Shown in pieces: positions 1 through 64,000 of a stretch of DNA of 64,000 bases. The stretch is from NCBI RefSeq assembly GCF_041154745.1, contig NZ_AP031573.1:992001-1056000 (forward strand), written 5' to 3'. Made by a program: the position numbers and the translations under genes. How positions within the stretch are numbered: the first letter of the stretch is position 1; each line of letters starts with the position of its first letter. A model generated the notes under the pieces. That model was not told where the DNA came from and searched no databases. It worked only from the letters and a program-made list of their open reading frames with translations. Source of the DNA: Flavobacterium sp. CFS9 (GTDB taxonomy: Bacteria > Bacteroidota > Bacteroidia > Flavobacteriales > Flavobacteriaceae).

Positions 1-614
1 AACATCAAAGCAAGTTCAGCATTTGGAAACATAAAAGCAAAAGCCACTAAAAGTCCATAAATAGCACCCGAAGCTCCTACCATTGGCACCTGAGTAATCA
101 CAGAAGCATTAAACAATCCTTTAAACCCTTCTTCGGTAAGATTGGTCTTTCCCACCCCTTCCAGTATTGGTTTAATTTGTTCTAAAAACAAATCGGATCT
201 AAAACTCGCTCCATCGCTAAAATTTACATTTAGAATCTGATGCAATGTGGCATCTGATAAGCCTAAGCTTCTTACCGGCTCTAAAGCGTCCTGAAATTGC
301 AGATAATTTACCCCTATTTGTAATAAAGCAGCACCTAATCCACAGGAGATGTAAAAGAAAATAAACTTCTTTCCTCCCCAGAAATGTTCTAAGGCCGATC
401 CGAAAGAAACCATCGCAAACATATTAAAGGCAATATGCAAAATACCGCCGTGCATAAACATATGCGTGATAGGCTGCCAAAGTTTAAAAAAATCACTTTC
501 CGGAAAAAATAGTGCAAAAAACTGCTCGGAAACTGGCACTAACTGAGCACCTATAAAAAATATGATATTAATTATAAGCAGTTGTTTTACGACAGGAGTC
601 ATGTTATTCATCAT
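1..614 (-). CDS. Rhomboid family intramembrane serine protease (C-terminus outside window)
   Basis: The reading frame runs leftward from an ATG at 614 and leaves the window at base 1, so only about the first 204 residues are visible. It starts MMNNMTPVVKQLL and has several hydrophobic helices. It contains HMFMHGGILHIAFNMFA, the usual rhomboid HxxxHxxxN-like loop, and GASGAIYG, in which the Ser of GASG is the expected catalytic nucleophile. The partner His lies beyond the edge. An insertion of about 50 residues with a charged character sits between the early helices and GASG. The start codon overlaps the mutL stop as ATGA, which implies translational coupling. Membrane cleavage of unknown substrates is inferred from the family. 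Confidence 0.88.
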   Translation of the reverse strand, partial: MMNNMTPVVKQLLIINIIFFIGAQLVPVSEQFFALFFPESDFFKLWQPITHMFMHGGILHIAFNMFAMVSFGSALEHFWGGKKFIFFYISCGLGAALLQIGVNYLQFQDALEPVRSLGLSDATLHQILNVNFSDGASFRSDLFLEQIKPILEGVGKTNLTEEGFKGLFNASVITQVPMVGASGAIYGLLVAFAFMFPNAELALM

Positions 615-2569
615 AAGGCAAACTTTTTATCTATATCTTCTACACGCATCGTGATGAAGGTAGGTTTTTGAAAAGGTGAAATGTTTGGATCTTTACAGGC
701 AAATAATCCGTTAACCAGATTGTCCTGTTCTTTTTCGGTTAAATACGATCCGGTTTTAACCGCTAAACTTTTAGCCATTGACTTGGCAATGGTATCATTC
801 TGGCTGTAACTATTGGCCGGAATTCCATCTTGTAAATCACTTAATAATTGTTCGATCACCAAGGAGACTTCACTTTCGGTAATGTTTACCGGAATTCCCG
901 AAATCACGATATGATCGGTCTGAGCGTCATCAAAAACGAAACCGGTTGTTTCTAAAGAAGGTTTCAATTCTTCGATCAGTTTCATTTCGGCCGAAGAATA
1001 GAATAAATTCAACGGAAACAATAATTGCTGACTGGAAGCCTGATTGACCGTCATATTCAACAAAAACTGCTCGTACAAAATACGCTGATGCGCTCTTTGC
1101 TGATCGACAATCACCATTCCGGATTTGATTGGCGATACAATATATTTTTTATGAATCTGATACGTTCCCTGACTCGCTTGTTCAATTTCATTATCGTTAA
1201 ATAATGAAGAGGTCACTTCTTCGTTTTCGAAAGTAAACGGTGAACTTTCGATACTCTCGGTCTCTAAACCGGTATACAAACTTTCCCAGCTTGCCGTTGG
1301 CTCGACTCTTTTAGAATAACCGGAATAAGAATTTGCTCCGGAGCTATAACTTGAGCCTGAACCTGAATTGGAACTCGAGCCAGATCCTGAGCTAAAACCT
1401 GAAACCGAACTGAAACCGGAACCTGATCCCGATTTTGAATAATGCTGATTGGTTTTATCGTCCGTAAATGGGTTAAAAGTCCCGTCAACCTGAATCGTTG
1501 GTGTTTCGGCTTCTACATCTTTATAATGGTATGGTGTATCTAAATTGGCATCACGTTCAAAATCTAAAACCGGCGCGACATTAAACTGACCTAAACTGTG
1601 TTTTATAGAGGCTCTTAAAATAGCGTACAAAGCCTGCTCATCATCAAACTTAATTTCTGTTTTGGTAGGATGAATATTGATATCAATCGTATTAGGCGGA
1701 ACTTTCAAATATAAAAAGTAACTTGGCTGCGAACCGTCTTTCAAAAGTCCGTCATAAGCCGCCATTACTGCATGATGCAGATACCCGCTTTTAATGAAAC
1801 GATCGTTTACAAAAAAGAACTGCTCTCCCCTGCTTTTCTTTGCAAACTCTGGCTTGCAAACAAATCCCTGAACGTTAATGATCTCTGTATCTTCACTAAC
1901 CGGAACTAATTTTTCATTGGTTTTACCGGACATGATCCCTACAATTCGCTGACGATAACCTGCCGCAGGCAAATTATACAATTCGCTTCCATTGTGGTAA
2001 AAAGTAAAATGAATATTAGGATGCGCCATTGCCACACGCTGAAACTCGTCCATAACATGACGAAACTCCACCGTATCCGATTTTAAGAAATTACGGCGGG
2101 CAGGAATATTAAAAAATAAATTTTTAACCGCAAAAGAAGTTCCTTTAGGCAAAACAGCTTCTTCCTGCGACACAAATTTACTTCCTTCGATTACAATATG
2201 CGTCCCCAGTTCTTCCTGATCCTGTTTCGTCTTCATTTCCATGTGGGCAATCGCCGCGATAGAAGCCAATGCTTCTCCACGGAATCCTTTGGTGTGAAGC
2301 GAAAAAAGATCTTCGGCCTGGCGTATTTTTGAAGTAGCGTGACGTGCAAAACACAAACGTGCATCCGTTACACTCATCCCCATTCCATTATCGATAACCT
2401 GAACTAATGATTTTCCGGCATCTTTAATAATCAATTTAATGTCAGTTGCTTTCGCATCAACAGCATTTTCTAACAGCTCTTTTACAACCGAAGCAGGTCT
2501 TTGAACCACCTCTCCGGCAGCAATTTGATTCGCAACGTGATCAGGAAGTAATTGAATGATACTCGACAT
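611..2569 (-). CDS. mutL: DNA mismatch repair protein MutL
   Basis: MutL couples MutS mismatch recognition to downstream repair. The N-terminal GHKL ATPase is clear: E31-N35 (ELLEN), DNGMG at 60-64 and GFRGEAL at 95-101. Residues of roughly 376-413 form a linker almost purely of Ser and Gly, and the C-terminal dimerisation domain follows. Where endonuclease-type MutL proteins carry DQHA(x)2E(x)4E, this protein has DQQRAHQRILYE near residue 489, so the His and first Glu are replaced. The C-terminal metal motif (CPHGRP-like) is also not recognisable. The protein is therefore probably not a nuclease itself. At 652 aa the length is normal. It is the first gene of a unit with the rhomboid protease. 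Confidence 0.96.
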   Translation of the reverse strand: MSSIIQLLPDHVANQIAAGEVVQRPASVVKELLENAVDAKATDIKLIIKDAGKSLVQVIDNGMGMSVTDARLCFARHATSKIRQAEDLFSLHTKGFRGEALASIAAIAHMEMKTKQDQEELGTHIVIEGSKFVSQEEAVLPKGTSFAVKNLFFNIPARRNFLKSDTVEFRHVMDEFQRVAMAHPNIHFTFYHNGSELYNLPAAGYRQRIVGIMSGKTNEKLVPVSEDTEIINVQGFVCKPEFAKKSRGEQFFFVNDRFIKSGYLHHAVMAAYDGLLKDGSQPSYFLYLKVPPNTIDINIHPTKTEIKFDDEQALYAILRASIKHSLGQFNVAPVLDFERDANLDTPYHYKDVEAETPTIQVDGTFNPFTDDKTNQHYSKSGSGSGFSSVSGFSSGSGSSSNSGSGSSYSSGANSYSGYSKRVEPTASWESLYTGLETESIESSPFTFENEEVTSSLFNDNEIEQASQGTYQIHKKYIVSPIKSGMVIVDQQRAHQRILYEQFLLNMTVNQASSQQLLFPLNLFYSSAEMKLIEELKPSLETTGFVFDDAQTDHIVISGIPVNITESEVSLVIEQLLSDLQDGIPANSYSQNDTIAKSMAKSLAVKTGSYLTEKEQDNLVNGLFACKDPNISPFQKPTFITMRVEDIDKKFAL

Positions 2570-2675
2570 TAAAAAATTTGGGTTAAAGGTTGTCCATCGA
2601 TTTTTGTTGAAAATAATCCGTAAAATCTCAGGGTAATATTATTATTTCAATTCTGGTTTTTAAAACCAAGGTGTA

Positions 2676-2683
2676 CAAATTTA
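2676..2683 (-). promoter_or_regulatory. Candidate -7 box upstream of mutL
   Basis: On the minus strand the bases read TAAATTTG, matching TAnnTTTG. No well-spaced -33 TTG is visible. The implied leader is about 100 nt. Confidence 0.45.
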
Positions 2684-2720
2684 ATGAATTTCTGTTGGCT
2701 TTTTGAACAACAGCTATCAT

Positions 2721-2764
2721 AAAAAAAACAAAAAACCTATACTATTTTACACAGTATAGGTTTT
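2721..2764 (-). terminator. Terminator after ribH
   Basis: The arms AACCTATACT and AGTATAGGTT form a hairpin with a 9-nt loop. It is followed on the minus strand by a long U run (A-rich at 2721-2734 on plus). It lies just downstream of the ribH stop. Confidence 0.85.
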
Positions 2765-2787
2765 AGTATTAGTAAAACAATTGTGTT

Positions 2788-3360
2788 TTATTCGTTCTCA
2801 ATTTTAATTGGTGTTTCTTCGATCTGAAGCGCTCCTGAAGACAACAATGGCTGATTGAAAGGGTGTGACATAGAAGCCTGTTGGCGAATATAGGCCATTT
2901 TGATTGCTGCGATTGCAGCCTCAGTTCCTTTGTTTCCGTGAATCCCCCCGCTTCTGTCGATTGACTGCTGCATGTTATTGTCTGTTAAAACACAAAAAAT
3001 AACCGGGATATCGGTTTGAACATTCAAATCTTTTATGCCCTGAGTAACACCTTCACATACAAAATCAAAGTGTTTTGTTTCTCCCTGAATCACACACCCA
3101 ATTACAATTACGGCATCAACGTTTTGCGTTTGCAGCATTTTCTTGGCACCATAAACAAGTTCAAAACTCCCCGGAACATTCCAGCGGATAATTTGATGAG
3201 CCGGAACTTCACAATCTGTCAGAGCATCAAAAGCGCCGTTATAAAGTCCTTCTGTAACCGTTTCATTCCATTCAGAAACAACAATCCCAAATCGAAAATC
3301 TTTCGCATTTGGGATTGTGTTTTTATCGTATTCTGATAAATTTTTATTTTGAGTAGCCAT
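2788..3360 (-). CDS. ribH: 6,7-dimethyl-8-ribityllumazine synthase
   Basis: The enzyme condenses a ribityl-aminouracil with dihydroxybutanone phosphate in the penultimate step of riboflavin synthesis. Visible motifs are GIVVSEWNE (25-33), PGSFELVYGAKKM (63-75) and GCVIQGETKHFDFV with the catalytic His at 97. The NKGTEAA helix follows at about 143-149. The length of 190 aa is some 30 residues more than usual. The extra is a polar C-terminal tail after about residue 165 whose role is unknown. It lies downstream of the TPR membrane protein gene, separated by a 21-bp-arm inverted repeat, so co-transcription is uncertain. Confidence 0.96.
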   Translation of the reverse strand: MATQNKNLSEYDKNTIPNAKDFRFGIVVSEWNETVTEGLYNGAFDALTDCEVPAHQIIRWNVPGSFELVYGAKKMLQTQNVDAVIVIGCVIQGETKHFDFVCEGVTQGIKDLNVQTDIPVIFCVLTDNNMQQSIDRSGGIHGNKGTEAAIAAIKMAYIRQQASMSHPFNQPLLSSGALQIEETPIKIENE

Positions 3361-3364
3361 CCTA

Positions 3365-3428
3365 TAGATTTTAGATTGTAGATTTTAGATTTTAGATTCT
3401 TAACTACAAATCTACAATCTAAAATCTA
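3365..3428. repeat. Palindromic TAGATT-type intergenic repeat
   Basis: Perfect 21-bp inverted arms at 3365-3385 and 3408-3428 are built from TAGATT/TGTAGATT units with a 22-nt spacer. The element fills most of the gap between the TPR gene and ribH. It has no U tract of its own and could act as an mRNA processing or stability element. Confidence 0.85.
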
Positions 3429-3441
3429 AAGTCTCATATTT

Positions 3442-4221
3442 TTATTGTGCTAATCCGATCAATACATCAACAGCCGCTGCTTCCGGAGTCGTGTCGTAGT
3501 TGTCTTTGATATCTGTTAAGTACTTCAAAGCGTCTTCTTTTTGACCTAAAGCCAAAGCTGTTTTACCTGCTTTTAATAAGAAACGAGGAGTAGTGAAATC
3601 ATTTTTATTAGATTCAGCAGCTTTTACATAATAGTCCAAAGCTTCTTTTTGTTGGTTCTTTTGAGAATAAGCATCTCCAATAGCACCAATTGCCAAAGCA
3701 CCTACAATAGCTTCTTTCGATTTAAATTCTCCTAAATATTTAATTGCATCATCGTATTTACCAATGTTCAAAGAAGCAATACCTGCGTAATAGTTCGCTA
3801 AATTTCCGGCATCAGTTCCTGAATATTCGTCTGCAATTTTAATGAAACCGAATTTACCTTCAGAACCATTTAAAGCCAATTTGTATAGAGAATCACTTGC
3901 TACACCGTTAGTCGCTTTTTCGAAGTTTTGCTGAGCAACAAACATTTCGCTTGCAGCCTCATCCTGCTTAGGATTTTCAACAAATTTCTGATACGCTAAA
4001 TATCCAATAGTAGCAATTGCAATACCAGCAACTAAACCAATAATGATTTTTTGATTTTTAGCTACCCAGTCCTCAGTTTTTGAAGCAGTTTCATCTAACT
4101 TTGAAAAAACACCTGCTGTTGTACTGTCTTTCTCGTCAATAACTACCTGTGTTTCCTCATTTACTTCTTTAACTTCTTTCTCTTTTGGTGCTTTATATCC
4201 TCTTTTATTGTAAGTTGCCAT
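3442..4221 (-). CDS. Membrane-anchored tetratricopeptide repeat protein (YfgM-like)
   Basis: This 259-aa protein has a charged, Lys/Glu-rich N-terminus of about 57 residues, then one hydrophobic helix (KIIIGLVAGIAIATIGYLAY, about 58-78). An extracytoplasmic helical region follows that holds TPR-like pairs such as NYYAGIASLNIGKYDDAIKYL and EALDYYVKAAESNKND. The layout matches YfgM-type proteins, which assist periplasmic protein handling in other bacteria, but a specific role here is inference. The start is supported by a -7 box about 23 bp upstream. Confidence 0.8.
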   Translation of the reverse strand: MATYNKRGYKAPKEKEVKEVNEETQVVIDEKDSTTAGVFSKLDETASKTEDWVAKNQKIIIGLVAGIAIATIGYLAYQKFVENPKQDEAASEMFVAQQNFEKATNGVASDSLYKLALNGSEGKFGFIKIADEYSGTDAGNLANYYAGIASLNIGKYDDAIKYLGEFKSKEAIVGALAIGAIGDAYSQKNQQKEALDYYVKAAESNKNDFTTPRFLLKAGKTALALGQKEDALKYLTDIKDNYDTTPEAAAVDVLIGLAQ

Positions 4222-4243
4222 TTAAAATTAATTTAGTGAACGG

Positions 4244-4251
4244 CAAAAATA
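4244..4251 (-). promoter_or_regulatory. Candidate -7 box for the TPR gene
   Basis: The minus strand reads TATTTTTG, a match to TAnnTTTG, 23 bp upstream of the start codon. No clear -33 box is seen at the usual distance. Confidence 0.5.
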
Positions 4252-4604
4252 AAATTTTTATTGAAACCGACGTAAAAAAAATCAATTTTATCACTATTTT
4301 AAAAAAAATATTTTCATTAACACCAAGTCCTTGCTTGTTAAGCTGAAAATAATTCCGCTTCAAATCGACCAAAAGCCTTTTATATCGATAATTTTCGATA
4401 ATTTGCACCCTCAAATTTTTGATGATTTTAAACGACACTTTTCTAAGCCAAAACCATTTTTTTTGCCACTGGTTTTAAAGATTTACACAGATTAACAGAG
4501 TCTGCCTATAAAAATCTTTTTTTTATCCTTATTAATCTGCGGAAGAAAAAGAACTAAAAGAGTTACTTAAAAAGCATCAAATTTTATCTTAGAGTGTCTT
4601 AAAA
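4252..4604. other. Intergenic region between divergent TPR and recF genes
   Basis: This is AT-rich DNA with no credible gene. From about 4465 to 4547 it holds a degenerate element of the CACAGATTAA ... TTAATCTGCGG type. A related element lies at 31960-32056. A short frame on the minus strand here has no recognisable features. Confidence 0.6.
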
Positions 4605-5699
4605 ATGTATTTAAACAAAATTTCTTTATTCAATTATAAAAACTTCTCCGAAATCAATTTTGATTTCGACCATAAGATCAATTGTTTTGTTGGCAAAAAT
4701 GGAATTGGAAAGACCAATGTCCTGGATGCCATTTATCATCTGGCCTACGGGAAAAGTTATTTCAATCCTTTAGCCGTTCAAAATATCAAACACGGAGAAG
4801 AGTTTTTTGTAATTGATGCCGAATTAGAAAAAAACGACAGAACCGAACAGATTGTCTGCAGTTTAAAAAAAGGACAGAAAAAGGTTTTAAAAAGAAACGG
4901 CAAAGCTTACGATAAATTTTCCGATCATATCGGGTTCATTCCGCTGGTTATTATTTCCCCTGCCGACCGTGATTTAATCGTGGAAGGAAGCGAAACCCGC
5001 CGTAAATTTATGGACAGTGTGATTTCGCAATTGGACTCCACTTATCTGCACCAGCTTATTCAATATCAAAAAGTAATTGTGCAACGCAATGCTCTGCTAA
5101 AATATTTCGCACTGAACCATACTTTTGACAATGATACTTTATCCATATACAATGAACAGCTGAATACTTTCGGGCAATCGATATTCGAAAAACGAAAAGA
5201 TTTCCTGGAGCAATTTATACCTATATTTAATGTACACCATCAGGCCATAACGGGATCAGAAGAAACTGTGCAATTGGTTTACGAAAGTCATTTGTTCGAA
5301 AAAGACTTATTGGCTCTGCTTAAGGAGAACATCAACAAAGACCGTGCATTGCAGTACACAAGCGTAGGCATCCACAAAGATGACCTCTCCTTTGAAATTG
5401 ATGCACATCCTATTAAAAAATTTGGATCTCAAGGGCAGCAAAAATCTTTTCTGATTGCTTTGAAACTGGCTCAATTTGAGTTTTTAAAAAAACAAAGCGG
5501 CGTAAAACCTCTGCTATTGTTTGATGATATTTTTGACAAATTAGATGAAACCCGCGTGTCCAAAATTATCGAAATGGTTAACACCGAAACTTTCGGACAG
5601 CTTTTTATCTCAGACACACATCCTGAACGTACCGAGGCTATTGTAAAATCGACACATCAGAGTTACAAAATATTTAAATTAGACAATTACACCAATTAG
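4605..5699 (+). CDS. recF: DNA replication and repair protein RecF
   Basis: RecF is an SMC-like ATPase that loads RecA at gapped DNA with RecO and RecR. Walker A is GKNGIGKT at residues 30-37. The ABC-type signature region is [18 protein letters not shown], and Walker B is [13 protein letters not shown] with the D-loop. The length of 364 aa is typical. It is not next to dnaA/dnaN, as it often is in Proteobacteria. It is divergent from the TPR gene, and a 22-bp-arm inverted repeat follows its stop. Confidence 0.96.
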
Positions 5700-5701
5700 A
5701 T

Positions 5702-5763
5702 AATGTGTCAATGAGAAAATTAGATAATGATTTTGCATGGGCTAATTTTCCAATTGACACATT
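5702..5763. repeat. Inverted repeat after recF
   Basis: Arms of 22 bp at 5702-5723 and 5742-5763 match at 20 positions and begin AATGTGTCAATGAG. The left arm also contains TTAGATAATG repeated directly. It may serve as a recF 3' end element, but it has no run of T. Confidence 0.75.
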
Positions 5764-5805
5764 AAAAATCATTATTTTAGCAATTCTATTTTTAAACACA
5801 ACCTT

Positions 5806-6504
5806 ATGAAGTTCTCTAAAATTCTATTCCTTATACTTTCTGTAGTACTCATTTCCTGCAACGAAAAAAAATCCGGTATTATTGAAGAAATTGCTCCGAA
5901 GGATTTCGCCGAAAAAATTAAAACAACCGAAAACGCTCAAATATTGGATGTTCGAACTCCGGAAGAATTCGAATCCAATCACATAGACCATGCGGTAAAT
6001 GTAAACTGGAACGGTGACGATTTTACTGCCAAAGTTGCGGCTTATGACAAATCGAAACCTGTTTTTGTCTATTGTTTAAGTGGCGGAAGAAGTAAAAAAG
6101 CAGCTGCAAAACTTAACGAATTGGGTTTTACCTCTGTCTATGAATTAGAAGGCGGCATCATGAAATGGAATGCAGAAGGATTTTCTAAACCTTCAACAGC
6201 TAACGCAGGAATGACCATGGATGAGTTTAACAATCTGCTAAAAACAGACAAGAAAGTATTAGTAGATTTTTACGCAGAATGGTGTGGTCCCTGCAAGCAA
6301 ATGGAACCGTATCTTTTGAAAATGCAAAAAGAAATGGCCGATAAAGTAGTTATCATTCGTATTGATGTGGACAAAAACGAAACTTTGGCTACTCAAATGA
6401 AAATCGAACAGCTTCCTACTATGATCTTATATGAAAACAAGGCCGAAAAATGGAAAAACATCGGTTTCATCAAAGAAGAAGACTTAAAAAAACAACTGCA
6501 ATAA
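5806..6504 (+). CDS. Rhodanese-thioredoxin fusion lipoprotein
   Basis: The N-terminus is a lipoprotein signal with lipobox LISC and Cys18 as the acylation site. A rhodanese domain spans about 28-125, with LDVRTPEEFESNHI and the active-site loop YCLSGGRS (Cys90). A thioredoxin domain follows at about 137-232, with WCGPC (Cys160 and Cys163) and the cis-Pro segment EQLPTMIL. Both active sites look intact. The product should be a membrane-tethered, extracytoplasmic protein joining a persulfide-forming module to a disulfide reductase module; the substrate is unknown. The next gene (DUF2461) follows after 10 bp, so they are probably co-transcribed. Confidence 0.9.
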   Translation: MKFSKILFLILSVVLISCNEKKSGIIEEIAPKDFAEKIKTTENAQILDVRTPEEFESNHIDHAVNVNWNGDDFTAKVAAYDKSKPVFVYCLSGGRSKKAAAKLNELGFTSVYELEGGIMKWNAEGFSKPSTANAGMTMDEFNNLLKTDKKVLVDFYAEWCGPCKQMEPYLLKMQKEMADKVVIIRIDVDKNETLATQMKIEQLPTMILYENKAEKWKNIGFIKEEDLKKQLQ

Positions 6505-6514
6505 CAGAGAAGAT

Positions 6515-7192
6515 ATGCTAACGAAAGAATCATTGCAATTTTTAGACGATTTAAAAAAGAACAACAATCGGGATTGGTTTCTGGACAACAAGAAACGATA
6601 TGAAATTTTCAAGAAAGATTATCACCAATTAGTCAGTGCTTTACTGGATGCTATGAAACCTCTGGATCCTGCACTGGAACTATTGGAAGTTAAAAACTGT
6701 ACTTTCAGAATCAATCGTGATATTCGGTTTTCTAAAGATAAATCTCCCTACAAAGCACATTTAGGAATCTGGATGTCTTCAGCTGTGAAAGGCCTCAACC
6801 GAGCCGGATATTATGTGCATATTGAAAAAGGAGCCAGTTTTATTGCGGGAGGGTTTTATTCTCCTGAAGCTGAAGATCTAAAAAAAATACGCAAAGAAAT
6901 CGCTTTCTTCCATGACGATCTGGAAGCAATACTGGCGGATAAAAACTTCAAAAAAGAATTTGGCAGTCTGGATGTCAACGAAAATACCTCTCTTAAAAAC
7001 CCACCAAGGGGTTATGAAAAAGACCATCCCGCCATTGAACTGTTAAAATTAAAAAGCTTTACAGCCACCCAAAAATACAACATAGACGAGGTGACTCAAA
7101 AAGACTTCGTTTCGAAAATGAGTCAAAAACTCATCGCTTTAAAACCTTTAAACGAATTCTTTAATCGTGCTTTAGACACCGAAGAATTTTAG
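6515..7192 (+). CDS. DUF2461 domain-containing protein
   Basis: This 225-aa protein covers the whole DUF2461 (TIGR02453) family. Typical segments are FLDDLKKNNNRDWFLDNKKRYE at the start, the FRINRDIRFSKDKSPYKAH block, and GGFYSPEAEDLKKIRKEI. No catalytic function is established for the family. It has no signal peptide or membrane helix and is probably cytoplasmic. It begins 10 bp after the rhodanese-thioredoxin gene and is followed by a palindromic repeat. Confidence 0.88.
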   Translation: MLTKESLQFLDDLKKNNNRDWFLDNKKRYEIFKKDYHQLVSALLDAMKPLDPALELLEVKNCTFRINRDIRFSKDKSPYKAHLGIWMSSAVKGLNRAGYYVHIEKGASFIAGGFYSPEAEDLKKIRKEIAFFHDDLEAILADKNFKKEFGSLDVNENTSLKNPPRGYEKDHPAIELLKLKSFTATQKYNIDEVTQKDFVSKMSQKLIALKPLNEFFNRALDTEEF

Positions 7193-7203
7193 AAAAGATA
7201 AAC

Positions 7204-7250
7204 CGCCACGAATTCACGAATTATTTAAATTAATTTGTGAATTCGTGGCG
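7204..7250. repeat. CGCCACGAATT palindromic repeat, copy 1
   Basis: Arms of 19 bp at 7204-7222 and 7232-7250 start CGCCACGAATTCAC and match at 18 of 19 positions. A second element with the same CGCCACGAATT core lies at 23171-23256, so this is a dispersed family. It sits between two genes on the same strand. Confidence 0.85.
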
Positions 7251-7271
7251 TAAAAAATTTAAGTTTGCCAA

Positions 7272-8330
7272 ATGAAAAGAAAAATACTTTTTCTGGGAGA
7301 GTCCTATCGGGCAGATGCCATCACCTGGATGAAAGGCCTGAAAGAATTTGGCGATTTTGAAATCTGCACCTGGGAACTTCAAACCCCCAACCATTCCAAA
7401 CTCAGCCGATTCAAGCGTATTTTAGAGTATCTTTTCTCCCCCTTTTCGATTCGAAAAAGAATCAGACAGGAAAAACCGGACATGATTATTGCCGAAAGAA
7501 CCACCAGCTATGGCTTTCTGGCAGCAATTTCAGGAATGCATCCTATTGCAATTGCACAGCAAGGCCGAACCGATTTATGGCCGGAAGGTTCAATACTACT
7601 CCCTTTTAAAAAATTCATTCAGAAACACGCTTTCAAAAAAGCAGATTTAATACATGCCTGGGGGCCTGTTATGACCATTTCGATGAAAGCCATTGGTGTG
7701 GACATGAGCAAAGTTTTAGTACTCCCGAAAGGAATTGATTTATCGATTTTCTCTCCTTTAATAAACAACTCAACTAAAATCGAAGCGATTGTCACGCGTT
7801 CGTTACAGCCAGAATACCGTCATGATTCCATCTTAAAAGCCTTCGGTATTTTACACCAAAAAGGAATTGACTTCTCCTTAACCATCGTGGGCGACGGAAC
7901 CCGACTGCAATCTTTGAAAGATCTGGCCACAGCACTGCAAATTGAAAACAAAGTAATTTTCACCGGACGTATTCCAAATACGGAACTCCCTAAATTATTA
8001 CAGCAATCCAACATTTATATCAGCATGCCTGTTACCGAAGGGGTATCCGCATCCTTATTTGAAGCCATGGCCTGCAATTGTTATCCCGTAGTTTCCGACA
8101 TTCCCGGAAACCAAAGCTGGATCAGACATCGCGAAAACGGGCAGTTAATTACAATTGACCATATCGAAATGTTAGCTGAAGAACTCATTTGGTCTTTTGA
8201 AAATCCTGAATTACGAAATCAGGCTGTCATTCGAAATAGAAAATTTGTGGAAGAGAATGCAAATTACAATCTGAACATGAAGGTTATTTCTAACAAATAT
8301 CATGAGCTATTGGATTTAAAAAGAAATTAA
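7272..8330 (+). CDS. Glycosyltransferase family 4 protein
   Basis: The protein of 352 aa has a GT-B fold. The N-terminal half contains GESYRADAITWMKGL and TSYGFLAAISGMHPIAIAQQG. The C-terminal half has RSLQPEYRHDSILKAFGIL, the IVGDGTRLQSLKDLA nucleotide-binding region and EGVSASLFEAMACN, the usual EGxxxxxxEAMA sugar-nucleotide motif. Donor and acceptor cannot be told from the sequence. It stands alone rather than in a glycan cluster, with the palindromic repeat just upstream. Confidence 0.88.
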   Translation: MKRKILFLGESYRADAITWMKGLKEFGDFEICTWELQTPNHSKLSRFKRILEYLFSPFSIRKRIRQEKPDMIIAERTTSYGFLAAISGMHPIAIAQQGRTDLWPEGSILLPFKKFIQKHAFKKADLIHAWGPVMTISMKAIGVDMSKVLVLPKGIDLSIFSPLINNSTKIEAIVTRSLQPEYRHDSILKAFGILHQKGIDFSLTIVGDGTRLQSLKDLATALQIENKVIFTGRIPNTELPKLLQQSNIYISMPVTEGVSASLFEAMACNCYPVVSDIPGNQSWIRHRENGQLITIDHIEMLAEELIWSFENPELRNQAVIRNRKFVEENANYNLNMKVISNKYHELLDLKRN

Positions 8331-8436
8331 GCTTTCTCAGAAAAACTGTAAATCCCTCAACAAAAAAACGTAACTTTTCTTCCGTCGCAACGACCTACTT
8401 ATTTCATTGAATTGTTTAATTTAATCTGATAAAAAG

Positions 8437-9537
8437 ATGAGCAACAGAAGAATTTGGTTAAAACAAATTGGTCTAGGAACTATTGGACTTGGACTTTATC
8501 CTTTTGAAACATTTGCCAACGGCAGTGCCGAACCTATAATACCCGCTACAGATCATTCACCTATATTACTGCGCTCTAACGAGAACCCTTATGGTCCATC
8601 GCCAAAAGCCCGGGAAGCAATGGCCAAAAGCATCAGTATCAGTAATCGATACGGCTGGAATCTTTCACCGGAATTAATTTCACTTCTTGCGAAAAAGAAT
8701 ACTGTTTCAGAAACCAACATTCTTCTTGGTGCCGGTTCAACCGAAATTTTAGATTTAATACTTCAATATACCGCATTGCAAAAAGGCAATTTCGTAATCG
8801 CCGAAACTACCTTTGATTATTGGACAGCCCCTGCTGAAAAACTAGGCATAAAAAAAATCACAGTTCCTTTAACCAAAGACAAAAAACACGATTTATCTGC
8901 GATGCTAAAAGCCATTGATTCCGACACCAAAATGGTTTACATCTGCAATCCGAACAACCCCACTGGAACGTTATGCCAAAGAGAAGAGCTAGTCTCTTTC
9001 ATCAAAGAAGCAACTCAAAAAACAATCGTTTTTGTAGATGAAGCGTACATCGATTTTACAAACGAGCAATCGTTAAGCGATCTAGTGATCACCAATAAAA
9101 ACCTGATTATTACCAAAACTTTCTCCAAAATGTATGGTCTGGCGGGTGCCCGAATTGGTTATGCTCTCGCACATACTGCAATGATTGAGGAATTAAGCAT
9201 TTTGAAATCGTCTCCAAACTTATCGCTCAGCGTTGTCTCTATTGCCGCAGCGATTGCTTCCCTAAACGATGAAAGTTTCATTCGCCAGGTACGCGCCTCC
9301 AACGAAGAGGTTAAAAAATATACCATAACACAACTGAATCTACTAAATTTAACCTGCATCCCTTCACATTCTAATTTTATTTACTTCTCTTTAGAAAATT
9401 ACAAAAAGGACTTTTTCCAACAATTGAAAGACCACAACATATCAGGAACAAGAATTTACGAAGAAAACGGCAAATGGACCCGAATTACCATAGGCACCAT
9501 GAAAGAAATGCAGCGATTTATTCAAGCCCTAAAATAA
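8437..9537 (+). CDS. PLP-dependent aminotransferase with Tat-type signal (HisC-like)
   Basis: The fold-type I aminotransferase motifs are complete: CNPNNPTGT, VDEAYIDF, TKTFSKMYGLAGARIGYA with the Schiff-base Lys, and a C-terminal Arg-containing WTRITIGT. Overall it resembles histidinol-phosphate aminotransferases. The N-terminus, NRRIWLKQIGLGTIGLGL, is a twin-arginine plus hydrophobic segment, with possible cleavage near FETFA/NGS (about residue 27). That predicts export of a folded, cofactor-loaded enzyme. No his genes are adjacent, so a role in histidine synthesis is not supported by context. Confidence 0.88.
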   Translation: MSNRRIWLKQIGLGTIGLGLYPFETFANGSAEPIIPATDHSPILLRSNENPYGPSPKAREAMAKSISISNRYGWNLSPELISLLAKKNTVSETNILLGAGSTEILDLILQYTALQKGNFVIAETTFDYWTAPAEKLGIKKITVPLTKDKKHDLSAMLKAIDSDTKMVYICNPNNPTGTLCQREELVSFIKEATQKTIVFVDEAYIDFTNEQSLSDLVITNKNLIITKTFSKMYGLAGARIGYALAHTAMIEELSILKSSPNLSLSVVSIAAAIASLNDESFIRQVRASNEEVKKYTITQLNLLNLTCIPSHSNFIYFSLENYKKDFFQQLKDHNISGTRIYEENGKWTRITIGTMKEMQRFIQALK

Positions 9538-9625
9538 GATGCGGAGAAAAACATGAAATCCTGCCCTTGTCCCTAATTAATAATGGTTATTTTTTAGAAA
9601 TCCAATGCAACTAAATTATAATCCT

Positions 9626-9633
9626 TACTTTTG
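9626..9633 (+). promoter_or_regulatory. Candidate -7 box for murB
   Basis: The bases read TACTTTTG, 37 bp before the ATG at 9670. If used, the upstream in-frame TTG at 9631 falls inside the promoter, which argues for the ATG start. Confidence 0.5.
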
Positions 9634-9669
9634 GAGTCAGAATTAATACTTCAAAAAAGCCTTTTATTT

Positions 9670-10683
9670 ATGGAAATTCAATCTAATTTTTCTCTAAAAA
9701 ACTACAATACTTTTGGCATCGAAGCCAAAGCCAGACAATTTGTTGCCGTACATACGGTTGCTGAACTGAAAACCATTTTAGAAGAAAACAAAGACGAACA
9801 AAAATTTATTTTAGGCGGAGGAAGCAACATGCTTTTAACGAAAGACATCGATGCTCTGGTCATTCATATTGATTTAAAAGGAAAAAAAATCATTAAGGAA
9901 GACGATGATTTTGTCTGGGTTGAAAGTCAGGCTGGCGAAACCTGGCACGACTTTGTTCTTTGGACGATCGACAATAATTTTGGAGGTTTAGAAAACATGT
10001 CCCTGATTCCCGGAAATGTAGGAACCACACCGGTACAGAATATCGGTGCTTACGGAACGGAGATCAAAGATACTTTTGTTTCGTGCGAAGCAATCAATAT
10101 TGCCACTCAGGAAATAAAAACGTTCACCAATGCCGACTGCAAATTTGGCTACAGAGAAAGCATCTTCAAAAATGAGGTAAAAGACCAATATATCATTACC
10201 TCAGTCATCTATAAACTAACAAAACGCAATCATAAAATCAACATTTCGTACGGAGATATTACCGCCGAACTGGCTAAAAAAAGCATCACTGTTCCTACTT
10301 TAAAAGAGGTCAGTAATGCTGTAATTGCCATCAGACAAAGTAAATTACCGGATCCGAAAGAATTGGGAAACAGTGGAAGTTTCTTCAAAAATCCGATTTT
10401 ATTAAAATCTGATTTCGAAAGAATACACCAAAAATTCCCGGAAATGAAATATTACGAAGTTTCGGAAACTGAAGTAAAAGTCCCGGCTGGCTGGCTTATC
10501 GAACAGGCCGGTTTTAAAGGAAAACGTTTTGGTGATGCCGGAATTCACAAAAATCAGGCACTGGTTTTAGTCAATTATGGCAATGCTACAGGACAAGAAA
10601 TTCTAGCGGTTTCCAAAGATGTACAGAAAACTGTTTTTGATACTTTTGGAATTCAGATTGAAGCGGAAGTTAATGTAATTTAG
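9670..10683 (+). CDS. murB: UDP-N-acetylenolpyruvoylglucosamine reductase
   Basis: MurB reduces UDP-GlcNAc-enolpyruvate to UDP-MurNAc with FAD and NADPH. Visible motifs are the FAD-binding GGGSNMLL, PGNVGTTPVQNIGAYG, GNSGSFFKNP with the proton-donor Ser, and GDAGIHKNQALVLVN. The ATG at 9670 (MEIQSNFSLKNYNTFGI) is chosen over the in-frame TTG at 9631, because that TTG lies within the likely promoter and family homology starts at NFSLKNYNTF. The product is 337 aa, a normal length for the long (type I) form. No other mur genes are adjacent. Confidence 0.95.
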   Translation: MEIQSNFSLKNYNTFGIEAKARQFVAVHTVAELKTILEENKDEQKFILGGGSNMLLTKDIDALVIHIDLKGKKIIKEDDDFVWVESQAGETWHDFVLWTIDNNFGGLENMSLIPGNVGTTPVQNIGAYGTEIKDTFVSCEAINIATQEIKTFTNADCKFGYRESIFKNEVKDQYIITSVIYKLTKRNHKINISYGDITAELAKKSITVPTLKEVSNAVIAIRQSKLPDPKELGNSGSFFKNPILLKSDFERIHQKFPEMKYYEVSETEVKVPAGWLIEQAGFKGKRFGDAGIHKNQALVLVNYGNATGQEILAVSKDVQKTVFDTFGIQIEAEVNVI

Positions 10684-10740
10684 AAGTTAGATCTTTAGAT
10701 TATTAGATTTTTTTGACTAACTGGAAAATTAGGAAATTTT

Positions 10741-10774
10741 AAACCTCTGAACCTTTGTTCCTTTGAACCTAAAA
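10741..10774. repeat. CTTTGAACCT-type intergenic repeat
   Basis: The stretch contains CTCTGAACCTTTGTTCC followed by TTTGAACCT. A reverse-complement relative (GGTTCAGAGGAGCAAAGG) occurs at 24602-24619, and another relative at 32118-32137. The family appears dispersed between genes. Confidence 0.55.
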
Positions 10775-10784
10775 AAGAAAAAGA

Positions 10785-11399
10785 ATGTACACACCCGACT
10801 TATATAAAAATGAAGATCCGGAATCGATCCGGGCTTTTTTGAAAGAAAACAGCTTCGGAATCCTGATCAATCAGACACACGGAAAATTATGTGCAACGCA
10901 TATTCCGATAGAACTTGAAGTGAATTTGGATGGAAAAGAAATTTTACAGGGACATCTTTCCAAACTCAATCCGCAAGCAGAAGGTTTTGCCGAAAACGAT
11001 CAGGTACTGGCTGTTTTTACAGGTCCGCACAGTTACATATCATCGTCCTGGTACGACCATGAAAATGTTCCAACATGGAATTATATAGCTGTACATGTTT
11101 ATGGCCGAATCAAAATTGTCGACGAAGCTACTTCGATAGAACAGCTTAAAAAATTAGTCGACAAGTACGAAGCGAATTCAGAGAATCCGGTTCGGGTTGA
11201 AAATTTATCTGCCAAAACTATGAGGGAAGCCAGAGGTATTTTTGGCTTCGAAATCGAAATCGACGAAATTCAGGCTACCAGGAAACTATCCCAGAACAGG
11301 GACGATCACAATTATAAAAACATTATTTCAGAGTTAGAAAAAACCGAAAACCCTCAGGCTATTGCTGTTGCAAAAGAAATGGCAAAATGCCGAAAGTAA
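10785..11399 (+). CDS. FMN-binding negative transcriptional regulator, PaiB family
   Basis: The 204-aa protein begins MYTPDLYKNEDPESIRAF and has the split-barrel flavin-binding features of PaiB: HIPIELE, GPHSYISSSWY, VPTWNYIAVHVYG and a C-terminal helix rich in EIDEIQATRKLSQNR. In Bacillus, PaiB acts with PaiA in repression of sporulation and protease genes. No paiA-like acetyltransferase is adjacent here, so the regulatory role is only by family name. Flavin-dependent stress chemistry is an alternative. Confidence 0.86.
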   Translation: MYTPDLYKNEDPESIRAFLKENSFGILINQTHGKLCATHIPIELEVNLDGKEILQGHLSKLNPQAEGFAENDQVLAVFTGPHSYISSSWYDHENVPTWNYIAVHVYGRIKIVDEATSIEQLKKLVDKYEANSENPVRVENLSAKTMREARGIFGFEIEIDEIQATRKLSQNRDDHNYKNIISELEKTENPQAIAVAKEMAKCRK

Positions 11400-11413
11400 A
11401 TCCGTTTTCGGCA

Positions 11414-11443
11414 TTGAAAATTAGGATTTGATGAGTACATTTG
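11414..11443 (+). promoter_or_regulatory. Promoter of the GT2 / sigma factor unit
   Basis: TTG at 11414-11416, a 19-bp gap, then TACATTTG at 11436-11443. This is a good match to the Bacteroidota housekeeping promoter. Transcription should start near 11449, giving a leader of about 35 nt. Confidence 0.7.
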
Positions 11444-11482
11444 CACTCGCAAGATTCAGAAATTAAAAGACATTAAAATCAG

Positions 11483-12589
11483 ATGCTTATAACTTTATTT
11501 TACTTCTTTATTGCTATCGTTTTCATTCAGATTTTCTATTACTTAGGGATTTTTGGAAAGTTCGCTTTCGGCAAACCTCAGGAAATAACTCCAAAGAAAA
11601 TTCCGGTATCTGTTATTGTCTGCGCAAAAAATGAAGAAGAAAATGTAAAAAAGTTCATCCCCCTTCTTGCGGAACAAAACTACCCTGACTTTGAAATTGT
11701 TTTAATTGATGATGCCTCAAGTGACGAAACTTTAGAGGTTTTTGAAGAATTCGAACAACAGTACAGCAATATCCGTCTGGTAAAAGTGCAAAACAATGAA
11801 GCTTTCTGGGGAAATAAAAAATATGCATTAACTTTAGGAATCAAGGCTTCAAAAAAAGACTACTTACTTTTTACCGATGCAGATTGTTATCCAACCTCAA
11901 CAGAATGGATCACTGCCATGACTTCAAGATTCACCATGAACAAAACAATTGTTTTAGGTTATGGCGGTTACGAAAAAGTGGAACGTTCCCTATTAAACAA
12001 AATTATACGTTATGAAACCGTTTTAACGGCTGTTCAATATTTCTCATGGGCCAAACTAGGGCTTCCTTACATGGGTGTCGGACGAAACTTAGCCTATAAA
12101 AAGGATGAATTTTTTAATGTAAACGGCTTTATCGAGCACATCCAGATTCGTTCAGGCGATGATGATTTATTTATCAATCAGGCTGCAACTAAAAACAACA
12201 CTACCATTGCTTACAACCCTGAAAGTTTCACTTACTCCAAACCAAAGGAAACTTACAGAGAATGGTTCACTCAAAAAAGAAGACATGTTTCTACAGCAGA
12301 ACATTACAAATTTTTTGATAAAATGCAATTGGGGCTATTTTTCACTTCACAATTATTTTTCTTTTTATCAGCAATTGTATTGTTAGCATTTCAGTTTCAG
12401 TGGATCGCTGTATTGGCTATTTTAGCAACACGTTACACTGTTGCATGGATTGTTATAGGATTTTCTGCGGGTAAATTAAAAGAAAATGATCTGAAAGTTT
12501 GGTTTCCTGTTGTTGAAATCATCCTTATATTCACGCAAATTAATATCTTTATAACTAATATCTTTTCAAAACCGGTATATTGGAAATAA
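11483..12589 (+). CDS. Membrane glycosyltransferase family 2
   Basis: The protein has 368 aa. An N-terminal membrane helix (LITLFYFFIAIVFIQIFYYLG) is followed by a GT-A domain with VSVIVCAKNEEENV, LIDDASSDET (nucleotide-binding DD) and FTDADCYP (DxD). It then has GDDDLFINQ and QKRRHVSTAEHY, equivalent to the acceptor-site and QxxRW-like regions. Two or three further membrane helices end the protein. It probably moves a sugar onto a lipid or surface glycan; the substrate is unknown. The sigma factor gene begins inside its last codons. Confidence 0.88.
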   Translation: MLITLFYFFIAIVFIQIFYYLGIFGKFAFGKPQEITPKKIPVSVIVCAKNEEENVKKFIPLLAEQNYPDFEIVLIDDASSDETLEVFEEFEQQYSNIRLVKVQNNEAFWGNKKYALTLGIKASKKDYLLFTDADCYPTSTEWITAMTSRFTMNKTIVLGYGGYEKVERSLLNKIIRYETVLTAVQYFSWAKLGLPYMGVGRNLAYKKDEFFNVNGFIEHIQIRSGDDDLFINQAATKNNTTIAYNPESFTYSKPKETYREWFTQKRRHVSTAEHYKFFDKMQLGLFFTSQLFFFLSAIVLLAFQFQWIAVLAILATRYTVAWIVIGFSAGKLKENDLKVWFPVVEIILIFTQINIFITNIFSKPVYWK

Positions 12590-13131
12590 ATTCTAAAATA
12601 GAAAAAGCTAAAAAAGGCGATCAGATCGCCTTTACTTTTTTATTAGATTATTTCTGGAATGAAGTGTACAGCTTTATGTTAAAGCGTACCGAAAACGAAA
12701 CCATCGCCGAAGATATTACGATCGAAACCTTCTCTAAAGCTTTCGACAAAATAGCCAGTTACAATTCTGAATTTCAATTCAACACCTGGTTAATTGCTAT
12801 AGCAAAAAACGTTTATATTGATTTGTTACGTAAAAAGAAAACCGGTCTTTTTATAGAAATCACAGACAACGAAGACCAACAGGCCTACAATATTGCCGAC
12901 CCTACTCCTTCTGCCGAAGATGCTCTAATTAAAGAACAAAATCTTTCGCGCCTGCTGCAATGCATCAAAGAATTAAAACCTCACTACCAGGAAGTCATCC
13001 AGCTTCGTTATTTTCAGGAAATGACTTATCAGGAAATAGCGCTGAAAATCAACGAACCTTTGAGCAATGTCAAAGTAAAATTACTTCGCGCTAAAAAATT
13101 ACTAGCAGAAATCATCGAACGCAACAGATAA
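12580..13131 (+). CDS. ECF-type RNA polymerase sigma factor
   Basis: Residues from about 10 to 85 form sigma region 2, with the -10-recognition part EDITIETFSKAFDKI and QFNTWLIAIAKNVYIDLLRKK. Region 4 lies at about 125-180 with LRYFQEMTYQEIALKINEPLSNVKVKLLRAKK, a helix-turn-helix. The length of 183 aa is typical. The only sensible start is TTG at 12580, overlapping the end of the glycosyltransferase gene by 10 bp and implying coupled translation. No anti-sigma gene follows; tonB comes next after 155 bp. Its targets are unknown (see the GTAAC-N17-GTC motif elsewhere in the window). Confidence 0.9.
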   Translation: MEINSKIEKAKKGDQIAFTFLLDYFWNEVYSFMLKRTENETIAEDITIETFSKAFDKIASYNSEFQFNTWLIAIAKNVYIDLLRKKKTGLFIEITDNEDQQAYNIADPTPSAEDALIKEQNLSRLLQCIKELKPHYQEVIQLRYFQEMTYQEIALKINEPLSNVKVKLLRAKKLLAEIIERNR

Positions 13132-13286
13132 TTTATTATCTTTAGGTAAAGAATAAAATATTCACGTATTTTTTCTTAAAAAACCTATTTATCCACATAC
13201 TAAAACAACAACATCTCCGTTGTTAGCTAAAACCAAAACCGTACTGCCTATGATTTAACGTTACCTAACCTTAAAATCCAAAAATC

Positions 13287-14114
13287 ATGACTAAATCAAA
13301 CATCTACGAAACCAATTGGACCGATCTTGTTTTCGAAAACAAGAACAAAGAGTACGGCGCTTATCAATTACGCCAGGAGAGTTCAAAAAACACAGTTACA
13401 GCTTTATTTATGGGATTGCTATTATTGGCAGGTCTGGGAAGTGCGTCGGTGTTGATTAATAAGTTTGGAACACATGGCCCCGTAGAAACAGGTCCAACTG
13501 TTCTTACTGACCCCATAACACCCGTAGATCTAACTCCGATTCAGGTAAAACCTGAACCACCGGCACCGCCTGTAGCGCCTCAGCAAACCGCAGCTGCGTC
13601 ACCCGTTACCAGTTCACAATTGGTAAATCCTGTTGTAACAGCCGCAACTCAGGCCACACCCGATGTTATTGCACCAAACACAGACAATCATCCTGTTGTT
13701 GACAATGCAAACACCGGAACAGGAACTGCAGTAAATGCATTACCGGCAACTGGCGGTGGTGTTGAAACTACAGTAGCTTCAACAGGAGAAAGCAAAGACC
13801 CTGTTAATGTAGCTATCTTAGACAAACTACCTGAATTTCCGGGAGGAATGACTAAGTTTTATACTTATGTAGGAAACAATTTCAACAGACCGGAACTGGA
13901 TGCTGAAAAAACCCTAAGAGTGTATGTATCTTTTGTAATTGAAAAAGACGGCTCCATTACAGACATCATGGTAAAAAATGATCCGGGATACGGAATCGGA
14001 AAAGAGGCCATCAGGGTATTAAAATCATTAAAAACAAAATGGAGCCCGGGTATTTTAAACGGAAAACCTGTTCGAACTGCCTATAACCTTCCAATCACAA
14101 TAAAAACAGAATAA
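13287..14114 (+). CDS. tonB: TonB-family energy transducer
   Basis: TonB passes energy from ExbB/ExbD to outer-membrane receptors. The N-terminal cytoplasmic segment carries ENKNKEYGAYQLR (about 17-29), a hallmark of Bacteroidota TonB proteins. One membrane helix (about 38-58) is followed by a Pro/Thr/Val-rich periplasmic linker (about 70-165). The C-terminal TonB domain includes PEFPGGMTKFYTYV and VYVSFVIEKDGSITDI. At 275 aa it is normal length. No exbB/exbD are adjacent. It is transcribed alone or after the sigma gene, and a strong terminator follows. Confidence 0.93.
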   Translation: MTKSNIYETNWTDLVFENKNKEYGAYQLRQESSKNTVTALFMGLLLLAGLGSASVLINKFGTHGPVETGPTVLTDPITPVDLTPIQVKPEPPAPPVAPQQTAAASPVTSSQLVNPVVTAATQATPDVIAPNTDNHPVVDNANTGTGTAVNALPATGGGVETTVASTGESKDPVNVAILDKLPEFPGGMTKFYTYVGNNFNRPELDAEKTLRVYVSFVIEKDGSITDIMVKNDPGYGIGKEAIRVLKSLKTKWSPGILNGKPVRTAYNLPITIKTE

Positions 14115-14130
14115 CAAAACAATAAAAAAC

Positions 14131-14160
14131 AAAAAAGCAGAACTTAGGTTCTGCTTTTTT
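14131..14160 (+). terminator. Terminator after tonB
   Basis: AAGCAGAAC and GTTCTGCTT pair around a short loop, followed by six T. Confidence 0.92.
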
Positions 14161-14282
14161 ATTTCATTAAGCACCAGTCCATTCTTAATTAAATCCCGAT
14201 ACAGTAAAAAAATTAACAAAATAAATTACTTTTACTGCTCCTTAGGAGAAAAATCAAATCTATTAAAATTAAAAACTAAAAA

Positions 14283-14663
14283 ATGGGAATATTTTCAGCT
14301 ATTCTAGGTAATGCCGGCTCTGTTAGCCAGGAGGAGTTATTAAAAAAATACGGACAGCTTTTAACAGACAGAGAAGAAATCGAAATGGGTTTTAAACTAC
14401 TCCGCGATACTTTTATCTTTACGAACAAAAGATTAATTCTGGTTGATGTACAAGGATTAACAGGAAGTAAAACTGAATACAAATCTATTGCTTACAAAAG
14501 CATTACACGTTTCAGTGTAGAAACAGCAGGAACTTTTGATTTGGATGCAGAATTAAAAATCTGGGTTGCAAGCGAATTACAGCCAAGCATTGTAAAACAA
14601 TTTAACAAATCAGTAAATGTGTACGACGTACAAAAAGTACTGGCATTTCACGTTTTAGGCTAA
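14283..14663 (+). CDS. Bacterial PH-domain protein (bPH_1 type)
   Basis: The 126-aa protein has no signal or membrane helix. The segment LLRDTFIFTNKRLILVDVQG followed by KTEYKSIAYKSITRFSVETAGTFDLDAELKIWV is the typical strand pattern of the bacterial pleckstrin-homology-like family. Function is unknown. It is a monocistronic gene between two strong terminators. Confidence 0.85.
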   Translation: MGIFSAILGNAGSVSQEELLKKYGQLLTDREEIEMGFKLLRDTFIFTNKRLILVDVQGLTGSKTEYKSIAYKSITRFSVETAGTFDLDAELKIWVASELQPSIVKQFNKSVNVYDVQKVLAFHVLG

Positions 14664-14675
14664 ACTCTATACAAC

Positions 14676-14708
14676 AAACCCGACAGGTTTCAAAAACCTG
14701 TCGGGTTT
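14676..14708. terminator. Bidirectional terminator between the PH-domain and M48 genes
   Basis: AAACCCGACAGGTTT and AACCTGTCGGGTTT form a near-perfect hairpin between two convergent genes. Its stem resembles the one after the S9 peptidase gene (57402-57434). Confidence 0.85.
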
Positions 14709-14728
14709 GATATAAATTTAAAATAAAA

Positions 14729-15592
14729 TTATTTTTTCTTTTTAGCAGGAGCTTTCTTGGCAGGAGTTCCTTTTTTAGCCGGAGCAGTATTTACAATTTT
14801 CTGCTGTACATACGGTTTATACAAACCATCTTTCTCCGCTCTTTTCTTAGCATCTTCAGCTCTTTGTTTTGAATCCGGATGTGAACTCATCATCTGATCG
14901 ATAAAAGAAGCTTCATTACCTTCACTCATTTTGGCCAAAATTCTAAATGCCGATTCTTCAGCATTTACATTATAACCATTCTTCTTTAAAAATTCATAAG
15001 AAAATAAATCTGCCTCTGCTTCTTGCTTACGGCTAAACTTATTATCAATAATAGCGCTACCTATTTTACCCAACTGGCTATCGGTAACACTTGCGATCGT
15101 AGCGGATTGAGAAGCAGCCCCTTCTAACAAAGCTTCTTTTCTGTAAGCCGCTTTAATGGCATCTCTTGAATCCTGATTGGCTACGTGACCAATTTCATGA
15201 CCAATTACTGCCAGCAATTCATTGTCGTCCATAATATCCATCAATCCTGAATATACACGCACGCTTCCATCAGCAGTTGCAAAAGCGTTAACTTCTTTTA
15301 ATTTATAAACTTTATAATTCAAAGTATATCCGTCACCGGCTGTATGCTTTCCAAAAACCCTGTTCAGTCTTAAAGTATACGGATCATTCGCAGCTGCAAC
15401 CTGATTTTCGGCATCCATTTTATCAACAGCAGCTTTTGATAAAGCAGCAGCATCAGCATTACTGAAAGTAAAACTACTAACTCCCTTTTGAACAGCTCCC
15501 AATGCTTTTTCACCAAAATTAATCTGCGCATTTATTTTAGTAAAACCAAAAGCGGCAAACAAAACTCCCAATACTATAAATTTCTTTTTCAT
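14729..15592 (-). CDS. M48-family metallopeptidase, exported
   Basis: An N-terminal signal peptide of about 22 residues ends NAQ. The zinc motif HEIGH is at 132-136, and the third ligand is probably the Glu in SRKQEAEADLFSYEF (about 193). The protein then has SSHPDSKQRAEDAKKRAE, as in BepA/YcaL-like peptidases that tend the outer membrane. A Lys/Ala/Pro-rich tail (about 270-287) ends the 287-aa protein. The gene is convergent with the PH-domain gene and divergent from lipA. Confidence 0.92.
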   Translation of the reverse strand: MKKKFIVLGVLFAAFGFTKINAQINFGEKALGAVQKGVSSFTFSNADAAALSKAAVDKMDAENQVAAANDPYTLRLNRVFGKHTAGDGYTLNYKVYKLKEVNAFATADGSVRVYSGLMDIMDDNELLAVIGHEIGHVANQDSRDAIKAAYRKEALLEGAASQSATIASVTDSQLGKIGSAIIDNKFSRKQEAEADLFSYEFLKKNGYNVNAEESAFRILAKMSEGNEASFIDQMMSSHPDSKQRAEDAKKRAEKDGLYKPYVQQKIVNTAPAKKGTPAKKAPAKKKK

Positions 15593-15618
15593 GTTCTATA
15601 ATGATTACAATTTAACAA

Positions 15619-15626
15619 CAAATGTA
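15619..15626 (-). promoter_or_regulatory. Candidate -7 box for the M48 peptidase
   Basis: The minus strand reads TACATTTG, 26 bp upstream of the start codon. No clear -33 box is seen. Confidence 0.5.
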
Positions 15627-15899
15627 GTACAAACTCAATTCCTTTTGAATTGCATTTTGACTAATTTTTTAACAAATAAAGGTATAAATTTTAAATGAGT
15701 AAAAATGAGCAGTCAAACAAAATCCTCACTCTTACTCCAATTGACAGACAAAAAAGAAGCATTTTAATCAGCATCAATGCTTTAAAAATAAAATTTTAAC
15801 ACACTCACATGATTATTACCAAAAGTGCGTTATAAAAACTCCAGGCCTTTTCAATACCAAATTAAATCTTAAACGAATCTCCAAATAAACTACATTCCG

Positions 15900-15907
15900 T
15901 ATCTTTG
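15900..15907 (+). promoter_or_regulatory. Candidate -7 box for lipA
   Basis: The bases read TATCTTTG, 18 bp before the ATG, giving a leader of only about 13 nt. Confidence 0.55.
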
Positions 15908-15925
15908 TACTTTGAATTTTGATAT

Positions 15926-16792
15926 ATGGAAACAGTCATTGAAAATATACCAACAGGGAAACCTAAATGGTTAAAGGTTAAACTTCCTATTGGACAAAAA
16001 TACACTGAACTTCGTGGTTTGGTTGATAAGTATAGTTTAAACACTATTTGTACTTCGGGAAGCTGCCCAAATATGGGAGAATGCTGGGGTGAAGGTACCG
16101 CTACTTTTATGATTTTGGGGAATGTATGTACCCGTTCCTGTGGTTTCTGCGGTGTAAAAACCGGACGTCCTGAAACGGTAGATTGGGATGAACCTGAAAA
16201 AGTAGCCCGTTCTATAAAAATCATGAACATTAAACATGCTGTAATTACAAGTGTAGACCGAGACGATTTAAAAGACGGCGGTTCTATTATTTGGATTGAA
16301 ACGGTAAAAGCAATCCGAAGAATGAATCCGAATACGACTCTTGAAACTTTAATTCCGGATTTTCAGGGAATCGAAAGAAATATAGATCGTATTGTCGAGG
16401 CCAATCCTGAAGTAGTTTCACACAATGTTGAGACTGTTCGTCGTTTGACCCGTGAAGTACGTATTCAGGCAAAATACGATCGTAGTCTGGAAGTTTTACG
16501 TTACCTGAAAGAAAAAGGAATCAACAGAACCAAATCCGGAATCATGCTTGGACTTGGAGAAACTGAAGAAGAAGTTTTTCAAACGATGACCGATTTACGA
16601 AATGCAAATGTGGATGTGGTTACTATTGGACAATACCTTCAACCAAGTAAAAAACATTTGCCTGTAAAAGAATTTATAACGCCTGAACAATTCGCCCGAT
16701 ATGAAAAATTTGGTCTTGAATTAGGTTTCCGTCATGTAGAAAGCGGACCACTGGTTCGTTCTTCTTACAAAGCACAAAAACACATTTTATAA
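15926..16792 (+). CDS. lipA: Lipoyl synthase
   Basis: LipA is a radical-SAM enzyme that inserts two sulfurs into protein-bound octanoate. The radical-SAM cluster Cys are in CTRSCGFC (68, 72, 75). The auxiliary, sacrificial cluster Cys are in [12 protein letters not shown] (42, 47, 53). The C-terminal RSSYKAQ carries the Ser that ligates the auxiliary cluster. At 288 aa it is full length. No lipB is adjacent. Confidence 0.97.
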
Positions 16793-16916
16793 AAAGGTTT
16801 AACTGTTTAACCGTTCTATTTGTTTAATCGAGAAAATCGTTTGACCACTAAATGTTTATTGGCAGATGCGATTAAACAACTAAACGAATAAACGATTTAA
16901 CAAACAATCGAAAAGC

Positions 16917-17915
16917 TTGAAAACAAGAATTGCTATAAATGGTTTTGGAAGAATAGGCCGAAATTTATTTCGCTTACTTTTAAACCATCCTGACATTGAA
17001 GTAATTGCCATTAATGACATTGCTGACAACAAAACCATGTCGCATTTGATAAAATACGACAGTATTCACGGAGTCTTACCTTTTAAAGTCAGTCATGACG
17101 AGGAAGGAATCATTGTTGACGGGAAACATTTTTTCTTTTTTCATGAAAAAAGTATTTCTAATCTGGATTGGAAAAGCCATAAGATCGATTTTGTAATTGA
17201 ATCAACAGGAAAGTTTAAAACATACGAAGAACTAAACGCCCATATCGAAGCCGGAGCAAAAAAGGTAATCCTTTCTGCTCCATCAGAAGTTGACACCATC
17301 AAAACAGTAGTTCTAGGAGTTAACGAAGGTATTCTTGACGGAAGCGAAAACATTGTTTCGAATGCAAGCTGTACGACAAACAATGCGGCTCCGATGATAA
17401 AAATCATCGATGAATTGTGTGGAATTGAGCAGGCTTACATCACAACTATACACTCTTACACCACTGACCAAAGTCTTCATGACCAGCCACATAAGGACTT
17501 ACGTCGTGCGAGAGGCGCAAGCCAGTCAATTGTTCCAACAACTACAGGTGCAGCTAAGGCATTAACAAAAATTTTCCCTAACTTGCATCATAAAATTGGA
17601 GGATGTGGAATTCGTGTTCCTGTTCCCGATGGTTCATTAACAGACATAACGTTTAATGTAAAACGTGCTGTTACGATTGAAGAAATAAATAAAGCATTTG
17701 AAGAATCCTCAAAAACAAATTTAAAAGGAATACTGGATTACACAGAAGATCCAATTGTTTCTGTTGATGTAATTGGCAACACACATTCGTGTTTGTTTGA
17801 TGCTCAATTAACTTCGGTTATTGACAAAATGGTAAAGGTTGTGGGTTGGTACGATAACGAAATTGGATACTCATCAAGATTGATCGATTTAATTTTACTA
17901 ATAAGAAAAACCTAA
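16917..17915 (+). CDS. gap: Glyceraldehyde-3-phosphate dehydrogenase, type I
   Basis: This glycolytic enzyme oxidises glyceraldehyde-3-phosphate with NAD(P). Motifs are INGFGRIGRN (7-16), SNASCTTNNAAP with catalytic Cys152, and a His in the region ITTIHSYTTDQ. RRARGAS and WYDNEIGYSSR are also conserved. The start is TTG at 16917, because no ATG precedes the Rossmann strand. Length is 332 aa. An inverted repeat GTTTAATCG/CGATTAAAC lies in the 124-bp gap after lipA. A second gap copy elsewhere would be usual, so a gluconeogenic role cannot be excluded. Confidence 0.95.
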   Translation: MKTRIAINGFGRIGRNLFRLLLNHPDIEVIAINDIADNKTMSHLIKYDSIHGVLPFKVSHDEEGIIVDGKHFFFFHEKSISNLDWKSHKIDFVIESTGKFKTYEELNAHIEAGAKKVILSAPSEVDTIKTVVLGVNEGILDGSENIVSNASCTTNNAAPMIKIIDELCGIEQAYITTIHSYTTDQSLHDQPHKDLRRARGASQSIVPTTTGAAKALTKIFPNLHHKIGGCGIRVPVPDGSLTDITFNVKRAVTIEEINKAFEESSKTNLKGILDYTEDPIVSVDVIGNTHSCLFDAQLTSVIDKMVKVVGWYDNEIGYSSRLIDLILLIRKT

Positions 17916-17941
17916 GATTCATTGTAAAAGCATTGCCATAC

Positions 17942-20110
17942 ATGAAACATTATCTTTTTATTGTTGTTTGTCTATTAAATTCGTTTTTGTACTCTCAATC
18001 TAAAAAGAGTACGGATAGCATTTCCTATTATAACAGATTAACGGACACCAATCTCAACAATAAAAAATACGAAAAGGCAATTTATTACACCGAAAAGTCA
18101 ATTGAATTTTGCGAGGCGAACAATAAATTAGAAAACCTGGCCAATCAGACTTTTAAGCTGGGAAAAATTTATTATCATCAGAAAAATTACGCAGAAGCTC
18201 TAAAAAACTTCCACAAAAGTGTTGCTTTATTTGAAAACACAAAGCCAACCTGCACAAAAGTTTTGGCATTGCACTATATTGGTTTAACCAATACTACAAA
18301 AAGCGATTACAAAACTGCAGCAATCTACTACAGAAAAGCGGAAGAGCTTTTAAATCAGTTAAAGATTAAGGATCATGCCGAAATACTAAGCTATCAAAAA
18401 GCAATAGCTTTAAAAACCGCTAAAAACCTGCCTTTAGCCGCTGAAACTTTTTACAAAATAACACAACGGCCGGACAATACTGAAATCATAAAAACCAAAA
18501 CCGATTCGTATTATCAACTAGGCTTAATCGAGACACAGCTGAAACGAAATGATTCGGCTATAGGTTATTTTGAAAAGGCTTTAAATTATAATGCCAAAAC
18601 AAATAATCTCGTCCAAAAATCAAAAATTGTTCTGGCAATCAGTCAGTATTACAGACAAAATAAAAAATTTGATCTTGCTTACTCGTACCTGGAAGAACAT
18701 TATCAGCTGGAAAATTACATCTTAAAGCTAAAAAATACTCAAACGGATCACGATGAATTCGAAAAATTCAAGAAGAACGAATCCTTAAAAGCCAGTATTA
18801 AAAAGGAAAGTGAAGAGAAAATTCAGTTAAAAACCTACCGATATTCTAAACTGGTAAGTATTCTGGCCATTGCCCTTATCTCCATTTTATCTCTTTTGAG
18901 TTTAGCATTGTACAAAAACAACATTATCCGAAATCAGAATAATCTACTATTAAGAGAGAAAAACAAAGAACTCATTCTCGCCAAAAATAAAGCTGAAAAG
19001 GCATCTAAAGCCCGATCTGAGTTTTTGTCAACCGTAAGTCATGAACTGCGGACTCCCTTAAATGCCATTAACGGAATTACTCATTTGTTACTGGAAGACA
19101 ATCCTAAGAAAAAACAATTAAAATATTTAGAGTCTTTGAAATTCTCAGGAAATTACCTGACTACTTTTATCAACGAGATTCTGGAAATTAATAAAATTGA
19201 TTCGACAAAGGTCGAAATAGAAAACATAAGCTTTAACCTGAAAGAACTTCTTTTTAACATTCAGAGTTCTTTAAAAGAATTGGCTACCGCCAACAAAAAC
19301 TACTTTAACCTTGAAATAGACGAAGCTATTCCGGATAATATAATTGGTGACCCTACAAAACTGTCCCAAATCATCCTGAATTTAATCAACAACGCTTTAA
19401 AATTTACTCAAAACGGACATGTCAATGTAATTGCAAAATTATACGAACTGGGAGAAGACAACACAACCATTTACTTCGAGATTGTAGACACCGGAATTGG
19501 CATCCCGGAAGATAAGCTTCAGACTGTTTTTGAAAGTTTTTCACAGGGATCTATAGAAGTAAACAGAAAATATGGCGGAACCGGCCTTGGACTTACGATT
19601 GTCAAAAAACTAATTGAGCTTCTGGGTGGAGAAATCAGACTAAAAAGCGAAGTTGGAAAGGGTTCAACTTTTACATTCAAACTAAATTTTAAGATCAATA
19701 AAGAACAATTGAAAACGATTGAAGAAATAAAGCCATACAGCGACGTACAATTAAACAACAAATCAATTCTGTTGATTGAGGACAACAAAATCAATCAAAT
19801 GATTACTCGAAAAATGCTTGAAAATAAAAACATCAGCTGCGAAATCATCGACAATGGTGAAGATGCAGTTGAGCTTTTAAAAGTAAAACGTTTTGACATG
19901 ATCCTCATGGATGTCCATTTACCGGGAATCAACGGAACAACGGCTACAAAACTTATAAGAGAATTTGACAAAACCACTCCGATTATTGCTCTTACAGCTA
20001 TTTCACTAGACGAAAACAGAGACATGCTGTTGTCTTACGGAATGAACGATGTGATTACAAAACCATTTGTTCCGGACGAATTCTACAGTATTATAGCTCG
20101 ATTTTTCTAA
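17942..20110 (+). CDS. TPR-containing hybrid sensor histidine kinase/response regulator
   Basis: The ATG at 17942 (MKHYLFIVV) gives a proper signal peptide, so it is preferred over the TTG at 17933. TPR repeats fill about residues 25-270 in the periplasm, and one membrane helix lies at about 300-322. The HisKA domain holds SHELRTPLN with the phospho-acceptor His367. The ATPase has GDPTKLSQIILNLINNALKF, DTGIGI and GGTGLGLTI. A C-terminal receiver has LLIEDNKIN, the phospho-acceptor Asp657 in MDVHLPG, and KPF. The design senses an external cue through TPRs and ends in a receiver without an output domain, so a partner must act next. The partner is not visible nearby. Confidence 0.92.
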   Translation: MKHYLFIVVCLLNSFLYSQSKKSTDSISYYNRLTDTNLNNKKYEKAIYYTEKSIEFCEANNKLENLANQTFKLGKIYYHQKNYAEALKNFHKSVALFENTKPTCTKVLALHYIGLTNTTKSDYKTAAIYYRKAEELLNQLKIKDHAEILSYQKAIALKTAKNLPLAAETFYKITQRPDNTEIIKTKTDSYYQLGLIETQLKRNDSAIGYFEKALNYNAKTNNLVQKSKIVLAISQYYRQNKKFDLAYSYLEEHYQLENYILKLKNTQTDHDEFEKFKKNESLKASIKKESEEKIQLKTYRYSKLVSILAIALISILSLLSLALYKNNIIRNQNNLLLREKNKELILAKNKAEKASKARSEFLSTVSHELRTPLNAINGITHLLLEDNPKKKQLKYLESLKFSGNYLTTFINEILEINKIDSTKVEIENISFNLKELLFNIQSSLKELATANKNYFNLEIDEAIPDNIIGDPTKLSQIILNLINNALKFTQNGHVNVIAKLYELGEDNTTIYFEIVDTGIGIPEDKLQTVFESFSQGSIEVNRKYGGTGLGLTIVKKLIELLGGEIRLKSEVGKGSTFTFKLNFKINKEQLKTIEEIKPYSDVQLNNKSILLIEDNKINQMITRKMLENKNISCEIIDNGEDAVELLKVKRFDMILMDVHLPGINGTTATKLIREFDKTTPIIALTAISLDENRDMLLSYGMNDVITKPFVPDEFYSIIARFF

Positions 20111-20151
20111 GGCTCTAAGAGATGCTAAGACGCTAAGGTTCTAAGTTTTTT
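20111..20151. repeat. TCTAAG/GCTAAG short-repeat tract, copy 1
   Basis: CTAAG recurs five times at 5-10-bp spacing (ctctaag, gctaag, gctaag, tctaag). The tract overlaps the last codons and stop of lpxK. Related tracts are at 24163-24245 and 24632-24715. Confidence 0.7.
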
Positions 20152-21155
20152 TGTAGGTACTGCAGAATTGCAGTGTCAAAATTTTGACTGCTATTGATGA
20201 ATGTACTTTTTATCGGCAGATAGTACAATTGTGAAATCAATTTAGAATCTTTTAATCGAACATAGTCTTTTTCTGTAGTAATGATTTTTCTATTACCGGC
20301 TTTGTCCAGAATATTGAACACATCTGCATCGGAAAAATGATGGTGATCGGGAAAAGTCAAACAGTCATCTTTTTCATTTTTCAAGTAATCAAAAAATGGT
20401 GTGGGTTTTGCGATACCGGCTAAAAGTAATTTTGATTCTGATTTAATATCTTTTACCGCAAGCTGCTCTTTTTCACTATAAATAAAATCATCATAGTCAA
20501 TAAAAGTAAAATACAGCTGCTGAGAGCTCTTTAACTTCAATTTCGACCTAATTTCTTCCTGCCTTCCCTCAGACAGTTCTTTTGGACATTTTGTTATAAT
20601 TACAATGTTTGCACGATTTGCTCCGCTTCGGCTCTCACGCAGATTTCCGGTAGGCAGCATAAAATCATCCGCATACAAATCATCATAAGAACTAAGCAGA
20701 ATATAAAATCCGGCTCTCACTTTTCGGTGCTGGTAGGCATCATCTAACAAAATCACTTCGGGTTTTTCTTTTTGCGAAAGCAATTGTGTAATTCCGTTTC
20801 TTCTGTTCGCATCAACAGCCACCTGAATATTGGGAAACTTTTGATAAAACTGAAACGGTTCATCGCCTAAAATTTCGGCATTAGAATTGTCACTCGCTAA
20901 TACATACCCTTCTGATTTTCTTTTGTACCCCCTGCTTAAAGTAGCAACTTTATATTTCTGAGATAACAATCGGATAAGATATTCTATTTGTGGCGTTTTA
21001 CCTGTTCCGCCAACACTAAGATTTCCAACCGCAATAACCGGCACATCAAATGAAGTTGATTTCAGAATTCCCTTATCGAAAAGAAAATTTCTCACTGCAG
21101 TGACACATCCGTATAAAATCGCAAACGGAAAAAGTATTTTTCTAAGTACATTCAT
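20133..21155 (-). CDS. lpxK: Tetraacyldisaccharide 4'-kinase
   Basis: LpxK phosphorylates the lipid A disaccharide at the 4' position on the inner membrane. An N-terminal membrane-associating helix (LRKILFPFAILYGCVTAVRNF) is followed by VPVIAVGNLSVGGTGKTPQIEYLI with the Walker A loop. LLDDAYQHRKV and a late TTEKDYVRLKD are also family features. Length is 340 aa. The stop codon lies inside a CTAAG repeat tract, so the final two or three residues may come from that repeat. Confidence 0.95.
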   Translation of the reverse strand: MNVLRKILFPFAILYGCVTAVRNFLFDKGILKSTSFDVPVIAVGNLSVGGTGKTPQIEYLIRLLSQKYKVATLSRGYKRKSEGYVLASDNSNAEILGDEPFQFYQKFPNIQVAVDANRRNGITQLLSQKEKPEVILLDDAYQHRKVRAGFYILLSSYDDLYADDFMLPTGNLRESRSGANRANIVIITKCPKELSEGRQEEIRSKLKLKSSQQLYFTFIDYDDFIYSEKEQLAVKDIKSESKLLLAGIAKPTPFFDYLKNEKDDCLTFPDHHHFSDADVFNILDKAGNRKIITTEKDYVRLKDSKLISQLYYLPIKSTFINSSQNFDTAILQYLQKNLEP

Positions 21156-21239
21156 TCTACGAAAGTATAATATTTTTCGTTAATTTGTTTCAAGTTTACA
21201 CCACAAGACAGGACTTAAAACCTGAAATAAAACTAAAAA

Positions 21240-22334
21240 ATGAAAATCAAAGAAATATTAGCTGTTCTTGAAGAAATGGCTCCTTTGGCTTATGCCGAAG
21301 ATTTTGACAATGTCGGGCTCTTAGTGGGTGATACCGAGACAGAAAGTACCGGAGTTTTGGTTTGCCACGATGCATTAGAAACTGTAATTGAAGAAGCGAT
21401 TGCCAAAAACTGTAATCTGGTAGTTTGCTTTCATCCTATTTTATTCTCGGGGATAAAAAAAATAACCGGTAAAAACTATGTGGAGCGTGCCATTTTAAAA
21501 GCGATCAAAAACGACATCGCTATTTATGCCGTTCATACTGCATTAGACAACCATTCTCAGGGAGTTAATAAAATATTCTGCGATGCTTTAGGCTTAATCA
21601 ATACTAAAGTTTTAATACCAAAACAAAGCTTCATTCAAAAGTTGGTTACCTATACTACCCCTGATAATTCAGAAAAAGTTCGCAATGCCATGTTTCAGGC
21701 CGGCGCAGGTACGATTGGAAATTATGACAACTGCAGTTTTAATACCGAAGGCTTTTTTACTTTTCAGGGAAATGAAAACAGTAATCCTGTAATTGGTGAA
21801 AGAGGAAAACTACATACCGGAACCGAAATCAAAATCGAAGTTATATTTGAAAAACATTTACAGTCTAAAGTTCTAAAAGCTTTATTTGCCAGTCATATTT
21901 ACGAAGAAGTAGCTTACGAAATTTACGATCTGAAAAATTCTCATCAGAATATTGGTTTGGGAATGATTGGCGAATTTGAAACGGAAATGGATGAAAAAGA
22001 CTTTTTGCATTCCGTTAAAGACAAAATGATTGCAGACGGAATTCGCCATTCTGCCTTTTTAGGAAAAAAAATAAAGAAAGTCGCTGTTTTAGGAGGCTCA
22101 GGAAGTTTTGCCATAAAAAATGCTATTCAGGCGGGAGCAGATGCTTTTTTAACTGCCGATTTAAAATACCACCAATTTTACGAAGCAGAAAACCGACTTC
22201 TTTTAGCCGATATTGGTCATTTTGAGAGCGAACGATATACAAAAAACTATATTGTTGATTATCTTCGAAAAAAAATCCTTAATTTTGCCATCATTTTATC
22301 AGAAGAAAATACAAATCCAGTTAAGTACTTATAG
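21240..22334 (+). CDS. Nif3-like dinuclear metal-centre protein
   Basis: The protein of 364 aa has the Nif3 (DUF34) arrangement: FDNVGLLVGD, VVCFHPILFSGIKK and YAVHTALDNHSQGVN near the N-terminus, and LLADIGHFESER near the C-terminus. These supply the metal-binding His, Asp and Glu. A PII-like insert lies in the middle (about 125-225), as in the long form. The family has a dinuclear metal site but no agreed substrate; a GTP cyclohydrolase-like role has been suggested for some members. Three bases separate it from the next gene, with which it forms an operon. Confidence 0.93.
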   Translation: MKIKEILAVLEEMAPLAYAEDFDNVGLLVGDTETESTGVLVCHDALETVIEEAIAKNCNLVVCFHPILFSGIKKITGKNYVERAILKAIKNDIAIYAVHTALDNHSQGVNKIFCDALGLINTKVLIPKQSFIQKLVTYTTPDNSEKVRNAMFQAGAGTIGNYDNCSFNTEGFFTFQGNENSNPVIGERGKLHTGTEIKIEVIFEKHLQSKVLKALFASHIYEEVAYEIYDLKNSHQNIGLGMIGEFETEMDEKDFLHSVKDKMIADGIRHSAFLGKKIKKVAVLGGSGSFAIKNAIQAGADAFLTADLKYHQFYEAENRLLLADIGHFESERYTKNYIVDYLRKKILNFAIILSEENTNPVKYL

Positions 22335-22337
22335 AAT

Positions 22338-23117
22338 ATGGCGAATACGAAAGAATTAAGTGTTGAGGACAAGTTAAGAGCAATATATGATTTACAGCTT
22401 ATTGACTCCCGAATTGACGAAATCAGAAACGTAAGAGGAGAACTTCCTTTAGAAGTTGAAGATTTAGAAGATGAAGTTGCTGGTTTAAGCACACGTTCAG
22501 AGAAACTGAAAGGAGAACTTGAAGTGATTGAAGAGCAAATCAAAGGGAAGAAAATTGCCATTGATGAGCACAAAGAAGTGATTAAAAAATACACGAAACA
22601 ACAAGAATCAGTTCGTAATAACAGAGAATTTAATTCTTTGACTAAAGAGGTTGAATTTCAGGAATTAGAAATTCAATTGGCTGAAAAGCAAATCAAAGAA
22701 ATGAAAGCTTCTATCGAACATAAAAAAGAAGTTATTTCTAATTTAAAAGAAAAACTTGACGCAAAAAGTTCGCATTTAAAACATAAAAAATCTGAACTGG
22801 ATGCGATTATGGCTGAAACTCAAAAAGAAGAAATCTTCTTATCTGAGAAATCTGCTGAATATGCTTCACAAATCGAAGAGCGTTTATTAGCTGCTTACAA
22901 CAGAATCAGAAGCAGTGTTCGTAATGGTTTAGCAGTAGTATCTATCGAAAGAGGAGCTTCAGCAGGATCATTCTTTACAATTCCTCCACAAACCCAGGTG
23001 GAAATTGCTTCAAGAAAGAAAATCATCACTGATGAGCACTCTGGAAGAATTTTAGTTGACAGCGCATTAGCTGAAGAAGAAAAAGAAAAAATGGAACAAT
23101 TGTTCTCTAAATTCTAA
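22338..23117 (+). CDS. C4-type zinc-ribbon-family coiled-coil protein lacking the cysteines
   Basis: The N-terminal 180 residues are a long charged coiled coil (for example EDLEDEVAGLSTRSEKLKGEL). The C-terminal part, NGLAVVSIERGASAGSFFTIPPQTQVEIA followed by DEHSGRILV, aligns with the zinc ribbon of the DUF164 family, where CxxC pairs normally sit. This protein has no cysteine at all, so zinc binding at that site is lost. Length is 259 aa. It lies 3 bp after the Nif3 gene, a pairing that suggests a joint function, and a strong terminator follows. Confidence 0.88.
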   Translation: MANTKELSVEDKLRAIYDLQLIDSRIDEIRNVRGELPLEVEDLEDEVAGLSTRSEKLKGELEVIEEQIKGKKIAIDEHKEVIKKYTKQQESVRNNREFNSLTKEVEFQELEIQLAEKQIKEMKASIEHKKEVISNLKEKLDAKSSHLKHKKSELDAIMAETQKEEIFLSEKSAEYASQIEERLLAAYNRIRSSVRNGLAVVSIERGASAGSFFTIPPQTQVEIASRKKIITDEHSGRILVDSALAEEEKEKMEQLFSKF

Positions 23118-23123
23118 ATAACT

Positions 23124-23149
23124 GTCCCGATCTGATCGGGACTTTTTTT
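23124..23149 (+). terminator. Terminator after the Nif3 / zinc-ribbon operon
   Basis: GTCCCGAT and ATCGGGAC form the stem, followed by seven T. Confidence 0.92.
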
Positions 23150-23170
23150 GCATCTAAACGATATTTTTTT

Positions 23171-23256
23171 CGCCACGAATTACACAAATTTCGCTAATTT
23201 CTATTTTGATACAGTAAAGAATAAAAATTCGCGCTAAATTTGTGTAATTCGTGGCG
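23171..23256. repeat. CGCCACGAATT palindromic repeat, copy 2
   Basis: Perfect 21-bp arms at 23171-23191 and 23236-23256 start CGCCACGAATTACAC, with 44 bp between them. A/T runs flank both ends (T run after 23256). The core matches the element at 7204-7250, but the inner parts differ. Confidence 0.87.
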
Positions 23257-23309
23257 ATTTTTTTTCAGATCGATTCCCGAATGTTATTTTTATCATTAAA
23301 TTATTTGTT

Positions 23310-24161
23310 TTGGGAATTAAAAAAGGAATCCGTTTTATCACTTTAAAATCGGTTGGATCTTATATTAACTTTTTGAGCTATGTTCGTCCGCAAAAAGCGA
23401 TGGAACTTTCTTATGCACTTTTTAGCCAGCCCAGAATTGGAAGACTAAAGAAAGAAGCACTGCCCAAAGTATTAAGAAATACAGAAACAGAGGTCTTCCA
23501 TCATAACGAACATCATTTTCAAACGTATATCTGGAAAGGTAACGAAACCAAAATACTGCTTGTTCACGGTTGGGAAAGCAATGCCTCCCGCTGGAAAAAA
23601 ACCTTGCCGCACCTTCAAAAATCAGGCAGTACCATTATCGCAATTGATGCTCCGGCACACGGGCAAAGCAGCGGTAAAGAATTTAACGTTCCTCTGTATG
23701 CTGAATTTATCAATAAAGCGGTCGAAAAATACCAGCCTGCCATTATTATTGGTCATTCCATAGGCGGCGCAGCATGTGTCTATCATCAGTATTTGTTTCC
23801 TAACACCAGCATCAACAAAATGGTCATTTTGGGAGCTCCCTCTGACCTAAAAACATTAATTGACAATTATATCTCAATGTTAAGTCTGAACACCAAAATG
23901 TTTTCACTTTTGGAAAGTAAATTTATGAATCGTTTCAATTTTAAGCTGGAAGATTTTTCAGGACAGCGATTTGCCTCGGAGTTTAATGTTTCGGGGTTAA
24001 TTGTACATGACACTTCAGACAAAATTGTTGCTTTTGAAGAAGGCAAAAAAATCGCCAGCAACTGGAAAAACAGTCAGTTTATTGAGACTAAAGGTTTAGG
24101 TCACGGAATGCATGACGATGAATTGTATCAAAAGATTATTGATTTTTTGTTTGCTTCTTAA
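23310..24161 (+). CDS. Alpha/beta hydrolase
   Basis: The 283-aa protein has LVHGWESNASRW (oxyanion region) and AIDAPAHGQS. The nucleophile elbow is GHSIGGAA. A C-terminal Asp region is LIVHDTSDKIVAFEEGKK, with the final His in TKGLGHGMHDDEL. The catalytic triad therefore looks complete. The substrate is unknown. The start is TTG at 23310 (GIKKGIRF), since no in-frame ATG lies upstream near it. A start further inside cannot be excluded. Confidence 0.85.
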   Translation: MGIKKGIRFITLKSVGSYINFLSYVRPQKAMELSYALFSQPRIGRLKKEALPKVLRNTETEVFHHNEHHFQTYIWKGNETKILLVHGWESNASRWKKTLPHLQKSGSTIIAIDAPAHGQSSGKEFNVPLYAEFINKAVEKYQPAIIIGHSIGGAACVYHQYLFPNTSINKMVILGAPSDLKTLIDNYISMLSLNTKMFSLLESKFMNRFNFKLEDFSGQRFASEFNVSGLIVHDTSDKIVAFEEGKKIASNWKNSQFIETKGLGHGMHDDELYQKIIDFLFAS

Positions 24162-24162
24162 A

Positions 24163-24245
24163 AAAGGTTCTAAGATTCTAAGGTACTAAGGCTCTAAAAC
24201 TAGAATCTAAAAATCTGACCATCTAATAATCTAAAAATCCAAAAA
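24163..24245. repeat. TCTAAG/ATCTAA short-repeat tract, copy 2
   Basis: The tract contains gttctaag, attctaag, gtactaag and gctctaaa, then a run of aatctaa and catctaataatctaa. It fills the whole gap between the hydrolase and the ABM gene. Confidence 0.7.
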
Positions 24246-24246
24246 A

Positions 24247-24594
24247 ATGATCGCTGTAATTTTTGAAGTAATTCCAAACGAAGGAAAAAAAGAAGAGTAT
24301 CTGTCTATTGCCGCAAGTTTACGACCTGAATTGGACAAGATAGAAGGTTTTATATCCATCGAACGTTTTCAGAGTTTAAATGATCCCGAGAAAGTTTTGT
24401 CATTGTCATTTTGGAAGGACGAAGAAAGCATTCTGCAATGGAGAAATCTGGAAATGCATCGCCACGCACAAGCCAAGGGACGCAAAGAAATTTTTAAAGA
24501 TTATCACTTACGAATTGCCGCCGTAGTTCGGGATTACGGAATGTTTGACCGCGAAGAAACACCTAAAGACAGTTCGGATTTTCATGACAAATGA
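24247..24594 (+). CDS. Antibiotic biosynthesis monooxygenase (ABM) domain protein
   Basis: This 115-aa protein is a single ferredoxin-like ABM fold. It starts MIAVIFEVIPNEGKKEEYL and includes EGFISIERFQSLNDPEKVLSLSFW and a helix with WRNLEMHRHAQAKGR. His residues in that helix fit the usual pocket. Family members include small oxygenases and haem-degrading proteins, but the IsdG-type Asn/Trp/His set is not obvious here. Function is unknown; it is likely monocistronic between two repeat tracts. Confidence 0.82.
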   Translation: MIAVIFEVIPNEGKKEEYLSIAASLRPELDKIEGFISIERFQSLNDPEKVLSLSFWKDEESILQWRNLEMHRHAQAKGRKEIFKDYHLRIAAVVRDYGMFDREETPKDSSDFHDK

Positions 24595-24597
24595 AGA

Positions 24598-24715
24598 TGC
24601 ACAGGTTCAGAGGAGCAAAGGTTCAAAGTTTTTCCTAAGCGACTAAGACAGTGAGATTCTAAGGCTCTAAGGTTAAAATCTAACATTCTAATAATCTAAT
24701 AATCCAACAATCTAA
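24598..24715. repeat. TCTAAG tract copy 3 with CTTTGAACCT-type repeat
   Basis: The left end (24602-24628) is a reverse copy of the GAACCTTTG repeat seen at 10741. From 24632 it becomes cctaag, gactaag, ttctaag, ctctaag, then aatctaa and tctaataatctaa units. No gene is present. Confidence 0.65.
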
Positions 24716-24732
24716 GAAGTCCAAATTTTGAC

Positions 24733-24740
24733 TACTTTTG
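24733..24740 (+). promoter_or_regulatory. -7 box immediately before rluF
   Basis: TACTTTTG ends only 4 bp before the ATG at 24745. With the usual spacing from this box to +1, transcription would begin at or next to the A of the start codon, giving a leaderless mRNA. Confidence 0.5.
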
Positions 24741-24744
24741 CACT

Positions 24745-25557
24745 ATGGAAGAGAATTTAAAACGTCTGAATAAATTTATAGGAGAAACAGGATATTGTTC
24801 TCGTCGTGAAGCCGATAAACTTATTGAAGAAGGACGCGTAACAATAAATGGTGCTGTACCGGAAATGGGAACAAAAGTTTCACCGGATGATGAAGTACGC
24901 ATTGACGGAAAGCTGATTGTAGAGAAAAAAGAAAAAATGGTTTATTTAGCATTCAACAAACCTGTTGGGATTGAATGCACAACCAATCTCGAGGTTCGAA
25001 ACAATATTGTAGATTATATCAATTATCCTAAACGTATTTTCCCGATTGGGCGTTTGGACAAAGCAAGTGAAGGATTGATTTTTATGACTAATGACGGTGA
25101 TATTGTCAACAAGATTCTACGCGCACGAAACAACCACGAAAAAGAATATACTGTTACGGTTAACAAACCTATTACAGATCGTTTTATACAGCGAATGGGA
25201 AATGGTGTTCCAATTTTGGACACGGTTACCCGAAAATGTAAAGTAGAACAAATCAGTAAATACACTTTCAAAATTATTCTGACACAAGGTCTCAACCGTC
25301 AGATTCGTAGAATGTGTGAATATTTAGGATACGATGTAACTGCTTTAAAACGTATCCGAATCATCAATATTTCACTCGATGTTCCGGTGGGGCGTTATCG
25401 TGATTTAACGGATGCTGAAATTAAAGAATTAAATCATTTGATCGCACCGTCCAGTAAAACAGAGGAAGCCAGTCTCCCAAAAGAGGAAGCTCCAAAGCGA
25501 AGAACCGAATTTATTTCGAAACACGATCCCCGATTTAAGAAAAGAGGAGACTATTAA
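24745..25557 (+). CDS. rluF: 23S rRNA pseudouridine synthase, RluF type
   Basis: An N-terminal S4 domain ([21 protein letters not shown], about 6-55) precedes a RsuA/RluF-type catalytic domain. Its segments are [15 protein letters not shown] with the catalytic Asp, [32 protein letters not shown] and [19 protein letters not shown]. The order and wording match RluF, which modifies U2604 of E. coli 23S rRNA, better than RluB or RluE. A charged tail ends the 270-aa protein. A terminator shared with convergent corA follows. Confidence 0.9.
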
Positions 25558-25572
25558 AATATCCGCGTAAAA

Positions 25573-25604
25573 AAATCCCTTTCGACAAAACGAAAGGGAT
25601 TTTC
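25573..25604. terminator. Bidirectional terminator between rluF and corA
   Basis: ATCCCTTTCG and CGAAAGGGAT form the stem, with a T-rich run to the right and an A run to the left. Confidence 0.9.
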
Positions 25605-25630
25605 TTTAGAGTGAGAAATTGTATTTTTTA

Positions 25631-26554
25631 TCAAAACCATCTTCTTCTTTTAAACAAAAACACTCCGAATGATGATAGGATAACTGACACTAAAAGAAGA
25701 ATCCAGATACCATATTTACTTTCTTCCAGACCATTCGGTACATTCATTCCATATAAACTCGCAATTAAAGTAGGAATCATCAAAATAATAGAAATAGAAG
25801 TCATTTGCTTCATAATATTATTCATGTTATTAGAAATTACCGAAGCATAAGCATCCATCATACCCGTCAGGATATTGCTGTAAATATTTGCCGTATCCTG
25901 TGCCTGACTTAACTCAATATCAACATCTTCCAGCAAATCCGGATCAAAATGCTCTCTTTGAGCTTTTAGATTTTTGATTCTGTGAAATAAAACATCATTC
26001 CCTTTTAAGGAAGTAATAAAAAACACCAGACATTTTTCGATCTGTAAAAGCGCCTGTAGTTCTTCGTTCTTGATCGATTTCTCCAGGTTGTCTTCGGCCA
26101 GTTTTATCTTTTGATTGATTTGTTTTAAATATTTCAGATACCAGACACTTGACGATAGAAGCAATCTCATCACTAAATCGAAATTATCTTTGATGACTAT
26201 ATTTTTTCGTCTTGTGTATTGTAGAAAATCGGATATGATCTCAGTTTCGTAAAAACTAATCGTCACGCAAACATCATCTTTAAAAATCAGACCTAAGGGA
26301 ATGGTTTGAAAAGGAAGTTTAACATCGTTACTTTTTATGGGAACCCTCATGATAAACAAAGTCCAGCCGTCTTCAGACTCCATACGGGGTCTTTCGTCAA
26401 TATCCTCAATATCATTATAAAAGGCTTCAGGAATCTGAAGTTCTTCCAGTAAGTATTTTTTTTCTGTTTCTGAAGGAGATTCAATGCTGATCCAGCAGTT
26501 TGGAGTCCATTCTTGTATCTCGATTAGTCCGTTGTTGTTTTTGTAAAAGGCTTT
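25631..26554 (-). CDS. corA: CorA-family divalent metal (Mg) channel
   Basis: A long soluble N-terminal domain precedes two C-terminal membrane helices. The signature YGMNVPNG (GMN filter) sits after the first of them, and basic residues (FKRRRWF) end the protein. The start is placed at MKAFYKNNNGLIEI (26554, 307 aa). An upstream in-frame ATG at 26599 would add 15 residues (MNFQNAALNTCNFE) that do not look conserved. A -7 box at 26663 allows either start. Mg2+/Co2+ transport is inferred from the family. Confidence 0.92.
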   Translation of the reverse strand, partial: KAFYKNNNGLIEIQEWTPNCWISIESPSETEKKYLLEELQIPEAFYNDIEDIDERPRMESEDGWTLFIMRVPIKSNDVKLPFQTIPLGLIFKDDVCVTISFYETEIISDFLQYTRRKNIVIKDNFDLVMRLLLSSSVWYLKYLKQINQKIKLAEDNLEKSIKNEELQALLQIEKCLVFFITSLKGNDVLFHRIKNLKAQREHFDPDLLEDVDIELSQAQDTANIYSNILTGMMDAYASVISNNMNNIMKQMTSISIILMIPTLIASLYGMNVPNGLEESKYGIWILLLVSVILSSFGVFLFKRRRWF

Positions 26555-26662
26555 CATTTCAAAATTGCAGGTGTTTAGCGCAGCATTTTGAAAATTCAAA
26601 AGCCGCTTAATTAAATACTAACGAATAATAATCGTCCATTGGAGAAGTTTTTTTTAGTGCTG

Positions 26663-26670
26663 CAAAAGTA
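26663..26670 (-). promoter_or_regulatory. Candidate -7 box for corA
   Basis: The minus strand reads TACTTTTG. The leader to the chosen start would be about 100 nt, long enough for a regulatory structure, though no riboswitch was recognised. Confidence 0.5.
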
Positions 26671-26720
26671 TCCTTTATTTTTAAAACGAAAAACTTTAAT
26701 TTACTAATTAATTATTAAAA

Positions 26721-26751
26721 AACCGTCCTATGTAAATTCTATAGGACGGTT
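26721..26751 (-). terminator. Terminator after the DUF4173 gene
   Basis: AACCGTCCTAT and ATAGGACGGTT pair. On the minus strand the stem is followed by U-rich sequence. It also separates corA's promoter from the upstream unit. Confidence 0.88.
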
Positions 26752-26765
26752 ATTATAAATATTTA

Positions 26766-28151
26766 TTACTTTTTCCCTACAAATTCGTAATAAAGTGCTT
26801 TCGACAGAAAAGTATCTGCCTTATGATCTTCTATATTAATTTCTTGCAAATTACCATATCCTTCACCATCAATTTTTATTGTTGAAAAATAAGCATCACG
26901 GCTTTCATCATTAAAATTCAAACTGCTTAAAAATCTCGGCTCAACTCCTTTATTTACCGACACATTATAGTTTGTAATTAGATTTCCCCAATTTACAAAG
27001 CTGCATAAGAGTATCACTGCATAAAAACACCAAACCATTTGGTTAAACAGATAAGCATTTGTTTTTTGTCTGGTAATTTTTAAGAAAGTAAAAATCAAAC
27101 CAATTATCGCTAAAATTAGAAAAGCATAAACCCCCAATCTTTTGTAGGTTAATCCGAAGAACGACACATATTCCGAGTTTTTAATAATCGTACTCACGAT
27201 TAAAACACCATTTAAAACAATCCATACCTTAGCCAACTTTTTAAGACGAGCTGCTTTTTTATCAAAATTAAATCCTCCTTTAAAATAAAACAGAATCACT
27301 CCAACTGCCATAATAATTGAAAAGATTACGGCATTCACTCTTTCGTGAGTAGCTGAGCTGAGTTTAGAAGCCTCGACAGCTTCAAAAAATTGTTCATAAT
27401 TGTAGGTGATGATAAAAATCAAGAGCATGAAATTTAATAAGACTAATGTAATTTCCCCACTTTTTCTTTCAAAATCCAGATCTAAAAACGAAAATGTCTT
27501 CTGATTTTTAATATCAGTTACATTATCAAACTCATTGTCTAGAAGTTTATTTTTCTCATAACACACCTCAGGAACCCAATAATTCCAGAAACTAAATGAA
27601 ATGTAAAACCCTAAAACCCCAATTAGAAGTACTTCAAAAATATCAAGATCTAAAGTATAGTCCGTTAATAGAGAAGAGAAATGTTCGCTTCCAAAGGAAT
27701 AAGCTGTAAAAAATACCACCAGGAAAATTAATGGGATAATAACGTATGCAACTAGTTTCTTGGCAAAATTGTTATGAATTTTCCTTTCCGGAAGCCATTG
27801 GCTGAACATAAACACACGTCCTAACGTGGTGAAAGCGTTTAAAAACACAAGCGGAAAAATCTGAAGTATTTTTAGTTCCGGGTCCTGTATTCTAAAATGC
27901 AAGAACAAAATGGACATGGAAAGTGCCAAAAATGAAGGAAAATCTCCATACCAGGCAAAAGCTATACACGACAAAACCGAGGTAACCACCAAAATCAAAT
28001 GAGATCGATCGGTAAACTTATCCTGAAAAAAATAACAGATCAGTCCGACTAACAATAGTCCAAAAATGGCGAGGTTCACTCCCATTGATTCATGGTAAAA
28101 AAGCAGGATAAAAATCAAACTGCAGGCTGGGATAACTTGGTGTTTTTTCAT
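26766..28151 (-). CDS. DUF4173-type multi-pass membrane protein
   Basis: The 461-aa protein has about ten or more hydrophobic helices and no signal peptide cleavage site. The segment ILQIFPLVFLNAFTTLGRVFMFSQWLPE and the C-terminal soluble tail (FLSSLNFNDESRDAYFSTIK) fit the DUF4173 pattern as I recall it. Function is unknown. It lies downstream of the HTH regulator and has its own promoter overlapped by the same palindrome that controls the regulator's unit, so it is probably part of that regulon. Confidence 0.75.
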   Translation of the reverse strand: MKKHQVIPACSLIFILLFYHESMGVNLAIFGLLLVGLICYFFQDKFTDRSHLILVVTSVLSCIAFAWYGDFPSFLALSMSILFLHFRIQDPELKILQIFPLVFLNAFTTLGRVFMFSQWLPERKIHNNFAKKLVAYVIIPLIFLVVFFTAYSFGSEHFSSLLTDYTLDLDIFEVLLIGVLGFYISFSFWNYWVPEVCYEKNKLLDNEFDNVTDIKNQKTFSFLDLDFERKSGEITLVLLNFMLLIFIITYNYEQFFEAVEASKLSSATHERVNAVIFSIIMAVGVILFYFKGGFNFDKKAARLKKLAKVWIVLNGVLIVSTIIKNSEYVSFFGLTYKRLGVYAFLILAIIGLIFTFLKITRQKTNAYLFNQMVWCFYAVILLCSFVNWGNLITNYNVSVNKGVEPRFLSSLNFNDESRDAYFSTIKIDGEGYGNLQEINIEDHKADTFLSKALYYEFVGKK

Positions 28152-28189
28152 TGTTGTTGAATTTATTATTAGAAGTTAAATAGATTGTT

Positions 28190-28214
28190 GCCATTCTATA
28201 ATGGCGTTTTTTTT
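28190..28214. other. Hairpin with T run in the DUF4173 leader
   Basis: GCCATT (28190-28195) and AATGGC (28200-28205) flank a 4-nt loop, and eight T follow on the plus strand. Read on the plus strand it resembles a terminator, but no plus-strand gene precedes it. On the minus strand it lies in the DUF4173 mRNA leader. Confidence 0.5.
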
Positions 28215-28233
28215 GTTATTAAATTTTAAAAGT

Positions 28234-28252
28234 ACTTTGTATTTCAAAGTTA
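28234..28252 (-). promoter_or_regulatory. Operator overlapping the DUF4173 promoter
   Basis: The perfect palindrome ACTTTG-N5-CAAAGT covers 28234-28250. On the minus strand TAACTTTG, a TAnnTTTG box, occupies 28252-28245, so a bound regulator would block the -7 element. The same arrangement recurs at 29200-29218. Confidence 0.7.
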
Positions 28253-28273
28253 TTAAGCAAAAAAATATAGTTA

Positions 28274-28564
28274 CTACGATTTCATTAATTTTTCGAGAAA
28301 AGAAAGGTGTTCTTTAAAAGCCGCACGTCCTCTGGGAGTTACCTGGTAAGATGTTTTAGGTTTCTTGCCTACAAATTCTTTTTTTACTTCAATATACTCC
28401 GCTTTTTCAAGAGCCGAGGAATGACTTGCCAGATTTCCGTCTGTAATATTCAACAGATTTTTCATCTCAGTAAAATCCACCCACTCGTTGACCATCAAAA
28501 TGGACATAATACCCAATCTGACACGGCTTTCAAAATCTTTATTTAATTTATCAATAATTCCCAT
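28274..28564 (-). CDS. Winged helix-turn-helix transcriptional regulator
   Basis: The 96-aa protein is a single winged HTH of the HTH_34/MarR-like small regulator type. It contains SILMVNEWVDFTEMKNLLNITDGNLASHSSALEKAEYIEVKKEFVGKKPKTSYQVTPRGRAAFKEHL, whose helix-turn-helix and wing match the family. No ligand domain is present. It lies 8 bp after the 205-aa membrane protein gene. It is the obvious candidate to bind the two ACTTTG-N5-CAAAGT sites around it, giving autoregulation. Confidence 0.9.
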   Translation of the reverse strand: MGIIDKLNKDFESRVRLGIMSILMVNEWVDFTEMKNLLNITDGNLASHSSALEKAEYIEVKKEFVGKKPKTSYQVTPRGRAAFKEHLSFLEKLMKS

Positions 28565-28572
28565 CGAATGGA

Positions 28573-29190
28573 TTATTTATATTTTTTGAACATTATTAAT
28601 CCGTACAAGATATGCAAAATACCAAATCCAATGATCCAAAAAATCAAACCGTATCCAATTAAAAAAAGAGAAATAAACCCTAAAACTAACTCGCAAAAGC
28701 CTAAATATTTAATATCCGAATAGGTATACTTTTCAGCGTTTATCAAAGCTAGTCCATAAAAAATTAAGGTAGCCGGCGCAATTAAACCATAAACTTCATG
28801 ATAAATTAGTGCCAGACAAAATATACCTCCGGCCAATAATGGAATGGTTAAATTAAAAAGCATGTTTTTAGTTGCCGATGTCCAAATCGGTAAATCATAC
28901 TTTCTGCTTTTTCGAACAGTAAAAAGTAAACCAAACGTAAAAGCTACCGCCAAAATAATTAAACCTGTCAACACTAACTCTGAAACTAAATTAGCAGAAT
29001 ATTGTTGTCCATAATCTCCACCAAAATACTCGAGACCGTTTGCTTTAAACAATTGGTAAACATATAGTCCTCCAATCAAAGCCGAAAGGCCCGCAAATAC
29101 CCCTGAGAGTCCGCTTAACGATATAAATCTTGAAGAACGCTCCATCATGGAACGAATATGAGCTAAATCTTCTTGGTGCTTCTGATTCAT
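28573..29190 (-). CDS. Four- to six-helix membrane protein, unknown
   Basis: The 205-aa protein has a cytoplasmic start, MNQKHQEDLAHIRSMMERSSRFISLSGLSGVFAGL, then several hydrophobic helices and a basic end (LIMFKKYK). I do not recognise a named function. It is the first gene of the unit with the HTH regulator, and its promoter carries the regulator's likely operator. It may act as a sensor or target of the regulator. Confidence 0.8.
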   Translation of the reverse strand: MNQKHQEDLAHIRSMMERSSRFISLSGLSGVFAGLSALIGGLYVYQLFKANGLEYFGGDYGQQYSANLVSELVLTGLIILAVAFTFGLLFTVRKSRKYDLPIWTSATKNMLFNLTIPLLAGGIFCLALIYHEVYGLIAPATLIFYGLALINAEKYTYSDIKYLGFCELVLGFISLFLIGYGLIFWIIGFGILHILYGLIMFKKYK

Positions 29191-29199
29191 AATTAAAGT

Positions 29200-29239
29200 A
29201 CTTTGAAGTACAAAGTTAAATATTAATTTGAATTGACAA
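29200..29239 (-). promoter_or_regulatory. Promoter and operator of the membrane protein / HTH unit
   Basis: On the minus strand TTG (29239-29237), 18 bp, then TAACTTTG (29218-29211) form a good promoter. The palindrome ACTTTG-N5-CAAAGT covers 29200-29216 and overlaps the -7 box just as at 28234. Confidence 0.75.
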
Positions 29240-29255
29240 GCTAATTTTTAGTAAA

Positions 29256-29412
29256 ATTTCGCAGAGATGCACGGAGATGACGCAGAGATACAAGAAGATC
29301 TTTGTATTGCTCTGTGAAGCTTTGTGCAAACTCTTTGTATCTTCGTGAAACAAAAAAAAATCCAAATCCCAAATCCCAATTTGAATCTTGGAATTTGGAA
29401 CTTGGAATTTAA
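29256..29412. repeat. Mixed intergenic repeats upstream of the HTH unit and downstream of folD
   Basis: The right-hand strand reads CGCAGAGATGCACGGAGATG, then CGCAGAGATACAAG, then TCTTTGTATTGCTCTGTG and CTTTGTATCTTCGTG. This is an imperfect palindrome of the type found across Bacteroidota. It is followed (29360-29412) by aaatcccaa and cttggaattt units. No gene is present. Confidence 0.65.
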
Positions 29413-29430
29413 ACTTTCTCTTATTTATTT

Positions 29431-30315
29431 TTACTTCCCGGCGCTTCGCATTTTACGTGCCAAAAGTGTATTCTTAAGCAGCATCGCAATGGTCATTGGC
29501 CCTACTCCACCAGGAACCGGTGTAATAAATGATGATTTTTTACTTACTCCGTCAAAATCAACGTCTCCTGTAATTACATATCCTTTTGGGTGTGAAGCAT
29601 CTTCAACTCTTGTAATTCCAACATCAATTACCACTACTCCATCTTTCACCATGTCTGCTTTTAAGTAATTTGGCACTCCCAATGCTGTGATAATAATATC
29701 AGCACTTCTGGTATACTCCTCGATATTTTGGGTTCTGCTATGCGTTAGAGTTACTGTAGAATCTCCCGGATTTCCTTTACGGCTCATTAAAAGACTCATT
29801 GGTCGGCCCACGATATGACTTCTGCCAATAACAACAGTATGTTTTCCTGCAGTTTCAATATTGTAACGCTCTAACAACTGCATGATTCCAAATGGTGTTG
29901 CAGGAATAAAGCTGTCCATCTCTAAAGCCATTTTTCCAAAATTCGCAGGATGAAATCCATCAACATCTTTGTCAGGATCAATAGCCATTAGAATCTTTTG
30001 TTCGCTGATGTGTTTTGGCAAAGGCAACTGCACAATAAATCCGTCCAGATTATCGTCTTCGTTCAGTTCTTTAATTTTTGCCAGCAGTTCTGTTTCTGTA
30101 ATTGTTTCAGGTAAACTCACCAAAGTCGAGTCAAAGCCAATTTGCTGGCAAGATCTTACTTTACTCCCTACGTAAGTTAAGCTTGCTCCATCAGTCCCAA
30201 CGATTACTGCTGCCAAATGAGGTACTTTTCCTCCGGCATCTTTTATCGATTGAACTTCGGCTGCAATTTCGTTTTTAATGTCTTCAGCTGTTTTTTTACC
30301 GTCTAGTAGTTGCAT
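29431..30315 (-). CDS. folD: Bifunctional methylene-tetrahydrofolate dehydrogenase/cyclohydrolase
   Basis: FolD interconverts 5,10-methylene- and 10-formyl-tetrahydrofolate. Motifs are [12 protein letters not shown] with the catalytic Tyr/Lys, [42 protein letters not shown] (NADP site) and [19 protein letters not shown]. At 294 aa it is full length. It is followed by an intergenic repeat block. The 132-bp gap to ffh holds an inverted repeat TTTAAGGT/ACCTTAAA. Confidence 0.96.
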
Positions 30316-30447
30316 TGTTTTGTTTAAAGTTAAATGTTCTAAGTTAAAAGTGAGAAGTTAAGTTTCTCTTATATCAATTTAATTAAAAAATTTAAGGTCT
30401 AAAATTCCAGCATATCGCTTGAAACTTTAAACCTTAAACTTTTATTT

Positions 30448-31800
30448 TTATCTCGGCATTCCGCCTGGCATTCCTTTCATTCCGCCCATCATCTTCATCA
30501 GATTTTTTCCGCCCGGACCCTGCATCATCTTCATCATCTTACTCATTTGGTCAAACTGCTTCATTAACTGATTTACCTGCTCGACTTTGGTTCCGGAACC
30601 TTTAGCGATTCTGGCTTTTCTTTTCACGTCGATTATGGAAGGCTTACTTCTTTCTATCGGCGTCATCGAGTGGATGATCGCCTCAATATGTTTAAAAGCA
30701 TCATCTTCTATCTCTACGTCTTTCATGGCTTTTGAAGCACCAGGTATCATTCCAACCAGGTCTTTCATGTTACCCATTTTCTTTACTTGCTGAATTTGTG
30801 TAAGGAAGTCGTCGAAACCAAATTCGTTTTTAGCAATTTTCTTTTGAAGTTTTCTGGCTTCTTCTTCATCAAACTGCTCCTGCGCTCTTTCTACAAGCGA
30901 CACAACGTCACCCATACCTAAGATACGTTCGGCCATACGATCCGGATAGAAAACATCAATTGCTTCCATCTTCTCACCTGTACCCACAAATTTGATTGGT
31001 TTGTTTACAACCGATTTAATCGAAATTGCAGCTCCACCACGTGTATCACCATCTAATTTTGTTAAAATAACACCATCAAAATTCAGGATGTCATTGAAGG
31101 CTTTTGCTGTATTTACAGCATCCTGTCCTGTCATAGAATCTACAACGAACAACGTTTCCTGAGGCTGAATTGCTTTATGAACACGAGCAATTTCGTCCAT
31201 CATTTCCTGATCTACTGCTAAACGACCGGCCGTATCGACAATTACTACGTTATAACCATTTGCTTTTGCATGTTTGATTGCGTTTTGAGCAATTTCAACA
31301 GGATTTTTATTTTCAGGCTCTGAGTAAACCTCAACACCTATTTGATCTCCCACAACATGTAACTGATTGATCGCCGCAGGACGGTAGATATCACACGCTA
31401 CTAAAAGTGGTTTTTTGTTTTTCTTTGTCTTTAAGAAATTAGCCAGCTTCCCAGAGAAGGTTGTTTTTCCTGACCCCTGAAGTCCTGACATTAAAATAAC
31501 TGAAGGATTTCCGGAAAGATTAACACCGGCAACATCACCACCCATCAATTCGGTAAGTTCGTCTTTTACTAACTTCACCAGTAATTGTCCCGGTTGAAGC
31601 GTTGTTAAAACGTCCTGACCAATTGCTTTTTCTTTTACTTTAGTGGTAAAATCTTTAGCAATTTTAAAGTTAACATCGGCATCAAGTAAAGCACGACGAA
31701 CTTCTTTTAAAGTATCGGCAACGTTTACTTCTGTAATTTTACCGTGTCCTTTTAATATATGGAAGGCTTTATCTAACTTATCACTTAAATTATCAAACAT
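30448..31800 (-). CDS. ffh: Signal recognition particle protein Ffh (SRP54)
   Basis: Ffh binds 4.5S RNA and signal peptides and targets nascent membrane proteins to FtsY. The N domain is followed by the GTPase with GLQGSGKTTFSGKLA (G1), DTAGRLAVD (G3) and TKLDGDTRGGAA (G4). The Met-rich M domain ends MMKMMQGPGGKNLMKMMGG ... MPGGMPR. Length is 450 aa. Its promoter is one of the best in the window. Confidence 0.97.
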   Translation of the reverse strand: MFDNLSDKLDKAFHILKGHGKITEVNVADTLKEVRRALLDADVNFKIAKDFTTKVKEKAIGQDVLTTLQPGQLLVKLVKDELTELMGGDVAGVNLSGNPSVILMSGLQGSGKTTFSGKLANFLKTKKNKKPLLVACDIYRPAAINQLHVVGDQIGVEVYSEPENKNPVEIAQNAIKHAKANGYNVVIVDTAGRLAVDQEMMDEIARVHKAIQPQETLFVVDSMTGQDAVNTAKAFNDILNFDGVILTKLDGDTRGGAAISIKSVVNKPIKFVGTGEKMEAIDVFYPDRMAERILGMGDVVSLVERAQEQFDEEEARKLQKKIAKNEFGFDDFLTQIQQVKKMGNMKDLVGMIPGASKAMKDVEIEDDAFKHIEAIIHSMTPIERSKPSIIDVKRKARIAKGSGTKVEQVNQLMKQFDQMSKMMKMMQGPGGKNLMKMMGGMKGMPGGMPR

Positions 31801-31822
31801 ACTTTTTTCTTTATTTGAAGTG

Positions 31823-31853
31823 CAAAGATAATCTAATTAGGCATTTCAGGCAA
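31823..31853 (-). promoter_or_regulatory. Promoter of ffh
   Basis: On the minus strand TTG (31853-31851), 20 bp, then TATCTTTG (31830-31823). The leader is about 17 nt. Confidence 0.68.
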
Positions 31854-31856
31854 TTT

Positions 31857-32056
31857 TTATTTAACCACATTTAATTTTGATTTTACCGCAAAGTGCACAA
31901 AGTATTACGCAAAGTACGCTATGTTTATTTTGTTCAAAAAATCGCAAAGAAAAAAATTGAAGCCACAGATTAAAAGTATTTTGTTTCACGCAGATTTAGC
32001 AGATTTGGCGAATCTATCTTTTGGCCAAGCAAAAAAATCCGCCTAATCTGCGTGCA
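31857..32056. repeat. Composite intergenic repeat block
   Basis: The left part has accgcaaagtgcacaaag and gcaaagtacg units. From about 31964 it reads CCACAGATTAAAA, then CACGCAGATTTAGCAGATT (31988-32006), with an imperfect inverted partner AATCCGCCTAATCTGCGTG (32037-32055). Related pieces lie at 4465-4547. No gene is present between ffh and the MBOAT operon terminator. Confidence 0.7.
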
Positions 32057-32080
32057 AAACTTAAGACCTTGTTTTATTAT

Positions 32081-32117
32081 AAAAAAAAGGCGCAAAGAAT
32101 AAAACCTTTGCGCCTTT
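32081..32117 (-). terminator. Terminator after the MBOAT/SGNH operon
   Basis: AAAGGCGCAAAG (32086-32097) and CTTTGCGCCTTT (32106-32117) form a 12-bp stem. The A run at 32081-32088 gives a U tract on the minus strand. Confidence 0.9.
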
Positions 32118-32146
32118 GTAACTTTGCCTCTTTGAACCTCAAAAAT

Positions 32147-33832
32147 CTAAAACTGGAAGTAAATAAACGGCTGTGATCCCGCCACTGCTGTTGCATAGAC
32201 AATCCAATACGTAAATCCGAGAATAATTGCTTTTCCGATCAAAGGTGTTTTATCAAAAACTAATTTCATTTTGGAAGTAATAGCTTCCGGTAAGACATGC
32301 CAAACGTATCCGAAAAGCATCAATAAAAATACATTTTTGTACCCTATTATGATTGCCTGCCAATGTTCCGGCTCAAAAGTTAACTGACCAATATTATTGA
32401 TAACCTGCAAGGCTGTTTCAAAATCTCTGGCACGGAAAAATATCCAACAGAAAACAACAAAGTGGAACGTAATGACGATTGAAAAGAATTTCCATAAAAA
32501 TCCGGAACCTTTGCCTTCTTTTTTAGGAGGGAAGAATTCCATGAAAATTTTATGAACAGCTAATGCCAATCCGTGTAAGGCTCCCCAAACAATAAACTGC
32601 GCTCCGGCTCCGTGCCACAATCCTCCTAAAAGCATCGTGGTAAACAAATTGAAATTGGTCACCAGTGTTTGGTTTCTCTTTTTGGAAAGTAAAAAAGTCA
32701 GGCAGAAAAGCACCAATGCCCCAATTGCGATCCCTAGTGGAATGAAACTCTCATTTATGTTTGAAATTCCCCAAAGCAATAATCCGAAGAAGAATAAACT
32801 CGGGAATAAAAACCCTGCAAATGTTCCTTCACGATTTCCACCGATCGAGATATACAAAAAGTCTTTCAGCCATGTGGATAGTGAAATATGCCATCTTCTC
32901 CAGAAATCGGTTATGGAAGTTGACTTATAAGGTGTTCTAAAGTTGGCCGGAAGTTTGAATCCTAACAGCAAAGCGATCCCGATTGCCATATCCGAATATC
33001 CTGAGAAGTCGCAGTAAATCTGAATGGCATATCCGTAAGACGCCATTAAATTTTCGAACGAAGTATAATTCATCGGGGTGTCAAAAACACGATCGACGAA
33101 GTTTATAGAGATGTAATTTGAAATTACCGTTTTCTTAATCAATCCGCCAATAATCAAAAACAAAGCGTTGTTTACATCTTCTCTGGTCAGGTTTAATTTT
33201 TGATAGATCTGAGGTAAAAAATCCTTTGCTCTAACGATTGGTCCTGCCACCAACTGCGGGAAAAACGAAACGAAGAACAAATATTCGATGTAATTCTTGG
33301 TTGGTTTAATTTCTTCACGATAGATTTCGATAATATAACTCATCGACTGGAAGGTGTAAAATGAGATTCCAACCGGCAGAAAAATATCGTGCAGTTCGTA
33401 ATTCCCATGAAACATATCGTTAAAGGTCACAATCATGAAATTCATGTATTTGAAATACCCCAACAATCCCAGATTCAGAATTACACTGATCACTAAATAA
33501 ATTTTCTTTACACTGTCTTTTGCTTCTCTGTAAATAATCTGACTCAGGCCATAATCAACAACAGACGAAAGTAACAAGAGTAAAAAGTAAATTCCACTTG
33601 ACTTGTAATAAAAGAAAAGTGAAAAGAGGATCACGTATGTTAATCTCAAATAAAATGTTTTGCGTAAAAAAGCATACACAAAATAAAAAACCAGAAATAA
33701 TCCGAGGAACAAACCGGTATTAAACAGTAATTTTTCTTCAGGATTGTATATAAACCAGCTTTGAACCTGCTCCGGAGTAATCGCGCCAAAATTCTGAATG
33801 AACCAATTATTTATGCTATCTATTGTAATCAA
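32147..33832 (-). CDS. MBOAT-family O-acyltransferase (AlgI/PatA-like)
   Basis: The 561-aa multi-pass protein carries the membrane-bound O-acyltransferase signature: FWRRWHISLSTWLKDFLYISIGG and GGLWHGAGAQFIVWGALHGLAL with the catalytic His. It belongs to the AlgI/PatA/DltB type that moves acetyl groups across the membrane to glycans. It follows the LysM-SGNH gene after 1 bp and is the last gene of the three-gene operon, supplying the membrane acyl carrier step. The acceptor (peptidoglycan or surface polysaccharide) is inferred from its partners. Confidence 0.93.
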   Translation of the reverse strand: MITIDSINNWFIQNFGAITPEQVQSWFIYNPEEKLLFNTGLFLGLFLVFYFVYAFLRKTFYLRLTYVILFSLFFYYKSSGIYFLLLLLSSVVDYGLSQIIYREAKDSVKKIYLVISVILNLGLLGYFKYMNFMIVTFNDMFHGNYELHDIFLPVGISFYTFQSMSYIIEIYREEIKPTKNYIEYLFFVSFFPQLVAGPIVRAKDFLPQIYQKLNLTREDVNNALFLIIGGLIKKTVISNYISINFVDRVFDTPMNYTSFENLMASYGYAIQIYCDFSGYSDMAIGIALLLGFKLPANFRTPYKSTSITDFWRRWHISLSTWLKDFLYISIGGNREGTFAGFLFPSLFFFGLLLWGISNINESFIPLGIAIGALVLFCLTFLLSKKRNQTLVTNFNLFTTMLLGGLWHGAGAQFIVWGALHGLALAVHKIFMEFFPPKKEGKGSGFLWKFFSIVITFHFVVFCWIFFRARDFETALQVINNIGQLTFEPEHWQAIIIGYKNVFLLMLFGYVWHVLPEAITSKMKLVFDKTPLIGKAIILGFTYWIVYATAVAGSQPFIYFQF

Positions 33833-33833
33833 C

Positions 33834-35255
33834 TTAATTCTTTAATTTAAAATTATCGTATGCTTTTAAAAATGCTTCCGCAAACAAATTTCCTTGTTTT
33901 TCATATCCTTTTTTAGAATAATGAACCCAATCCGGACCTATTAATCCCGAGGACTTTAAACCACGGATTCCTTCCATCCCTCCCAGTTCATCGTATAAAT
34001 CCCAAACTGCAAATCCATCTGTTTTGGCTATTTCCATAATACTTTTTGCGTAATCGCGGATATAAACATTAGGTCTTCTTGCTTTGAGTAACGAAGGAGG
34101 CGGAGTCATCACAAGGATAGAAACCTTACTATTGTGTTCTTTTACATTTTTTATAAAATCACGCAACTCCTTTATATAAGCGGAAGCTTCCATATGATCG
34201 TAGCTTTCGTTTGTTCCTAAAGAAAGAACTATAAGATCGCTATGCAATGCTTTTAACTGTTCAAAAAATAAAGGATATTTATTATAATCTGAAAACTTGG
34301 CTCCATTTACTCCAATACTGCTGTAAAGTAAACCCGGTGTATCTCTTTCTAAAACGATTCCGCTCAATTCGTACTTTGAAGCTTCTTTATTTGGAAGTAG
34401 AAAAATACGGCTCAATGTTTTTTCGGAATTGAAATAATGGGTAAACGCATCCGATTCGAGATTTAAAGGAACAAATTCTGAACTTGTAATGTTTCTGGGC
34501 TTAGTTTCGTTTGTTCGGATTTTCAATGTTCTTCCCGCCCGAATATTATTTGATTTCAGATGATTGTCTTTTCTAATATCGGCTACCGAAACATCGTATT
34601 TGTCAGCAATTGTAGAAATCGCTTCTCCTTTTTTGATCTTGTGTGTGATTACTTTTCGCTCTGTCGACTGAATCGTTTTGGTTTGAGAAGATATCGCCAA
34701 ATCAAACATGTTCTGATTCTGAGGCGTAATAATTTTGATGGTATTGAAATTATACGCCGCATCTTTAACATTCAATTCAACCGCAAATCCGCCATTGTCT
34801 CTCCAAAGTGCAATTCCGCTTAAACCAACAGGAACATTTTTGACAGGATGAATGTTGCGATAACTTTCCCAGCCTCTGTTGGAACGAAACCGCTCGTTAT
34901 AAGAACCGTTTGTTTTGGCCAGCTGATACGGAAAAACCAACCCGCGGCCGCCATTACCAAACTTTTGCTGTAGTTTTTTTCTAATTTCATTAGTCATTAA
35001 ATCACTCTGAATATGAGAATCTCCCACATGTACCATATTGATTTTTTGACTATTTTGACTTTCGTTCGACTTCAATTTCAAAAAAAACGGCACTAAGACT
35101 TCTGCGTTATAAATCCTGTCTCCTGAAAAAGAATCAACAGTGGCTGTATCGGCTTTATGCATCATATTTTTTGTAATTGGAATTGAATCTGTCTTTGGTG
35201 TTTTATCGTTTGTTGAGAAAAAAAGACAACAAAAGAAGATAATTAATCTATTCAT
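33834..35255 (-). CDS. LysM-containing SGNH/GDSL hydrolase, exported
   Basis: The 473-aa protein begins with a short signal peptide (MNRLIIFFCCLFFSTN). The SGNH block I is MVHVGDSH with Ser80, the GxND-like block is LSLGTNES, and the last block is DWVHYSKKGY (Asp442, His445). A LysM domain (about 200-245: HKIKKGEAISTIADKYDVS and IRAGRTLKI) is inserted within the SGNH fold. LysM binds GlcNAc-containing glycans, which points to peptidoglycan. The start overlaps the previous stop by 8 bp. PatB/OatA-like acetyl transfer or esterase action is inferred. Confidence 0.9.
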   Translation of the reverse strand: MNRLIIFFCCLFFSTNDKTPKTDSIPITKNMMHKADTATVDSFSGDRIYNAEVLVPFFLKLKSNESQNSQKINMVHVGDSHIQSDLMTNEIRKKLQQKFGNGGRGLVFPYQLAKTNGSYNERFRSNRGWESYRNIHPVKNVPVGLSGIALWRDNGGFAVELNVKDAAYNFNTIKIITPQNQNMFDLAISSQTKTIQSTERKVITHKIKKGEAISTIADKYDVSVADIRKDNHLKSNNIRAGRTLKIRTNETKPRNITSSEFVPLNLESDAFTHYFNSEKTLSRIFLLPNKEASKYELSGIVLERDTPGLLYSSIGVNGAKFSDYNKYPLFFEQLKALHSDLIVLSLGTNESYDHMEASAYIKELRDFIKNVKEHNSKVSILVMTPPPSLLKARRPNVYIRDYAKSIMEIAKTDGFAVWDLYDELGGMEGIRGLKSSGLIGPDWVHYSKKGYEKQGNLFAEAFLKAYDNFKLKN

Positions 35256-36732
35256 TTACGCTATCTGTTTTTACCGCTACGGAATCTGTATTAGTCTTCC
35301 TGGCTGCTTTCCGTTTGTTGGCATCAGCCTCTCTGTTTACTCTTAATACTTTATATTGCTCGTAACCTTTGTTCAATTGATCGTATACTAATTTACCAAT
35401 AGCTTTTGCCCCACGCTGGTTAAAGTGTGTATAATCTTTATTGGCTCTGGCCGGAGATTCGTCTACCCATTTCACCATTGATCCGTCGCCTCCCATTAAG
35501 GTGTATAAATTCACAAATCCCGATTCGGTTTCAAGAGCATATCTTTTTTGCGCTCTCATTAAAGGAACAACGGCTGAATCAGTTTTCATTTCTAAATCGT
35601 ATTTGGTTGATTTATCGGCTGTCGAAATGATCAGGATCGAAACTCCCGGAAAAGATTCTTTAATTTTATTCACCGCTTTGGTCATACCTCTTTGGTACCA
35701 GGAATAATTTTTGGTTCCGTAATTTAAAACGTTGGTTCCGTAATGCAGAATAACCAAATCGTATTTTAAACTGTTATTAAACCCTTGCATTACATTCGCA
35801 TTAAAGGTAGAAATCGGCAAACCTGAGTTCCCTCTTTGCGAGAAGTTGTCTACATGAACCCCGTTTCCGCTATCAAAATTAAATCCATAGATTGGAATGG
35901 AATCGGCATGAATAAAATTGGCTTTGAATCCTTTTATACTTCCCGAAGTTACTTTTAAAGTATTAATCAAATTATTCGGCACAAGGCTTTTTCGCAAGGT
36001 ATCTTTTCCAATAATGAAATTCACATTTCCTTTTTTAGATCCTCTGCCGTAATATAAAGTCGGACTATCTAAAGTTGTTGCGTGTTTGTTTAAACCTGCT
36101 TCGTACTGAACCCAGGTAGTATTTGATTTATCATTGGCAAAAAACACGTGCCCGTTTACACCAAATGGACTTGTTGGATGTTTCACGTTCAGATACGATT
36201 GCATTTTCCAGTTTTTGGAAGCCGAAGATTTTACCGAACCACGTGATGCCGCAGATTCTGAATTGATCGACACAAAACCAACTCCGCTTCCGCCAAAACG
36301 TTCCTGGTAATTGGCGCGAACATCCTGTACAATTAAATCACCATCGGTCATGGAATCTCCATAATAGGCAATTCTCACTTTGGCTTGCGGATTATTCTCC
36401 AGCTGGTATAATTTTTCGTAAAAAGAAATCAGGTATTGGTATCCTTTGTAGTTATCGAAAGTTTCAGACGGAAATTCGATTCCTTCCGAAGCATCGAAAA
36501 CAATCTTCTCTCTCATTTCATTTTTCTCCTCTTCGGTCAGACTGTCTCCATCCTGTCCCAGAGAATCATTTGCAACTGACTCTAAAAGCAGACTATCGAT
36601 TAGTACATTTTTAGAATCTACTTTACTATCCGAAAAGATCTTGTCCGGTAAGATTTGCTTAAACCCGATGAAAGCTATAAATGCCAGCGCCACAATGGCA
36701 AAAGACTGAAAGAAATAAGATTTTGTATTCAC
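35248..36732 (-). CDS. Membrane-anchored SGNH/GDSL hydrolase-like protein
   Basis: A single N-terminal hydrophobic helix (FFQSFAIVALAFIAFIGFKQIL) anchors a 494-aa protein with an acidic stretch after it. SGNH features are IAYYGDSMTDGD (Ser127), ILHYGTNVLNYG and DYTHFNQRGAKAIG near the C-terminus. It is first in the operon with the LysM-SGNH protein and the MBOAT. Proteins of this pairing (AlgJ/AlgX or PatB with AlgI/PatA) complete O-acetylation outside the membrane. Confidence 0.88.
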   Translation of the reverse strand: MNTKSYFFQSFAIVALAFIAFIGFKQILPDKIFSDSKVDSKNVLIDSLLLESVANDSLGQDGDSLTEEEKNEMREKIVFDASEGIEFPSETFDNYKGYQYLISFYEKLYQLENNPQAKVRIAYYGDSMTDGDLIVQDVRANYQERFGGSGVGFVSINSESAASRGSVKSSASKNWKMQSYLNVKHPTSPFGVNGHVFFANDKSNTTWVQYEAGLNKHATTLDSPTLYYGRGSKKGNVNFIIGKDTLRKSLVPNNLINTLKVTSGSIKGFKANFIHADSIPIYGFNFDSGNGVHVDNFSQRGNSGLPISTFNANVMQGFNNSLKYDLVILHYGTNVLNYGTKNYSWYQRGMTKAVNKIKESFPGVSILIISTADKSTKYDLEMKTDSAVVPLMRAQKRYALETESGFVNLYTLMGGDGSMVKWVDESPARANKDYTHFNQRGAKAIGKLVYDQLNKGYEQYKVLRVNREADANKRKAARKTNTDSVAVKTDSVNE

Positions 36733-36865
36733 TCGTAATAATAATTTTGAAGAAAGGATTCACTAAAAATTTCATTTCAAAATTCCTGTTAATTCCTTAT
36801 AAAAAAGTACGGGCAAAGATAGAATTAAACAATTAATTTCTAGGTTCTTTTTAACATTAAAATAA

Positions 36866-36901
36866 TACAAAAAAAAGAGGCTGAACGAATCCAACCCCTT
36901 T
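36866..36901 (-). terminator. Terminator after the T9SS protein gene
   Basis: On the minus strand AAAGGGGTTG and CAGCCTCTTT pair fully if two G-U pairs are allowed. A T run follows. Confidence 0.75.
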
Positions 36902-36980
36902 ATCAAAAAAAAATAAAAAAACAAAGCTAATGATTAACTAAATTTTAAAATGTATTGAGCATAATTTACTCTTTGCATCT

Positions 36981-38297
36981 TTATTGAACTATAATTTTAC
37001 CCGTTTTCACCTCTTTACTTCCTGAAAGAATTTTATAAAAATAAATTCCTTTTGCATAACCTGAAGGAATGTTCCAGCTTACCACCTGATTAGGTGTTAC
37101 CGTTCCTCTAAAAACTGATTTTTCGTTTCGTATTGTTTCAGAATAAACTACTATTTCAATTTCTTTATTGGTTGAGAAATTTGTTGCAAAATTTACAACT
37201 TCAGTTGTTGGGTTTGGGTAAACTGTTAAATCAGAAGAAGCAGTCTCAATATTACTTATTGTGGCCATTCTTGCAGAACTTGCTACTGGAAAAATTGTGA
37301 CTGTATTACTAAAAGAAACTTTATCTTTTGAATAAACTTTTCTATAAAATTTAAGAGGCAAGCCACCTATAGAACGTTGATAATAATCAATATCAGCACC
37401 AACCATTTGCACTTCTCCTATGACTTCCCCTTCAAACTCGTTGTAAGCATAATATTCATATCTAAAATAACCTATTCCTCCAACTGGTGTACTTCCCAAA
37501 ATACGATACCCTCCCAACATTACATTATCCTTATAAAGGGTAATAACATTATTGGTAATCTCTTTTGCAGGTGGTGCCGGAATAACCGTCAAGGTTACTT
37601 CGTTACTTATAGGTATATTATCAGCACTACCTTTTTTCTTTACAGCTCTCCTATATGTAGTTGTCTCCGAAAGATAACCTGGATAAATTGAATAAGATCC
37701 TTCTCCTGGCATAAGTGCCCAAATTCCGTTGCTACTTTTTTTCTCCCATACATATTCATAATCGTATTGCGACGAGGGTATAAAAATGCCTGAAATTTCG
37801 GGCGCAATACTTCCCTCATCAATATTCAAATCAGAAATTATGGTGTTTCTGTAATTATGAAAAATGGTAATCAGATTATCAAACTTTGAAGTTGGAGGAT
37901 TTATAACCTGTGCCTTATAATTTACTGTAATTTTAATCATATCAGCTTCATCCTGAAAACAACTTCCATTAGTTGAAAATTTATAAGTAACCCGAGTATC
38001 AGAACTTACAGTTCTTTTGAATTTAAAAACAATGTTTGTTTCATTCTGATAGTAATCCATTATACTTCCTTTCGAATAGCTAAATATCTGAAGACCTTCC
38101 GTATTGCCACAGGACATCGTTTCAAGAACAATAGGAGCACTCTCAGCACTACCATAGAATTTCACCCGAATACTTGCTTCACCTTCAACACCAGAAGCGA
38201 CATCGATCGATTTTGTTTTGGAATCATACTTTACACTACCTTGGCAGAAAACTAAATGCGTAATAAAAAACAAAAAAAGTAAAGTAATTTTTTTCAT
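36981..38297 (-). CDS. Secreted protein with T9SS type A sorting domain
   Basis: The start at 38297 (MKKITLLFLFFITHLVFCQG) gives a clean signal peptide; an upstream in-frame start adds an implausible leader. The middle has repeated Ig-like or MBG-like strand segments (YEYVWEKKSSNGIWALMPGEGSYSIYPGYLSETTTYRR). The last 80 residues (LTVYPNPTTEVVNFATNF ... GIYFYKILSGSKEVKTGKIIVQ) are a type A C-terminal sorting domain. The 438-aa product should be exported by the type IX system and attached to the cell surface. It lies just after hmuY but behind a terminator, so a haem role is only suggested. Confidence 0.87.
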   Translation of the reverse strand: MKKITLLFLFFITHLVFCQGSVKYDSKTKSIDVASGVEGEASIRVKFYGSAESAPIVLETMSCGNTEGLQIFSYSKGSIMDYYQNETNIVFKFKRTVSSDTRVTYKFSTNGSCFQDEADMIKITVNYKAQVINPPTSKFDNLITIFHNYRNTIISDLNIDEGSIAPEISGIFIPSSQYDYEYVWEKKSSNGIWALMPGEGSYSIYPGYLSETTTYRRAVKKKGSADNIPISNEVTLTVIPAPPAKEITNNVITLYKDNVMLGGYRILGSTPVGGIGYFRYEYYAYNEFEGEVIGEVQMVGADIDYYQRSIGGLPLKFYRKVYSKDKVSFSNTVTIFPVASSARMATISNIETASSDLTVYPNPTTEVVNFATNFSTNKEIEIVVYSETIRNEKSVFRGTVTPNQVVSWNIPSGYAKGIYFYKILSGSKEVKTGKIIVQ

Positions 38298-38319
38298 GTT
38301 AAAACAAATTAATAGGTTT

Positions 38320-38351
38320 AAAAAAACCACGAGTAAACTAATACCTCGTGG
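38320..38351 (-). terminator. Terminator between hmuY and the T9SS protein gene
   Basis: CCACGAG (38327-38333) and CTCGTGG (38345-38351) form the stem. Seven T follow on the minus strand. Confidence 0.88.
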
Positions 38352-38368
38352 CTCTTATTTTTTTAAAA

Positions 38369-39451
38369 TTATTTAAGAATTGCGTACTCTAAAGTAACAT
38401 AACCTCTAATTCCTGCTTCATTTGTCATAGCCAGGAATTTAACTTTATAATAATTTCCGGCTGCATCTTTCACAACATAAAAACGATCTGCTCTTATGCT
38501 TGGTAAAGTAGTTGGTCCACCACCACTTCTCCAGTTAGAACCAATAACTCTCTGGTCTGTTTTTGAAAGTGTGAAATTTGATTCTACTACATTTGCTTTA
38601 GCAAAAGCTGCATAAGTTACATCAGCCGTAACTAAAACCTGATAAACCTGAGTTCCTGATTTTGCATTCGTTGTGATAAAATCAGAAAAACCGTAAGTCA
38701 CATCACCGCTACCCATATTAAAATAGTTGGTAAATACTGTAAAGTTTAAGTCCCATTTTGCTTTTTGCGGCTCAACTGCAACTGTATTTCCTGTCGCTAA
38801 ACTGAAAAATGTAAAGTTAAAATCAGCATCTTTTGCAATTACTTTTTCTGTAAATGTAGCAGAAGTTAAATCAGCGTATTGAATTTTGTATCCATTACCG
38901 TTTCTTAAGATTCTAACTTTTTTCCATCCTCTTGAATCACCATCAACACTAACTGAACCTTTTGCCGGCACTGCTGTTGAAACTTTAAATCCAAGATTCA
39001 CTAAATATACTTTATTGTCTGCATCTGTTGCAGAAACTTCAGCAATAGCAGTTCCTACTCCTGCTCCTGCACCAGCTAAAACACCGGTTGGATTATCAAC
39101 ATATCCGTTTGATGAAGGGTTCTCACCAGCTCCAACTGAAACATTGGTGTCGATTGTTTGAGATACTGTAATATCAGATGTAGCTAATTTTTTAACAGCC
39201 ATTTTAACCGATCCGTTCAAAACAACTCTAAAATCATCACCTGATGAGAATCCGAAATCCCATGATTCTCTGTTTACGGCTTTAAATTCTGCAGCACTTA
39301 AGTCAAGATAAACCTGATTTGGCTGATTAGGACCTCCAACAGTAGGCTGTAAAGTTGCCCCAACAGTTGGGATCTCAACTGGAGTATCGTCGTCACTTGA
39401 GCAAGATGCAAGTGATAAGAAAGCGAATGATAGTAATAAAAGTTTTTTCAT
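38369..39451 (-). CDS. HmuY-family haem-binding lipoprotein
   Basis: The lipobox LASC with Cys17 is followed by an Asp-rich spacer. The segment VYLDLSAAEFKAVNRESWDFGFSSGDDFRVVLNG is the signature of HmuY-like proteins, which capture haem at the cell surface and pass it to a TonB receptor. Late segments (KWDLNFTVFTNYF, FYVVKDAAGNYYKVKFLAM) also fit. The length is 360 aa. The axial haem ligands of P. gingivalis HmuY (two His) cannot be assigned from this sequence. The gene follows the receptor gene after 20 bp in the same operon. Confidence 0.9.
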   Translation of the reverse strand: MKKLLLLSFAFLSLASCSSDDDTPVEIPTVGATLQPTVGGPNQPNQVYLDLSAAEFKAVNRESWDFGFSSGDDFRVVLNGSVKMAVKKLATSDITVSQTIDTNVSVGAGENPSSNGYVDNPTGVLAGAGAGVGTAIAEVSATDADNKVYLVNLGFKVSTAVPAKGSVSVDGDSRGWKKVRILRNGNGYKIQYADLTSATFTEKVIAKDADFNFTFFSLATGNTVAVEPQKAKWDLNFTVFTNYFNMGSGDVTYGFSDFITTNAKSGTQVYQVLVTADVTYAAFAKANVVESNFTLSKTDQRVIGSNWRSGGGPTTLPSIRADRFYVVKDAAGNYYKVKFLAMTNEAGIRGYVTLEYAILK

Positions 39452-39471
39452 TGTATTTATGTATTAAGTAT

Positions 39472-41583
39472 TTAAAAATTAAGATTATATGCTAATTTAA
39501 AAAAGTAAGAACGTCCGTATGCGAGCATTAAATTCGAAGATGTTGCATGTGCCGATCCTCCACTTGTTTTACTTCGGTTTACATCGGTTACATTAAAAAT
39601 GTTTCTTGCTCCGACCGTTACTTCAAATCTGTCTTTGAAGAAATTCTTTCTGATTGATGCATCAAACCAATTACTGGCAGCGATAGTAGACAGCACGTAT
39701 TCTGACGCACCTTCCTCAAACTGTTGTGTTTTTCCATTGTATTTGTAATAACCCGAAATAATTGTTTTCCACTTTGGAATATTATAAGACACACTTGCAT
39801 TTAAATTAAACGAATAGAGAAAATCATCGTTTGAAACATTTTTTTGATTGTCTAATCGCTGCGAAACTCCTACCAATGCAGCTCCAACATTAATCGTCAA
39901 GCTATTTAATCTGAACTGATTCGTTGTAGAAAAATTCCACATTCTGTATTTACTAATATTGATGTATTGATTTTCAGGTGTACCGGTATTTGGATTGTTC
40001 CCTATAAATACCATGTCAATTCTATCGTTAACATCCAGGTAGCTTCCCCCAATTGTATTTGATATTTGTAGTCCTGAAGGAAAAGAAGTAAACTTTTTAA
40101 CACTTGTTTCATAAGAAGTACTTGTTTCCGGAATCAAGTTTTCATTTCCTGCAAAAAAGTGCCCATCGAAAATTTGATTCACATACAATTCCTCAAAATT
40201 TGGAGTTCTAAAACCGTTACCATACGATCCTCTCAACTCAACCCCTTTATCAAACAAATATCTTAATGCAACTGAAGAAGCATATTGATTTTTAAATTTA
40301 GACTGTGCCGAAAATCTCAATCCCGGTTTTATAGAAAACCGATCGGTAGCCATAATTTCTGAAGAAACAAAAAAATCATAGTTCTCTATCGTTTTATAAA
40401 CCGATTCAATCACATTATTCTTTTTTTGAACAAGTGCGAATCCTTTATTGTTTACAAATTCATATCCCACCTGCAAATCAATACTTTTGTCTGAGAAAAA
40501 ATTATTTAATGTCCCTGTAGAAGAAAGAACTTCCATCGACTGATCTTTCTTCTTCTCGTTCGCCCCTTCAGTTTTAGTAAACAAATAATACGTGAAATTC
40601 TCTATTTCTCGCTGTTGCTTCTGATGTGTAACAGAAACATTATACGTTAATTGTGAGAACAGCGATCCGGTTGCATTTAAATTATGAAAGTACCTGTTGG
40701 TAAAATATCTTTTATCATCAGCAGCACGATAGGATCCCAAAGCAGGATTAAAAAGAGACTGTACAGTACTATTATAAAAATCTACATCTTCATCTAAGTA
40801 CTCAAATTTATAGAAGAATCGAAAATCGTCTTTTCGATACGATAACATTGCGTTTCCGTTTAACTGATCTTTTGGTAGCCAACTGTAACCTCGCATAAAA
40901 TCAGTTTGAAAGTAATCCTTACCCTTTTTACCATTTAAAAAACCTTGGAAATCATTTCTATTTGCTCCTACACTTACAAACCAGTTCTCATTAAAAGTAT
41001 GCGCTACACGTAAAGATTGAATATGACGTCCTTTATCAAAAAGAGCGTATTCTTTTCCAACGGTCTCCTCTTGCACTGCGGCATTAATATCCCACTTATA
41101 TTTAGATGATTTTTTAGTTATAATATTAAGAACTCCGCTTACCGCATTGGCTCCGTAGCTAACTCCCATAGAACCTTCTACAATTTCAATATGATCCACA
41201 TCACTTAGGTTAATCTGAGACAAATCTGTATTGTTCCCCAGACCGGCTTCATTAACTAATGGTATATTATCAACTAAAATTTTAAAGTATTGCGCATCTA
41301 ATCCAAATAACGAAACGGTTGAGCGTCCGGTTGTACCACTAGGTCTAACAGTTATATTTAAGTATTGATTTAAAACGTCTGCTAAGTTATTTGCTGCTAA
41401 ATTTTGTATGTCCTGATTAGAAATCACACGAACATTAAACACTGATTTTTTTATAGACTGTGGCTCAAACTGCCCGGTAACAACCACTTCAGAAAGTTTA
41501 TTTACAGCCGTGGTATCTTTCTTTTGTGCAAAGGAGATTTGACAAAAAAGAAAAGCTGCAAAAAAGATAAATTTGATTTTCAT
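39472..41583 (-). CDS. TonB-dependent outer-membrane receptor (haem/iron type)
   Basis: The signal peptide (MKIKFIFFAAFLFCQISFAQ) is followed by a plug domain with VNKLSEVVVTGQFEPQSIKKS, then VSLFGLDAQYFKILVDNIPLV and GSMGVSYGANAVSGVLNIITKK. The rest of the 703-aa protein is beta-barrel. The C-terminus, YGRSYFFKLAYNLNF, ends in Phe as BAM substrates do. It is the HmuR-equivalent partner of the HmuY protein encoded next. Expression runs from a divergent promoter region shared with the DUF6607 gene. Confidence 0.92.
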   Translation of the reverse strand: MKIKFIFFAAFLFCQISFAQKKDTTAVNKLSEVVVTGQFEPQSIKKSVFNVRVISNQDIQNLAANNLADVLNQYLNITVRPSGTTGRSTVSLFGLDAQYFKILVDNIPLVNEAGLGNNTDLSQINLSDVDHIEIVEGSMGVSYGANAVSGVLNIITKKSSKYKWDINAAVQEETVGKEYALFDKGRHIQSLRVAHTFNENWFVSVGANRNDFQGFLNGKKGKDYFQTDFMRGYSWLPKDQLNGNAMLSYRKDDFRFFYKFEYLDEDVDFYNSTVQSLFNPALGSYRAADDKRYFTNRYFHNLNATGSLFSQLTYNVSVTHQKQQREIENFTYYLFTKTEGANEKKKDQSMEVLSSTGTLNNFFSDKSIDLQVGYEFVNNKGFALVQKKNNVIESVYKTIENYDFFVSSEIMATDRFSIKPGLRFSAQSKFKNQYASSVALRYLFDKGVELRGSYGNGFRTPNFEELYVNQIFDGHFFAGNENLIPETSTSYETSVKKFTSFPSGLQISNTIGGSYLDVNDRIDMVFIGNNPNTGTPENQYINISKYRMWNFSTTNQFRLNSLTINVGAALVGVSQRLDNQKNVSNDDFLYSFNLNASVSYNIPKWKTIISGYYKYNGKTQQFEEGASEYVLSTIAASNWFDASIRKNFFKDRFEVTVGARNIFNVTDVNRSKTSGGSAHATSSNLMLAYGRSYFFKLAYNLNF

Positions 41584-41610
41584 TATTTTTATTCAATCTT
41601 AATAATGGCG

Positions 41611-41618
41611 CAAATGTA
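41611..41618 (-). promoter_or_regulatory. -7 box of the receptor/HmuY operon
   Basis: The minus strand reads TACATTTG, 28 bp from the start codon. It lies back to back with the promoter of the DUF6607 gene. Confidence 0.55.
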
Positions 41619-41629
41619 TTAATTATTTT

Positions 41630-41644
41630 TATTTGTTCTAAATA
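41630..41644. promoter_or_regulatory. Possible iron/haem operator between the divergent promoters
   Basis: TATTTGTTCTAAATA is a short dyad (TATTT-N5-AAATA) in the 104-bp gap, upstream of both -7 boxes. It is placed to act on both genes. The assignment to an iron regulator is a guess. Confidence 0.3.
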
Positions 41645-41651
41645 AAATACA

Positions 41652-41659
41652 TATATTTG
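41652..41659 (+). promoter_or_regulatory. -7 box of the DUF6607 gene
   Basis: The bases read TATATTTG, 28 bp before the ATG, the same distance as the divergent promoter has. Confidence 0.55.
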
Positions 41660-41687
41660 CGAAAATTTAAAAACAAAATATTACGTT

Positions 41688-42590
41688 ATGATTTCAAAAA
41701 GCCTCTATTTTTCAGCTGTTATGGCTTTGGCTTGCAGCCTTGGTTTCAGTCAGGATAAAAAACAACAAGACATCAAATCCATCAAATCTATGTGTGGTTG
41801 TTACGAAGTGAAGTTTAATTTCGCAGAAACTTTCCAATACGCTAAAGATTCTGCAACTTATAAACCATCTGAAACCAAACACGAATCTGCATTAGAATGG
41901 GTAGAGTTATTAGAAGACACTCCTAACAAAATTGTAATGCAACACTTATTAATAGTCAGCGACGATATGATCATCAAACACTGGAGACAAGACTGGTTGT
42001 ATGAAAACACTGACTTATACACCTTTAATAAAGGAACTTCATGGAAATATAAAAAACTGGACAAAAAAGCGGTAAAAGGTCAATGGACGCAAAAAGTATT
42101 TCAGGTAGACGATAGTCCACGTTACGAAGGATCTTCTACATGGGTACACGTAGACGGACAAAACTACTGGGCAAACATTGCTGATGCACCACTTCCAAGA
42201 AGAGAGCAAACGAAACGTAATGACTATAATGTTTTAAAAAGAAGAAACATTCACGAAATTACAGCTACAGGATGGAATCATGAGCAGGACAATGACAAAT
42301 TGGTACGTGACGACAGCGGAAAAGATGTTCTGTTAGCTCAGGAAAAAGGTTTAGACGTTTACACTAAAGTTCCGGATATTAAATGTATCGCAGCTCAAAA
42401 ATGGTGGAAAGAAAACAATGCTCTTTGGAAAAACGTTCGTGACAAATGGCAAACTCTTTTTGACAGACACCAGGACTTAAACTTAGAAGCTAAAGTAGAC
42501 AGAAAAGCACTTTACTCTCTTTTATTTGATTTAAAACCAACTGCTACAAAAGCAGAAAGTGATGCAATCATCAACAAATTTGTAAAATAA
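41688..42590 (+). CDS. DUF6607-type exported protein linked to the haem locus
   Basis: The 300-aa protein has an N-terminal signal peptide (MISKSLYFSAVMALACSLGFSQ). CGCYEVKFNFAETF follows at about residues 37-50. Many aromatic and charged stretches occur later (HWRQDWLYENTDLYTFNKGTSWKYKK, VDGQNYWANIADAPLPRREQTKR). I assign it to the DUF6607 family from memory. Such genes commonly sit beside HmuY/receptor genes, as here. It is divergent from them and probably co-regulated. Function is unknown. Confidence 0.8.
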   Translation: MISKSLYFSAVMALACSLGFSQDKKQQDIKSIKSMCGCYEVKFNFAETFQYAKDSATYKPSETKHESALEWVELLEDTPNKIVMQHLLIVSDDMIIKHWRQDWLYENTDLYTFNKGTSWKYKKLDKKAVKGQWTQKVFQVDDSPRYEGSSTWVHVDGQNYWANIADAPLPRREQTKRNDYNVLKRRNIHEITATGWNHEQDNDKLVRDDSGKDVLLAQEKGLDVYTKVPDIKCIAAQKWWKENNALWKNVRDKWQTLFDRHQDLNLEAKVDRKALYSLLFDLKPTATKAESDAIINKFVK

Positions 42591-42615
42591 GAACTTCTTT
42601 TTCTACTTATATTTT

Positions 42616-42648
42616 AAAAGCCGATAGCGACAAACTATCGGCTTTTTT
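42616..42648 (+). terminator. Terminator after the DUF6607 gene
   Basis: AAAGCCGATAG and CTATCGGCTTT form the stem, followed by six T. Nearly the same core (CCGATAG) is used in the terminator at 43022. Confidence 0.92.
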
Positions 42649-42654
42649 ATGCAT

Positions 42655-42687
42655 AAAAAAAACCGTCTGAAAATGAATTCAAACGGT
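42655..42687 (-). terminator. Second hairpin with a U tract on the minus strand
   Basis: On the minus strand ACCGTTTGAA and TTCAGACGGT pair with one mismatch and a run of U follows. No minus-strand gene has been found that would need it. Confidence 0.6.
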
Positions 42688-43021
42688 CTACTACCTTCTA
42701 TACTTAACTAGGCCATTAGCTTACTAATTCAAAACAGCATAAATCAACTAATAAAAGGTTGGTATCTTTAATCTTTATGATAGATATTTTTGGAATAATC
42801 CTCACGGAAATGCTTAAAAAAAACTCTCGAAGTGATATTAGAGTCTATAGATAAGGATATTAGAATCCTGCAATACTTTTTTTTAAAGTAGGAAAATTAA
42901 TATATTATTTCATAACACACAAGCAAATACCGGACTATTTTTTCACTTTTTTCCAGATGACTAAAATCCAGTATTTTGACTATATTTTTAGGCAATACTA
43001 TTATAAAAATCGACAAAAAAA
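42688..43021. other. Gene-free stretch, possible small RNA
   Basis: No convincing protein is encoded. On the plus strand TATTTTTG at 42785-42792 matches a -7 box, with a TTG 23 bp upstream (42759). The next terminator is at 43022. A transcript of about 260 nt is possible but unproven. Confidence 0.35.
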
Positions 43022-43060
43022 CAAAAGGGCCGATAGTTTTATAACTATCGGCCCTTTGTT
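43022..43060. terminator. Terminator (bidirectional) after the 236-aa protein gene
   Basis: AAAGGGCCGATAGTT and AACTATCGGCCCTTT form a 15-bp stem. A/T runs lie on both sides. Confidence 0.9.
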
Positions 43061-43100
43061 TCATTGCATGTATAAAAACTATACTTTTTTACATAAAATA

Positions 43101-43811
43101 TTAGTTAGCTTCTGCGCACTCAGAATAAGAAACAATATGTTTCGTTAAATCAGTCCATTTAGGCTCCGGATTTGCAGCAATTACTTTTTCACAGCTTCCC
43201 CATAATGGCACAAATTCTTTTTTATAATCTTTCTTCTTCAATAAAAATGCAGGAGAATCTTTTTTGGCAACATAATACGATTTTGCATCTCCCCCAATAA
43301 ATTTAACTCCTCCTACTCCTAATGAAGTCGTTTCTTTTGCATAAGGATCACAGTATACTTTAAATTCTTTACTGAATGAAGGATTAAGCAACTGCATTAA
43401 CAATTTGCTGTTTTTCTTTTTGATTTTTACATCAGCAGTTTCAAAATAAGCATATCCTTGGTTTAAGAAATCCTGGTTTAACTTATCGTCATTCCATTTT
43501 TTAAAGTCTTCAAGAAAATTTAGTCTTTTCCCTAAGTTATCCAATCCGCTTGGTGGCAAGTACATGAATTTAATGTCTTCCGGTTTTAGTTTGTGTTTTT
43601 TACCAGCTCCATCTTGTAATTTGATGAACTCAATTAAACCTTTGTCTCTGTCGATATCTTTAATAGTACCATTAATTTCGGTACCATCAGCCAAAGTGAT
43701 GTAAGCAGTTTTACTGTGAGAAAATCCATAAGAAGGAGAAATCAAATCCTGCGCGTTTGCAGAACAACACACTACTAGAAACACTAGTAGTAAAAAGGAA
43801 TTTTTAATCAT
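43101..43811 (-). CDS. Exported protein of unknown function
   Basis: A clear signal peptide (MIKNSFLLLVFLVVCCSANAQ) leads a 236-aa protein. The first mature segment (YITLADGTEINGTIKDIDRDKGLIEFIKLQDGAGKKHKLKPEDIKFMYLPP) resembles a small SH3-like or PRC-barrel-like strand set. The rest is Lys-rich. Cys residues near the end (GSCEKV, YSECAEAN) could form a disulfide. I do not recognise a family. The gene is monocistronic with a strong terminator. Confidence 0.78.
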   Translation of the reverse strand: MIKNSFLLLVFLVVCCSANAQDLISPSYGFSHSKTAYITLADGTEINGTIKDIDRDKGLIEFIKLQDGAGKKHKLKPEDIKFMYLPPSGLDNLGKRLNFLEDFKKWNDDKLNQDFLNQGYAYFETADVKIKKKNSKLLMQLLNPSFSKEFKVYCDPYAKETTSLGVGGVKFIGGDAKSYYVAKKDSPAFLLKKKDYKKEFVPLWGSCEKVIAANPEPKWTDLTKHIVSYSECAEAN

Positions 43812-44149
43812 TTGTTTTTTGGTTAATTTATTTGCCTACTCTTGCGATTTTCGGCTTCCTCGATTATTATTCTAACAGGATTTTTTTAGCTAACATCCTG
43901 TATTTAGTGATTTCACAAACTTTTTTTATAAATTATTTTCTTACCGTAAACATAACTATAAAAACGAGATTTACAAATGTTAAATTGTATTTTTCACACG
44001 AAAATTCGCCCCAAAAACCTTTACCTGTTTTTCGTATTAATTACCTTATATTTTCTAATAAGATACAATTCTCTCCGATTGCAACTTTTTAGCAATCTCA
44101 CCTTTTCTACCCTCGAAAACCAATAGACTTTGTGATTTTGGATTGACAT
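43812..44149. other. Intergenic stretch without a recognisable feature
   Basis: The DNA is AT-rich, between the unknown exported protein and argS. A plus-strand frame of 86 codons here is hydrophobic only because the DNA is AT-rich. Nothing else was seen. Confidence 0.5.
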
Positions 44150-44191
44150 AAAAAAAGAGTCGATAATTACATTTATAATTATCGACTCTTT
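44150..44191 (-). terminator. Terminator after argS
   Basis: AAAGAGTCGATAATTA and TAATTATCGACTCTTT form a 16-bp stem, with a U tract on the minus strand. Confidence 0.92.
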
Positions 44192-44214
44192 GTATTTTAT
44201 CTTTTGTACAGCAA

Positions 44215-45993
44215 TTACATGCGCTCCGGAACTTCGATTCCCAGCAAACTAAAAGCGGCTTTGATAACCTCAGCTACTTTTTGCGAAAGCTGCACTCTGA
44301 ATACTTTTTTAGTCAAATCTACTTCTCCTAATATATGTACCGACTGATAAAAAGAATTGTACTCTTTTACCAAGTCATAAGTATAATTAGCAATCAGCGC
44401 CGGACTATGATTGTGTGCCGCATTCTGAATTACTTCCGGGAAAAGTTCAATTTGTTTTACGAGCTCTTTTTCTTTCTCGTGTAATTCTTCTGTATTTGTC
44501 TTTGCCGAAAAATCAAAATCAGCTTTACGGATTATCGATTGAATTCTGGCGTAAGTGTACTGAATAAACGGCCCTGTATTTCCAGCAAAATCAACAGATT
44601 CTTCAGGATTAAACAAAATACGTTTTTTTGGATCTACTTTTAAGATATAATATTTCAATGCCCCAAGACCAATGGTTTGGTACAATTTGGCTTTTTCTTC
44701 GGTTGAATAACTGTCCAGTTTTCCTAAATCTTCAGATATTTGTTTCGCTGTATCGGTCATATCCTGCATCAAATCATCGGCATCTACCACTGTTCCTTCA
44801 CGGCTTTTCATTTTCCCTGAAGGCAAATCAACCATTCCGTATGACAAATGATACAAGCTTGAAGCCCAGTCAAAACCAAGTTTTTTCAAAATCAGAAACA
44901 GGACTTTAAAGTGATAATCCTGTTCGTTACCTACTGTATATACCATTCCGCCAACATCCGGCATATCTTTAACACGCTGAATGGCTGTCCCGATATCCTG
45001 TGTCATATACACAGCAGTTCCGTCCGAACGCAAAACAATTTTACGATCCAAACCTTCATCGGTAAGATCAATCCAAACTGAACCATCAGGATCTTTTTCA
45101 AAAACGCCTTTGTCCAGACCTACCTGAACGACATCTTTTCCTAACAGATAAGTATTGCTCTCGTAGTAGTATCTATCGAAATTAACACCCAGATTAGTAT
45201 AAGTAGTAGCAAAACCATCATAAACCCATTGGTTCATCATTTTCCAAAGAGAAATTACCTCTTCATCTCCTGACTCCCATTTTTTAAGCATCTCTTGTGC
45301 CTCAATAATGATTGGAGACTGTTTTTTTGCCTCTTCCTCTGTTTTTCCGGTTTCCATTAGTTGAGAAATCTCTGCTTTGTAAGCTTTATCAAACTCAACA
45401 TAGTATTTACCTACTAATTTATCTCCTTTTAGATTTGAACTTTCCGGAGTTTCACCATTACCAAACTTCTGCCAGGCCAGCATCGATTTACAAATATGAA
45501 TTCCACGATCGTTGATAATTTGTGTTTTGTACACTTTTTTTCCCGATGCTTTTATAATTTCAGCTACAGAATACCCTAACAAGTTGTTACGTACGTGACC
45601 TAAGTGTAAAGGTTTATTAGTATTTGGCGAAGAATATTCGACCATGATTGCTTTATCTTCCGGACTTGGTGTTACATATCCGAACTTGGTGTTGTCTTTT
45701 ATTTCATTAAAGAAATTCAAATAATAACTGTCTGCAATAACAATATTCAAAAATCCCGAAACCACATTAAAGCGTGCTACTTCGGAAACATTCTCTACCA
45801 GATAATTTCCAATTTTATTCCCCAGTTCAACAGGATTACTCTTAATTACTTTCAATAAAGGAAAAATCACCATTGTGATGTCGCCTTCAAACTCCTTTCG
45901 GGTGGTTTGAAATTCGATTTTCTCAACAGTAACATCAAATAATGCTTGTATTGCTTTTTGTATAGAAGGTGTAAGAATTTGTGATAATGACAT
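44215..45993 (-). CDS. argS: Arginyl-tRNA synthetase
   Basis: This class I synthetase charges tRNA-Arg. The N-terminal Arg-specific tRNA-binding domain is followed by SSPNTNKPLHLGHVRNN (HIGH motif). It then has the DRG region (INDRGIH) and GKMKSREGTVVDADDL, the KMSKS equivalent. The C-terminal DALR anticodon domain ends the protein (QKVAEVIKAAFSLLGIEVPERM). It is 592 aa, full length. It is transcribed alone from a -7 box 22 bp upstream. Confidence 0.97.
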   Translation of the reverse strand: MSLSQILTPSIQKAIQALFDVTVEKIEFQTTRKEFEGDITMVIFPLLKVIKSNPVELGNKIGNYLVENVSEVARFNVVSGFLNIVIADSYYLNFFNEIKDNTKFGYVTPSPEDKAIMVEYSSPNTNKPLHLGHVRNNLLGYSVAEIIKASGKKVYKTQIINDRGIHICKSMLAWQKFGNGETPESSNLKGDKLVGKYYVEFDKAYKAEISQLMETGKTEEEAKKQSPIIIEAQEMLKKWESGDEEVISLWKMMNQWVYDGFATTYTNLGVNFDRYYYESNTYLLGKDVVQVGLDKGVFEKDPDGSVWIDLTDEGLDRKIVLRSDGTAVYMTQDIGTAIQRVKDMPDVGGMVYTVGNEQDYHFKVLFLILKKLGFDWASSLYHLSYGMVDLPSGKMKSREGTVVDADDLMQDMTDTAKQISEDLGKLDSYSTEEKAKLYQTIGLGALKYYILKVDPKKRILFNPEESVDFAGNTGPFIQYTYARIQSIIRKADFDFSAKTNTEELHEKEKELVKQIELFPEVIQNAAHNHSPALIANYTYDLVKEYNSFYQSVHILGEVDLTKKVFRVQLSQKVAEVIKAAFSLLGIEVPERM

Positions 45994-46014
45994 GTAAACT
46001 TATTTTAAAGTGTG

Positions 46015-46022
46015 CAAATATA
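46015..46022 (-). promoter_or_regulatory. Candidate -7 box for argS
   Basis: The minus strand reads TATATTTG. No -33 box is clear. Confidence 0.5.
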
Positions 46023-46194
46023 CTGCTTATTCATCAATTACAGAAAATCAAAAACATATTAAATCGAATAAAACAATTCTAATTTCTTAAAAAAACCTCC
46101 CCTTTGAAGTGTTAAAATTATGCAAAAAACAAAACCCTAACTCATTATAAAACAGACGATCTTACGAAAGAAATATTTTTTTTCGCTTTTTCTT

Positions 46195-46220
46195 GTAACA
46201 TATCCTTAGCAAATGAGTCT
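46195..46220 (+). promoter_or_regulatory. Candidate ECF-type promoter upstream of the first tandem receptor
   Basis: GTAAC (46195-46199), 17 bp, then GTCT (46217-46220). The same arrangement occurs at 49007-49032 and 54903-54928. It is unlike the TAnnTTTG boxes of the housekeeping genes. The gap from 45994 to 46307 contains no gene. Confidence 0.6.
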
Positions 46221-46307
46221 TAATAGAGACTTCAAATTAGTTTGAGGGTAAAAAACAAAAACAAGAAAACAATCATCATCAATCCATCAAAAAATCATTA
46301 TTACATT

Positions 46308-48722
46308 ATGAAACTAAAATTCTTTCTGTTTGTATTACTGGGTGTAATAACAACGGCAAATGCACAGAATTCAGGAAGTGTTTCCGGAAAAATTACTGAA
46401 AAATCAAACAGCGCTCCTATTTCTTACGCAACCATCTCGGTTAAAGAAAACGGAAAAGTAGTCGCAGGAGTTAATTCTGATGATCACGGAGATTTCTCTA
46501 TCAAAAATCTGGCTTTAAAAAGTTATACTATCGAAATTCAATACATTGGATTTAGAAAATATGTAGGCTCTTTAATTTTAAGTGACAACAAAAAAACAGC
46601 AACCATTAATGTATCACTTGAAGAAGAAGCTACTCAGCTTAAAGGAGTGAACATTGTGAGCGAGCGTTCGACAATCGAGCAAAAAATTGACCGAAAAGTA
46701 ATTACTGTCGGAAAAGATTTAACTACTGCCGGTGCTTCTGCCTCTGACATCATGAACAACATTCCATCTGTAAACGTAGATCAGGATGGTAAACTTTCGC
46801 TTCGCGGAAACGATAACGTTCGTGTATTGATCGACGGAAGACCTTCAAACATTGATCCTGCTCAGTTGTTGAAACAAATTCCGTCAACGTCAATCAAAAA
46901 AATTGAACTGATCACCAATCCAAGTGCGAAGTACAATCCTGAGGGAATGTCTGGTATCATCAACATCATCCTGCACAAAAATTCTAATACAGGTTTCAAC
47001 GGAAGTTACAGTGGCGGAATCACTTTTGGAGAAGTAGCCAAATACAATCAGTCATTAGATTTGAACTATAAAACAGGAAAAGTAAATTTCTTTGGAAACG
47101 TAGGACAAAACTTTGGAACTTACTATAATGATGGTTTCATCAACAGATACGATCAGGACATTCGTCAAAAAATTGATGTTGTAAACGAAAATGATTCTTA
47201 CCTGTATAAAATCGGAATGGATTATTTTATCAATGACCACAATACTTTATCTTTCTATACCAATCAGAACAAATCAAACGGTAAGTTTTTTGTAGATACG
47301 AATATTGATTACAGCAATGTAAGCAGCTCTGATATTGCTAACATGTTGCAAAAATCAAAATATACCGGTCCGGATAACGTAGGAACTTACAACCTGGCTT
47401 ACAAACATCTCTTTAAAAAAGAAGGTCATACTTTAGATTTTGAAGCTAATTACAGTAATAATAAAGAAACTCAAAATGCCGGTTTCGACACACAAATTAC
47501 TAAAAAAGACAATACGAGCGGTAACCAGTCTTATAACGATTATATTGCAGGTACTCGTAAATTGAGCACTATAAATGTTGATTACGTAAATCCGTTAAAC
47601 GACAAAACGACTCTTGAAGCAGGTGCTGAGGCCAGAATTACAAAAACTAACAACGATTATATCACCGGAAATCCGGTAGCAGAGCTTCCTGTTTCCAATT
47701 ATACTTATGATACTGATATTTACTCGGCTTATGTAACGTTCGGTCAGAAATACAAAAAATTCAGCTACCAATTAGGAGCTCGTTTCGAAAGCTATAAAGT
47801 AGTAGCAAATTTGAATCACGGTCTTGACAAATTCAACGATGATTATATTACGTTGTACCCTTCGGCTTATTTTACTTATAACCTGAACGAAAAAAACACT
47901 ATACAGTTAAGCTACAGCCGTCGTGTAGACCGTCCGAGTTTAGAGCAGACAAAACCTATTCGTGAGTTTTCTACTCCTTTGATTACAGCATTAGGAAATT
48001 CAGATTTGAGACCTCAGTTTACAAACTCTGTTGAAGTAAACTATACTAAAACTTTAGAAAAAGGAAGTTTTACGGCAGGTGTTTTCGTAAGAAGTATCAA
48101 CGATCAAATTAGCCGCGTTTTACTTCCGGACAATTCTGACCCAAGTGGTAACAAACAAATCCTGACTTATGCCAACTTTGACAGTAACACTGCTTATGGT
48201 TTTGAAGCTTCTTTCACTTATAAAATTGCAAAATGGTGGGACATTTCACCATCGATTGACTTTTCAAGCATCAACCAGCAAGGTGTAGTATTTGAATACG
48301 ATCCGGTAACTCAAAAAAGTAATCCTTTGGACAGAAAAATTACGGTTGCCGCTTTTAACGGACGTATGAATTCTAACTTCAAAGTAAACAAAAGATTAAG
48401 CTTCTTATTATTCGGATTTTACAGAGGTGAAGTCCAAGGTCTTCAAAATAACAGTCATGCGATGTACAAAATGGATATGGGGTCACGCTATACTTTGTTA
48501 GACAACAAAATGAACATCAGTTTACGTTTCAACGACGTATTTAACACTATGAAATTTGCTTTCGATTCTATGTATCCTTACTCACATTCAGGACAATTTA
48601 CATGGGAGAGTCAAACCGTTTATTTAGGTTTAACTTACAACTTTGGAGGTGCAAAAATCAAAAACCTGCAACGTAAACAAAGAGAAGACAATACCAATAA
48701 AGGTGGAGGCGGATTGTTCTAA
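46308..48722 (+). CDS. Outer-membrane beta-barrel (TonB-dependent-type) receptor, tandem copy 1
   Basis: The ATG at 46308 begins a good signal peptide (MKLKFFLFVLLGVITTANAQ), so the upstream in-frame start is rejected. A CarboxypepD_reg-like domain (about 22-105) has GKITEKSNSAPISYATISV. A plug-like part follows with IPSVNVDQDGKLSLRGNDN and VRVLIDGRPSNIDPAQLL. The rest of the 804-aa protein is a barrel of the outer_membrane_beta-barrel family, with SYSRRVDRPSLEQ. The substrate is unknown. Its neighbour at 49098 is a close paralog, and both have the same candidate ECF promoter. Confidence 0.9.
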   Translation: MKLKFFLFVLLGVITTANAQNSGSVSGKITEKSNSAPISYATISVKENGKVVAGVNSDDHGDFSIKNLALKSYTIEIQYIGFRKYVGSLILSDNKKTATINVSLEEEATQLKGVNIVSERSTIEQKIDRKVITVGKDLTTAGASASDIMNNIPSVNVDQDGKLSLRGNDNVRVLIDGRPSNIDPAQLLKQIPSTSIKKIELITNPSAKYNPEGMSGIINIILHKNSNTGFNGSYSGGITFGEVAKYNQSLDLNYKTGKVNFFGNVGQNFGTYYNDGFINRYDQDIRQKIDVVNENDSYLYKIGMDYFINDHNTLSFYTNQNKSNGKFFVDTNIDYSNVSSSDIANMLQKSKYTGPDNVGTYNLAYKHLFKKEGHTLDFEANYSNNKETQNAGFDTQITKKDNTSGNQSYNDYIAGTRKLSTINVDYVNPLNDKTTLEAGAEARITKTNNDYITGNPVAELPVSNYTYDTDIYSAYVTFGQKYKKFSYQLGARFESYKVVANLNHGLDKFNDDYITLYPSAYFTYNLNEKNTIQLSYSRRVDRPSLEQTKPIREFSTPLITALGNSDLRPQFTNSVEVNYTKTLEKGSFTAGVFVRSINDQISRVLLPDNSDPSGNKQILTYANFDSNTAYGFEASFTYKIAKWWDISPSIDFSSINQQGVVFEYDPVTQKSNPLDRKITVAAFNGRMNSNFKVNKRLSFLLFGFYRGEVQGLQNNSHAMYKMDMGSRYTLLDNKMNISLRFNDVFNTMKFAFDSMYPYSHSGQFTWESQTVYLGLTYNFGGAKIKNLQRKQREDNTNKGGGGLF

Positions 48723-48756
48723 TCCAACTTTTACCAATCGATTTTAATAGTTTTTT

Positions 48757-48790
48757 AAAAGCCCGGAGTCTGCCAACTTCGGGCTTTTTT
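48757..48790 (+). terminator. Terminator between the tandem receptors
   Basis: AAAAGCCCGGAGT and AACTTCGGGCTTTT pair (one G-U or mismatch), followed by T. Confidence 0.9.
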
Positions 48791-49006
48791 TATTGGCATT
48801 TGACAGCTTTACTTAAAAAGTTAGCCGCTCTTTATTCCTGCTGCATTTGCAATGATACCAGAAAATCCGGAGCCTCCTGTCTGTTATCTTTATAAATTCA
48901 TCAAAGATTTAAAGGTCCTGATTGTTAAAATTATCACAAAATCAAAACCTAATCCACTCGTAAACAACACCTCTTAAAAAAGGTAATTTTTGCCTTACTC
49001 TTTACT

Positions 49007-49032
49007 GTAACATAGGATTGGAAAGATGGTCT
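49007..49032 (+). promoter_or_regulatory. Candidate ECF-type promoter upstream of the second tandem receptor
   Basis: GTAAC (49007-49011), 17 bp, then GTCT (49029-49032). The bases just after GTAAC (AT) also match the first copy. The remainder of 48791-49072 holds no gene but shows patchy similarity to the gap before copy 1 (GTTAAAATTAT, CAAAACC). Confidence 0.6.
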
Positions 49033-49072
49033 CTAGTTAGACATTTTGAAATATTTCAAAAGAATCAATCAT

Positions 49073-49099
49073 CAATCAAATCAATCAAATCAATCAAAT
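49073..49099. repeat. Three tandem copies of CAATCAAAT
   Basis: The 9-bp unit repeats exactly three times. The third copy ends with the first two bases of the ATG at 49098. Confidence 0.85.
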
Positions 49100-51521
49100 G
49101 TTCATGAAATTAAAATTACTTTTATTAGTCTTACTGACTACAATGACAGCTCTTCAGGCGCAAACTTCCGGAACAGTTTCCGGAAAAATTACCGAAAAAT
49201 CCAACCATGCTCCTATTTCGTATGCTACAGTTTCGCTTAAAGACAATGGAAAAATTGTCTTGGGAGTAAACACCGACGATAATGGCGATTTTACCCTTAA
49301 AAATCTGACTTTAAAAAATTACACAATCGAAATTCAATATATCGGATTTAAGAAATACACGGGATCTGTTATTTTAAGCGAAGATCGTAAAGAAGCCATT
49401 CTTAAAATTGCTCTTGAAGAAGAAGCCACACAACTTAAGGGTGTAAATATTATCAGCGAACGCTCAACCATTGAACAAAAACTGGATCGAAAAGTAATTA
49501 CGGTTGGCAAAGATCTGACCACTGCCGGAGCTACAGCTTCTGAGATTATGAATAATATTCCATCTGTCAATGTAGATCAGAACGGAAAAATTTCGCTTCG
49601 CGGAAATGATAACGTGCGAGTATTGATTGACGGAAGACCCAGTAATATTGATCCGGCTCAATTGCTAAAACAAATTCCATCAACCTCTATTAAAAAAATT
49701 GAGCTGATCACCAATCCAAGTGCCAAATACAATCCGGAGGGCATGTCAGGGATCATAAACATTATTTTACTTAAAAACACCAATATAGGTTTTAATGGTA
49801 GTTACAGCGGTGGAATAACTATTGGAGAAGCTACGAAACACAATCAATCGCTGAATTTAAATTACAAAAACGGGAAAGTAAATTTTTATGGAAATGCCGG
49901 TCAAAATTTCGGGACCTATTTTTTCGACAGTTCCCTTCAAAGATTTGATCAGGATATTCGTCAACAAATAAACTTTAAATCGAATGCTGACTCTCATCTT
50001 TATAAAATTGGAATGGATTATTTCATTGACGCACAAAACACTATTTCTTTTTACACGAATCAGAGTAAATACAATCAGGATGTATTTGTTGACGCCAATA
50101 TAAACTTCAACGATAATAATGCTGACATCAGCAGCATCTTGCAAAATTCCAGATATTTTGGACCTCAAAAACTGGGAACTTATAATCTGGCCTACAAACA
50201 CCTCTTTAAAAAAGAAGGCCACACTTTAGATATTGAAGGAAACTTTAGTACTTACAATGCCACTCAGCAAGGAAATTTTGACACTCAAAACAGCACTCCT
50301 GATCATACGGTAAAAAAGGTAAGCCATACTGATTTAAACAAAAGCCATCGTAACTTAAATACAATCAACCTGGACTACGTTAATCCATTAAACGAAAAAA
50401 CGACTCTCGAACTGGGTGCCGAAGCCAGAATCACAAAATCAGAAAATAGTTATGTCCGAACAAACCCTACTGATCTTACCGGGAATCAACCGATACATTA
50501 TACTTATGATACCGATATTTATTCTGCTTATGCCACGTTTGGTCAGAAATTCAGTAAATTCAGTTATCAGTTAGGCGTTCGTTTTGAAAGTTATAAAGCA
50601 GCTGCTAATTTCAACTACGGTCAGGATAAGTTTAATGATGATTATTTAACGCTCTATCCATCGGCTTATTTTACTTATAATCTAAATACAAAAAACACCA
50701 TACAATTGAGCTATAGCCGTCGTGTTGATCGTCCTAGTTTAGAGCAGACAAGACCTATTCGTGAATTTTCTACCCCACTGGTTACTACATTGGGAAATCC
50801 GGAACTAAGACCTCAATTTACCAATTCAGTAGAGCTCAATTATACTAAAACCTTAGAAAAAGGAAGTTTTACTTTTGGAGTTTACGTCAGAAGTATCAAC
50901 GATCAGATCAGCAGAGTAACATATCCGGACGAGACAGATACCGCCGGTAATAAAATAATTGAATCATATACCAACTTTAATCGTAATACTGCCTACGGAT
51001 TTGAAGCTTCTTTTAATTACAAAATCACAAAATGGTGGAACATCTCTCCGTCTATCGACTTTTCAAGCATTGATCAACAGGGAATTGTTTTTTCATTAAA
51101 CCCAACAACAAATATAGGAATACCTCTTGAGCGAAAAATTACGGTTTCGGCTTTAAACAGCCGTATCAGTTCTAATTTTAAAGTGAACCAGCGTATGAGC
51201 TTTTTACTATTCGGATTTTACAGCGGTCCAACTGATGGCCTGCAAAGCAACAGTCATGAAATGTACAAAATAGATGCAGGCGCCCGTTATACTTTGCTAA
51301 ACGACAAAATGAATATAAGCCTTCGTTTTAACGATATTTTCGACACCATGAAATATTCTTTTGACGCGCAATATCCTTATCCGCACACAGGACAGAATAC
51401 CTGGGAAAACCAAACCGTTTATTTAGGTCTGACTTATAATTTTGGAGGAGCAAAAATCACTGGTATGAACCGTAAAACAAGAGAAGAAAATAATATCGGG
51501 AGCAGCAGTGGAGTCCTTTAA
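49098..51521 (+). CDS. Outer-membrane beta-barrel (TonB-dependent-type) receptor, tandem copy 2
   Basis: The 807-aa protein begins MFMKLKLLLLVLLTTMTALQAQ; ATG at 49098 or 49104 could be used. The CarboxypepD_reg-like domain, plug-like part and barrel follow copy 1 almost colinearly. They share long near-identical stretches (VRVLIDGRPSNIDPAQLL, QIPSTSIKKIELITNPSA) and the C-terminal TVYLGLTYNFGGAKI. Loops in the barrel (for example about 360-470) differ most, which fits divergence in ligand choice. It probably arose by tandem duplication. Confidence 0.9.
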   Translation: MFMKLKLLLLVLLTTMTALQAQTSGTVSGKITEKSNHAPISYATVSLKDNGKIVLGVNTDDNGDFTLKNLTLKNYTIEIQYIGFKKYTGSVILSEDRKEAILKIALEEEATQLKGVNIISERSTIEQKLDRKVITVGKDLTTAGATASEIMNNIPSVNVDQNGKISLRGNDNVRVLIDGRPSNIDPAQLLKQIPSTSIKKIELITNPSAKYNPEGMSGIINIILLKNTNIGFNGSYSGGITIGEATKHNQSLNLNYKNGKVNFYGNAGQNFGTYFFDSSLQRFDQDIRQQINFKSNADSHLYKIGMDYFIDAQNTISFYTNQSKYNQDVFVDANINFNDNNADISSILQNSRYFGPQKLGTYNLAYKHLFKKEGHTLDIEGNFSTYNATQQGNFDTQNSTPDHTVKKVSHTDLNKSHRNLNTINLDYVNPLNEKTTLELGAEARITKSENSYVRTNPTDLTGNQPIHYTYDTDIYSAYATFGQKFSKFSYQLGVRFESYKAAANFNYGQDKFNDDYLTLYPSAYFTYNLNTKNTIQLSYSRRVDRPSLEQTRPIREFSTPLVTTLGNPELRPQFTNSVELNYTKTLEKGSFTFGVYVRSINDQISRVTYPDETDTAGNKIIESYTNFNRNTAYGFEASFNYKITKWWNISPSIDFSSIDQQGIVFSLNPTTNIGIPLERKITVSALNSRISSNFKVNQRMSFLLFGFYSGPTDGLQSNSHEMYKIDAGARYTLLNDKMNISLRFNDIFDTMKYSFDAQYPYPHTGQNTWENQTVYLGLTYNFGGAKITGMNRKTREENNIGSSSGVL

Positions 51522-51562
51522 TACCTTTTTCATCACTAAAGTTTAATTATTCAATTGAAAAT

Positions 51563-51597
51563 AAAAAGTCCGGAATTAATAAATTCCGGACTTTTTT
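51563..51597. terminator. Bidirectional terminator between receptor copy 2 and symE
   Basis: AAAAGTCCGGAATT and AATTCCGGACTTTT form a 14-bp stem with T runs on both strands. Confidence 0.92.
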
Positions 51598-51615
51598 GTT
51601 GAGTTTTATTTTCTG

Positions 51616-51843
51616 TTAACTTAATTGATTTGACTCTTCGATTGGTCGAATAATAAGCAGATTAGGCATACAGGTTACAATTACCCGTTCATCAAATTCG
51701 AAGCCAAGTTTCTGCAGCCAGTTTCCGCAGAGTTTGATCTCAGGAACTTTTTTCTGACTGTATTCATTAAATCTCATTTTGGGTTGGATTTTCAGACTGC
51801 GCACATCCGGGCGCCTGATTGTTTGTCTCTTGTTGGTTCGCAT
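51616..51843 (-). CDS. symE: SymE-family type I toxin
   Basis: The 75-aa protein begins MRTNKRQTIRRPDVRSLKIQP at 51843. The core QKKVPEIKLCGNWLQKLGFEFDERVIVTCMPNLLIIRP is the SymE AbrB-like fold with the GxWLxxxGF signature. In E. coli, SymE is an RNA-cleaving or nucleoid-acting toxin whose mRNA is blocked by the antisense RNA SymR. A longer in-frame start at 51930 would read through the leader and has no homology. The start codon is inside the left arm of a 16-bp inverted repeat. No antitoxin protein is adjacent. A SymR-like RNA was not identified. Confidence 0.85.
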   Translation of the reverse strand: MRTNKRQTIRRPDVRSLKIQPKMRFNEYSQKKVPEIKLCGNWLQKLGFEFDERVIVTCMPNLLIIRPIEESNQLS

Positions 51844-51894
51844 AACATTGAGTTTTTTAAAAAGAGGCCTGACGATGCTGCGAACCAACAAGAG
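51827..51894. repeat. Inverted repeat occluding the symE start codon
   Basis: The left arm CTCTTGTTGGTTCGCA (51827-51842) is an exact reverse complement of the right arm TGCGAACCAACAAGAG (51879-51894), with a 36-nt spacer. On the symE mRNA the stem would take up nearly all of the AUG and the next five codons. Confidence 0.9.
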
Positions 51895-52000
51895 GACTTG
51901 TATAGCACGGGACTTGCACACGCTCTCCACCAGGCTTTATCTTCGATTTTTAAAATTGATAAATTAATCATGAAATTTCTCTTATATTGATTCGCGATTC

Positions 52001-52008
52001 AAACATAA
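52001..52008 (-). promoter_or_regulatory. Candidate -7 box for symE
   Basis: The minus strand reads TATGTTTG. A start near 51996 would give a leader of about 150 nt that includes the right arm of the inverted repeat. Confidence 0.45.
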
Positions 52009-52092
52009 GATAATTCTTTCAAAAAAAATACTATTTAAAAAATCATTTTAATCTATATCATCTGTGGCATCAAGAAAAATGCCTAATATTCA

Positions 52093-52764
52093 TTAGAACT
52101 CAGCTTTTATTTTTTGTATTTCATCTGCATCTGCAATCTCTATACCACCTGTAATGGCAGAAGAGTGATAAAAAGTAGGCTGTAATTTTTCTTGTAGCAG
52201 TTTAATATTTGAAGATCGCAAACCGCCGCCGGGCATGATTACGATTCGGTCTCCCGCTAATTTCTGAATCAGTTCTAAATCCAAAATTCCTTCTTCAACA
52301 TTTTTTCCTCTTCCCGAAGTGAGTATCGTTTGAAAACCACATTCGATTACCTCTTCCAGCCCTTTTTCGATTGAATCAACCACATCAAAAGCACGATGAA
52401 AAGTACACGAAAGCGGACTGGCTAGTTTTACCAATTCCAAATTCTGTTCTTTGTTTACACTCCCATCCTGATTTAGAATTCCGAAAACAAAACCATCAAC
52501 TCCCAATTCTTTCAGTTGTTTTATGTCCTGTTTCATTTCTGTAAACTCTTCCCCCGTATAAACAAAATCACCGCCACGAGGTCTGATGATCACATGCATT
52601 TTTATGGTTAGTTTTTCCCGTACTCTTTTTGCTGTTTCTAAATTTGGTGTTGTCCCGCCAAGCAGCATATTGTCACATAATTCTATTCTGTCTGCACCGC
52701 TTTCCTGTGCAATTATTGCCGATTCGTAATTGAAACAGGCTATTTCCAGTTGATTTCTTTTCAT
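52093..52764 (-). CDS. cutC: CutC family protein
   Basis: The 223-aa TIM-barrel protein has the family motifs LEIACFNYESAIIAQESGADRIELCDN, GGTTPN, VIIRPRGGDFVYTGEE and FHRAFDVVDS. LTSGRGKNVEEGI and IVMPGGGLRSSN follow. CutC was linked to copper homeostasis, though that role is disputed. It is single, between symE and the repeat/nuclease island. No copper genes are nearby. Confidence 0.93.
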   Translation of the reverse strand: MKRNQLEIACFNYESAIIAQESGADRIELCDNMLLGGTTPNLETAKRVREKLTIKMHVIIRPRGGDFVYTGEEFTEMKQDIKQLKELGVDGFVFGILNQDGSVNKEQNLELVKLASPLSCTFHRAFDVVDSIEKGLEEVIECGFQTILTSGRGKNVEEGILDLELIQKLAGDRIVIMPGGGLRSSNIKLLQEKLQPTFYHSSAITGGIEIADADEIQKIKAEF

Positions 52765-52849
52765 TAGATTGATTTAAAGAATGCATCGGCTTCAATCAGC
52801 ACAATGCTCCTGAACAAAAATAGGAATTAAAATTGGAATGTGGAGGGGG

Positions 52850-53065
52850 CTTCGACTTCGCTCAGCCTGACAATACTTCAACTTCGCTTAGCAGGACAAT
52901 ACTTCGATTTCGCTGAGCCGGACATTGCCACTAAAACAAAACCCGAGTGTCACCCTGAGCGGAGTCGAAGGCTCACAAACCGTAAAGACTTCGACTTCGC
53001 TCAGTCGGATGGTGATCGCAAAAGTTACAAACATAGTCCTAGTGTCACCCTGAGCGGAGTCGAAG
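52850..53065. repeat. Left cluster of CTTCGACT/GAGCGGAGTCGAAG repeats (six units)
   Basis: Units of about 23 bp start at 52850, 52876, 52902 and 52989 (forward, CTTCGACTTCGCTCAGC type) and at 52948 and 53043 (reverse, CCCTGAGCGGAGTCGAAG). The first three are 26 bp apart. Forward and reverse copies can fold into long hairpins. The cluster ends 11 bp from the GIY-YIG stop codon. Confidence 0.9.
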
Positions 53066-53076
53066 GCTTATTTACA

Positions 53077-53400
53077 CTATGACTTCTTATTAACGTAATT
53101 CATATGACTCGTTTCATTTAAGCATTCAGCCAGCTGTTTCAAATCATCCCATTTATCATTTATAATGGCTTCTTTCTTTTTTCGACTCCAGCCTTTTACT
53201 TGTTTTTCGAATGAAATAGCCTGAAGAACATCATTAAAATCAGTATAAAAAACCAGCTCTAAAGGTCTTCTATTAAAAGTATAACAACTCTTATTTAAAG
53301 CCGATTGATGCTCGTTCAATCTTCTTTCAATATTATTTGCAACTCCGGTGTAATAACTATTATCAGAACATTTCAGGATATAAACATAATACAATTTCAT
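53077..53400 (-). CDS. Small GIY-YIG nuclease-family protein (UPF0213/YhbQ-like)
   Basis: The 107-aa protein starts MKLYYVYILKCSDNSYYTGVANNIERRLNEHQS. The two family Tyr positions (YVYIL and YYTGV) and Arg27 of RRLNEH are present. A Glu later (AISFEKQVKGWSRKKKEAI) fits the metal ligand. There is no DNA-specificity domain. The gene is bracketed by ten units of a palindrome-forming repeat, six left and four right, which suggests that gene and repeats belong together. Confidence 0.92.
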   Translation of the reverse strand: MKLYYVYILKCSDNSYYTGVANNIERRLNEHQSALNKSCYTFNRRPLELVFYTDFNDVLQAISFEKQVKGWSRKKKEAIINDKWDDLKQLAECLNETSHMNYVNKKS

Positions 53401-53487
53401 AATATATTTCTTTTAACTAAAAGTAAGAAAAATCTTTTAAAAAAAATATACTTATAATATAACTGATTTTCCTATTGGAACGGGGGG

Positions 53488-53631
53488 CTTCGACTCCGCT
53501 CAGCCGGACAATGCTTTGGATTTGCTTAACTGGACAGTGATCACAAAAGTTACAAACAAAACCCTAATGTCATCCTGAGCGGAGTGGAAGGCATATAAAC
53601 AGCAAAGGCTTCAACTTTGCTTAGCCGGACA
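53488..53631. repeat. Right cluster of CTTCGACT/GAGCGGAGTCGAAG repeats (four units)
   Basis: Forward units start at 53488, 53514 (degenerate) and 53609, and a reverse unit at 53568. The first two are again 26 bp apart. The inner text TGATCACAAAAGTTACAAAC, just before the reverse unit, is almost the same as at 53013-53031 in the left cluster. Confidence 0.88.
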
Positions 53632-53642
53632 ATACAAAGCAC

Positions 53643-53672
53643 AAAAAAACCTGCTCTAAAAAAGAGCAGGTT
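53643..53672 (-). terminator. Terminator after fabH
   Basis: AACCTGCTCT and AGAGCAGGTT form the stem; U tract on the minus strand. Confidence 0.9.
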
Positions 53673-53699
53673 ATGAAATATAATGCAAGATGAATTAAT

Positions 53700-54707
53700 T
53701 TACCATTTAATGATTGCACTTGCCCAGGTAAAACCGCTACCAAAAGCAGCCAGTACCACTGTATCTCCGGATTTGATTTTTCCTTGTTCCCAAGCTTCAG
53801 TCAGAGCAATCGGAATAGAGGCTGCTGTGGTATTTCCGTATTTCTGAATATTATTGTGTACCTGATCGTCACTCAATTTGAATTTGTTTTGAATGAATTG
53901 TGAAATTCTTAAATTCGCCTGATGAGGAATCAACATATCAATATCTGAAACCTGCAAACCATTTGCTTCTAATCCTTCATTGATTACTTCAGCAAAACGA
54001 ACCACGGCATTTTTAAATACAAACTGTCCATTCATATAAGGATAGTAACTCTCATCGTTCGGATCATTATCAGCTATAATATCGGTTACCCAACGTGCTC
54101 CCATTCCCGGTGCCTGCAAAGCCAATTCTTCGGCATGCTGTCCTTCTGAATGTAAATGTGTCGATAAGATTCCTTTGGTCAAATCTTCTTCACGGCTTAC
54201 AACTGCCGCTCCTGCTCCATCTCCAAAAATTACCGAAACTCCACGACCACGAGTAGTCATGTCTAGTCCTGTTGAATGTACTTCGGAACCAATAACAAGG
54301 ATGTTTTTGTACATTCCGGTTTTGATGTACTGATCGGCAACCGACAATGCATAAACAAAACCTGAACATTGATTTCTAACATCAAGTGCTCCTACAGTGC
54401 GTAATCCTAAATCACGCTGTACCAAAACTCCAGGTCCTGGAAAATAATAATCCGGACTTAAGGTAGCAAAAACTACAAAATCAATATCTTCTTTGGCTAC
54501 GCCAGAACGTTCTATAGCAATTTTAGCTGCTTTTACACCCATTGTAGTTGTGGTATCTTCTCCACGAATAATATGTCTACGCTCCTGAATTCCAGTTCTC
54601 TCCTGAATCCATTCATCATTGGTATCAATTATCTTAGACAAATCATCGTTGGTCACAACATTTGAAGGGACATAATATCCTAAGCCCGCTATTTTTGAAT
54701 GATACAT
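53700..54707 (-). CDS. fabH: 3-oxoacyl-ACP synthase III (KAS III)
   Basis: FabH starts fatty-acid synthesis by joining an acyl-CoA to malonyl-ACP. The triad is in place: Cys114 in RNQCSGF, His262 in PHQANLR and Asn292 in YGNTTAASIP. EWIQERTGIQERR and GDGAGAAVV are also standard. It is 335 aa. It stands alone, without plsX or acpP neighbours, so a branched-chain or secondary KAS III role is possible. Confidence 0.94.
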   Translation of the reverse strand: MYHSKIAGLGYYVPSNVVTNDDLSKIIDTNDEWIQERTGIQERRHIIRGEDTTTTMGVKAAKIAIERSGVAKEDIDFVVFATLSPDYYFPGPGVLVQRDLGLRTVGALDVRNQCSGFVYALSVADQYIKTGMYKNILVIGSEVHSTGLDMTTRGRGVSVIFGDGAGAAVVSREEDLTKGILSTHLHSEGQHAEELALQAPGMGARWVTDIIADNDPNDESYYPYMNGQFVFKNAVVRFAEVINEGLEANGLQVSDIDMLIPHQANLRISQFIQNKFKLSDDQVHNNIQKYGNTTAASIPIALTEAWEQGKIKSGDTVVLAAFGSGFTWASAIIKW

Positions 54708-54739
54708 ATTGTTTTATTATTTGTTAAAAAATTGTAATG

Positions 54740-54747
54740 CAAATTTA
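54740..54747 (-). promoter_or_regulatory. Candidate -7 box for fabH
   Basis: The minus strand reads TAAATTTG, 32 bp upstream of the start. Confidence 0.5.
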
Positions 54748-54902
54748 AGTATACTTTAAAACATTAACGTCCAAATTAGTATTTTTTTCGTAATTGACAA
54801 TTCAATATACTTTAATTATAAATAGGATTCTGACAGTTTATATTCTGAAAAAACAGTTTTCGCCTGAAAAATGTGAAAAGTATCAAAAATAACATATAGA
54901 AT

Positions 54903-54928
54903 GTAACAAGTTTGAAGTATTTTAGTCA
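54903..54928 (+). promoter_or_regulatory. Candidate ECF-type promoter upstream of the S9 peptidase
   Basis: GTAAC (54903-54907), 17 bp, then GTCA (54925-54928), 44 bp before the ATG. It matches the two receptor promoters in sequence and spacing. Confidence 0.55.
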
Positions 54929-54971
54929 AACATATAGGAATACCAAACTCTAAACTCCTAAAATTCAAATT

Positions 54972-57383
54972 ATGAAATTAAAGGTTACATTACTGCTATT
55001 TCTTAACATTGGCTTTTTTGCCTTTGCACAGGAAAATCTCACTTACCAAAAACCATCAAAATCTATCTTAGATTTAGCCGATTACGAAAAAGCTCCTACA
55101 GTATCGATGGATACTAAAAAAGAGAATATGCTATTAATGTACAGGAGTACATATAAAACACTCGATGATTTGAACCAGGACGAACTTCGCTTAGGAGGTT
55201 TAAGAATTAATCCGGTCACAAACATTTCCAGCTCTGTAACTTATACAACGAATCTAAAGCTAAGAAAAATTAGTGGTAAGGAAGAAGTTCAGGTTTCAGG
55301 ATTACCTCAAAATCCAAAAATAAGCAACATCCTTTGGTCTCCAAATGATAAAAAAATACTGTTCTCTCACACCACAAGTTCCGGTGTTGAACTTTGGTTT
55401 CTGGATGTTGAAACTGCAAAAGCAACAAAACTTACCGAGGCAACTGTTAATGCCAATTTAGGAAATCCGTTTAGCTGGTTCTTAGACAATGAGACTATTT
55501 TGGTAAAAATGCTTCCAAAAAACAGAAAACCATTGTTAGATCCTAAAAATGATTTACCAACTGGTCCAATTATCTCTAATACGGCAGGAACAAAATCTCA
55601 AAACAGAACATTTCCTGATATGTTGAAAAATCAAAATGACGAAATTAATTTTGAAAACATTACCACTTCTGAACTTTACAAAGTTAACCTTAACGGAAAT
55701 GCTACATTGTTTAAAGAAGCTGCAATGTATTACGGAGAAAGGATTTCGCCAGACGGTAATTATATTATGCTGACAACAATTCAAAAACCATTTTCTTATG
55801 TAGTTCCTTTATACCGATTCCCATCCCGAACTATTGTTTATGATGCAAGAGGAAAAGAAATTAAAATAGTGAATGAAGTTCCGTTAAACGAAATAATACC
55901 AAAAGGTTTTATGGCTGTTCGAAAAGGAAAAAGAGAAATGGCATGGAGAAATGATAAACCGGCAACCTTATCTTATGTTGTGGCTTTAGACGAGGGTGAT
56001 CCTGCTAATAAAGTTGATTTTAGAGATGAAGTTTTTCTTTGGAATGCTCCTTTTACAAGTGACGCGACTTCTTTAGTAAAAGTACCACAACGTTACGACG
56101 ATATTATTTGGGGTAATGATAATACCGCTTTTCTAACGGACCAATGGTACGACACCCGTAATACTAAAACCTACCTGATCAATCCGGCAAACCCAGCTCA
56201 ACAGCCAAAAGTAATTACAGACAGAAACCAACAAGATGTTTACTCAGATCCGGGAGTTTTCGAAACCAGAAAAAACGAATACAACAAATATGTTCTGGCG
56301 ATTGAGAAAGACAATGCTTATCGTATTGGAGAAGGATACACCAAAGAAGGACAATTCCCTTTTATTGATGAATTCAATCTAAAAACATTACAATCCAAGC
56401 GTATTTACACTTCTCCATATAAAGACAAAAAAGAAGATTTACTTGAAATTGAAGATTTTAAATCAGGAAAAGTTTTAGTACAAATTCAGTCTAAGAGTGA
56501 ATATCCGAATTACTACTTCAGAAATATCAAAAAACAAAACAGCTTAACACCAATTACTTCTTTCAAAAATCCGTTTGAAAGTATTAAAAATGTAAGCAAA
56601 GAAGTGATCAAATACAAGCGTAAGGATGGTGTTGAACTTTCAGGAACTTTATACTTACCGGCAGGTTATGATAAAGTGAAAAAAGAAAAATTACCTTTAT
56701 TAATCTGGGCTTATCCAGCTGAATACAAAGACAGAAACAGCGCTGGGCAATCGACTCAAAATTCAAATGAATTTACAACTCCTTATTACGGATCGTTCGT
56801 GTACTGGGTAACCAAAGGATATGTTGTTCTTGATGATGCTGCTTTCCCAATTATTGGTGAAGGAACGACTGAACCTAACGATAACTTTATGCCACAATTG
56901 GTAGCCAATGCAGAAGCTGCTATTGATGCTGTTGATGCTTTAGGATACATTAACCGTAAAAAAGTAGCTATTGGAGGTCACTCTTATGGCGCTTTTATGA
57001 CTGCTAATTTACTAACACACTCAAACCTTTTCGCTTGTGGAATTGCCCGAAGCGGTGCTTATAACAGAACGCTGACTCCTTTTGGATTCCAAACAGAACA
57101 ACGTAATTATTGGGAGGTTCCGGATGTCTATACTAAAATGTCTCCTTTTATGAATGCCGACAAAATGAAAACACCTCTTTTGTTAGTTCATGGTGAGGCC
57201 GATAATAATCCGGGAACTTTTACTTTACAAACAGAGCGTTACTATCAGGCTTTGAAAGGCTTAGGAGCGACTGCAAGAATGGTTATCCTACCGAAAGAAG
57301 CACATAGTTATGTTGCCAAAGAAAACATTTTTCACTTGCTTTGGGAACAAGATCAGTTTTTAGAAAAATATCTTAAAAACTAA
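54972..57383 (+). CDS. S9-family serine peptidase (prolyl oligopeptidase / glutamyl endopeptidase type)
   Basis: A signal peptide (MKLKVTLLLFLNIGFFAFAQ) is followed by a beta-propeller part (about 40-560) with repeats such as ILWSPNDKKILFSHTTSSGVELWFLD and a C-terminal alpha/beta hydrolase. The nucleophile is Ser671 in GGHSYGAFMT. Asp744 (HGEADNNPGT) and His778 (KEAHSY) complete the triad. It is 803 aa. The Glu-specific versus Pro-specific preference cannot be read from the sequence, though the layout is like S9D. A candidate ECF promoter and a strong terminator bracket it. Confidence 0.9.
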   Translation: MKLKVTLLLFLNIGFFAFAQENLTYQKPSKSILDLADYEKAPTVSMDTKKENMLLMYRSTYKTLDDLNQDELRLGGLRINPVTNISSSVTYTTNLKLRKISGKEEVQVSGLPQNPKISNILWSPNDKKILFSHTTSSGVELWFLDVETAKATKLTEATVNANLGNPFSWFLDNETILVKMLPKNRKPLLDPKNDLPTGPIISNTAGTKSQNRTFPDMLKNQNDEINFENITTSELYKVNLNGNATLFKEAAMYYGERISPDGNYIMLTTIQKPFSYVVPLYRFPSRTIVYDARGKEIKIVNEVPLNEIIPKGFMAVRKGKREMAWRNDKPATLSYVVALDEGDPANKVDFRDEVFLWNAPFTSDATSLVKVPQRYDDIIWGNDNTAFLTDQWYDTRNTKTYLINPANPAQQPKVITDRNQQDVYSDPGVFETRKNEYNKYVLAIEKDNAYRIGEGYTKEGQFPFIDEFNLKTLQSKRIYTSPYKDKKEDLLEIEDFKSGKVLVQIQSKSEYPNYYFRNIKKQNSLTPITSFKNPFESIKNVSKEVIKYKRKDGVELSGTLYLPAGYDKVKKEKLPLLIWAYPAEYKDRNSAGQSTQNSNEFTTPYYGSFVYWVTKGYVVLDDAAFPIIGEGTTEPNDNFMPQLVANAEAAIDAVDALGYINRKKVAIGGHSYGAFMTANLLTHSNLFACGIARSGAYNRTLTPFGFQTEQRNYWEVPDVYTKMSPFMNADKMKTPLLLVHGEADNNPGTFTLQTERYYQALKGLGATARMVILPKEAHSYVAKENIFHLLWEQDQFLEKYLKN

Positions 57384-57401
57384 ATCAATCTATAAAAAAA
57401 C

Positions 57402-57434
57402 AAACCGGACAGGTTTTTGAAACCTGTCCGGTTT
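57402..57434 (+). terminator. Terminator after the S9 peptidase
   Basis: AAACCGGACAGGTTT and AACCTGTCCGGTTT form the stem. Confidence 0.85.
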
Positions 57435-57440
57435 AATAAT

Positions 57441-57477
57441 AAAAAAAGCCCTAAACTTAACTCGTAAGTTTAGGGCT
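57441..57477 (-). terminator. Terminator after the 244-aa membrane protein gene
   Basis: AGCCCTAAACTTA (57447-57459) and TAAGTTTAGGGCT (57465-57477) form a 13-bp stem. The A run at 57441-57447 gives U on the minus strand. Confidence 0.85.
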
Positions 57478-57534
57478 ATTATTTTATAGATAGTTCAAAC
57501 CTGAAACGGCTTATTCTGATTCAAATTCTTTCTG

Positions 57535-58269
57535 TTACGGATTATCTTCCCTGTATAAGATCCTTCCTATTCTACCATTTGATCCCAGTGCCCGGCCTTT
57601 CACTAACCATGATATACTAAAGCTAATAAATGCACAAGTTTCACTGATGAGCATGGCTTGCTTTACATGCCAATGCCGTATTAAAGGCAATAAAACGACA
57701 AAACTTAATACCATCAATGACCCACATACAATGTAGAGGTAATTCTCATTTAAAAAATGAATAGGGATTTTTTTATTTTCCTGCTGCCCTATTGTAAATA
57801 CAAAAATAGAAATTATAGCCAGACAAGTAAAAGCTATTACAGCGAGATAATTGTGCATCTGACTTAAAAACGGCAGATCAGTCGGAATAAGAGAATAAAT
57901 CTTTATTTTGCCATGAGTCGGATTAGTAGGAAATAGCGCTACTAAAAGAAATGCAATCCCTGCAAGATTAGAAAGAAAATTGTCATTTTTCCAGAATTTC
58001 CACCATACAGAACTTCCAAATCCTTTGTATGTAATTAAAAAAAGTGCCAGAACACTGAGACTACAAGTAAATACGTCTCTTAAGTTTGTGTAGTAATATG
58101 CACTAAAAGATACCTGAAGAGTTAGATAATTTGGGCCACTCAATAAGGACGCAGTTATAAACGTCAATGGTAAAAAACCAGCCAGAACTCCAATCGCTTT
58201 TCGCAATCTCAGATAACTAATCCTTTCTATTTTAGAACTATCGGTTCTTTGATTAAAAATCATGATCAA
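57535..58269 (-). CDS. Multi-pass membrane protein of unknown function
   Basis: The 244-aa protein has about six hydrophobic helices. A recognisable conserved stretch is VSFSAYYYTNLRDVFTCSLSVLALFLITYKG, with a following LAGIAFLLVALFPTNP. It resembles the SxYYxTxxRDxF pattern of some predicted membrane proteins, but I cannot name the family. The C-terminus is basic (RIGRILYREDNP). It is alone on its strand between terminators. Confidence 0.75.
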   Translation of the reverse strand: MIMIFNQRTDSSKIERISYLRLRKAIGVLAGFLPLTFITASLLSGPNYLTLQVSFSAYYYTNLRDVFTCSLSVLALFLITYKGFGSSVWWKFWKNDNFLSNLAGIAFLLVALFPTNPTHGKIKIYSLIPTDLPFLSQMHNYLAVIAFTCLAIISIFVFTIGQQENKKIPIHFLNENYLYIVCGSLMVLSFVVLLPLIRHWHVKQAMLISETCAFISFSISWLVKGRALGSNGRIGRILYREDNP

Positions 58270-58374
58270 AATATTAAAATTACAAAAACAAATATCTTGT
58301 TTTTATTAGAATATTCCTACATTTTTTTTCTAAAACTAGTGAAAATTTTACACAAACAACCTTTTCCTCCTTAT

Positions 58375-59325
58375 TTATAAATAATTCAAACCTAAAAATA
58401 TTTCCTGCTCCAAAGGCAGATCAATTTCACTTTCAAAAAAGATTAATTGTCTTTTATAAACCGTTTCGATAAGATAGTGGTTCCCTCTAAAATAAGTCCT
58501 TCTGATTTTTACCGGTAAATTAGACTCGGTAACCATTTTAAACTGATGCGGATATACCAGAGTTTTATGCATTTGATCTTCATACGGAACCAATAAATGA
58601 GTAGGAACTTCATTTACCTCTCCAAAAAGCGAAGCTACATATTTCGTTTCAGGATCTTCGTAAATTTTTGTTGGATTATCTTTAATGATGACCTCTCCAT
58701 TTCGCATTACAATCGCTTCGTCGGCAAATGACAAAGCATCTGTACTATCGTGTGTAGCAATGATACAGGTAATTCCTTTTTGCTTCAAATAGCGAAATAG
58801 GTTTCGGCGTAATGCATTTTTTCTAAAAGCATCGATTTGACTGAACGGTTCATCCAATAAGATCACCTCTGGTTCTAATGCCAAGACTCTCACTAAAGCT
58901 ACTCTCTGCTGTTGACCACCACTCAAAAATTTAGCTTTCACATTTGAAAACTGCTCCATTTCTACCATTTCCAATAATTCCTGAACACGCAATTTTTTCA
59001 TGTTCGCAAAACCATTCGAAAGAAACTTCCCAACATTTTCAGCCACTGTTTCATAAGGAGACAAATCGAAATCCTGAGCCAGATATTTCATAAATGGCAT
59101 TCCGGGAATCAAATTATATTTTGGTCCTAAAACAGGCTTCTCATTATAAAAAATCTTGCCTTCATCCAGGTTGTACAAGCCGTACATAAGTTTTAAAAGT
59201 GTACTTTTTCCACAGCCGCTTTCACCAATAATGGCAATATTCTCACCTTTATTTATGGTAAAAGAAACGTTTTTTATAACAGGGTTTTCGGTGTACGAAA
59301 AAGAGATATTTTGAATGTCGAGCAT
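58375..59325 (-). CDS. ABC transporter ATP-binding protein (orphan)
   Basis: The 316-aa ATPase has Walker A GESGCGKST (34-42), signature LSGGQQQRVAL, Walker B VILLDEPFSQID and switch His in ATHDSTDALSF. Its C-terminal 80 residues (after YEDPETKYVASLFGEVNE) resemble TOBE-like domains of iron or polyamine importers (FbpC/PotA type). No permease or binding-protein gene is adjacent, so its partner is unknown. Its own promoter is strong. Confidence 0.9.
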   Translation of the reverse strand: MLDIQNISFSYTENPVIKNVSFTINKGENIAIIGESGCGKSTLLKLMYGLYNLDEGKIFYNEKPVLGPKYNLIPGMPFMKYLAQDFDLSPYETVAENVGKFLSNGFANMKKLRVQELLEMVEMEQFSNVKAKFLSGGQQQRVALVRVLALEPEVILLDEPFSQIDAFRKNALRRNLFRYLKQKGITCIIATHDSTDALSFADEAIVMRNGEVIIKDNPTKIYEDPETKYVASLFGEVNEVPTHLLVPYEDQMHKTLVYPHQFKMVTESNLPVKIRRTYFRGNHYLIETVYKRQLIFFESEIDLPLEQEIFLGLNYL

Positions 59326-59343
59326 GGGTTATATTTGAAAGTC

Positions 59344-59374
59344 CAAATTTACAATGTTTAATTTCTAAAGTCAA
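59344..59374 (-). promoter_or_regulatory. Promoter of the ABC ATPase
   Basis: On the minus strand TTTG (TTG at 59374-59372), 20 bp, then TAAATTTG (59351-59344). The leader is about 13 nt. The -33 box lies in the U run of the ompA terminator. Confidence 0.68.
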
Positions 59375-59376
59375 AA

Positions 59377-59406
59377 AAAAGCTGCTTCAATTATGAAACA
59401 GCTTTT
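59377..59406 (-). terminator. Terminator after the ompA-family gene
   Basis: AAAAGCTGTTTCA and TGAAGCAGCTTTT pair on the minus strand with one G-U, followed by U. Confidence 0.88.
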
Positions 59407-59430
59407 AAGAAATTTTATTGTAGTTTGAAA

Positions 59431-60126
59431 CTATTTTCCAGCCTGAGCTTTAGCATCATTTACCATTTTGTCATTTGCAGTGATAGAAAACTCTACACGA
59501 CGGTTTTGAGCTCTTCCTTCCGGTGTGTCGTTTGTTGCAATTGGATCAACAATACCTAAACCTGAAGTTTTGAAACGGCTTGATTTTAATCCTTTTGAAA
59601 CTAAATAAGCCTGTACCGAAGCAGCTCTTTGTCCTGAAAGTGTCAAATTGTATTCCGCTCTTCCTGTATTATCAGTATATCCAAAAATTTGAATATCAGT
59701 ATCTCCATACTCATTAAATACTGGCACCAATTTATCTAAATTTGCTTTAGCCTGAGGTGTTAAAGAAGACTTATTAGTATCAAAACGTACTGCATTTTCA
59801 TTTAAAGTTAAGTGAATTCCTTCTCCTACTCTTTCTACGTTTGCACCTGGTAAAGCCTGGTCAATTTCACGGGCTTGTTTGTCCATTTTGTTTCCAATAA
59901 GAGCACCGGTTCCTCCACCTACAGCAGCTCCAATTGCAGCTCCCAAAGCAGCATTTCCGCCTTTTCCTATGTTATTCCCTAAAACAGCACCTATGATACC
60001 ACCGGCAACTACTCCAATTCCGGCACCTTTTTGTGTGTTATTTGCATTTTTTACTGAATCGCAGCTTGTAAAAAAACTTGCTACTACTAGTAAACAACTC
60101 AAACTTAAAACGGATATCTTTCTCAT
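59431..60126 (-). CDS. OmpA-family lipoprotein with glycine zipper
   Basis: The lipobox FTSC (Cys22) is followed by a Gly-rich glycine-zipper segment (GAGIGVVAGGIIGAVLGNNIGKGGNAALGAAIGAAVGG, about 35-75). The OmpA peptidoglycan-binding domain follows with GYTDNTGRAEYNLTLSGQRAASVQAYL and AQNRRVEFSI. The protein is 231 aa. It should bridge outer membrane and cell wall. It begins 18 bp after the lipocalin gene, so the two are an operon. Confidence 0.92.
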   Translation of the reverse strand: MRKISVLSLSCLLVVASFFTSCDSVKNANNTQKGAGIGVVAGGIIGAVLGNNIGKGGNAALGAAIGAAVGGGTGALIGNKMDKQAREIDQALPGANVERVGEGIHLTLNENAVRFDTNKSSLTPQAKANLDKLVPVFNEYGDTDIQIFGYTDNTGRAEYNLTLSGQRAASVQAYLVSKGLKSSRFKTSGLGIVDPIATNDTPEGRAQNRRVEFSITANDKMVNDAKAQAGK

Positions 60127-60144
60127 CTTTCTATATTTTTATTT

Positions 60145-60648
60145 TTAATTGGCTCTTTGAAATTGGTACACTACATCTTTTGTTTGTCCACCTACATTAA
60201 TGTTATCGATCAACTGAAATGAATTATCGGTCAAACCTGCTACTTTTAACAGGTATCCATCTCTTACTTTTTTAGCTTTTATCCCAGCATCAAGAATTTT
60301 AAGAACAAACATTCCCTGATTATTAACACTCCAAACAATTGGTGAATTAAATCCGGTGCAGCTTGGTGCGGTCAAAGCCATTGAACCTTTGTTGTTATTT
60401 GAAATGAAATTCCACGTACTTCCGATGAAGCATTTAGAATCTGCAAGATCAAAAGAATTTACCTTGATATATTCAGAACCGGGATAAGAAACATTGGTTA
60501 AAACCCAATTTCCTTTAATAGCTACCTGAGTAGGTCTGTCAAGTTTAGTCGATAGTGTAGTTGCTCCATTTGAAGCTGTTGTAGACGAAGCTGATTTACA
60601 CGCAAAAAACATCGCGGCCATCATGCAAATGAAAATAATTTTCTTCAT
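60145..60648 (-). CDS. Lipocalin-like lipoprotein
   Basis: The start at 60648 (MKKIIFICMMAAMFFACKS) is preferred over 60657, giving a lipobox FFAC (Cys17). The mature part has KGNWVLTNVSYPG and STWNFISNNNKGSMALTAPSC, a lipocalin-like strand pattern, then VYQFQRAN. It is 167 aa. The ligand is unknown. A good -7 box lies upstream and ompA follows in the operon, so an envelope-maintenance role is likely. Confidence 0.82.
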   Translation of the reverse strand: MKKIIFICMMAAMFFACKSASSTTASNGATTLSTKLDRPTQVAIKGNWVLTNVSYPGSEYIKVNSFDLADSKCFIGSTWNFISNNNKGSMALTAPSCTGFNSPIVWSVNNQGMFVLKILDAGIKAKKVRDGYLLKVAGLTDNSFQLIDNINVGGQTKDVVYQFQRAN

Positions 60649-60700
60649 TTTGTACATTTTTTTTGAGTTAATACTGACACGTTTAACAATTATTATACCA

Positions 60701-60708
60701 CAAAGATA
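60701..60708 (-). promoter_or_regulatory. -7 box for the lipocalin / ompA operon
   Basis: The minus strand reads TATCTTTG, about 52 bp upstream of the chosen start. Confidence 0.55.
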
Positions 60709-60851
60709 CGATTCATAGGAATATCTCGGGTTTCAGAATCTAATTATTTTCTTTCAAAATTAACACTTACGCCATTTTGTCACCCAAAAAACAATTGGTA
60801 TTCTATTTGAAGAAATGAAAATCATCACATTAAACTAAAAAATAAAAAAAT

Positions 60852-62735
60852 ATGACAACAGGTAAAATTAATGTTTCAGTAGAAAACATCTTTCCCTTAA
60901 TCAAAAAATTCTTATACAGCGATCACGAAATTTTCTTGCGTGAGCTTGTTTCCAACGGAACCGACGCTACTTTAAAACTAAAACACCTTATTAGTATTGG
61001 CGAAGCTAAAGTAGAATACGGAAATCCGGTTATCAAAATCAAAGTAGATAAAGAAGGTAAAAAAATTCACATTATCGATCAGGGTCTTGGAATGACTGCT
61101 GACGAAGTAGAAAAATACATCAATCAGGTTGCTTTTTCTGGAGCTGAAGAATTTCTGGACAAATACAAAGATTCTGCTAAAGATTCAGGAATTATTGGTC
61201 ACTTTGGTCTTGGTTTTTATTCTGCTTTTATGGTTGCAGAAAAAGTAGAAATCATCACAAAATCATACAAAGACGAACCGGCTGCACACTGGACATGTGA
61301 CGGAAGCCCTGAATTTACTTTAGAACCAGCTGATAAAACTTCACGTGGTACTGAAATCATCCTGCATATTGCTGAAGATTCTCTTGAATTTTTAGAAGAT
61401 TCAAAAATCAGCGGACTATTGAACAAGTACAACAAATTTATGCCTGTGCCAATTAAATTTGGAACCAGAACAGAAACACTTCCTAAACCGGAAGATGCTC
61501 CTGAAGACTATGTTAATGAAACTGTTGAAACCGACAATATCATCAACAATCCAAATCCGGCATGGACGAAACAACCAAGTGAATTATCTGATGAAGACTA
61601 CAAAAACTTCTACAGAGAATTATACCCAATGCAGTTTGAGGAGCCATTGTTCAACATTCACTTAAATGTAGATTACCCATTTAACTTAACCGGAATTTTG
61701 TATTTCCCTAAGTTAGGTTCGGACATGCAAATTCAAAAAGACAAAATTCAATTGTACCAAAATCAGGTTTACGTTACAGATAACGTAGAAGGAATTGTAC
61801 CTGAATTTTTAACAATGTTAAAAGGTGTTATTGATTCTCCGGATATTCCATTGAACGTTTCCCGTTCAGGATTACAAGCTGATGGTGCCGTTAAAAAAAT
61901 CTCAAACTACATTACTCGTAAAGTAGCTGATAAATTAAAAGCTTTGTTCAATGAAAATCGCACTGATTTCGAACAAAAATGGAACGACATTAAAATCGTT
62001 TTAGAATACGGAATGCTTTCTGAAGATAAATTCTACGAAAAAGCAGGTGCATTTGTACTATATCCAACAGTTGACGATACGTACTTTACTTTGGAAGAGT
62101 TAAAGGAAAAATTAAAAGAAAACCAGACCGATAAAGATGGAAAACTAATCGTTCTTTATGCCGGAAATAAAGATGCGCAGCATTCTTATATTGAAACAGC
62201 AAAAGAAAAAGGATACGAAGTATTACTTTTAGATTCACCTATTATCTCGCACTTAATTCAGAAAATCGAAGGCGACAACAGCGGTTTGACTTTTGTACGT
62301 GTAGATTCTGACCACATTGATAATTTAATCAAGAAAGAAGAGAATACTATTTCCAAATTATCGGATGAAGAAAAAGAAACCTTAAAAACATCTTTAGAAA
62401 CTTACATCCCTAAAGCATACTCTGTACAATTGGAAGCAATGGACAGCCAGGCAGCTCCGTTTATCATCACGCAACCTGAATTCATGCGAAGAATGAAAGA
62501 AATGAGCCAGTCAGGCGGAGGCGGAATGTTCGGAATGGGCAATATGCCGGAAATGTACAATCTGATTGTAAATACCAATTCGGACTTAGCGGCAAGCATC
62601 CTGAACACAGAAGACAAAACACATCAGGAGCACTTGGTTAAACAAGCTCTAGACTTAGCTAAATTGTCACAAAACTTGTTAAAAGGAGAAGCTTTAACTG
62701 CTTTCGTAAAAAGAAGTTTTGAAATGATTAAATAA
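60852..62735 (+). CDS. htpG: Molecular chaperone HtpG (Hsp90)
   Basis: HtpG is the bacterial Hsp90. The N-terminal GHKL ATPase shows FLRELVSNGTDATLK, DQGLGMTADE, and GHFGLGFYSAFMV in the lid region. The middle domain includes DIPLNVSRSGLQAD. The C-terminal dimerisation domain follows, with a Gly/Met-rich MSQSGGGGMFGMGNMPEM loop. Full length at 627 aa. No obvious TAnnTTTG box was found upstream, so stress control is not visible. A terminator follows. Confidence 0.97.
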   Translation: MTTGKINVSVENIFPLIKKFLYSDHEIFLRELVSNGTDATLKLKHLISIGEAKVEYGNPVIKIKVDKEGKKIHIIDQGLGMTADEVEKYINQVAFSGAEEFLDKYKDSAKDSGIIGHFGLGFYSAFMVAEKVEIITKSYKDEPAAHWTCDGSPEFTLEPADKTSRGTEIILHIAEDSLEFLEDSKISGLLNKYNKFMPVPIKFGTRTETLPKPEDAPEDYVNETVETDNIINNPNPAWTKQPSELSDEDYKNFYRELYPMQFEEPLFNIHLNVDYPFNLTGILYFPKLGSDMQIQKDKIQLYQNQVYVTDNVEGIVPEFLTMLKGVIDSPDIPLNVSRSGLQADGAVKKISNYITRKVADKLKALFNENRTDFEQKWNDIKIVLEYGMLSEDKFYEKAGAFVLYPTVDDTYFTLEELKEKLKENQTDKDGKLIVLYAGNKDAQHSYIETAKEKGYEVLLLDSPIISHLIQKIEGDNSGLTFVRVDSDHIDNLIKKEENTISKLSDEEKETLKTSLETYIPKAYSVQLEAMDSQAAPFIITQPEFMRRMKEMSQSGGGGMFGMGNMPEMYNLIVNTNSDLAASILNTEDKTHQEHLVKQALDLAKLSQNLLKGEALTAFVKRSFEMIK

Positions 62736-62770
62736 AACTTTTAGCAATTTAAGTTTTCGATACTAAAATT

Positions 62771-62801
62771 AGCCCTGCAAGTAAACTTGCAGGGCTTTTT
62801 A
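62771..62801 (+). terminator. Terminator after htpG
   Basis: AGCCCTGCAAGT and ACTTGCAGGGCT form a 12-bp stem, then five T. Confidence 0.93.
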
Positions 62802-62911
62802 TTTTAGACCCCCCAATCAAGGCCTGCTGAATCCAATTGATTTTTTTATTGCATTTCATTTTTTTCATTACATTTGATTGCCCTTTAATCTAATCATAAA
62901 ACAAAACTACT

Positions 62912-63745
62912 ATGAAAAAGACAGCTTTTTTATTCTTAACCATTTGCGCAACAGCACTAACACAAGTTTCCTGTTCAGGCAATGATGACACAAAAAACCA
63001 ATCTGAATCTGACGTCACTTCAGTTGGAGCTTCACTCACTATTGATGCTATTAATGATATGGACATTAAAACCGGGCTAATCGTTACAACAAAGAACACC
63101 TCTTCAGCAAAATCAAAAGAGACAACACCAGGAATTTGTGCAGCGATTACAATTACACAACAAAGCCCAACCTCTTACCCAAAAGTTTTCACAGTTGATT
63201 ATGGCGCAACTGGCTGCACCGACAATCTAATCATCCGAAAAGGAAAATTAAAAATCACACTTTCAGGACCAATAACTACTACCGGAAGTAAAATAACTAT
63301 CGAAAGAATCGACTATTCTCTTAACGGAATAAAACTGGAAGGAACAATCGAATACACCAATGCAACAACTGTGGCAACCGTACCACAATGGAGCCGAAAA
63401 GTAACCAACGGAAAGTTCACTGATTTAGAAGGCAGAGTTTATCTTAACTCCGGAAACTGGACTGTAAAACAAACTGCAGGTGTTGATACTCCTTACGTCC
63501 TGGAAGACAATACATATGAAATGACAGAAGGAAACCACACCATCACCAGTGCAAATGGAGCTGTATTAACCCTAACAGTTCAGGAATCATTGATTAAGAA
63601 ATATTCCTGCGATTTTGTTTCCAAAGGAAAACTGAAAGTTCAAAGTAATTTACTAAACGGAGTAGTTGATTATGGCAATAATGATTGCGACAAAAAATTC
63701 ACCTTCACAAACCAAAACGGAACTACATTTAATCTCTCAATGTAA
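62912..63745 (+). CDS. Lipoprotein of unknown function
   Basis: The lipobox QVSC places the acylated Cys at 21, followed by a polar, Asp/Ser-rich spacer (SGNDDTKNQSESDVTS). The mature protein of about 255 residues is beta-rich with two paired Cys regions (TPGICAAI and GATGCTDN; KKYSCDFV and GNNDCDKKF). I do not recognise a family. It is 277 aa, alone, with a strong terminator. Confidence 0.78.
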   Translation: MKKTAFLFLTICATALTQVSCSGNDDTKNQSESDVTSVGASLTIDAINDMDIKTGLIVTTKNTSSAKSKETTPGICAAITITQQSPTSYPKVFTVDYGATGCTDNLIIRKGKLKITLSGPITTTGSKITIERIDYSLNGIKLEGTIEYTNATTVATVPQWSRKVTNGKFTDLEGRVYLNSGNWTVKQTAGVDTPYVLEDNTYEMTEGNHTITSANGAVLTLTVQESLIKKYSCDFVSKGKLKVQSNLLNGVVDYGNNDCDKKFTFTNQNGTTFNLSM

Positions 63746-63768
63746 TCCTCTATATTCCCAAAAATATC

Positions 63769-63804
63769 AAATCCCAATTTAGAAATAGATTGGGATTTAT
63801 TTTT
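63769..63804 (+). terminator. Terminator after the unknown lipoprotein gene
   Basis: AAATCCCAAT and ATTGGGATTT form the stem, followed by T-rich sequence. Confidence 0.88.
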
Positions 63805-63876
63805 TCGCAAAATTTAAATGCCACCACAGTACATTCAAACTATTTTCTTTATTTTGCAGCAAAATCTAAAAAACCA

Positions 63877-64000
63877 ATGAAAAAATCAATTATTGCTTTT
63901 GTTGCTATTGCCCTATTGGCATCCTGCAGCAAAAAAGAATCAACCGACGGTTTGCACCTTACAGGAAATATAAAAGGATTAAAAGACGGAACTTTATACA
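63877..64000 (+). CDS. DUF4369-like lipoprotein (partial, right edge)
   Basis: The ATG at 63877 opens a lipoprotein signal (MKKSIIAFVAIALLASCSKKE; Cys17). It is followed by LHLTGNIKGLKDGTLY, the usual opening of a DUF4369 domain. That domain normally precedes a thioredoxin-like TlpA part, which would lie outside the window. Only about 41 residues are visible, so the thiol-redox role is a prediction from this start. Confidence 0.7.
   Translation, partial: MKKSIIAFVAIALLASCSKKESTDGLHLTGNIKGLKDGTLY

Follow-up and report, generated by a model that had tools for sequence, protein, structure and literature searches.

A small GIY-YIG nuclease gene of Flavobacterium sp. CFS9 is flanked on both sides by clusters of palindrome-forming repeats (Table 1), raising the question of whether the gene and the repeats belong together or merely lie side by side. 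A preliminary description, made from the window (the whole 64-kb stretch of DNA analysed), had counted six 23-bp units to the left and four to the right of a 107-aa gene; all ten are readable in the sequence, and the open reading frame between them is intact. The statement that nothing like the units occurs elsewhere stands for the window as far as three mismatches: the 16-bp core is found inside the block at 6 sites with at most 2 mismatches, 8 with 3 and 9 with 5, and outside the block in the same 64 kb at 0 sites with at most 3, 1 with 4 and 20 with 5. It does not extend to the 5.37-Mb genome, where the core is dispersed over 122 sites with at most 2 mismatches (a reversed-pattern control gave 1). 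The inner text described as nearly shared by the two clusters is indeed common to both, but as part of a longer stretch of 88 nt that is repeated 525 bp away with 77% identity. The spacer of the left arm has two occurrences in the 5.37-Mb genome (at most 3 mismatches), both at this locus, and the two brackets therefore look like copies of each other. The 525-bp array is absent from the output of Tandem Repeats Finder, for which the longest period allowed was 500.

Table 1. Features of the GIY-YIG locus, in positions of the window.
Feature	Positions	Strand	Basis or remark
Flanking gene, presumably cutC-like	52093..52764	-	ORF; orthologous site
Repeat unit 1 (A family)	52850..52872	-	sequence reading; core scan
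Repeat unit 2, 26 bp past unit 1	52876..52898	-	sequence reading; core scan
Repeat unit 3, 26 bp past unit 2	52902..52924	-	sequence reading; core scan
Repeat unit 4, TGTC-tagged	52948..52970	+	sequence reading; core scan
Repeat unit 5	52989..53011	-	sequence reading; core scan
Left bracket arm (repeat-spacer-repeat), resembles right arm	52989..53076	.	88 nt, 77% identity, offset 525 bp
Repeat unit 6	53043..53065	+	sequence reading; core scan
Small GIY-YIG nuclease gene, 107 aa	53077..53400	-	Pfam PF01541, E 3.6e-19
Repeat unit 7	53488..53510	-	sequence reading; core scan
Repeat unit 8, worn (>5 mismatches in core)	53514..53536	-	sequence reading; missed by core scan
Right bracket arm, resembles left arm	53514..53601	.	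88 nt, 77% identity to left arm
Repeat unit 9	53568..53590	+	sequence reading; core scan
Repeat unit 10	53609..53631	-	sequence reading; core scan
Flanking gene, presumably fabH-like	53700..54707	-	ORF; used to locate orthologous site

The genome contains 13 matches to PF01541. Nine of them are small genes, each with brackets, which differ in sequence. Repeat A brackets the window gene; repeat B (TGTCATTTCGAC...GGAGAAATC) brackets a tandem triplet (spacing 525 and 522 bp) and one further gene; for three genes the brackets are tRNA-Met and 3'-half copies of it, and for one they are tRNA-Ala and a 3'-half copy. When bracketing is expressed as a flank score (the best local alignment, on either strand, between the 350-bp flanks of a gene, with a score of at least 30 counted as bracketed), eight of the nine small genes reach 30 and the ninth scores 27, yet has its tRNA copy; among the four remaining PF01541 matches, the three that could be scored have 14-17. 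A RAYT transposase was considered as the mobiliser of repeat A and set aside, there being no core repeats (at most 2 mismatches) within 1.5 kb of the four Y1_Tnp (PF01797) matches of the genome; such an enzyme could still act in trans from a distance.

Flank scores were obtained for three sets of loci: a genus set of 107 small GIY-YIG genes at 86 loci, those of the same genome included (106 genes scored; 80 regions taken from the matches listed, leaving out contig-edge and lower-scoring matches); a phylum set drawn from 40 genomes of other genera, one locus apiece (44 genes, 43 scored; matches close to a contig end or within a long frame skipped); and a named-genome set of 80 loci matched with the A-E clade, the best 80 of 568 relatives (78 scored), from Flavobacterium, Chryseobacterium, Dyadobacter, Pedobacter and others. 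A score of at least 30 was reached by 66 of 106 genes in the genus set, compared with 10 of 360 control ORFs of the same loci and 7 of 104 isolated ORFs (at least 100 bp free on each side); by 22 of 43 in the phylum set, compared with 6 of 184 and 1 of 55; and by 34 of 78 in the named genomes (best 80 of 568 relatives), compared with 3 of 231 and 3 of 81, two of the three sets possibly overlapping in Flavobacterium. Counted by locus, the fractions bracketed are 52/85, 20/39 and 33/76 (the last among the best 80 of 568). When the upstream flank of one gene was paired with the downstream flank of another, scores of at least 30 arose in 37 of 596 pairs from the genus and 12 of 600 from the named genomes. 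The genes with scores below 30 number 40 of 106 in the genus set and 44 of 78 in the named genomes (best 80 of 568 relatives), where the four Nitrospirota/Nitrospinota loci score 13-15 and have D-like units in one flank; among these best 80 of 568, the named relatives closest to the window protein are from Flavobacterium. Tandem arrays of gene and repeat were found at several loci.

The preliminary description had cautioned that chance linkage must be tested, and the small GIY-YIG genes proved to be bracketed far above controls in all three sets. The link between gene and repeat is beyond chance, and is seen throughout the phylum as well as in named genomes; a chance linkage seen in one window only is rejected by the control ORFs and by the cross-locus pairing of flanks. 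A mere neighbourhood within repeat-rich intergenic DNA might be proposed on the grounds that such repeats are common in these genomes, but every control (ORFs, isolated ORFs, control windows and cross-locus flanks) is contrary to it, and its probability is negligible.

The window protein has one Pfam domain (GIY-YIG, residues 4-76 of 107), and no second Pfam domain, such as a separate DNA-binding domain or an HUH Y1 transposase, was detected in it; in free-standing homing endonucleases a NUMOD DNA-binding domain is usual, though not universal. Against the group I intron endonuclease family TIGR01453 (NCBIfam) it scores 16.6 bits, below the cut-off of 56.05. The catalytic residues Y, Y, G, R, H and E are kept in 95-98% of the 107 genus proteins. 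The closest PDB entries by sequence, 1zg2 (E 1.6e-13) and 1ywl (E 1.1e-8), both belong to UPF0213, in agreement with the earlier label of UPF0213-like, and an AlphaFold2 model (12 sequences, mean pLDDT 82) has as its nearest solved structures UPF0213 proteins and then Slx1 nucleases, the titles of whose structure entries name branched DNA. The protein thus shares its single domain and its nearest solved structures with UPF0213, YhbQ and YazA, whereas the loci of yhbQ (E. coli) and yazA (B. subtilis) are without such repeats on either side. The Slx1-like fold, and the annotation of the E. coli relative as the DNA damage response exodeoxyribonuclease YhbQ, would suit a host function in which nothing is mobile and a structure-specific repair nuclease that clears cruciforms is kept near palindromes in palindrome-rich genomes, but this is very unlikely in view of the patchy occupation of orthologous sites, the tandem arrays, the stop-bearing copies in relatives, and the unbracketed state of the two such genes examined, yhbQ and yazA.

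Bracket labels (six palindrome families, A-F, or a tRNA isotype) were mapped onto a tree of 101 proteins, 6 of the 107 being under 75 aa and left out; 27 of the 101 rows are unlabelled, and one (L157) is labelled tRNA though its tRNA is 1440 bp distant. Users of palindromes and users of tRNA genes are separated by 2 changes over 60 loci (shuffled minimum 13), and families A-F by 6 changes over 36 loci (shuffled minimum 16, mean 20.3), or again by 6 changes over 21 loci if one locus is kept per synteny group (minimum 8, mean 12.7, with 0 of 2000 shuffles as good). The tRNA isotypes require 7 changes over 24 loci (shuffled minimum 9); thinned by synteny to 10 rows, by a single-linkage grouping that merges too much, they are equalled by 418 of 2000 shuffles. 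Label A and label D each occur in two places on the tree. Clades of GIY-YIG proteins are paired in a type-specific manner with their own repeat families, or with a tRNA gene together with a duplicate of its 3' half. That the genes might simply hitch-hike, as one of many small foreign passengers landing in recombination-prone repeat clusters, would account for the plentiful repeats that have no gene, but it is improbable because other ORFs of the same loci are seldom bracketed (the 10 in 360 above), because the repeat family tracks the protein clade, and because one branch has tRNA genes in place of repeats.

Copies of a repeat away from the locus are commoner in genomes that possess the matching GIY-YIG type (p 0.0014 for A, 0.0064 for E and 0.0002 for D, ignoring kinship): 1, 32, 73, 88 and 100 copies of A, 0-21 of E and 8-18 of D where the matching gene is present, against medians of 1, 0 and 0 where it is not. 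Genomes with an E- or D-type gene from pattern listings alone (such as G007 and G056) were scored as gene-less, so this bias runs against the correlation. Repeat A is abundant in three genomes without a known A-type gene (103 copies in G057, 54 in G053 and 37 in G006), and therefore the gene is either unnecessary for standing copies or has been lost.

Several smaller observations concern the same families. Genome G017 has 53 copies of repeat E (GTCASTTCGAGTG), with a dense cluster on contig G017:C24, and no known E-type GIY-YIG gene. A-type genes with in-frame stops occur in relatives (G052:C85:254055 and G060:C20:113160). The C-termini of the GIY-YIG proteins of L122 and L116 have tails such as FDSAQPDSGA and SSTSSD, seemingly encoded by the downstream repeat.

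In the tRNA branch, a tRNA gene is found no further than 250 bp from 24 of 107 genus genes (2 of 360 controls) and 11 of 44 phylum genes (2 of 184 controls), and all 35 of these GIY-YIG genes (24 genus, 11 phylum) share the strand of the tRNA, which at L190 is the tRNA-like copy itself; no tRNA lies within 250 bp of any of the 83 A-E clade genes of the named genomes (best 80 of 568 relatives). A copy of the 3' half of the tRNA is present downstream of the gene in 19 of 23 loci examined and was not found, at the threshold used, in four (L139, L170, L176 and L184). The anticodon arm of many copies has become a plain palindrome (e.g. CCCGAT...ATCGGG, CCGCCGCGGCGG), the T-arm and acceptor being retained; L142 is an exception. 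Units of this branch also occur in tandem, five of them with a 350-bp period at L189. At the era/tRNA-Met site (best 30 of 59 matches), the gene is present in 5 of 30 genomes, including that of the window, and extra copies of the T-arm (at most 3 mismatches) in three, of which two carry the gene and one lacks it. The tRNA branch gives the impression of homing to a fixed site. Elsewhere, tRNA-Met-like copies with a palindrome replacing the anticodon arm (L176 4780-4839 and L187 4776-4835, gene-strand coordinates) sit between two tRNA-Met genes with no GIY-YIG gene between; they are possible non-autonomous forms.

Two known systems resemble this branch. Phage SegB, according to the portion of its description available (PMC13096335), is a stand-alone GIY-YIG enzyme tied to tRNA genes and associated with tandem segmental amplification via recombination. 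The genes described here share with it the stand-alone GIY-YIG enzyme, tRNA link and tandem amplification, and with free-standing homing endonucleases, of which SegB is an example, the intact catalytic residues and the occupied and empty allelic sites, but they are chromosomal, encode mostly about 80-130 aa, are bracketed by repeat or tRNA copies, and lie mostly at dispersed palindromes; the tRNA branch would, if the reading favoured below is true, be a chromosomal counterpart of SegB. In the fungal mitochondrial mORFs, an endonuclease ORF brings a copy of the 3' end of the host gene, three of four Glomus cases being LAGLIDADG and one GIY-YIG, as available sections of their description state (PMC3630166). 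The tRNA branch similarly carries a copy of the 3' part of its tRNA gene, whereas the mORFs are found at mitochondrial protein genes, and those sections describe no palindromic repeat partner (PMC3630166).

Orthologous sites were compared at two palindrome-bracketed loci. A survey of 30 fabH loci (best 30 of 57 matches) yielded 13 with cutC in reach: gene and repeats are both present in 4 of the 13 genomes (that of the window included), neither the gene nor repeat A in 9, and a GIY-YIG gene without repeats in none. The block is therefore present or missing as a whole, as the preliminary description had proposed to examine by comparing strains, and the four occupied sites may go back to a single old insertion. 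In Azospirillum lipoferum, sufB and sufC are separated by a REP pair, a GIY-YIG gene and a second REP pair; in three relatives, which have neither the GIY-YIG gene nor that REP there, sufB and sufC are near neighbours. The bracketing repeat is absent from all empty sites (0/9 at fabH-cutC, 0/3 at sufB-sufC), several of which carry another short palindrome, as judged by eye. Simple homing into a pre-existing cognate repeat was rejected for both REP sites, since without that repeat in the empty sites, homing into a resident cognate is not what fabH-cutC and sufB-sufC show.

The same empty sites may speak for true transposition, in which the GIY-YIG protein would, in the manner of a RAYT, cut out the repeats together with the block and insert them as one unit, without recourse to homologous repair at a target that shares homology: with no bracketing repeat at either site beforehand, block and repeats may have come together, and copies of the repeat elsewhere correlate with the matching enzyme. 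Transposition is nevertheless unlikely, because the tRNA branch resembles fixed-site homing and because GIY-YIG enzymes hydrolyse DNA and are not known to join strands.

The bracketing, the type-specific pairing, the presence or absence of whole blocks, the tandem arrays and the conserved catalytic residues are probably those of a selfish cassette, composed of a one-domain GIY-YIG endonuclease gene and copies of the structured DNA on which the enzyme would act, and spreading by cutting and recombinational repair. Each lineage of the enzyme would have its own cognate repeat, either a dispersed palindrome (REP) or a tRNA gene, the latter in a sister branch. The enzyme may recognise its palindrome most likely when extruded as a hairpin or cruciform, and then cut; recombinational repair would copy the repeat-gene-repeat block into the cut place, exchange between brackets could then yield tandem arrays, and gene-less stray repeats would be non-autonomous derivatives or relics. 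The idea of a REP-like element with a GIY-YIG partner, put forward in the preliminary description, gains support from the enrichment and the block presence/absence, as well as from the type-specific pairing and the CGTC-REP loci described below. The finding suggests a kind of selfish DNA that has attracted little notice, and if the cassette is real, many genes annotated merely as 'GIY-YIG nuclease family protein' would gain a likely role.

The cassette may best be read as a non-homologous analogue of the RAYT/REP system. In the REPtron, as sections of two papers describe it (PMC3733652, PMC8266576), a RAYT (TnpA-REP) gene is flanked by cognate GTAG-tagged, high-copy REPs with which the enzyme co-evolves, and the RAYT gene may be gone where REPs persist. 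Here too a nuclease gene is bracketed by cognate dispersed palindromic repeats, which persist in genomes without the matching enzyme gene; the difference is that RAYT is an HUH tyrosine enzyme and the window enzyme a GIY-YIG nuclease. If this is true, two unrelated enzyme chemistries converge on one REP life style.

A second class of REPs, tagged CGTC, is reported from five phyla, apparently without a dedicated transposase, in available parts of the 2013 survey that named it (PMC3733652), and includes dRS3 of Neisseria and RPE-4 and RPE-6 of Rickettsia; the string GIY is absent from the main text of that survey as far as it was available. Hairpins with the CGTC, TGTC or CCTC tag of the survey's description flank GIY-YIG genes here. 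Twenty loci were picked by hand from 82 match rows of a plasmid collection (some records being chromosome-sized and gene limits being partly set by hand), with preference for taxa expected to hold CGTC REPs and for relatives expected to be without them. Strict tagged REPs (tag CGTC, TGTC or CCTC and a perfect stem of 7 or more) flank the gene on both sides in 8 of the 20, which, the loci being hand-picked, is no rate, and on at least one side in 11; the figures for control windows are 0/180 and 7/180. The loci with REPs on both sides are from Azospirillum, Novosphingobium, Neisseria, Shinella, Rhizobium CIAT894, Sinorhizobium K101 (CCTC tags), Sphingobium and Neorhizobium, and those with REPs on one side from S. 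meliloti (where 81 nt left over from a second copy of the gene are found upstream, inside a duplicated unit), Aeromonas and R. tumorigenes. Nine of the 20 picked loci have strict tagged REPs on neither side; flank scores are nevertheless 88 in Planktothrix, 36 in Methylobacterium bullatum and 67 in M. aquaticum, and no repeat common to both flanks was found at E. coli yhbQ, B. subtilis yazA or in Cupriavidus. In the genus set, tagged hairpins (stem 5, C tail) are found on both sides of 19 of 106 genes and on any side of 36, against 0 and 33 of 1084 control windows. In the A-E clade set the same stem-5 hairpin is found on both sides of 2 of 78 genes, against 1 of 631 controls, and the window's repeat A has a TGTC tag and an imperfect stem, so that it is a putative CGTC REP. 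In Proteobacteria, too, GIY-YIG genes are paired with repeats, here tagged REPs of the CGTC kind.

We consider it reasonably likely that the dedicated enzymes which the CGTC/TGTC-tagged REP superfamily has seemed to lack are GIY-YIG endonucleases; the superfamily would then constitute a second REP class, chemically unrelated to and beside RAYT/GTAG, in Bacteroidota, Proteobacteria and perhaps Cyanobacteria, with enzyme and hairpin having co-diversified and a sister branch having specialised on tRNA genes. Seemingly enzyme-less repeats would thereby acquire a candidate enzyme, and a cognate nuclease family would make the origin of CGTC-tagged REPs testable with a protein of about 100 aa, one hairpin and one cleavage assay. 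The available portion of a survey of the GIY-YIG superfamily (PMC1564403) makes no mention of such repeats. No open-licence PMC paper was found to combine GIY-YIG with repetitive extragenic palindromic (preprints being outside the scope), or YhbQ or UPF0213 with GIY-YIG, and no link between GIY-YIG genes and repeats appeared in the wider open-licence PMC literature among the matches listed.

Two loci of other phyla have further features. On plasmid p1 of Planktothrix agardhii (L356, 3007-3291), a repeat-bracketed GIY-YIG gene has an MmeI gene (type IIL restriction enzyme) on one side and drmA, a DISARM gene, on the other. In Sphingomonas parapaucimobilis (L353), an alphaproteobacterial relative of the window gene with 46.6% identity has, upstream of 2995 only, an inverted pair with the core of the window repeat (CTGAGCGAAGTCGAAG).
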